Virus record (IMG/VR): IMGVR_UViG_3300005613_005073
Coordinates: 1-25,400 of that record
Strand: one strand, 5' to 3'
Length of the DNA stretch: 25,400 bases
Source: a virus
The notes below the pieces were generated by a model that had not been told where the DNA came from, made no database searches, and was given only the letters and a program-made list of their open reading frames with translations. This document shows positions 1-25,400 of the stretch, in pieces. Numbering within the stretch: position 1 is the stretch's first letter; each line of letters opens with the position of its first letter. The position numbers and the translations under genes are program-made.

Positions 1-523
1 CAATTTGCAACTTTGTGTTCGATAAAATTTGTTCTTTGTGGAAATCTACTTTGTATCCATCGTTAACAAGCTGTTCTAGAAGAAAGTGTTCAAGTTTAGA
101 TCCAACCTTGCTGCTATTTCTAACAGCCATATTGGCTAAATTCAAGCGATGTTGTTTTTCGTCTTCAGATAATTTATTCCATAAAGCTTGAGACTTTTTC
201 TTTCTTTTATCTAATTCATCAGCATCTAATTTATCCCAAGATTTCATAACAGAATTACCAATTTTATTCTTGGTTGCATCAGATCTTTTTTGTCCTTTTG
301 TGGGATGTTTATGAATTCCTTTTTCTATAGCATTCGCCTGAGCACGGCTTTTATCCCTAACGGGTATTTGGTATTTTAGTGCATCTCTTCTTATTTTATT
401 TGCATATGTATTTAGCTGTTCTGCTATTATAGCAAAACTTAATCCTTGTTTAATATACAGTTTCTCTATAATATTCTTTTTATCGCTATCCGAATATTTA
501 GCATAATCTTTGTACAACATCAT
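1..523 (-). CDS. Partial HTH / EDxHD-like (Vsr-fold) endonuclease, C-terminus beyond window
   Basis: An open frame runs from ATG at 523 (or the adjacent in-frame ATG at 520) off the left edge, about 173 codons with no stop. AAAGGA lies 5 nt upstream of the 523 ATG, and the gene overlaps the end of the preceding gene by 26 nt. Residues 1-50 are basic and helical and look like a helix-turn-helix (IIEKLYIKQGLSFAIIAEQL). The middle is Lys-rich. The last visible part reads GSKLEHFLLEQL then GYKVDFHKEQIL and LQI, which resembles the start of the Vsr-like EDxHD nuclease fold found in free-standing phage homing endonucleases. The expected Asp/Glu/His catalytic half would lie outside the window. Family assignment is inference from a partial sequence; that it is a real gene is well supported. 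Confidence 0.6.
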   Translation of the reverse strand, partial: MMLYKDYAKYSDSDKKNIIEKLYIKQGLSFAIIAEQLNTYANKIRRDALKYQIPVRDKSRAQANAIEKGIHKHPTKGQKRSDATKNKIGNSVMKSWDKLDADELDKRKKKSQALWNKLSEDEKQHRLNLANMAVRNSSKVGSKLEHFLLEQLVNDGYKVDFHKEQILSNTKLQI

Positions 524-968
524 CTATATCCTTTACATTAAAATCTGATATTTGAGCTATAGGATCTTTCCAGCAAACTTTACAAAGCTCGTTTAGTTCA
601 TTGGTACTCGATATCAGTTCAAAATCCTGGTTCATATATATATTATACCAAAAACTATACGGTAAATCAGTTTTTTCAGACCATTCTGCCTTGTCTATGT
701 AAAGAAGTTGTTTTTTGGGGCAAGGGAAGGTTTTAGTTAGCATGGCGCTTTTTATATCAAAATTGAATAATATTCCCTTAAAATACTTAGCCTCACTAAT
801 ATGCAAAATATAATATTTATGATCAAGGTCTATTGCATTAAATTGATTGTTAAATAATACTATATTGTCATAAGGTCTTAGAACACACAATTCATTGATC
901 ATTCTTAGGATATTTCTATCTTTTTCGTCGCCATTACTAATATCTAATAAATAAAATCCTATATTCAT
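498..968 (-). CDS. Hypothetical protein of the glycan cluster
   Basis: 156 residues, start fixed by an ATGA overlap with the preceding gene. I do not recognise a family. The chain starts with a hydrophobic strand (NIGFYLLDIS), then alternates predicted strands and helices. The C-terminal part (ELISSTNELNELCKVCW) has the rhythm of the end of a GT-B glycosyltransferase, but no nucleotide-sugar motif is visible. There is no signal peptide or transmembrane segment. It is the sixth overlapping gene downstream of two clear glycosyltransferases, so a role in surface or DNA glycan work is possible from context only. Confidence 0.65.
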   Translation of the reverse strand: MNIGFYLLDISNGDEKDRNILRMINELCVLRPYDNIVLFNNQFNAIDLDHKYYILHISEAKYFKGILFNFDIKSAMLTKTFPCPKKQLLYIDKAEWSEKTDLPYSFWYNIYMNQDFELISSTNELNELCKVCWKDPIAQISDFNVKDIDDVVQRLC

Positions 969-1741
969 ATTTTTGACCTAATATATTGTAATAAATGATT
1001 TGATACAAAGTTCTTATATGTTAATTCGGGCAGGTTTGCTATTTCTGGTAATACAACATTATTTTCTATAGATTTGCCAATGTCTGAAACATCAAGATAT
1101 GGGATATTACAAGCTTGGGATTCTAACCTATATTTGCCCGATAAATCTAATACAGACTGAAATCTATTAAGAATAAAAGCCAGGTCTGGTGAATTAAAAA
1201 TACCAAGATTAACCAATGAATCGAACCTGGGATTTCCTACAGCAACGATTTTTTTGTTTTGATTATTGGGATATAAAAAAGCTTTTAATTTTTCATTAGC
1301 ACTATCTTCACCAGATAATATGGCTAAAATTTTATCATTTCTATTTTCATTGGTATTTACGAACACAGAATCCTCATAAAGATTATCGTATTTGGCAATA
1401 ATATTTTGAAAACCTGACTCACATCTAGAATCCTGTATAATTTTAACATTGGTCTTATTCAAGAAATCTACAACCTGACTATTATTAACAACAATATCTA
1501 CTATAAGTAGTATGGTTATATCGGAATGATATTCTGAAATATAGTCATGAAATTCTTGGGTATATTCTGATGCGGACCATAGTGCTAATTTGGGCTTGTG
1601 TGTTTGTTGAATATGAAAGATTTTTCCGTGACATTTACTAAAAATAATATCGCACTCTTCTTTTAGGTTTTCTATTATATATTTATTAATAGATTTGCAA
1701 CAACTATTGATTCCATCGTTTAATACTATGGTTTTTTTCAT
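965..1741 (-). CDS. Putative glycosyltransferase-like protein (GT-B C-domain-like)
   Basis: 258 residues, with ATGA overlaps at both ends. The sequence alternates strands and helices. The second half contains AVGNPRFDSLVNLGIF followed by LAFILNRFQSVLDLSG and then ESQACNIPYLD. This resembles the acceptor/donor region of degenerate GT-B glycosyltransferases, where a helix with a conserved acidic residue is followed by a small loop and 'IPYLD'. No canonical E-x7-E motif is present, so activity cannot be asserted. Position in an unbroken overlapping run with two GT4 enzymes supports participation in the same pathway. It could equally be a non-catalytic partner. Confidence 0.55.
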   Translation of the reverse strand: MKKTIVLNDGINSCCKSINKYIIENLKEECDIIFSKCHGKIFHIQQTHKPKLALWSASEYTQEFHDYISEYHSDITILLIVDIVVNNSQVVDFLNKTNVKIIQDSRCESGFQNIIAKYDNLYEDSVFVNTNENRNDKILAILSGEDSANEKLKAFLYPNNQNKKIVAVGNPRFDSLVNLGIFNSPDLAFILNRFQSVLDLSGKYRLESQACNIPYLDVSDIGKSIENNVVLPEIANLPELTYKNFVSNHLLQYIRSKI

Positions 1742-2442
1742 TTTATTTTATTTTTATCTTTTATGCCAGTAATTTCAGTAAAGTTTGAATTATTTTCTAT
1801 GCTATTAGCCATTATCTTTAGACCACAATTATCTATTAGGTCATTAATAATTTCAAAAACAAACATATTATCATGATAACAACCTATGTTTTTTATCATA
1901 ATATTTAGGTCTTCTTTTGTCAAATAAAAACTTTTGCACCAAGAGTGATTTCCTATGTTGTAAAATAAATGTTGAACAAAGTTGTTTTGTTGATTAATAT
2001 TAATTCCTAAATAATCTTTATGCTTATAGTTCTTTCTGTGTTTTTTGACCAAAATCCAAGAATTGTGTTTGTCTTTTTTAGGCAATGATCTGAGCAATAC
2101 ATTTGAGTCTAGAAGTAATAGACCATCATAATTTTTAGCATTGCGAATAAATTGCTCACTGTTAATTAGAAGCTTTAGGGCATAAGCATAATTTTTTGTT
2201 TCGTATTTATTATTAACAATACTGTTTATTGTTTTTTTTTGAGACAAAACCTTATTTAATTTTTCAAAACCAAATCCAGATATAACATAAATATCTACAG
2301 ATTTAAAGATTTTACGAAGATATTCTATTTGTGTTATAATTAAACTTTTGGATTTACTGTTTCTTTTAAGCGTACCAATAGGACCCAAAGATTTCATGCC
2401 TTTTGTTATATTGTAAGAGAATATACAGCAAGCTATTTTCAT
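1738..2442 (-). CDS. Putative nucleotidyltransferase-like (GT-A/Rossmann) protein
   Basis: 234 residues, ATGA overlap at both ends. The N-terminus (MKIACCIFSYN), a Lys/Gly/Ser-rich segment around residues 18-33, then KSLIITQIEYLRKIF and VDIYVISGFGFEKL, follow the order seen in sugar-1-phosphate nucleotidyltransferases: activating loop, 'Lys-Ser-Leu' helix, then a strand ending in a Gly. YDGLLLLDSNVLLR fits the strand carrying a metal-binding Asp. The signature is weak and the classic GxGxR motif is not clear, so the enzyme may be divergent or inactive. A role in making or attaching an activated sugar would fit the neighbouring glycosyltransferases. This is inference from fold-level similarity and context. 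Confidence 0.5.
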   Translation of the reverse strand: MKIACCIFSYNITKGMKSLGPIGTLKRNSKSKSLIITQIEYLRKIFKSVDIYVISGFGFEKLNKVLSQKKTINSIVNNKYETKNYAYALKLLINSEQFIRNAKNYDGLLLLDSNVLLRSLPKKDKHNSWILVKKHRKNYKHKDYLGININQQNNFVQHLFYNIGNHSWCKSFYLTKEDLNIMIKNIGCYHDNMFVFEIINDLIDNCGLKIMANSIENNSNFTEITGIKDKNKIK

Positions 2443-2852
2443 TGATTTTTTTCTAATGTTATAATACTGTAAATGTTTTCATGGTGAATAGTTTTAACCA
2501 GCATTTTAGTTTGACTAATTACGTCTTGTGTTTCTAGTTCAGACCAGCATGATTGAGTTTTACTTAGAATTTGAGAATATTTTTGTCCCGTAATTTCACA
2601 TTTCTTTATTTTATTGGCTAATAAATCCATATTAACAAATTTTAGGTTCAGTGTTCCGCCAATAGATAATTTTTTAATGCATTCAACAAGAACTTTGTTT
2701 CTTTCTTCAAATGAAAATTCATCTAAACACAAGCAATCAATATGTTGAACATAATTATTTGTAACCTTGTTCAGGCCTTCGTAATCTATATTGTTTAATC
2801 CGGGCTTTACATCTTTATCTATTTCTTTTGTTAAATTTAAGCTTTTGATCAT
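2439..2852 (-). CDS. Truncated SAM-methyltransferase-like protein
   Basis: 137 residues, ATGA overlap at both ends. Residues around 36-75 read VQHIDCLCLDEFSFEERNKVL and then KKLSIGGTLNLKF. This matches the later part of class I SAM-dependent methyltransferases, where 'D-x-hhhh-h-h-h-L' is followed by a helix and 'L-x-x-G-G-x-L-x-h'. The Gly-rich SAM-binding loop that normally comes first (GxGxG) is absent, and the protein is roughly two thirds of the usual length. It could be a shortened methyltransferase domain, or a partner of another protein in the cluster. Function in glycan modification is only inferred from context. Confidence 0.55.
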   Translation of the reverse strand: MIKSLNLTKEIDKDVKPGLNNIDYEGLNKVTNNYVQHIDCLCLDEFSFEERNKVLVECIKKLSIGGTLNLKFVNMDLLANKIKKCEITGQKYSQILSKTQSCWSELETQDVISQTKMLVKTIHHENIYSIITLEKNQ

Positions 2853-3730
2853 ATTATATAAGCCTCTCTTTTGGCAATATCCTTGATAATAGTATAAATA
2901 TTGGTTTTAAATAGTTCATAATTACAATAATTGCTTATGTAGTCTGTTACAGATTCATAGGGAGTATTTTGGTTTAGAACGATATTTGCAGATTTAATAA
3001 TATCTTCTATGTTGTTATAAAAATAGATCCCAGGAATGTTTTTATTACGATCAGACAAAATCGATACATTACAGCCAGAACATATAGAACATAGACTTAA
3101 ACATAAATTATTGGTCATATCCACAAATAGCCTATATTCATTAAATATTTTATTTAGATCGTTCAAGGATTTTTTATCAATGTCTTCTATAATGTCGGCT
3201 TTTAAATAATTTCTTACTTGTTCGCCTAATATTTTGTTTGATCCATAATATACTAATATGTCTTTTTTTTCAACAGCATTTAAAGACTTAAAAATATCTA
3301 AAGGTACGCCGTAATTTATCAGTAGGCTATTAGATAAGTTCCAAGATTTTGCATAATCTTCGTCAAAAAAAATCTTTTTTACTCTATTTAGCTGACTATT
3401 GAGTATACTAACATCTTCTTTTTTTAATTGATTGTGTTTATTATTGTGTTCAAAGATTAAAGAATTCACATGTAAAGATCTAGTAATATCAGAATTTTTT
3501 TTATAATTAATGATACTATTATCTATATACAAATCATAACTATAAAGATCAATATGTGTTTCCGGTAAATTTCTATAGTTTTCGTGATAACTTTTGTTAT
3601 TGTTGAAATTAAAAAAGTTTATGTCAAGAGAAAACAAGATCTTATCAAAAACACCATTTTCTGAATTATAAACTACATTTATTTCTGGCTCTAATATTTG
3701 ATGCAGGACATTTGATGTTAATAAATTCAT
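2849..3730 (-). CDS. Putative glycosyltransferase-like protein, unassigned GT-B
   Basis: 293 residues from the ATG at 3730. This start gives the ATGA overlap used by most neighbours; a second in-frame ATG lies at 3736. The middle contains KKIFFDEDYAKSW and LLINYGVPLDIFKSL, the pattern at the GT-B inter-domain linker ('s-x-x-h-x-x-h-P-h-G-h-d-x-x-h-F'). A short Rossmann-like half follows (DILVYYGSNK). The usual donor-site E-x7-E is replaced by a Cys-rich LSLCSICSGCNVSILS loop. The fold suggests a glycosyltransferase relative, but catalytic residues cannot be confirmed. It sits directly downstream of a clear GT4 enzyme in the same overlapping operon. Confidence 0.55.
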   Translation of the reverse strand: MNLLTSNVLHQILEPEINVVYNSENGVFDKILFSLDINFFNFNNNKSYHENYRNLPETHIDLYSYDLYIDNSIINYKKNSDITRSLHVNSLIFEHNNKHNQLKKEDVSILNSQLNRVKKIFFDEDYAKSWNLSNSLLINYGVPLDIFKSLNAVEKKDILVYYGSNKILGEQVRNYLKADIIEDIDKKSLNDLNKIFNEYRLFVDMTNNLCLSLCSICSGCNVSILSDRNKNIPGIYFYNNIEDIIKSANIVLNQNTPYESVTDYISNYCNYELFKTNIYTIIKDIAKREAYII

Positions 3731-4851
3731 TCGCATATTTTTTTACCTATATTTTCATAACTGAATTGATCAATCGAATTAATGCCCATCTGCTTTTTTT
3801 CTTCATAAGACTTTCTGTCTTTTTTATATAGACCGTAAACTTTTTGCATACATTCTATCATATTATATATATTGGGTTTATACCAATGTTCGTTGGCGGT
3901 ATAAATATCGAAATCATTAGATAAAGTTCTTTGATTAATAACTACAGGACATTTTTTACTATTTATAACATAGCCATTATCATTATTAATAAAATCTGTC
4001 ATTCCTGTGTTATCTGTAACTATTGGTGTTTTTCCTAAAATTAATGCTTCGGCTGCGGGTCTACAAAAAGATTCTCCGCAAGAAGGCATAACAAAACAAT
4101 CACAAGAGTTATGTAATCCTATCATATCTTTATCTGATAATCTGTCAGTTATTATAATTTCGTTTTTGTATCTTTTTTTAAGATTAAGCTTATTTTTAAA
4201 GCCATCTATTGTTTCTTTTATTCCGTTGTAAGATTGTTTAGAGTTATTTCCGGGATAATTGGTTTTAAGTATAAGAGATACATTATCAGTATCGTTAAAA
4301 GCTAAATGAAAAGCTAATACAAGATCTAGCAGATTTTTCCGCTCAATAAATTCGCCTATGGTATAAAATTTAAAAGTTCTGTCGAGATTAGAATTTAGAT
4401 CTAGTTTATGGGAGGTATTTCTTTTATAGAAATCTATATCTATGGGTTGCGAAATTACTTTAATAGGAACATTAACTCCTGACATTTTTAAACACTTGGC
4501 TTCTTGCTGAGAAGGAACACAAATTTCGTCCATTCCATTGATATTATTAACCGATACAGAATGAGAGAGATTATTTGTCTCCAACATGACTATGCCGATA
4601 TTTTTTTTGATTTTTTTATTTACAGTTAAACTATGAGGTAGGCATTTTTGAAATACAATACCATAATCTGTATAAATAGAATTTTCATATTCTACTATTT
4701 TCTCGTCGATACTGGATAGTGAATTGTTGGTATAATATATAGGTCTACAAGTTAAACTGGGTGTTCGCGTAGATATTGCTTTAATATAATCTCTACTGGC
4801 TGCTCCCCACCCATCATTTTGTCTGTATGGGCCTACAAACAATGTGTTCAT
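3727..4851 (-). CDS. GT4-family glycosyltransferase
   Basis: 374 residues, GT-B fold, with ATGA overlaps on both sides. The N-terminal acceptor domain begins FVGPYRQNDGWGAASRDY, a glycine-rich loop. The linker reads VPSQQEAKCLKMSGV then VISQPIDIDFYKR. The donor domain starts FKFYTIGEFIERKNLLDLV at about residue 161, including the R-K-N that binds diphosphate. The GT4 motif E260-x7-E268 (GESFCRPAAE) is intact and is followed by LILGKTPIVTDNTGM. It should transfer a sugar from a nucleotide-sugar donor in the cytoplasm. Acceptor (virion protein, DNA base or host surface glycan) is unknown. The GT4 family call is strong. Confidence 0.85.
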   Translation of the reverse strand: MNTLFVGPYRQNDGWGAASRDYIKAISTRTPSLTCRPIYYTNNSLSSIDEKIVEYENSIYTDYGIVFQKCLPHSLTVNKKIKKNIGIVMLETNNLSHSVSVNNINGMDEICVPSQQEAKCLKMSGVNVPIKVISQPIDIDFYKRNTSHKLDLNSNLDRTFKFYTIGEFIERKNLLDLVLAFHLAFNDTDNVSLILKTNYPGNNSKQSYNGIKETIDGFKNKLNLKKRYKNEIIITDRLSDKDMIGLHNSCDCFVMPSCGESFCRPAAEALILGKTPIVTDNTGMTDFINNDNGYVINSKKCPVVINQRTLSNDFDIYTANEHWYKPNIYNMIECMQKVYGLYKKDRKSYEEKKQMGINSIDQFSYENIGKKICE

Positions 4852-6515
4852 TTAGTTTGATCTTTCATATTAGCGTAATCTATAAAATCTTCTCTATTTA
4901 GCATTTCTTGGTGATCCTTGGCTTGTATAGCCATATTGTGATTATTGATCATGGTTTCAAGAGAATTTTTAACATTTTCTACGCTATAGCCCTGAGTTGA
5001 CATACCAGCAGTAGTAAAACCATAATCTAAATCTCTAACCATATTTAAAAGACTTTTTGAGGTACAAATTTGATGGTTAGGCATATTGGTAGAAACCCAA
5101 TTCACCAATAGATCATAGGGATTCTGTCCAGAATTTAAGTCTTGAGTAGCACTTATTGGTGAGATAGGATTATCCCATTTTCCTTGAAGACCAGTAAGTT
5201 TGATATTGTCAAAATATTTTTCCCATTTTTTAGCAATATTATCCCAATTATAATAATGTTCTACTAGTTTTCTAGTTTCGTGTCTCTTTTGCTGCTTAAG
5301 AATTTCTGGCATATTAATATATTCTTTTACAATTCTAATAAAATCATTATTGTCAGGATATACTCTGATAGCTTTTGTTTCTAGTTCTTTAAAATATTGA
5401 TTGACCTTTATAGGAAAACCCTTAAGTTTATGAACAACATCATTCATTGCACTATAATCCACAGAAGCTATTGGTACTCCAGCAGCAGCAGCTTCAACTT
5501 GCGGCATACCGAATCCTTCACAAATAGCATATTGAACATATAAATCAAAAGTGTTCATAACAATATTAAGATCTTTTGTAGACAAACCATTGCTAACATT
5601 TGGCATGCTTAAGCTTTTATTGCCACATTTAGGACAATAACCCATAGGATGCTGATAGAGCATTGGTTTAAAAAATCCACAATTCTTACAAGCATATGTG
5701 AACAATACCCTATTTCCAACCTCGTATTCTTTTAGTAGCTGAGGAATATCCCAACCTGCATCAGGATAACTTGTATGCAAATATAAATAGATATTTTTAC
5801 CTACTTTATCATTAGAGTCTTTCAAATCTTTTAATAGCTTATTGAAAGAAACGAATAGTTCTGGCACCAATTTTCTTTTTTGATTTCTCATAACAGAACC
5901 AATAATAAATTTATCTTCCAAGCCCATTATTTTTTTAATTTCTTCTCTATTAGATAATGGCTTAAAACTTTCTAAGTCCACACCTGGAGATGCAGTATCA
6001 ATATAATTAATTTTATTGTTGCTTTGATCGGCCAAAGTGTCTCTACCAAAATCAGAATAGGTAAATATAGCATCTGCATGTAAAAATGTGTCTATCCATT
6101 CTTCTTGTTGAGGAGCAGAATCTACTGTCGGCATCAATATCCAATGAAAGAATGGTCTGAGAGGAGAAAATTGTTGATATGAGTTCATCCAATAATCACG
6201 AACGTCAAAAATTACGTCAGGCTTAAAATCTAATAATACCCTCTCAAATCTCCATCTACCAAACTGATTTTCTATAGTTTTATTATATTCAGCATGTCTT
6301 GGATCATCATTATCAACAGCATTAGCATAGTATCTCCAATGTATATCTTTGTCTTTAGGATCATTGACTTTTCCGTAACAAGCAAATTCCGCTATTTCAT
6401 ATTTTTCTGTGGCGTGTAGCCTTTTGAGAATTTCTTTTGCATAAGTACCAAAACCGGAACTTAAAAAACTAGCCTCAGATACCATTAAAACTTTTAATTT
6501 TTTGTTTTGTTCCAT
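4848..6515 (-). CDS. Large GT4-like glycosyltransferase with inserted zinc ribbon
   Basis: 555 residues. The first domain starts VLMVSEASFLSSGFGTYAKEI, a typical Gly-rich acceptor loop. TYSDFGRDTLAD and ASPGVDLESFKPL mark the linker, and IGSVMRNQKRKLVPELFVSF the donor domain with its Arg/Lys. E333-x7-E341 (CEGFGMPQVEA) is the GT4 motif. Between the two donor-domain motifs sits a four-Cys zinc ribbon (C276-x2-C279, C294-x2-C297) not usual for GT4. About 130 residues extend beyond the catalytic core. It is the first gene of the glycan cluster, beginning just after the ssb terminator. Its ATG has no SD: the upstream 25 nt are nearly pure A/T. Confidence 0.8.
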   Translation of the reverse strand: MEQNKKLKVLMVSEASFLSSGFGTYAKEILKRLHATEKYEIAEFACYGKVNDPKDKDIHWRYYANAVDNDDPRHAEYNKTIENQFGRWRFERVLLDFKPDVIFDVRDYWMNSYQQFSPLRPFFHWILMPTVDSAPQQEEWIDTFLHADAIFTYSDFGRDTLADQSNNKINYIDTASPGVDLESFKPLSNREEIKKIMGLEDKFIIGSVMRNQKRKLVPELFVSFNKLLKDLKDSNDKVGKNIYLYLHTSYPDAGWDIPQLLKEYEVGNRVLFTYACKNCGFFKPMLYQHPMGYCPKCGNKSLSMPNVSNGLSTKDLNIVMNTFDLYVQYAICEGFGMPQVEAAAAGVPIASVDYSAMNDVVHKLKGFPIKVNQYFKELETKAIRVYPDNNDFIRIVKEYINMPEILKQQKRHETRKLVEHYYNWDNIAKKWEKYFDNIKLTGLQGKWDNPISPISATQDLNSGQNPYDLLVNWVSTNMPNHQICTSKSLLNMVRDLDYGFTTAGMSTQGYSVENVKNSLETMINNHNMAIQAKDHQEMLNREDFIDYANMKDQTK

Positions 6516-6540
6516 TATTATTTTATTTTTTTATCGTACT

Positions 6541-6574
6541 GAAAGTAAAAGAAGGGGGCTTTTCAGCCCCCTCG
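6541..6574 (-). terminator. Rho-independent terminator of ssb
   Basis: On the minus strand AGGGGGCT-GAAA-AGCCCCCT forms an 8-bp GC-rich stem (6553-6572) closed by a GNRA tetraloop. It is followed by a T-rich run (TTCTTTTACTTT). It lies 20-30 nt past the ssb stop codon and before the glycan cluster, so it should end ssb transcription. In this AT-rich window a block of this GC content stands out. Confidence 0.9.
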
Positions 6575-6595
6575 ACACACCACAATGTTTATATA

Positions 6596-6961
6596 TTAGA
6601 AAGCAACTTTTTCTTGTTCTCTATTCTGTCTAGAAAGCTTTGTAATTTTAGAAAAATTATTCACTCTGACCTTTAGGGTATTATGCTTAACTCCATCTTT
6701 TTCCCAAGAATCATTTCTGAGCGAGCCTTCTACCATAACTAGATCGCCCTTCTTGAAGGACTCTCCTATAATTTCAGCTCCGGTATCCCATGCTTCGCAA
6801 GGAACAAAAGTTGTAATCTTATCTCGTTCACCGTTTGCCTTGGTGTATTCGCGGGAAACAGCAATAGTAAAATTAACAACAGCCGTTTGCTTCCCGTTAG
6901 TATTTACAGAACGTACTTCGGGATCACGAGCAAGATTTCCTCTGAGAATATTAATATTCAT
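6596..6961 (-). CDS. ssb: Single-stranded DNA-binding protein
   Basis: 121 residues, one OB fold. The opening MNINILRGNLARDPEVRSV and NFTIAVSREY are classic SSB strands. FVPCEAWDTGAEIIGE and KKGDLVMVEGSLRNDSW follow in the usual order, and the fold ends near residue 106. It coats single-stranded DNA during replication and recombination. The C-terminus (NREQEKVAF) is short and lacks the acidic DDDIPF-type tip that normally recruits partners. AGGAG sits 6 nt before the ATG. The gene stands alone between a consensus promoter and a terminator, and part of it is clearly richer in G+C than neighbours (28 of 60 bases at 6721-6780), both fitting high expression. Confidence 0.95.
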   Translation of the reverse strand: MNINILRGNLARDPEVRSVNTNGKQTAVVNFTIAVSREYTKANGERDKITTFVPCEAWDTGAEIIGESFKKGDLVMVEGSLRNDSWEKDGVKHNTLKVRVNNFSKITKLSRQNREQEKVAF

Positions 6962-6999
6962 TTTTAACTCCTAGTTTTCAAAAAACCAAACGATACCAT

Positions 7000-7027
7000 A
7001 TTATACATCAACCGTGGTCTATGTCAA
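7000..7027 (-). promoter_or_regulatory. Consensus sigma70-type promoter of ssb
   Basis: Minus-strand TTGACA (7022-7027) and TATAAT (7000-7005) are separated by exactly 16 nt; both hexamers are perfect consensus. The start of transcription would fall near 6990, giving a leader of about 30 nt with AGGAG 6 nt before the ssb ATG. The -35 box overlaps the stop codon of the preceding polymerase fragment. This would be read by the host housekeeping RNA polymerase. Confidence 0.9.
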
Positions 7028-8151
7028 GTTTTGGGAATAAAAGCTTTTTCAACTATAAAAGCATCTCCCTTATTACTTTTTTTACCCTTAATGATAATAA
7101 CATTATTGTCAAATAATATATTTCTGTGTTCCTTATATGCTTCAGGAAAGAAAATAACACTATCTATACAACCAAAACTATCAGATAAAGACACGAATGC
7201 CATTTCTGATCCAGGATTTTTACCGGTTTTGGTTTTAGTAACACTTAGAGTAGATATTTCTCCACATACAATAATATTATCAGACATTAAAGTATTATGA
7301 AAATCTTTACAATTACAATTTGTCATACTGATATCATACATGTCTACCTTAGAACAAGTTATGTTGCAGCCCAGCGTCTCGTCTTCTGTATCAGATATCC
7401 ATTCTGCACTATCTTGCATAGAGTACGGAGGATTTTTTAAAGAGGATATCAACCCTGAAATTAAAGTTTTCCTTTTAGATGTTAGCTTATGATTCATCAA
7501 AAGATCTGACAAACATTCATTAAGATTTTTCTTTTTATCTATATTTGTAATTATAAATTCACACTCTTTTTTTGTTAATTCATTGACTAGACTTTGCTCA
7601 AAAAGCATTGAAGTTCTAGTTTTTTTGATAAAATCCAATGCTCCGCTTTTAATAAGAGATTTGGCTGCGGTAATGTTGATATTATTAATAGCTTCAAATA
7701 ATAGTTTAGGCCAAGAGATTTGATCAAAATCGATTTTTTTTTCATCAACCAATTTGAGCAGCTTATTAAATACCGAATTGCCAAAACCCTTAATATCAGT
7801 TAGGCCAAAGTAAATCTTTTTGTTTTTCATTATAAAAAACTCATTAAGATTTCTGAGGTCGGGAACATTTACAACAATATCCATCTGGTTGGCGTTTTGT
7901 ATTAATGCTTTTATCTCGGCTTTAGGGTCTATTTTATCTTTTGCAAATCTGAGGTAGGAAGCAAAAAATATTTTTGGAAAATGTGCTTTGGCGTATGCTG
8001 AGAGATATGCGTTCATGGCATATGATACTGCATGAGAATTGGATGTTGCTATATTATTTCCATAAAATAAATGACCTGCGCTTTTGACTTCAATATCTTT
8101 GGTTGGTCTAATTCCAATTTTTTCAATACCTATAATTTTTCTAGCTATCAT
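7024..8151 (-). CDS. dnaE: DNA polymerase III alpha, C-terminal fragment with C-intein
   Basis: 375 residues. Residues 1-38 are a C-terminal split-intein half (TKDIEV then HLFYGNNIATSN). The extein begins with Ser39 in SHAVSYAMNAYLSAYAKAHFP, the conserved fingers segment of DnaE that normally follows 'FNK'. Then come the helix-hairpin region (FGLTDIKGFGNSVFNKLL) and, from about residue 290, an OB fold (IIVCGEISTLSVTKTKTG ... MAFVSLSD ... CIDSVIFF). It should join to the middle fragment by protein trans-splicing to restore the polymerase. It overlaps the end of the homing endonuclease gene by 11 nt. The stop codon lies inside the -35 box of the ssb promoter. Confidence 0.9.
   Translation of the reverse strand: MIARKIIGIEKIGIRPTKDIEVKSAGHLFYGNNIATSNSHAVSYAMNAYLSAYAKAHFPKIFFASYLRFAKDKIDPKAEIKALIQNANQMDIVVNVPDLRNLNEFFIMKNKKIYFGLTDIKGFGNSVFNKLLKLVDEKKIDFDQISWPKLLFEAINNINITAAKSLIKSGALDFIKKTRTSMLFEQSLVNELTKKECEFIITNIDKKKNLNECLSDLLMNHKLTSKRKTLISGLISSLKNPPYSMQDSAEWISDTEDETLGCNITCSKVDMYDISMTNCNCKDFHNTLMSDNIIVCGEISTLSVTKTKTGKNPGSEMAFVSLSDSFGCIDSVIFFPEAYKEHRNILFDNNVIIIKGKKSNKGDAFIVEKAFIPKT
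8038..8151 (-). other. C-terminal half of split DnaE intein
   Basis: 38 codons ending in Asn, cut before Ser+1. Block F (KDIEV..AGHLFY) and block G (NNIATSN) are visible. The penultimate residue is Ser, not His, as in the cyanobacterial split DnaE inteins. The length and pattern match natural C-inteins of about 35-40 residues. Its partner is encoded at 8790-9083. Confidence 0.88.
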
Positions 8152-8599
8152 TGATAATTTTCCTCAAATGGTTTTTTCTTGCTTGTATTGTTGATAAATT
8201 CCTGTTTGGCAACCTGGGGATAAGATCCTTGGTATTTCTATCATTAATATGTTGTAGAATTATATTATCTTCTTCTTTTGTCCAGAATTTATAATCAGAA
8301 TTAATCTGTAAAAATTTATTATATTTTCTTTCTAATTTAAACGTTGCATCTTTATAGATTATATTAAATAGTTTTATACAATCTGTTTGACAAAATTTAA
8401 TTTCATAGTATTTGCCTTTAATTTTTCTGACTATACCAAAGCCTAAATAATTATATATGTCATCAAGAATTTGTTTTGAGGCAGAAATAATATTTGCATA
8501 ATAATAATCTTTGCCTCCTTTATAAAAATTCGTTTTCCATATGGAGCCGTCTCCGTCAAAATATCCTCTTATAAAGTGACTAGTATATTTTTTAGGCAT
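8141..8599 (-). CDS. Degenerate LAGLIDADG homing endonuclease with Myb/SANT-like C-domain
   Basis: 152 residues from ATG. HFIRGYFDGDGSI (residues 8-20) is a LAGLIDADG helix with its acidic residue; only one such motif is present. From about residue 103 a Myb/SANT-like helix set follows (FWTKEEDNIILQHI ... IPRLPNRNLSTIQARK). The frame stays open upstream of the ATG: IRLGIDNNKTFNLKLPN reads straight into it, so this ATG is probably internal to an older, longer gene. The sequence lies between the two halves of the DnaE split intein. It may be a single-motif homodimer, but the missing first half suggests decay. Confidence 0.75.
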   Translation of the reverse strand: MPKKYTSHFIRGYFDGDGSIWKTNFYKGGKDYYYANIISASKQILDDIYNYLGFGIVRKIKGKYYEIKFCQTDCIKLFNIIYKDATFKLERKYNKFLQINSDYKFWTKEEDNIILQHINDRNTKDLIPRLPNRNLSTIQARKNHLRKIINDS

Positions 8600-8751
8600 A
8601 TTAGGCAGCTTAAGGTTAAAAGTTTTATTGTTATCTATTCCTAGTCTTATTAATTTGTTGTTCTGCCAATATTTTTAATTTTTGATATTTTCTTTGATCC
8701 CAAATTTTGTACTACATATAGGTCATATAATTCTTGTTTACTAATTAACAT
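8600..8751 (-). pseudogene. 5' remnant of the homing endonuclease gene
   Basis: ATG at 8751 opens a 33-codon frame (LISKQELYDLYVVQNLGSKK ... IGRTTN) that reads like the helix-turn-helix at the start of LAGLIDADG endonucleases and stops at 8650. Inserting one A in the AAA run at 8654-8656 would join it to the downstream frame as IGRTT-KLIRLGIDNN. Even then, the first LAGLIDADG subdomain that normally lies between HTH and 'NKTFNLKLP' is missing. This looks like an internal deletion plus a one-base frameshift. It accounts for the otherwise gene-free gap. Confidence 0.65.
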
Positions 8752-8786
8752 AAATTACACTGTCAATAGTTTATTAAATACCATAA

Positions 8787-9686
8787 TTATGATATGCACA
8801 TAATATCTAAATTATTTAACAAAATTTCTGATAGCGGATGAACTTGATTATCAGAACATAAAAACTTGTGCTCCATTGTACATGTTATACTATTTCCATT
8901 ATCTAGAGTTATCTTATATACCTCTTGTTCTCCATGATCATATTTATTTATAACTTCAACATATTGATCACTATATATATTTTTATTATCTAATACTGGA
9001 GCAAGAATTTTATCTCCTATTTTAAGTTCTTTTATGGTCTTTTTTCCGGATTCTGTTATGACTATTGTGTCCTCTAAAATAGACTTATTAAAGCCGTAGC
9101 GTTGGCTCTTTTCGATCCAACTAAATATTTCTTCGGCTTCACTATCATTAACAATTTTGAGTTTTTTAGCCCCTTTAATAAACTTTTTTTTAAGCTTGGC
9201 CATTTCTTCTGGCTTTTTTTTACCAATAGCTTTTCTCAAATTGTCAGCTTCTTGAAGGTCGAATCCAGCAATTTTTGTTGCTATAGCCATTGCTTGTTCT
9301 TGATATATCATTTCGCCATATGTACTTTTTAATGAATCTTCTAATGCGATATGATAGTAGTCTATGGATTCTTGTCCGTTTTTTTTATCTATATAATGAT
9401 TTGTTACAGTCTTACCGTCTCTTACAGACTCTAAGCATCCTGGCCTTAGAATAGAAATTAATGCTGCTAATTGTTCTATATTTTCAGGTTTTAGTTTTTT
9501 AGCAACAGATTTTCCCAATCTAGATTCTAACTGGAAACAGCCTTTTGTATTTCCATCAGATATTAGATCCCAAGTTTTTTTGCATTCTAGGCTTATGGGA
9601 TTTTTAACCGGGTCAAAATCTATGGACAATGACTTATCATCCAACAAATCAAAAGAGCATCCGCAAGAATATTCAAATTTACTCAT
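8787..9686 (-). CDS. dnaE: DNA polymerase III alpha, middle (fingers) fragment with N-intein
   Basis: 299 residues. After a short Cys-containing start (FEYSCGCSF), the DnaE fingers region is easily recognised: KTWDLISDGNTKGCFQLES, LISILRPGCLES, GEMIYQEQAMAIA, LRKAIGKKKPEEMAKLKKKF, and IEKSQRYGFNK at 191-201. Residue 202 (Ser) starts a 98-residue N-intein. The ATGA overlap with the exonuclease gene fixes the start. The three palm aspartates are all on the separate upstream ORF. The fragment therefore has to associate non-covalently with that piece, and be trans-spliced to the C-terminal piece, to give a working enzyme. Confidence 0.9.
   Translation of the reverse strand: MSKFEYSCGCSFDLLDDKSLSIDFDPVKNPISLECKKTWDLISDGNTKGCFQLESRLGKSVAKKLKPENIEQLAALISILRPGCLESVRDGKTVTNHYIDKKNGQESIDYYHIALEDSLKSTYGEMIYQEQAMAIATKIAGFDLQEADNLRKAIGKKKPEEMAKLKKKFIKGAKKLKIVNDSEAEEIFSWIEKSQRYGFNKSILEDTIVITESGKKTIKELKIGDKILAPVLDNKNIYSDQYVEVINKYDHGEQEVYKITLDNGNSITCTMEHKFLCSDNQVHPLSEILLNNLDIMCIS
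8790..9083 (-). other. N-terminal half of split DnaE intein (Ser1, class 1)
   Basis: 98 codons starting with Ser1 directly after YGFNK. Block A (SILEDTIVITESG), the KIGDKILAP strand and block B with the T-x-x-H motif (SITCTMEHKFL) are present. The half ends at a natural stop shortly after a 'VHPLSEIL' segment, as natural N-inteins do. No Trp two residues after the block B His, so it is not class 3. Confidence 0.88.
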
Positions 9687-10372
9687 AAACTAAACGATCC
9701 CTTAAACTTTATGTTGCTTGCCAATCTTCTGTGTAATTTCATAAATCTTATCAATATTTGAGCGCTATCTCTAATATCTTTCAACGCATCGTGTGCTCCA
9801 TCTTTAGAAATACCAAAATAATCTCTAAGAGAATCTAATGTGTAGCTTTTTAATTCACTATTTTGTTCGAACCAATAAAAAACTAAATTCATAATATCTA
9901 CAACATCTCTAGGATAAAATAAATCAGTTTTGCCTTCTTTGTTGGTATTCCCATATTTTATACTTAATCTATCAATAATAGGTAAATCAAATCTGTAAAT
10001 ATTATAGCCAGCAGCTATAGGTGCTGAAAATTGACTCTTTTTTGATGATCTACTATGATATTTTGATAAATAATCTACGAACATTTTCCACGAATGTTGT
10101 TGTTCAGGATTGTTTTTCCATTTTTCCATAATGTCAGCTTTAGAGCAACCTGACACCTTGGCATGAAAATCCACCACATCTGTAGTATATTCGTAATCTG
10201 GATCTTTTTCAAGAGTTTCTGGTTTAAATGTTATATTAAACTCTGAATCTGGTATAACTTCTAATTTAATAGGATCTAAAATTACAGCAGCCAATTGAAC
10301 CGGACTACAAACTTTAGGGTTCACCCCATCTGTTTCAAAATCAAATACACAAATTTTATTGTAATTAATCAT
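9683..10372 (-). CDS. DnaQ-like 3'-5' exonuclease (DEDDh)
   Basis: 229 residues. The three exonuclease motifs are intact: ExoI DFETDG (D11, E13), ExoII AAGYNIYRFDLP (D129), and ExoIII HDALKDIRD (H194, D199, the H-x4-D of DEDDh enzymes). It should remove mispaired 3' nucleotides for the Pol III-type polymerase. The gene sits inside the split polymerase locus, between the palm-bearing and fingers-bearing pieces. It overlaps the downstream one by ATGA and the small upstream gene by 8 nt, which points to translational coupling and a shared complex. No C-terminal epsilon-type alpha-binding peptide is obvious. Confidence 0.92.
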   Translation of the reverse strand: MINYNKICVFDFETDGVNPKVCSPVQLAAVILDPIKLEVIPDSEFNITFKPETLEKDPDYEYTTDVVDFHAKVSGCSKADIMEKWKNNPEQQHSWKMFVDYLSKYHSRSSKKSQFSAPIAAGYNIYRFDLPIIDRLSIKYGNTNKEGKTDLFYPRDVVDIMNLVFYWFEQNSELKSYTLDSLRDYFGISKDGAHDALKDIRDSAQILIRFMKLHRRLASNIKFKGSFSL

Positions 10373-10550
10373 TATTTTCTAATACTTCAACTTCTGTAAT
10401 AGGTACAATCATAATTTTTTTAGTCTTATCTGTTGCCGATACTGCGTTTAGAACTTTACAGCAATTGATTCTTTCATCTTTAATCTTTAAATATTCAGAA
10501 CCTTCATGAATAAATTTTGTTCCTACTGATACATCAACAAATCTTGGCAT
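10365..10550 (-). CDS. Small conserved-looking beta-rich protein
   Basis: 61 residues, with AAGGAG 5 nt before the ATG, so translation is well supported. The sequence (FVDVSVGTKFIHEGSEYLKI ... INCCKVLNA ... VPITEVEVLEN) predicts a small beta barrel. It resembles short phage proteins of unknown function with a 'VGTKF-x5-Y-x-K' start and a paired Cys. It lies between the first polymerase fragment (1 nt upstream) and the exonuclease (8-nt overlap). It could be a small accessory of that complex; no function can be assigned. Confidence 0.75.
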   Translation of the reverse strand: MPRFVDVSVGTKFIHEGSEYLKIKDERINCCKVLNAVSATDKTKKIMIVPITEVEVLENND

Positions 10551-10551
10551 T

Positions 10552-12381
10552 TTATTCTCCTTTTTTTAATAGGTCTTTTATTGTCATAATTTTATCCAGG
10601 TATGCTATTCCCAAGATATCAAATTTAATAATACCAATAGATTCCAAGTCTTGCATTTCCATTCCCGCTATTGTTTGCTTGTTTTTGGAATCATAAACCA
10701 TCGGACAAATATTTTTTAGTGATTCTGAACTAATAGCTATACCAGCAGCATGTTTAGACTGATTGGACTTAACTCCCTCTAATCTTATAGCCTGCTCAAA
10801 TCTTTTTGCAAGTGGTCCTTGTAATTCTCCTTGTTTATCTAAAAAACACCATTCTTTAAGTTTTTCAGATTCATTTTCTAATGCCCACCTAATAATAGAA
10901 GCTTCACCGGTTTCTTCTTTCATAATTTGAAGTTCGTCGGCTATTTTCGATTCTTCTGGTATGTTTTTAGTTATTCTGTTCATTTCTTCAAAAGAAATAT
11001 TTCCATATACTCTTAATACATCCTTTAAGGCCCCTCTTCCCTTAATGGTATTAAAAGTAATCATTTGTGAGACTTTGTCTGAACCATAAGTATCTCTAAT
11101 ATATTGGATAATATCTTCTCTTTTGTTAATCGGTACATCAACATCTATATCAGGCATAGACGACGCTCTTGCCGCATTAAAAAATCTTTCAAATAATAGA
11201 TCGTATTTTATCGGATCGATATCTGTTATGCCTATTAAATAAGACACCAAACAACCAGCAGCACTTCCTCTTCCCGGAGAAGGCATCCAATTATTTTTTC
11301 TAACATATTCAACTATATCTTGCACAATAAGAAAATAACTAGATAAATTAGCCCCCTGCAATATGTCTAATTCTTTTTTGATTCTCTCTACATAAACATG
11401 ATGCTGATCTTCTGGTATAATGTCGGCTATTTTGTCTCTCCATCCGTTTCTACATAATTGTCTCAAGTATTCTACGTCATTATAACCTTCTGGACAAGCG
11501 AATGGAGGTAAATTTGGTGGACTTAGTATTTCATATTCTTCGCACATACTATCAACTAAATTAGTATTTTCTATTTCTTCCTCTGTGTGTAAATTTTGCA
11601 TTTCTTCTTGAGATAATATATGAAAATTATCAGAATTAAAAAACGCCCCCATACCTATTTCTTCGTTATTATTTAATTTACGATTAATATCAGGAAAAGT
11701 CGTTTTTAGATTATTACACAAAAGCACTCTTTGATCAACAGCATCGCTTTTTCTGCAATAATGAGCATCTGGAGTGCAAACTATTTTAGTATTAGTAATT
11801 TTAGATAATTCTCTTATACAGTCTGTTAGTGGGGATTGTATTTCTAAATTGTCTTTATCCATTAACTGGGATTCTAAGAAAAAGTTATCTTTACCAAAAA
11901 TGTCTTTAAATTTTCCTATAAGGTTTATACCAACATTTTTCCAATCAGAAATTATAGAGTCATTTTCTACTAATTTAGAGGCAATAGTTGACCCAAGATG
12001 CCCACAAATTCCTATCAAGTTCCCGTCGATCAGTTCAGCTAAAGAGTTTAAGTCTAATCTGGGTTTATGATAGTAATAGTCTGGTCGATTAGATTCTGAA
12101 ACAATTTTTATAAGATTTTTCCATCCGTCATAATTTTTAGCCAAAACAAGAAAGTGAGTTAAAGACCTATTATCCTTTTCTTGTATGCTTGCGTTTTGTT
12201 CGCATATATATAGCTCACAACCAAGAATAGGTTTGATTCCAGATTTTTTCATCTGGCCATAAAATTTAATCGCACCAGAAATATTGCCGTGATCTGTTAA
12301 AGCACATGATTTGGCTCCTATTTCTTGACATCTTTCTGCAATCTGTATCGGTTTACTAAGACCATCCAAAAGTGAATACAT
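10552..12381 (-). CDS. dnaE: DNA polymerase III alpha, N-terminal PHP and palm fragment
   Basis: 609 residues from the ATG at 12381. The PHP domain is seen in YSLLDG, LTDHGN (29-33), PILGCE, THFLVLAKN, and CTPDAHY (202-208). The palm carries SPGRGSAAGCLVSYLIG (368-384) and PDIDVDV with D411 and D413. The third catalytic Asp is D588 in IIKFDILG, so all three palm carboxylates are here. The ORF ends 21 residues later, before the fingers, with no intein. The usual beginning of the PHP domain, including the H-x-H metal ligands, is missing from this ORF. It is found just upstream in a second short frame (see 12382-12434). Start at 12381 is therefore doubtful. Confidence 0.9.
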   Translation of the reverse strand: MYSLLDGLSKPIQIAERCQEIGAKSCALTDHGNISGAIKFYGQMKKSGIKPILGCELYICEQNASIQEKDNRSLTHFLVLAKNYDGWKNLIKIVSESNRPDYYYHKPRLDLNSLAELIDGNLIGICGHLGSTIASKLVENDSIISDWKNVGINLIGKFKDIFGKDNFFLESQLMDKDNLEIQSPLTDCIRELSKITNTKIVCTPDAHYCRKSDAVDQRVLLCNNLKTTFPDINRKLNNNEEIGMGAFFNSDNFHILSQEEMQNLHTEEEIENTNLVDSMCEEYEILSPPNLPPFACPEGYNDVEYLRQLCRNGWRDKIADIIPEDQHHVYVERIKKELDILQGANLSSYFLIVQDIVEYVRKNNWMPSPGRGSAAGCLVSYLIGITDIDPIKYDLLFERFFNAARASSMPDIDVDVPINKREDIIQYIRDTYGSDKVSQMITFNTIKGRGALKDVLRVYGNISFEEMNRITKNIPEESKIADELQIMKEETGEASIIRWALENESEKLKEWCFLDKQGELQGPLAKRFEQAIRLEGVKSNQSKHAAGIAISSESLKNICPMVYDSKNKQTIAGMEMQDLESIGIIKFDILGIAYLDKIMTIKDLLKKGE

Positions 12382-12434
12382 AGACTCACTTAAGAATGGA
12401 CATGAAGCGGCACATAATGTCGCTCTACGCCCAT
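12370..12434 (-). other. True dnaE 5' end with 11-nt interruption and hairpin (candidate bypass site)
   Basis: AAGGAG (12443-12448) precedes ATG at 12434 by 8 nt. The frame reads MGVERHYVPLHVHS and stops at TAA (12390-12392). YVPLHVHS is the conserved PHP start that should be followed by one residue and YSLLDG. That continuation starts 9 nt past the TAA, in another frame. Removing the 11 nt TAAGTGAGTCT gives HVHS-MYSLLDG with correct spacing. The last sense codon, TCT (12393-12395), is repeated just before the resumption point (12382-12384). AAGTGAG pairs with TTCACTT (12370-12376 with 12385-12391, one G-U) around an 8-nt loop. This is the layout of a take-off codon, stop and matching landing codon. 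Confidence 0.6.
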
Positions 12435-12472
12435 CTTATATTCTCCTTATTTTGAATTTTTTAAAGATAATT

Positions 12473-13516
12473 TTATTCTGCGCTTCCAGGAGCTTTGTAC
12501 TGCCCTATACTATAACCTGGCCTTTGATATTCGTCAACTACCTCGTTTATTCCCTTAAGATCAATTTCGTGATTGATTTGTTCACACTGTGTCATGCATT
12601 GACCAATGGGTGTAATTTTGTTTTCTCTATATTCTATCATAGGGGTATATAGTGTATTTTCAAAAGTGTTTTTACCAAAATGACACAACTTTTTACATTT
12701 CCAACTTTTATTTAATTCTGGTTTGATTGTATTCTTTATTTTTTCATATTTATTTTTGATCATCATCTCTATTTGAAAAAGCTGGGATTTATCTAAGCAT
12801 ATAGAGAACATGCCGCCATCATTAATAAAATATATAGACATAATAATATGATTAATATCAGGATATAGTTGACATATTGCATAATAGTATAACATTAATT
12901 GGGGATCTTTATGTAGCTTATTTAAGGTTTTTTCTTGTCCAGTAGCCCAGTCTAATCTTCTTCCTGTTTTATAGTCTATAACTTCTAAGGTATCTTCATT
13001 AACTTTTGTTATAAGATCTATTGTTCCTTTGATGGCGAGATTTCCTTTGAGTCTATCATTTTTTATTTGATAATCATATTTTGCCCAATCTTTTTTAATT
13101 TCGATATCAAAATGCTGTTCTGGTTCAACTATGTCTCTTTTTCGTGGATCAAACATTCCATCAGCATATTCTAAAGCCTTGTATACCCACTTATTACAAT
13201 CTTTAAAATCTTTAGGAGTCCATTGATGGTGGGCAAATTGAGAAGTATAGTAATTATATACTTGTTCTATAATGGTATTTAAATTATAGTCTGAAATATC
13301 TACTGGTCCTATAATATCATCCTCAAAATATCTATTATTATTTTGCTGATTAAGTTTGATAAAAGCAAGTATCTCAAATACTTTGTGACATATAGTCCCC
13401 TTGTCTGCTTTAAGATTGGAGGGTGTTTTATGTCCTAATACATACTGAAACATGTATTGCATAGGACACATATTGTGTGTACCATAAGAACTACTTCTGA
13501 TATATGTGACTATAAT
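12473..13516 (-). CDS. PD-(D/E)XK nuclease, RecB/Cas4-like, probable Fe-S cluster
   Basis: The first ATG is at 13471, but the family's usual N-terminus continues in frame upstream: TYIRSSSYGTHN-MCPMQYMFQYVLG. The likeliest start is a non-ATG codon such as ATT at 13516, with AAGGTG 5 nt ahead. From ATT the protein is 347 residues. The core reads GTIDLITKV then LEVIDYKTGRRLDW, the nuclease D...D-Y-K triad, and then QLMLYYYAICQLYPD, the Cas4/RecB helix with a conserved Q. The C-terminus has several cysteines (WKCKKLC, GQCMTQC), which with the N-terminal Cys may bind an iron-sulfur cluster. Probable role is DNA end processing in replication or recombination. Confidence 0.82.
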   Translation of the reverse strand: MIVTYIRSSSYGTHNMCPMQYMFQYVLGHKTPSNLKADKGTICHKVFEILAFIKLNQQNNNRYFEDDIIGPVDISDYNLNTIIEQVYNYYTSQFAHHQWTPKDFKDCNKWVYKALEYADGMFDPRKRDIVEPEQHFDIEIKKDWAKYDYQIKNDRLKGNLAIKGTIDLITKVNEDTLEVIDYKTGRRLDWATGQEKTLNKLHKDPQLMLYYYAICQLYPDINHIIMSIYFINDGGMFSICLDKSQLFQIEMMIKNKYEKIKNTIKPELNKSWKCKKLCHFGKNTFENTLYTPMIEYRENKITPIGQCMTQCEQINHEIDLKGINEVVDEYQRPGYSIGQYKAPGSAE

Positions 13517-14100
13517 GATAGCACCTTCTTGGTTATAAGGAAATCGTATATTATCTGGTTTTTTCTGCCAATTTCCATGTCTGAATTGTCAATAACCAAA
13601 TCAAAGTTAGATGAATCATATCTGTCTTCGTCTAGGGCCTTCTCGCTCTCGTGCGTAGAGTTATACAGGTTTCTTTTAAGTTTAAGTACCAAACCACCAG
13701 CTTTTTTAACAGCCTCTACCTCATTAGGAAAACGACAATCTGCTATTAGTGCTATTTTTTTGTTTTCTTTTTGTATTTTTCTGATAATAGCTTCTGACCA
13801 TACATTTTTTTGTATTTTCCTGAAAATATCTGTACCAACATATTGCATCACTTCTCTAGCTGTCATGTATTTATATGGCTTATCTGGCCAAACACAGTTG
13901 ACTATCTCATTTTTATTGTTGTCATTTCCATAACATTGATCGTATGTTAAACCTAATATATCCATGCATATAGTTTTTAAAGGGTCCGCAAAATTATATA
14001 TCTCACAACTACCTAGATTATTTCCTGAAACAATATTTTGCACAAATTCACAGGCACTAGTTTTACCAGACTGTTTTCTTCCGGCGAAAGCGATAATCAT
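13510..14100 (-). CDS. Deoxynucleoside monophosphate kinase
   Basis: 196 residues. Walker A is GRKQSGKT (7-14). FADPLKTIC, VGTDIFRKIQKNVWSEAI and ALIADCRFPNEVEAVKKAGG follow; these are hallmarks of phage T4 gp1-type dNMP kinases. It phosphorylates dNMPs to dNDPs, feeding nucleotides to the phage polymerase in the cytoplasm. ATGA overlap with the primase gene fixes the start. The stop codon lies inside the likely 5' end of the nuclease gene. Length fits the family. The call is firm at family level; exact base specificity cannot be read from sequence. Confidence 0.9.
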   Translation of the reverse strand: MIIAFAGRKQSGKTSACEFVQNIVSGNNLGSCEIYNFADPLKTICMDILGLTYDQCYGNDNNKNEIVNCVWPDKPYKYMTAREVMQYVGTDIFRKIQKNVWSEAIIRKIQKENKKIALIADCRFPNEVEAVKKAGGLVLKLKRNLYNSTHESEKALDEDRYDSSNFDLVIDNSDMEIGRKNQIIYDFLITKKVLSL

Positions 14101-15251
14101 AAAACCCTCTTAATAAATTCCTTAATTTCTGTATTTATTTCTTCTGGTGTCATTTCTCCAACATCTAGTTTAGAAATAGACGGCACATGTATGCGATAAG
14201 TATTTTTACATTTGTCAATAATATTTAACGTAGCTTTTTTACCTGCTTCATCATTATCCATTAACAATATAAGATTCATTGCTCCAGAAGCATCTAGTAA
14301 TATTTTTTGTCTGTCGCTTAAGTGAGATCCAAATACTGCAACACTATTGTGAATGTTATTTTCTTCTAATCTCCATACATTACCAGGACTTTCTACAATA
14401 ATAGCTATTCCAGTTTCTTGTATGTGTTGTTTTGCAAACCAAAAGTTATATAGGCAATTCTGGCTTTTAAAACTTGAACTGTGTTTCCATTTAGAATATA
14501 GATATTTTTTGTGTTCTTCTGGGCAGGATTCGTTTGGATTATGAAAACATGAACATTTTTCACATTTTTCAAATACACTTCTTCCGCTACATCCTATCAT
14601 TCTTTCATATTCTTGATCATAAATTGGAACAACAACCCTATTACACATTTCTTTTTGTGGATTTGAGCATAATCCGATATCGTATTTGTCTATTATATCT
14701 TTATCGTAACCTCTGTCTAAATAATATTGAGCAGGTATGTCCAAAAGGGATCTTATATTTTCTCTTTTTAAGGTATTGGATTTGTCAACACTAATATTGT
14801 TTTTGATATGATTAATTGCTGCACTAAATTTGTTTTTATTTCTTGATATTTTTGATATCTTGATATCTTTCAAGTCTTTTTTTAAGAAAGCGGTAATAAA
14901 ATCTATTGTCTCTTTAAAGGTGCAAGTTTTGTCTCCTTCTTCTGTCCAGTCGTGCTGTTTGTTAGATAATATACCTCTAACGAAACCTATGGCTGATCCT
15001 TTAAAAGTTTTTTCACATTGGTGTGTTCTGCATTTCCAGTTACCCCTATAATTATCTCCTTCAACATAAAGATTAAGAGCGCTTGGATTATCTCCTCCGT
15101 GTACTGGGCAGCACATAGATATCATTTTACCCTGATCTTTATATTCTAGTGCAAAATGTTCTAATATCAAATCTATATTATCACAAATGTCATCGCACAA
15201 AACTTTTAATTTTGCTTGATCATTCAAATGGGATTTCTTGGTCATTAGCAT
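14097..15251 (-). CDS. dnaG: DnaG-type primase
   Basis: 384 residues. A CHC2-type zinc finger is at the start (CCPVHGGDNPSALNL with C48 and H51; C74 and C79 in KCRTHQC). A TOPRIM domain follows at about 282-345: IAIIVESPGNVW with E287, then FGSHLS, then LLMDNDEAG with D332 and D334. It makes RNA primers at the fork with the adjacent helicase. The middle holds an unusual Cys-rich stretch (EKCEKCSCFHNP ... SC), possibly another metal site. AGAGG lies about 6 nt before the ATG at 15251, supporting this start despite the 32-nt overlap with the helicase. There is no long C-terminal helicase-binding domain. Confidence 0.9.
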   Translation of the reverse strand: MLMTKKSHLNDQAKLKVLCDDICDNIDLILEHFALEYKDQGKMISMCCPVHGGDNPSALNLYVEGDNYRGNWKCRTHQCEKTFKGSAIGFVRGILSNKQHDWTEEGDKTCTFKETIDFITAFLKKDLKDIKISKISRNKNKFSAAINHIKNNISVDKSNTLKRENIRSLLDIPAQYYLDRGYDKDIIDKYDIGLCSNPQKEMCNRVVVPIYDQEYERMIGCSGRSVFEKCEKCSCFHNPNESCPEEHKKYLYSKWKHSSSFKSQNCLYNFWFAKQHIQETGIAIIVESPGNVWRLEENNIHNSVAVFGSHLSDRQKILLDASGAMNLILLMDNDEAGKKATLNIIDKCKNTYRIHVPSISKLDVGEMTPEEINTEIKEFIKRVL

Positions 15252-16683
15252 TGTTGTCCTCTACAATAAAACCGTCATCATTATTATTTGTGTTGTTAAT
15301 TAACTCTAATCTAGTTTTACCTTCAGTAATTTTTGCACACCAGCCCTTCATGTGGCAATTAATATAATCGTTGTCATCTAGACCTCCTCCGTGTCTACTA
15401 ATAAGAGGCACTAATTTTCTATTGCCGTTTCCTGTTCCGTCTTCAGCTATTTCTTCTGGGGTTTTTCTTTTAAAGATACTGAAATTACTACACAACCATA
15501 TAATTCTATCAGAACCGCTTGCGGTATCTGTGCTTTCTTTGTTGATCCCATCTCTGTTTAGCTGAACAAATGAAACTATAGGAACTTTGTATTTGGTGGC
15601 AAAATTATGTAATTGAGTCATCATAAAGCCTAAAACTTGATATTCTTTAAGATCTTGACTCATACCTTGAGTATCCATCAATTTTAAATAATCATAAAAT
15701 ATCACGCAATCTTTGGCCGTACCATCATCATTTAAACCTACTTCTTTCAGCAACCATCTTCTCATAATAGACAATTGGTCTTCAAAAGATTTGCCTGCTA
15801 TAGATTTGTAATATAATTTAGTTTGTTTAAGGTCTAAAGCAGCTTCTTTAATTTTATGTGCTTGATTGGGTGTTTCTGCAAATTTACCGGTTTCAATATT
15901 GTTTATTTCTATTTCTGTCATCATGGCCAAGACACGATTTAAATGATCTTCTTTTGTCATTTCTGTATCCATGTTTAAAACAGGGATTTTCATTTTATTA
16001 GCAATATAAAAACCCATATTATCAGAAAGTAGCGTTTTACCTACTTTTGGTCTTGCAGCAATAACATTAACTGTGCTTCTTCTTAGTCCGCCACCTATTG
16101 CTTGATCATAAACAGGGAATCCGGTAGGAATACCCACTTGGTCAACCTTATTGTTTACTAGATCATCTATATATTTATCAATATCGTCCCCGATAGAAAC
16201 AGGATTGTTATCTACATCATTAAGCAGGTTAGAGAAGTCAAATATGCTTTCTTCAGCGATTCCCAATATTGAACCTATAGATTCATTGCCCGTAACATCT
16301 AATATTTTATCCTGAGCTACTTCAAGCTGTTTTCTTAATAGTCTTGCTATCTCTAATTTGCGAATTTTTGTGGCGAATTTTCTAACATTGCTTAAATTAA
16401 CAGGAAAATCTAATATGGCTTTCAGGTGCTGCACTTCTTCTTTTTTAGAAAAAAAATGTGAAAGACCAAGTGCTTCGGCTGAAGAAAATATTAATGCAAC
16501 ATCAATATTAACCTTATGGTCTGTATCAAAAATGTTTTTAATGCACTGATAAATAATCTTATTGCTATCTACAGTAAATGAACTTTCTTGTATAATATCA
16601 GCCACATCCAAATATGCGTCTTCTCCATATTTACAAATGCCGGCCAAAACTGCCCTTTCAGCAGAAGTATCACAAAGTATCAT
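15220..16683 (-). CDS. dnaB: DnaB-type replicative helicase
   Basis: 487 residues from ATG at 16683, which has AAGGAG 6 nt upstream and an ATGA overlap. An in-frame ATG at 16701 contains that SD and is unlikely. The N-terminal helical domain (CDTSAERAVLAGI) is followed by a linker. Then come IPTGFPVYDQAIGGGLRR and Walker A ARPKVGKT near 210-217, LNMDTEMTKED, Walker B region IFYDYLKLMD, and a Q-motif VSFVQLNRD. It unwinds DNA at the fork as a hexamer. The C-terminus ends in a disordered acidic stretch finishing NDQEIPFE, strongly like an SSB tip. It is coupled to the primase gene. Confidence 0.93.
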   Translation of the reverse strand: MILCDTSAERAVLAGICKYGEDAYLDVADIIQESSFTVDSNKIIYQCIKNIFDTDHKVNIDVALIFSSAEALGLSHFFSKKEEVQHLKAILDFPVNLSNVRKFATKIRKLEIARLLRKQLEVAQDKILDVTGNESIGSILGIAEESIFDFSNLLNDVDNNPVSIGDDIDKYIDDLVNNKVDQVGIPTGFPVYDQAIGGGLRRSTVNVIAARPKVGKTLLSDNMGFYIANKMKIPVLNMDTEMTKEDHLNRVLAMMTEIEINNIETGKFAETPNQAHKIKEAALDLKQTKLYYKSIAGKSFEDQLSIMRRWLLKEVGLNDDGTAKDCVIFYDYLKLMDTQGMSQDLKEYQVLGFMMTQLHNFATKYKVPIVSFVQLNRDGINKESTDTASGSDRIIWLCSNFSIFKRKTPEEIAEDGTGNGNRKLVPLISRHGGGLDDNDYINCHMKGWCAKITEGKTRLELINNTNNNDDGFIVEDNNANDQEIPFE

Positions 16684-17042
16684 CCCGCACTCCTTGAACA
16701 ATTATTGCATTTGTATCTTTCTGCACTATCAGCAAGTAAAGAAGGATTAATTTCTTCTTGTTTTCCGCACACTCTACACTTTACTTTAATCAAGCTAAAT
16801 TTTCTTAATCTTGGAGTTGGAGCATATCTGGCTAATTTTTTATCTATTTCTATGTCTGACTTATGCAAACTAGCTTCCATCATTTGGTCAAATTTGTTAA
16901 TGTTTGAAGGTTTGGGTCTACGATCTATAGTTTTAATCGGGTTTTTGGACTTATCTTCTTTAGTTTCATTTTCTTCTTCTGGAAGCATGCTTTTAAGCAT
17001 ATCTATCATCTTTTTGATTTGTTCCGGGCTCATATCATCCAT
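16680..17042 (-). CDS. Zinc-ribbon protein of unknown function
   Basis: 120 residues. The first half is charged and probably coiled (SPEQIKKMIDMLKSMLPEEEN). A C-terminal zinc ribbon has C89-x2-C92 and C112-x2-C115 (KCRVCGKQ ... YKCNNC). AAAGG lies 8 nt before the ATG. It overlaps the helicase gene by ATGA and the upstream helical protein by 8 nt. Position directly before helicase suggests a replication accessory, but no known loader or SSB-like family was recognised. Confidence 0.7.
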   Translation of the reverse strand: MDDMSPEQIKKMIDMLKSMLPEEENETKEDKSKNPIKTIDRRPKPSNINKFDQMMEASLHKSDIEIDKKLARYAPTPRLRKFSLIKVKCRVCGKQEEINPSLLADSAERYKCNNCSRSAG

Positions 17043-17523
17043 TGCGTAAACCTTTCGATCTTTGAATAGAAATAAGAATATCTGATAAATTTTTAATAGA
17101 AGTAGCTAAATATGTAAGCCTATCAGATCTTTGTTTAGCATATTTTTTTATTTTGCTTAATTTGTTAGCCCTATCGTTATGTTTAATTGCTTGTGAGGAC
17201 TTTTCTATGTATCCATATCCCTTATAATTATTAATATCATCCGCTATAACTTCTTTGATAGTCTCTTCTGCCCAATTGTGTCTAGCTAATTCTCTGTTTA
17301 GTGTTCTTTGTATATGAAAACTAAATTGAGCAAGTCGATAAGCTATTTGACCACAATCTTCTGGAGTAGTTTTTTCTAGTACATCTCTATTCATTGTTAG
17401 ATATGTTTGTAATTCTTGCTCTGGCAATATTTCTTCAATATATTTAGGTAGACCAATCTTATGCTCATATTCATCTAAAAGATTGTCCCAAGTTTCTAAT
17501 TCTTCTTTTGTTGTTTTACTCAT
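17035..17523 (-). CDS. Helical phage protein of unknown function, replication cluster
   Basis: 162 residues, almost wholly alpha-helical and charged. The N-terminus (ELETWDNLLDEYEHKIGL) and C-terminal half (AIKHNDRANKLSKIKKYAKQRSDRL as a basic helix) look like coiled-coil or helical-bundle segments. No enzyme motif is visible. It overlaps genes on both sides by 8 nt, between a nuclease next to RecA and the helicase group. A recombination mediator or helicase-loading role would fit the position, but the sequence gives no direct proof. Confidence 0.7.
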   Translation of the reverse strand: MSKTTKEELETWDNLLDEYEHKIGLPKYIEEILPEQELQTYLTMNRDVLEKTTPEDCGQIAYRLAQFSFHIQRTLNRELARHNWAEETIKEVIADDINNYKGYGYIEKSSQAIKHNDRANKLSKIKKYAKQRSDRLTYLATSIKNLSDILISIQRSKGLRNG

Positions 17524-17923
17524 TCAATAGTCTTTCTTTCCATTTGTCTATATCTTCATTAAATGGTAGCTCTATATACTGAATACCGTTTAGTTCGCAC
17601 CATTCTTTTTTTTCTTTGTCTCTTTTTTTATGTCTCAAAAAACCTAGCTTATCTTTATGGAAAAATCTACTATATTTGTAATGCTGTTCTCCGTGTATTT
17701 CTATGCATTTTTTTGTTAACGGCAAATAAAAGTCCAAAATCAATTTTTCTCTACTTCTTAATGGTATGGATATTTCTTCTAATATTTGCAGAGTAGGAAA
17801 ACATTCTTTAATTAAATTTCTTGCCTTTAAATGAAAAGAAGACTTGTCTGTTTGAGAGCCATGAGATATGCCTCCAATTAATTTCCAATGATGAGAATTT
17901 CCTTCTAGGTCTTTGACTTGCAT
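17516..17923 (-). CDS. Vsr-like / PD-(D/E)XK small endonuclease beside recA
   Basis: 135 residues. The core reads HLKARNLIKECFP, then EEISIP, LILDFYLPLTKKCIEIHGEQHY, then KKRDKEKKEWCELNGIQYIELP. A Glu-bearing helix, an Asp strand, a strand ending in E-x-H-G-E-Q-H, and a basic helix followed by 'G-I-x-Y-I-x-L' match the Vsr / very-short-patch-repair-like fold. EDxHD homing endonucleases share that fold. The ATG lies inside the recA 3' end (19-nt overlap), so it is probably translated together with RecA. It could be a recombination nuclease kept by the phage or a domesticated homing enzyme. Confidence 0.75.
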   Translation of the reverse strand: MQVKDLEGNSHHWKLIGGISHGSQTDKSSFHLKARNLIKECFPTLQILEEISIPLRSREKLILDFYLPLTKKCIEIHGEQHYKYSRFFHKDKLGFLRHKKRDKEKKEWCELNGIQYIELPFNEDIDKWKERLLNE

Positions 17924-19962
17924 GAGATACCCATTGTTTCACGAAGCTCTACCATAAGTTTATCATAAACATCTGGGTTGTCAACAACGAATTGTCTTAA
18001 TTTTTCTGTTCCCTGAAATTTAGGCTTGTCTTCTAATGAGGATAATGTATACCATGATCCACCCTTAGATATAATACCAAAATCTATACACAAAGTAACT
18101 AGCTCCATAGATTTATCAATACCTTCACCATATCTTATGAAACTTTTAATATTCCCTCCTGGAGGACCCAATGCTGAACATAACACTGACCAATCTACCT
18201 CTTGTCCTATTTGTGGACCATCAGAGCCACTATGCCATGCTTTGAACATTTTTGCTCTTAATTTAACATCGGTTTGATAGGCAATAGCTTGTCCACTTTT
18301 TTCCTTCCATTCTACATTTCCGTATCCAGGATTACCCATAAGGTGAGTGATACCAATAACTATATTTCTATTTACGGGAATAACATTAGCAACTTTTCTG
18401 CAAAATTTAGCTAGTAGTTTAGCTCCATCTGCTCTTTGCATTTTATCCATATCACTTGTAATTTCGGCCTCGGTACATAAAGCAGAATATGAGTCAATAA
18501 TCAATATTGATCCTGGTTCTTCGTTAATTATTCTCTCAGCTATTTGTAAATATTCTTCTGCATGTAATATTTTACCTTGCTGAGATCCTATTACGTCAAA
18601 ACGATCCAAATCTAAACCCGGTATACCTTCTAAGTCTCTCTTTTTCAGTCTACCTTCTATGTTTAGATAATACACTCGTCTAGGTTCTTTCAGATCGCCT
18701 TGATATTCTGGTTTTTGTGCAGTTGCGGAGAAGTCTAATGAAGTGGTTGTATTGTGTGTTACGATGAAATTATTTGTAAGATATAAACCATCTGGACTAT
18801 CAACTTCTATACAAACAGATTCTTCTGGTTTGACTTTTTTGACCCCAACTATTGTTCTACAAAGATCGGGTTTGGTTCTTTTGTTTCCGCTTTTCTTTCT
18901 TGGTAAACTGAATAATTTATCAATATCATTACCATGAATGTATAGTCTATATGATGGAAATTTTTTGCCCTCCTTGCCTTGATATCCAGTAAATCTGTGT
19001 TTAATTCTACAGGTGTATCCTAAGCTTTCTAACACTTCTTGAACATCAAGACTTAATTGTTTTGATACTGTGGTATACTCAGCTCTTAATCCATTGTCGT
19101 TATTTCCATCAGTATCCATTAATCCACGTATTAATTTCCATCTATTATTTAGGGAAGCATATTTGTAGCACTTGGGTATGAATTTTTGATGACCATTATG
19201 ACCGTATAGGTTTAATTTTCTAAGATCTCTAGTTAATGTGTTTTTAACCAACGTGTCAGAATCTATTTTTCCACTAATAATGTGTTCTACACGCGAACGA
19301 CTTTTAAGGGATAATCCCCTAGCTTTACAAAATTCTTTAAATTTGTTGATAATAAATTCATCAATGCTAGCTAAAGAAGGGGTTCCTTTAACAAAAGAGC
19401 CGTCTCCAATTAAACATCCAAGAATATAAGAATCTATTATTAGTTTCTTTTTCTGTTTAAAATAAACAGGTTTAGTTAAAGGTATTTTCCACTTCCATCT
19501 ATCACTATATCTCAAGCCTTCTTTTAATATTTCTTCTAATGTCATGGTTACATAATTAGTTTTTCTATTATTTTTTGAAACTGTCCAATTATGTTCTAAA
19601 CCGCAACGAGATATCGATCCATCATTAAACTTTACTTCATAAATATCTTTTTTACCTTGCGGGTATACTCCTATTACATTGGAAGTTTTTCCACCAGGAT
19701 GGCATAATATATCACCAATTTTAATTTTACCTATGGTATTAGGTCCATTAATAGTATATACTTTTTCATGTATATATAAATCTTTACCACATTTTGGCTG
19801 GCCAGTAAAAACAACAAAACTACCTTCTGGTATACCTCCATTTAATACAATATCCAAGGCGGGACTTACTGGAATTGTGATTGATTCTTTATCTACAACA
19901 GATGTAGCAGATCTGATGATGTCGTCGCCAAATTTTTTCTTTACGTCTTCTTTTAATGCCAT
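17905..19962 (-). CDS. recA: RecA recombinase with class 3 intein in the P-loop
   Basis: 685 residues as translated, about 341 after removal of a 344-residue intein. N-extein: IPVSPALDIVLNGGIPEGSF then FTGQPKCGK at 53-60. C-extein: TTTSLDFSATAQ, so splicing restores Walker A GQPKCGKT. Further RecA features are VYYLNIEGR, ILIIDSYSALC (Walker B), KLLAKFCRK, ITHLMGNPGYG (L2-like region), and GGNIKSFIRYG. It drives strand exchange and recombination-dependent replication. Because the intein splits the ATP-binding loop, the precursor cannot be an active ATPase until splicing. TAATG overlap with the upstream gene fixes the start. Confidence 0.95.
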   Translation of the reverse strand: MALKEDVKKKFGDDIIRSATSVVDKESITIPVSPALDIVLNGGIPEGSFVVFTGQPKCGKDLYIHEKVYTINGPNTIGKIKIGDILCHPGGKTSNVIGVYPQGKKDIYEVKFNDGSISRCGLEHNWTVSKNNRKTNYVTMTLEEILKEGLRYSDRWKWKIPLTKPVYFKQKKKLIIDSYILGCLIGDGSFVKGTPSLASIDEFIINKFKEFCKARGLSLKSRSRVEHIISGKIDSDTLVKNTLTRDLRKLNLYGHNGHQKFIPKCYKYASLNNRWKLIRGLMDTDGNNDNGLRAEYTTVSKQLSLDVQEVLESLGYTCRIKHRFTGYQGKEGKKFPSYRLYIHGNDIDKLFSLPRKKSGNKRTKPDLCRTIVGVKKVKPEESVCIEVDSPDGLYLTNNFIVTHNTTTSLDFSATAQKPEYQGDLKEPRRVYYLNIEGRLKKRDLEGIPGLDLDRFDVIGSQQGKILHAEEYLQIAERIINEEPGSILIIDSYSALCTEAEITSDMDKMQRADGAKLLAKFCRKVANVIPVNRNIVIGITHLMGNPGYGNVEWKEKSGQAIAYQTDVKLRAKMFKAWHSGSDGPQIGQEVDWSVLCSALGPPGGNIKSFIRYGEGIDKSMELVTLCIDFGIISKGGSWYTLSSLEDKPKFQGTEKLRQFVVDNPDVYDKLMVELRETMGISCKSKT
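18751..19782 (-). other. RecA intein, class 3, with LAGLIDADG endonuclease domain
   Basis: 344 codons, RecA residues 61-404. The first residue is Asp, not Cys or Ser. Block B has CGLEHNW (H124, W126), block F has ESVCIEV (C384), and block G has VTHN (T402-N404) before Thr+1. Trp, Cys and Thr form the WCT set of class 3 inteins, where the block F Cys starts splicing. The two LAGLIDADG motifs are LGCLIGDG (D187) and RGLMDTDG (D285), both with acidic residues intact. The endonuclease may therefore be active in homing. Confidence 0.92.
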
Positions 19963-20378
19963 TATTCTAAATCCTTGAGTTTTGATAGAATATTTTTTGT
20001 ATTACGAGATTTATTGTAGGTAATTGAGTCTTTTCTTTCGACACTTTTTGTGAACAGATTGTTTTGGGACTCTAGCTTTTTTTGTTCTTGCTCTATTATA
20101 GACGGCAGGTGGGGAGCCCGCAACGAATATATTTTCTTGCCAGGAACTGTCAATAAAGCATTTATAATAGCTTTATCAGAGTAAGATTTTAATAGTTTGT
20201 GTGCGCTACCTATTTGATTTTTAAAGAATCTTTCCCATTCTTTTGAAAGCCAAAAACGATAATGTAAATCTTTTTTATCTCTTAAAGCTTTTCTCTCACA
20301 AATAAGTTCCGTTATATATTGAGCAGATGAAACTTCCTTATCATTTGAATATTTAGATAAATATTTATTTTTGCTCAT
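19962..20378 (-). CDS. Conserved-looking phage protein, unknown function
   Basis: 138 residues from ATG at 20378, which overlaps the end of the upstream gene. An upstream in-frame ATG at 20423 lies deep inside that gene and is less likely. The segment YITELICERKALRDKKDLHYRFWLS...WERFFKNQIGSAHKLL is helical and aromatic. AIINALLTVPGKKIYSLRAP follows. The last 35 residues are charged and disordered. No enzyme signature. TAATG overlap with recA suggests co-translation, so a link with recombination or replication is possible. Confidence 0.7.
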   Translation of the reverse strand: MSKNKYLSKYSNDKEVSSAQYITELICERKALRDKKDLHYRFWLSKEWERFFKNQIGSAHKLLKSYSDKAIINALLTVPGKKIYSLRAPHLPSIIEQEQKKLESQNNLFTKSVERKDSITYNKSRNTKNILSKLKDLE

Positions 20379-20757
20379 TATTTTTGTTAATCTTAATTGC
20401 ACAATTTTCAATTTCTGTGTCAAATATTGTTAAAAATTCTTCAATTTTGTTTGTGTAGTCAACGCCCGATGGAACAGGTATATGGTAATAATTTTCTACT
20501 ATATTGTCTATCTCCAACAATTGATTAGCATCATTATTAGTAGAAATTTCTGCATTAATTTTTATCAAGATTTCTCTTTGATACTCAGTTACGTGTTTTA
20601 CTTCTTTGGGTTGATTAAAATAATTTGGATCCTCTAGATCTTTAACCATTTTATCTAGATTTTCTTTTTTAATGTCATCCAAAGACTTATCCATTTTACC
20701 AACAATTTTATCTAATAATAATTGTTCTTCTTTTGTTAGGTCTTCTTTATTAAACAT
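20365..20757 (-). CDS. Hypothetical acidic helical protein
   Basis: 130 residues, start supported by AGGA 5 nt upstream and by lying 2 nt after the previous stop. The N-terminal 45 residues are charged and helical (KEEQLLLDKIVGKMDKSLDD). The rest predicts further helices and a C-terminal Lys/Asn-rich tail. No motif recognised. It is part of the run of small genes between PhoH/HNH and RecA. Confidence 0.65.
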   Translation of the reverse strand: MFNKEDLTKEEQLLLDKIVGKMDKSLDDIKKENLDKMVKDLEDPNYFNQPKEVKHVTEYQREILIKINAEISTNNDANQLLEIDNIVENYYHIPVPSGVDYTNKIEEFLTIFDTEIENCAIKINKNNEQK

Positions 20758-20759
20758 GA

Positions 20760-21086
20760 CTATCCTAAAGGTTTAAAGATATTATTATTGTTTTTTGGGT
20801 TGCTGTTTTGTCTATATTTTTTTGATTTTTCATCATTAACTTCAGAAGCTGCTTTGGTCATAACTGCTACGTTATACTTGCCTCCTTCACTTTTTGTTAT
20901 CATCATATTTTTTGTTGATGAATTTTGTTCGTTATTCGGTGTGGTGGTTTCTGTTTTCTGTTCTTTTATTGCGTTTTTAATTTGACTATCTGATAGCTTT
21001 AATTCTTTAGAAATTTCCTCAATATTAAATCCATTACTATTTAACCATAGTGCTGCATATTTTTGTATTTTATTTATTCTAGCCAT
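20760..21086 (-). CDS. Small HTH-containing protein
   Basis: 108 residues from ATG at 21086 (TAATG overlap, GAGAGG upstream); a longer frame from 21155 lies inside the preceding gene and is unlikely. Residues 7-40 form a helix-turn-helix of the sigma/MerR-like type: QKYAALWLNSNGFNIEEISK then KLSDSQIKNAI. The remainder is Asn/Lys/Thr-rich and disordered. It might regulate phage genes or guide a partner to DNA; the sequence does not say which. Confidence 0.68.
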   Translation of the reverse strand: MARINKIQKYAALWLNSNGFNIEEISKELKLSDSQIKNAIKEQKTETTTPNNEQNSSTKNMMITKSEGGKYNVAVMTKAASEVNDEKSKKYRQNSNPKNNNNIFKPLG

Positions 21087-21478
21087 TATTCGGCCTCTCT
21101 TTCTGCATGAATCAGCCAGTTTTCTTTTTTTGTGGATAAAAATTTTAAGTACCATTGAAAAGTTTTCTCACTAACAGAGCGAAACTTATCGTTAGATTTA
21201 CAAACATTGTCTAAAAACGTATTAGGCTTTTCTTCACCGTATATAGAAACAGGATTAAAAAATTTGCCATCTTTAGAAGTTTTGATCATATACTTAAAAC
21301 TACCGTCTTTTTTTTGTATTTTTTTTGCATAAACCTTATTGTCTTCTTTTGTTCTCATAGGCATGTTATTTAATGTGATGTTTTCTTCTCCAGCTACCGT
21401 GAATAGTTCTGATTTTAATAAATCGTCTTCTACAGGATCGCTATTTTTATAAATACTATTGGGTTGGTAAAAATCCAT
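21086..21478 (-). CDS. Hypothetical protein, unrecognised family
   Basis: 130 residues from ATG at 21478, which has GGAG 6 nt upstream. An in-frame ATG at 21490 lies before the SD and is rejected. The chain has a small beta-rich core (KVYAKKIQKKDGSFKYMIKT then GKFFNPVSIYGEE) and a helical end with FQWYLKFLSTKKENWLIHAE. No known motif. It is tightly packed between the FmdB-like and HTH genes. Confidence 0.65.
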   Translation of the reverse strand: MDFYQPNSIYKNSDPVEDDLLKSELFTVAGEENITLNNMPMRTKEDNKVYAKKIQKKDGSFKYMIKTSKDGKFFNPVSIYGEEKPNTFLDNVCKSNDKFRSVSEKTFQWYLKFLSTKKENWLIHAEREAE

Positions 21479-21480
21479 GG

Positions 21481-21825
21481 TTATCTCCACCTTGTTTTAT
21501 TTTTTGTTTTTTTGATTCTAGACATGCCCGCTGGCAATTCTTTATTTGATTCTTGATCTTTATATGCGTTATGTTTTTGATCCAGAGCATTTCTCTCATC
21601 CTGACTCATCTTATCTCTGTTTCTGTTTGCTAAATCTCCGAGCGTTTTTAGTTCACAATCGCTTTTTTTAACTGAACCACTGATTGTTAATATATCTTCT
21701 TGGTAAAATCTAGAACAGCTATTTTTGCATTCTTTGCATTTTACCCTATCTTTATAGTCTCTGATATAAAAGAAAATTTCAAAAGACTTATCGCATTTGT
21801 CGCAATAATATGTATAATTTGGCAT
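21481..21825 (-). CDS. FmdB-like zinc-ribbon protein
   Basis: 114 residues from ATG at 21825 (TAATG overlap with the HNH gene); the longer frame from 21858 lies inside that gene. The start MPNYTYYCDKCDKSFEIF with C8-x2-C11 and KCKEC at C30-x2-C33 is the FmdB/CxxC_CxxC regulatory zinc ribbon. The tail is Lys/Arg-rich and disordered. Such small proteins are common in phages and bacteria; a DNA- or protein-binding role is possible, with no defined target here. Confidence 0.82.
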   Translation of the reverse strand: MPNYTYYCDKCDKSFEIFFYIRDYKDRVKCKECKNSCSRFYQEDILTISGSVKKSDCELKTLGDLANRNRDKMSQDERNALDQKHNAYKDQESNKELPAGMSRIKKTKNKTRWR

Positions 21826-22400
21826 TAATCGATCTTCTCTGCGATATACAGTTTCCATTCATCTGGCATGTCTTTCCTTATAGTAGACAGATAGTATGTA
21901 ACATGCAAGTATTTTTTGGTTTTTTGTGGTATGACGGGCTTGTTTTTCAATTGCATATTTGCCTGCTGTAAAGTTTTGTTTCCCTTCCTACAATTACATT
22001 TAAAACATGCAGTGACTATGTTAGTCCATGTCGTGGCTGTTTTGTTCTTATGTGGCCATTTAGATTTTGGTATAACGTGATCGTATGTTAACTGGTTGAT
22101 CGGTGGTTTTTGACCACAATATTGGCAAGTAAAATCATCTCTAGTAAATAAATTTTTTCTAGAAAAATTAACAGATTGATTATGAACTTTAAAATATTTT
22201 GTAGTTTTAATTACTGCAGGTATATTTAGTTTTTGATTAACTCCAATAACATGATCATTTTTGTAATATTCTATAATTTCAATTCCAAAATAATTAGAGT
22301 GATTATATCTAAATGACCAAACCATGGACTTTCTCCAATCGATAATGCCAATCGGAGAATAGTCCGCATTTAATACTAAACAATCATTATGGTATTTCAT
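21825..22400 (-). CDS. HNH endonuclease
   Basis: 191 residues, ATGA overlap with PhoH. The family N-terminus CLVLNADYSPIGIIDWRKSM is followed by the HNH core: FTCQYCG (C92, C95), LTYDHVIPKSKW (D107, H108), TTWTNIVTACFKCNCRKGN (N127, C132, C135). The Cys pairs bind a structural zinc and the D-H/N set cuts DNA. This type occurs in phages and bacteria near replication genes, and may act in genome processing or homing. Residues appear intact, so it is probably active. Confidence 0.88.
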   Translation of the reverse strand: MKYHNDCLVLNADYSPIGIIDWRKSMVWSFRYNHSNYFGIEIIEYYKNDHVIGVNQKLNIPAVIKTTKYFKVHNQSVNFSRKNLFTRDDFTCQYCGQKPPINQLTYDHVIPKSKWPHKNKTATTWTNIVTACFKCNCRKGNKTLQQANMQLKNKPVIPQKTKKYLHVTYYLSTIRKDMPDEWKLYIAEKID

Positions 22401-25162
22401 AACCTATTAACTATATCTGCTATTATTGGATTTCTAACAATATCAGAAATTTCTAATTCAGAAAAACCTATACCTTTAACCTGTTGTAGTCTTTGAATAA
22501 TATCTCTAAAACCTTCTTTTTGATACATTTGAAGGTCTGATTGATCTAAGTCTCCTGTTAATACCATTTTACTGTCAATGCCTATGCGTGTCAAGAGCAT
22601 TTTTAATTGATCGTAAGAAGCATTTTGACATTCATCTGCTATTATAAAGGCATTATGAAAACTTCTACCTCTCATAAGTCCAAGCGGCACTATTTCTATT
22701 TGATGAGTATTTTGTAATTTTCCTCGATGTCGATCAGATAGAAAATAATTAATTTCATCAAAAAGAGGTAAAAGATAAGGATGTAATTTTTCTTCGGCTG
22801 TATTATGGGTTACAATAAAATCATCTGTTATATAAAGATGCTCTGGATTATTTACTTTAATACATTGTACTTCTTTTTGGCATATTTTTTCTATTTTGTC
22901 TATACCAATTTTACGTCTACTAGTACCATTTATTATTCTTTCTGATTTTCTTGGTAAATAAAATGGGTTTATTCCGTTAGGTAGTCTAATTGTGAACTCA
23001 TAAGACACTCTTCTTGCTGTTATTTTTTTTTGATTTTCTGGTCTGATAGATGTTTTACCAATTCTATCTCTAGTTCTTAGATTGGCACTCCCGCCCAAAG
23101 ACCTAACCAGTTCTATTACATCTAAAGCTAGTCTTTTAGAAGTTGTACAGAATGACGACTCTCCTATTTTTTCTCTTATGGTGCCATCTGTGTCCATTAA
23201 TCCTCTTAATATTTCTATTCTATCTTCTATATTTGAATATTTGTATATGTCTGGAATAAATTTTTCCCAAGCTTTTTTATATAATAGCCCGAGTTTAGAT
23301 ATCTCATCTTTAATATTATAAGCTATTCTATTACCTTGTTTAGAAACCATATATCCTGTTTTATTCAATTCTAGATTCATTTTGTCTACCAGGTCTTGAT
23401 CATTTGAAGCAAAACCTATATAATTACCAAAAGATCCGTCTCCTAATAAAACACCTAATATATAGGGATGTATTGGAAGCTGTTGTTTATTTAGCTGTGC
23501 TGGTTCGCTGAACGGCAGAAAATGATTTATTTTTCCCTTATTATTTCTTAGGGTTTCTAAAATCTCTTTTGTTGATCTTACTTGTCCATTTTTCCCTCTT
23601 TTTTGTTCTTCTGCTGTGCTAGTATACCACAAATGATCTAAGCAACATTCTGTAGATCTGCCGTCTGTTGTAGTAATTTTATATACATCTTTCTTACCTT
23701 TTGGATAAACACCAATAACTTTAGTTGGTTTCCCATCCCTGCTTATCACTTCATCTCCGACATTAAGATCTCCCATAAGACTCCAGCCATTTGGGGTTAA
23801 TACCTTAGCATCTAATGGTTGTGGTCCTGGAAGAAAACCTAATTTTTCTCCAGCTTCTACAATAGGTCTGGTAATAACTACTTTTTTAACTTTATGATCA
23901 AGTAAATATTCTAATGCCATACCAACAGCTATATGCGTGTTGTGTGTAGGAATATAATTATCTGTTAAATATAAGCTGTTTTTATGGTCTACTGTTATGC
24001 ATTGCATTTCTTTATAGCCAAGTTTTTCAACTCTATCTACATATAATTTTGGAAAATATTTAGTTCTGGGAGTTTGTTTTCTCTTTTTTCTATCTAAAAA
24101 GAAAATAGATATATCGTTAGGTAAAGAAATATGACATCTATAGCTGGTTCTATGTCTGCCACCATCTGTTTTTAAAGACCCTTGTTTGGATCTTATTCTG
24201 GTTGTCCCTCCCAATGAGTAGACTAATTCGCAAAAATCTTGAGCTAACCCATATGAAGTAGTAGAATATGATGCCGAGCCTTTTTTGGTTACAGTCCCAT
24301 CCCCATCCATTAATCCTTGCAATAATGCTATTCTTTGGTCTATTGAACCATATTTATATATTTCAGGAATGCGTTTTTCATAAGAATATTTGCCCCACAA
24401 CCCTAAAATTTTCAATTCTTCTTTATATATATTATTCTTAGAAGATCTTTGTTTTTTGACTATTCTATGATCTAATTTTTCCTTGGTTTTGATAGTATAA
24501 TTATTATCAATCAAAGAGCCAACCTTGCTTAGTATTTCGGATTCACAGGTTGAAAAAACTACATTGCCATTTGTGCAATTTCCTTCGGAAATTATAATAC
24601 CTAATAGGTATGGGTCTATTATATATGTTTTTCTATCGAAATTAACTGGCTTGGTGCATTCTATTGATAAAACTCTTTTATCCTCATGTCCTCTACAATT
24701 ATTCATTAAGTATTTTGTGTTTACTACAATTTTGTTTTTTTTCCTGTGGTGTTTTATCTCCCACAAATGTTCTTCACAACAATCAACATAAGTATCATTA
24801 CTAAAATAAACCCTAAAAACCTGTCGTTTTCCTTGTGGATAAATAGCTGATACTTTAGAAAAAGAACCATCTGGATTAGCTATTTCATCTCCAATTTTTA
24901 CTTCACCCATAGTAATTGGGCCATTTTTAGTGAATAATTTGGAATTTAGAGTTAGAGCTTTACCAGACCCCGGAACACCTTGGCAAAAAGTGATCACGTT
25001 TTCTGCTACAGTGCGTATATACTCCTTTTGATTAACAGATCTCGGTTTGAGTCTGTTTTTAAATCCTACGATTATATCTTCAGGTTTTTCAAATCCGTCT
25101 TTTTTATTGTCTAGAACACTAAAGTTTTTATTGGTATTATTGCGATTTTTTCTTTTTCTCAA
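22397..25162 (-). CDS. phoH: PhoH-like ATPase containing two class 3 inteins
   Basis: 921 residues as translated, about 240 after removal of two inteins (340 and 341 residues). The start is TTG at 25162 with GAGG 7 nt upstream. N-extein ends TFCQGVPGSGK (58-68). The middle extein is THIAVGMALEYL to EKLGFLPG (409-446). The last is TAEEKLHPYLLPLFDEI onward, with LMRGRSFHNAFIIADECQN (Walker B) and LTGDLDQ. Spliced, it is a standard PhoH P-loop NTPase with Walker A GVPGSGKT. PhoH is widespread in phages, with a role in RNA or nucleotide metabolism still debated. It lies between an apparent RNR and the HNH gene. Confidence 0.93.
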   Translation of the reverse strand: MRKRKNRNNTNKNFSVLDNKKDGFEKPEDIIVGFKNRLKPRSVNQKEYIRTVAENVITFCQGVPGSGKALTLNSKLFTKNGPITMGEVKIGDEIANPDGSFSKVSAIYPQGKRQVFRVYFSNDTYVDCCEEHLWEIKHHRKKNKIVVNTKYLMNNCRGHEDKRVLSIECTKPVNFDRKTYIIDPYLLGIIISEGNCTNGNVVFSTCESEILSKVGSLIDNNYTIKTKEKLDHRIVKKQRSSKNNIYKEELKILGLWGKYSYEKRIPEIYKYGSIDQRIALLQGLMDGDGTVTKKGSASYSTTSYGLAQDFCELVYSLGGTTRIRSKQGSLKTDGGRHRTSYRCHISLPNDISIFFLDRKKRKQTPRTKYFPKLYVDRVEKLGYKEMQCITVDHKNSLYLTDNYIPTHNTHIAVGMALEYLLDHKVKKVVITRPIVEAGEKLGFLPGPQPLDAKVLTPNGWSLMGDLNVGDEVISRDGKPTKVIGVYPKGKKDVYKITTTDGRSTECCLDHLWYTSTAEEQKRGKNGQVRSTKEILETLRNNKGKINHFLPFSEPAQLNKQQLPIHPYILGVLLGDGSFGNYIGFASNDQDLVDKMNLELNKTGYMVSKQGNRIAYNIKDEISKLGLLYKKAWEKFIPDIYKYSNIEDRIEILRGLMDTDGTIREKIGESSFCTTSKRLALDVIELVRSLGGSANLRTRDRIGKTSIRPENQKKITARRVSYEFTIRLPNGINPFYLPRKSERIINGTSRRKIGIDKIEKICQKEVQCIKVNNPEHLYITDDFIVTHNTAEEKLHPYLLPLFDEINYFLSDRHRGKLQNTHQIEIVPLGLMRGRSFHNAFIIADECQNASYDQLKMLLTRIGIDSKMVLTGDLDQSDLQMYQKEGFRDIIQRLQQVKGIGFSELEISDIVRNPIIADIVNRL
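22802..23824 (-). other. PhoH intein 2, class 3, at LPG/T
   Basis: 341 codons, PhoH residues 447-787, first residue Pro. Block B CCLDHLW gives H510 and W512. Block F EVQCIKV gives C767. Block G ends VTHN (T785-N787) before Thr+1. LAGLIDADG motifs LGVLLGDG (D575) and RGLMDTDG (D659) are intact. The insertion site is inside the conserved GFLPG-x-x-E-E-K loop, away from the P-loop. Confidence 0.9.
23939..24958 (-). other. PhoH intein 1, class 3, in the P-loop
   Basis: 340 codons, PhoH residues 69-408, first residue Ala. Block B CCEEHLW gives H132 and W134, block F EMQCITV gives C388, and block G ends PTHN (T406-N408) before Thr+1. The second LAGLIDADG motif is normal (QGLMDGDG, D288), but the first reads LGIIISEG with Glu193 where Asp is usual. 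It breaks Walker A between Lys and Thr, the same position as in RecA. Confidence 0.92.
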
Positions 25163-25185
25163 GGTATTACCTCACTAGAATATAG

Positions 25186-25400
25186 TTAAATTAGACATGC
25201 GCCACCAGCACAACTAATTTCCTCTATTCCAGCAGTATTGTCCTCTGTTTCATGTAGTTGTGTATAATCAACCTTTGTAAAGCTATCATACAAATCAGTA
25301 TAAATTTTCCAATTATATACATCTTTCATACAATAAGTTAAACGTCTAATATCGTCATTAAAATACTTTTTAGCAAATCTCCTCATTTTAGTGACAAACA
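25186..25400 (-). CDS. C-terminal end of ribonucleotide reductase (class II, monomeric type), partial
   Basis: The frame is open from the window edge (about 70 codons) to the stop at 25186. An ATG at 25386 is probably internal, since no SD precedes it and the frame continues upstream. The visible end reads TYCMKDVYNWKIYTDLYDSF then VDYTQLHETEDN and finishes SCAGGACLI. A terminal C-x4-C after a flexible acidic stretch is the redox tail of monomeric adenosylcobalamin-dependent ribonucleoside-triphosphate reductases, which reactivates the catalytic site. Phages often carry this enzyme. Only the tail is seen, so the assignment is moderate. Confidence 0.6.
   Translation of the reverse strand, partial: FVTKMRRFAKKYFNDDIRRLTYCMKDVYNWKIYTDLYDSFTKVDYTQLHETEDNTAGIEEISCAGGACLI

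Follow-up and report, generated by a model that had tools for sequence, protein, structure and literature searches.

Efficient, selected translational bypassing in bacteria and their viruses has until now been essentially the property of one gene, T4 gene 60. For gene 60, PMC11194080 describes an A-site stem-loop that prevents release and attributes the loss of pairing to the action of EF-G. The recorded cases comprise T4 gene 60, which lies beside the HNH gene mobA, the mitochondrial byps, a candidate in the Hau3 terminase gene, synthetic stop-hops, and an unconfirmed hop in Prevotella (PMC5009743, PMC3014915). Shorter-distance counterparts with matched codons have long been presumed, and natural in-frame stop-hopping was not known as of the same source (PMC5009743).

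Judged by its sequence and that of its relatives, the dnaE start described here very probably represents a programmed translational bypass in a replicative polymerase gene, brought in with a mobile HNH endonuclease gene. It lies in the window, by which we mean the whole 25,400-nt stretch of viral DNA that was analysed (Table 1). The first-pass annotation had described a Shine-Dalgarno (SD) sequence, an ATG at 12434, a PHP start, an immediate TAA, and a continuation in another frame, and all of these were present when the sequence was re-read. From 12381, reading resumes as ATG TAT TCA CTT TTG GAT (MYSLLDG), in a frame that differs from that of the leader. Removal of 11 nt does restore HVHS-MYSLLDG, as had been proposed: without the leader, the Pfam PHP match begins at profile position 8 and scores 112.5 bits, and with the leader joined across TAAGTGAGTCT it begins at position 2 and scores 127 bits. 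The two UCU codons, one before the stop and one before the resumption point, were both found. The hairpin placed at the stop region, with one G-U pair, exists, but it is 8 bp long rather than 7 (AAGUGAGU/AUUCACUU, loop CUAUGU), and an enclosing second stem, P1, of which the window forms 7 of 8 pairs, had been overlooked, as had the linked endonuclease gene and the mobile history.

Table 1. Features of the interrupted dnaE start and of the three-piece dnaE intein in the window.
Feature	Position	Strand	Remarks
Shine-Dalgarno AAGGAG of the leader ORF	12443..12448	-	Within the HNH-gene 3'-end remnant
Leader ORF, 14 codons from ATG 12434	12393..12434	-	MGVERHYVPLHVHS; PHP-domain N-terminus with both H-x-H ligands
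Proposed take-off codon UCU	12393..12395	-	UCY at that position across the family
Stop TAA	12390..12392	-	Directly 3' of the take-off UCU
11-nt gap TAAGTGAGTCT	12382..12392	-	Bypassed in the proposal; opens with the stop codon
Proposed landing codon UCU	12382..12384	-	Would be in the P site after the hop, with ATG 12381 next
Inner hairpin P2	12370..12391	-	12391-12384 pairs with 12377-12370; loop 12383-12378
Outer stem P1	12360..12401	-	12401-12394 (GUCCAUUC) pairs with 12367-12360 (GGAUGGUC)
dnaE continuation, 609 aa	10552..12381	-	Rest of PHP plus Pol III alpha NTPase domain
N-extein and N-intein	9686-8787	-	
Separate LAGLIDADG ORF	8599-8141	-	
C-intein and C-extein	8151-7024	-	

A conserved interruption of related phage dnaE genes, which the first-pass annotation had raised, does exist. 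Using the downstream part alone as a protein query, we retrieved 80 IMG/VR loci, 13 of which (ten distinct gap-and-flank sequences) are interrupted at exactly the window's point and nearly all the rest of which run uninterrupted through HxHSxYSLLDG. Pattern scans and further protein scans brought the collection to 48 distinct interrupted starts, the window counted among them, from over 50 metagenomes (a manual count based on contig names), alongside 94 distinct uninterrupted ones; when only starts found through protein similarity are counted, 19 of 113 distinct starts are interrupted. The insert always falls after H-V-H-S and before x-Y-S-L-L-D-G. Beyond these metagenomic loci, cultured phages yielded no relative at 60% identity or above and no megablast match, and of 47 hits in GTDB genome contigs one was a true case, L195, whose contig had been binned into a Chitinophagia MAG. 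The L085 protein, used as a query, retrieved itself alone, and an all-against-all tblastn of these loci returned no other conserved interrupted gene on the sense strand.

The leader and the polymerase body are both coding and under purifying selection. In the leader, the Y-x-P-L-H codons, which lie outside the stems, have a pN/pS of 0.17, with residues kept and synonymous sites varying (five codons in use for Leu, three for Pro). For the body, close interrupted pairs whose alignments are free of indels give a pN/pS of 0.04-0.17, two further pairs inflated by unaligned indels being set aside. Directly beside the gap there is synonymous constraint, as pS over YSLLDGL is 0.48 in interrupted alleles against 0.89 in uninterrupted ones; the synonymous rate is normal from seven codons downstream, with pS over the next 40 codons at 0.73 in both groups. 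In three distant relatives (L338 near 3491, L341 near 5320, and L389 near 7563), the PHP H-x-H motif is lost (e.g., INCKTHFSL, FPLKNFTHYSLL), and PHP activity therefore seems dispensable in part of the phage group. That some divergent relatives tolerate a degenerate PHP motif counts against the bypass explanation.

These observations bear on termination followed by reinitiation, in which the 14 codons would form a leader or regulatory peptide, synthesis would restart at AUG 12381 or at a UUG in the second Leu codon, and the first PHP strand would be missing. We regard this as unlikely. An ATG does follow the gap immediately in the window, and reinitiation at polycistronic junctions is frequent among phages, but restart at ATG 12381 fails family-wide because the resume position holds CAT, CAC, or GAA in 36 of the 48 alleles (CAY 34, GAA 2, ATG 12). 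The UUG at the second Leu codon is present in nearly all interrupted alleles (CUG in a few), yet by inspection no SD lies at a usable distance 5' of it. The restart site, moreover, would be hidden rather than opened by the hairpin, the H-x-H motif would be thrown away, and the leader codons Y-x-P-L-H keep the PHP residues despite their synonymous variation.

Gap length is 7 nt in 1 allele, 8 in 3, 9 in 11, 10 in 16, 11 in 15, and 12 in 2, which by remainder modulo 3 gives 13, 17, and 18 alleles, so that all three frames are represented. The insert opens with a stop in 48/48 alleles (TAA 25, TAG 21, TGA 2), and the residue at which the protein resumes is identical whatever the gap length. A fixed frame relation between the two ORFs is ruled out for the family by the same three classes. 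Frameshifting or stop readthrough, leaving a few extra residues in the protein, could accommodate the 9-nt-gap alleles, which can be read in frame; as an account of the family it is very improbable, because three frame classes and three stops mean that no fixed frameshift or redefined stop yields the same protein, and gaps of 7-12 nt fit no single shift. Nor is the would-be added peptide conserved. The original preference for bypass over a -1 slip is therefore upheld by the spread of gap lengths, the use of UAA, UAG, and UGA alike, and the fixed protein flanks. Gaps that cover three frames and three stops between constant flanks fit only a hop to a fixed landing site.

The codons on either side of the gap are also restricted. 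At the take-off position, UCY is found in 47/48 interrupted alleles against 34/94 uninterrupted ones. When the scan was relaxed to accept every Ser and Thr codon at take-off, every codon at V, and every stop, it added a few alleles, each with a UCY take-off; chance hits aside, it returned no other take-off codon among real dnaE starts. The landing triplet is UCN in 25 of 37 unique cores and NCN in 35 of 37, and the 12 non-UCN cores, which count against the bypass explanation, have ACU (7), GCU (3), UUU (1), or UGA (1). Take-off and landing match in the window (UCU/UCU), and in about one third of the family they match only partly. With UCY take-off and NCN/UCN landing fixed, the two ends are therefore as needed for re-pairing by one Ser-tRNA. 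The most divergent interrupted alleles, L120 and L206, resume with GAA; their landing triplets are UGA and UUU, where re-pairing is poor or by wobble, and these alleles offer a natural test of how exact re-pairing must be. In L402 (3787-3824), an interrupted-type leader is followed only by TCT TAA TCT, a 6-nt in-frame gap without the inner hairpin, and this allele is either the remains of a decayed element or a natural stop-hop in minimal form.

The hairpin of the insert is conserved as a selected RNA structure. In 40/40 unique interrupted cores, the minimum free energy fold is the same nested hairpin, a take-off stem-loop that involves the stop codon; the folding z averages -5.69 (range -8.4 to -3.0), whereas the corresponding segment in uninterrupted alleles averages -0.36. 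The resemblance to T4 gene 60 noted at first reading (a stop beside the take-off codon, and a hairpin) is thus seen in every core. The 5' arm of P2 contains the stop codon, its 3' arm is formed by the Ser-Leu codons of the resumed frame, and the resume codon sits in the loop. Over 37 unique cores, 216/222 P2 cells are paired, against a permuted mean of 192 and with 0/10000 permutations as high; these permutations are uncorrected for relatedness, for which the slid and uninterrupted controls correct partly. In the slid controls, 30-53% of cells are paired, compared with 98.6-99.3% in the true register. Compensatory P2 swaps are GUGA/UCAC, GAGA/UCUC, GCGA/UCGC, and ACGA/UCGU, and the Tyr codon alternates between UAU and UAC in step with the facing gap base (A/G). 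P1 (GUCCAUUC with GGAUGGAC, 8 bp) is complete in 34/37 interrupted alleles, compared with 5/94 uninterrupted ones.

That the gap is enclosed by a strong conserved hairpin could also suit its removal at the RNA level, with the 7-12 nt leaving as a tiny intron or by hairpin excision and ligation, and RNA repair enzymes are often encoded by phages. There is scant probability in this explanation: matching UCN/NCN triplets at both ends are what tRNA re-pairing, not cutting, leads one to expect; a 3' cut within the apical loop would resemble no known splicing motif; and Rfam returned no match to the element. Least probable of all is an inactivating insertion or assembly error that left a broken polymerase start, for although one lone contig would appear identical, 48 alleles from more than 50 metagenomes share the insertion site, the structure, and an intact ORF downstream. 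Assembly error is ruled out by dozens of independent contigs (including L117, from a different metagenome, with the window's exact gap), and inactivation is incompatible with the purifying selection on the ORF (body pN/pS 0.04-0.17 in close interrupted pairs).

Under the favored explanation, programmed bypass, we infer the hop itself and the order of ribosomal events as follows. The ribosome would make 14 residues (MGVERHYVPLHVHS) and halt with Ser-tRNA on UCU. The UAA, paired in the P2 hairpin, would then lie at or beside the A site, and release factors would be unable to read it because of this pairing. The peptidyl-tRNA would release, skip 11 nt, and re-pair with the UCU in the apical region of the hairpin, after which decoding would restart at AUG UAU UCA and produce HVHS-MYSLLDG, preserving the PHP metal-binding motif. 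Both the hiding of the stop by P2 and the re-pairing of Ser-tRNA with the apical NCN triplet are suggested by analogy with known bypassing. P1 may slow the ribosome before take-off; at take-off itself it must be open, its 5' arm being by then inside the ribosome, and this counts against the proposal. At the level of sequence, two ORFs, a gap between them, and resumption in any frame are all found. A T4-style nascent-peptide signal about 30 residues before take-off is absent from the leader of 13-14 codons, and would be impossible because only 13-14 residues have been made by then; that the leader is shorter than the long signal of gene 60 requires also counts against the proposal.

The presence or absence of the insert at its fixed site (48 against 94 alleles) is out of step with the tree of the host gene. 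The two kinds of allele are intermixed in the polymerase tree, with 22 changes, at least 12 of them forced by well-supported branches, and a single clade of interrupted alleles is rejected (p-AU 1e-25). The window polymerase itself is closest to the uninterrupted L001-L005 (~82% amino acid identity). Within the clade of interrupted L067 and L118, L044 has an uninterrupted dnaE and yet an interrupted-type leader and SD region, and its junction joins CATTCT directly to CAT, as expected after precise loss of the gap. This pattern fits repeated gain and loss through homing or recombination.

The region 5' of dnaE differs between the two kinds of allele. The start of uninterrupted dnaE usually overlaps the stop of an upstream PD-(D/E)XK gene, whereas an interrupted dnaE is preceded by an SD of its own and has a leader that opens M-(G/D)-(V/M). 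At several interrupted loci, an ORF of about 240 aa lies between the PD-(D/E)XK gene and dnaE and ends in the first leader codons. All 8 of its members match the PHROG HNH endonuclease and endonuclease VII profiles; no Pfam family scored above cut-off, a sequence search of the PDB returned nothing meaningful, and the AlphaFold model is poor (pLDDT 63) and too weak for a fold search. Eight intact HNH homologues at 56% identity or more (L316, L318, L307, and L319-L323) each lie directly 5' of an interrupted dnaE; L321 and L322 are among these eight and stand outside the 48-allele set. Truncated copies persist in L014, L266, L120, and others. The window has a 3' remnant and not the HNH gene proper: AATAAGGAGAATATAAG, just before the leader, is identical at 17/17 positions to the 3' end of the intact L134/L316 HNH gene. 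The link between endonuclease and bypass is not absolute, as L324 has an intact homologue (3995-4696, 48% identity) directly 5' of an uninterrupted dnaE, and L297, a second exception, has an HNH remnant beside one.

The best reading, by analogy with T4 mobA/gene 60, is that endonuclease and bypass element form a mobile cassette. The element would have come with a mobile HNH gene inserted just 5' of dnaE, and we infer protection from cleavage, in that the gap splits the endonuclease target and probably shields the host gene, as the T4 mobA/gene 60 gap does. In the window, the endonuclease would later have been lost, leaving its 3' end, which is the present SD region, and the hop element. More broadly, and with less assurance, we lean towards an RNA-driven hop module of ~45 nt that works without a long nascent-peptide signal, was spread repeatedly by the endonuclease into the polymerase of this phage group, and made replication depend on the hop.

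The window is crowded with mobile elements. Its dnaE is divided (12381-7024, minus strand): the PHP and NTPase subunit ends at 10552 and is followed by a 61-aa ORF, a DnaQ-like exonuclease, and the fingers part. Across the first 80 relatives, the N-part matches over much the same length; in L297/L346 and L329, HNH genes occupy the gap between dnaE subunits. The fingers and C-terminal part (9686-7024, minus strand) carries an intein in three pieces (Table 1); the arrangement resembles that of a natural split intein, here with an endonuclease lying between the halves. Also on the minus strand, a RecA-like ORF (17905-19962) is interrupted by a LAGLIDADG-containing insert that appears to be an intein, and two apparent inteins lie in a PhoH-like ORF (22397-25162).

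If the hop holds, interrupted dnaE would bring a large new family of natural cases to ribosome hopping, a phenomenon with very few so far. Among its roughly 50 natural alleles, the gap takes six lengths and opens with one of three stops, the landing codon matches in some and not in others, and the element has been gained and lost in nature; the rules of hopping thereby become directly testable, including the role of the hairpin, the exactness of re-pairing, and the need for a nascent peptide. It would also be a second pairing of an endonuclease with a bypass gap, this one in an essential replication gene, suggesting a general strategy by which parasitic DNA protects its host site. Ordinary gene finders are likely to miscall the interrupted polymerases. 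We found no dnaE bypass or family of short phage bypass elements in the mostly open-access papers searched.

Among the described systems, T4 gene 60 shares with the dnaE element a stop directly after the take-off codon and inside the take-off stem-loop, a position near the 5' end of a DNA-metabolism gene with an HNH endonuclease gene 5' of it, and a gap that is missing from most relatives (PMC5009743, PMC3014915, PMC11194080). The differences are considerable. The dnaE gap is 7-12 nt, compared with 50 nt in gene 60; its landing site lies within the hairpin rather than after it; a second, enclosing stem pairs both coding flanks; the hop would follow only 13-14 codons, without a distant nascent-peptide signal; and take-off is from Ser UCY instead of Gly GGA. 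The gene is also a different one, dnaE, and its dozens of natural alleles include three different stops and six lengths of gap. The byps of Magnusiomyces capitatus mitochondria resemble the dnaE inserts in being short, corrected by bypass, and sometimes imperfect in the match of take-off and landing (PMC5009743). Byps are reported to be largely independent of mRNA context and belong to a relaxed mitochondrial decoding system, whereas the dnaE insert occupies one phage site and, unlike byps, combines a stop codon with a strongly conserved RNA fold. The Hau3 terminase candidate is likewise a phage gene with a proposed coding gap far shorter than that of gene 60 (PMC5009743). It requires a UUA codon and a proposed nascent peptide, unlike the dnaE element, and its description in PMC5009743 includes neither a family of stop-codon hairpins nor an endonuclease link. 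Finally, synthetic stop-hops also cross a stop between matched codons, as TCT TAA TCT in L402 would, but they are constructs without the selected structure of the dnaE element.
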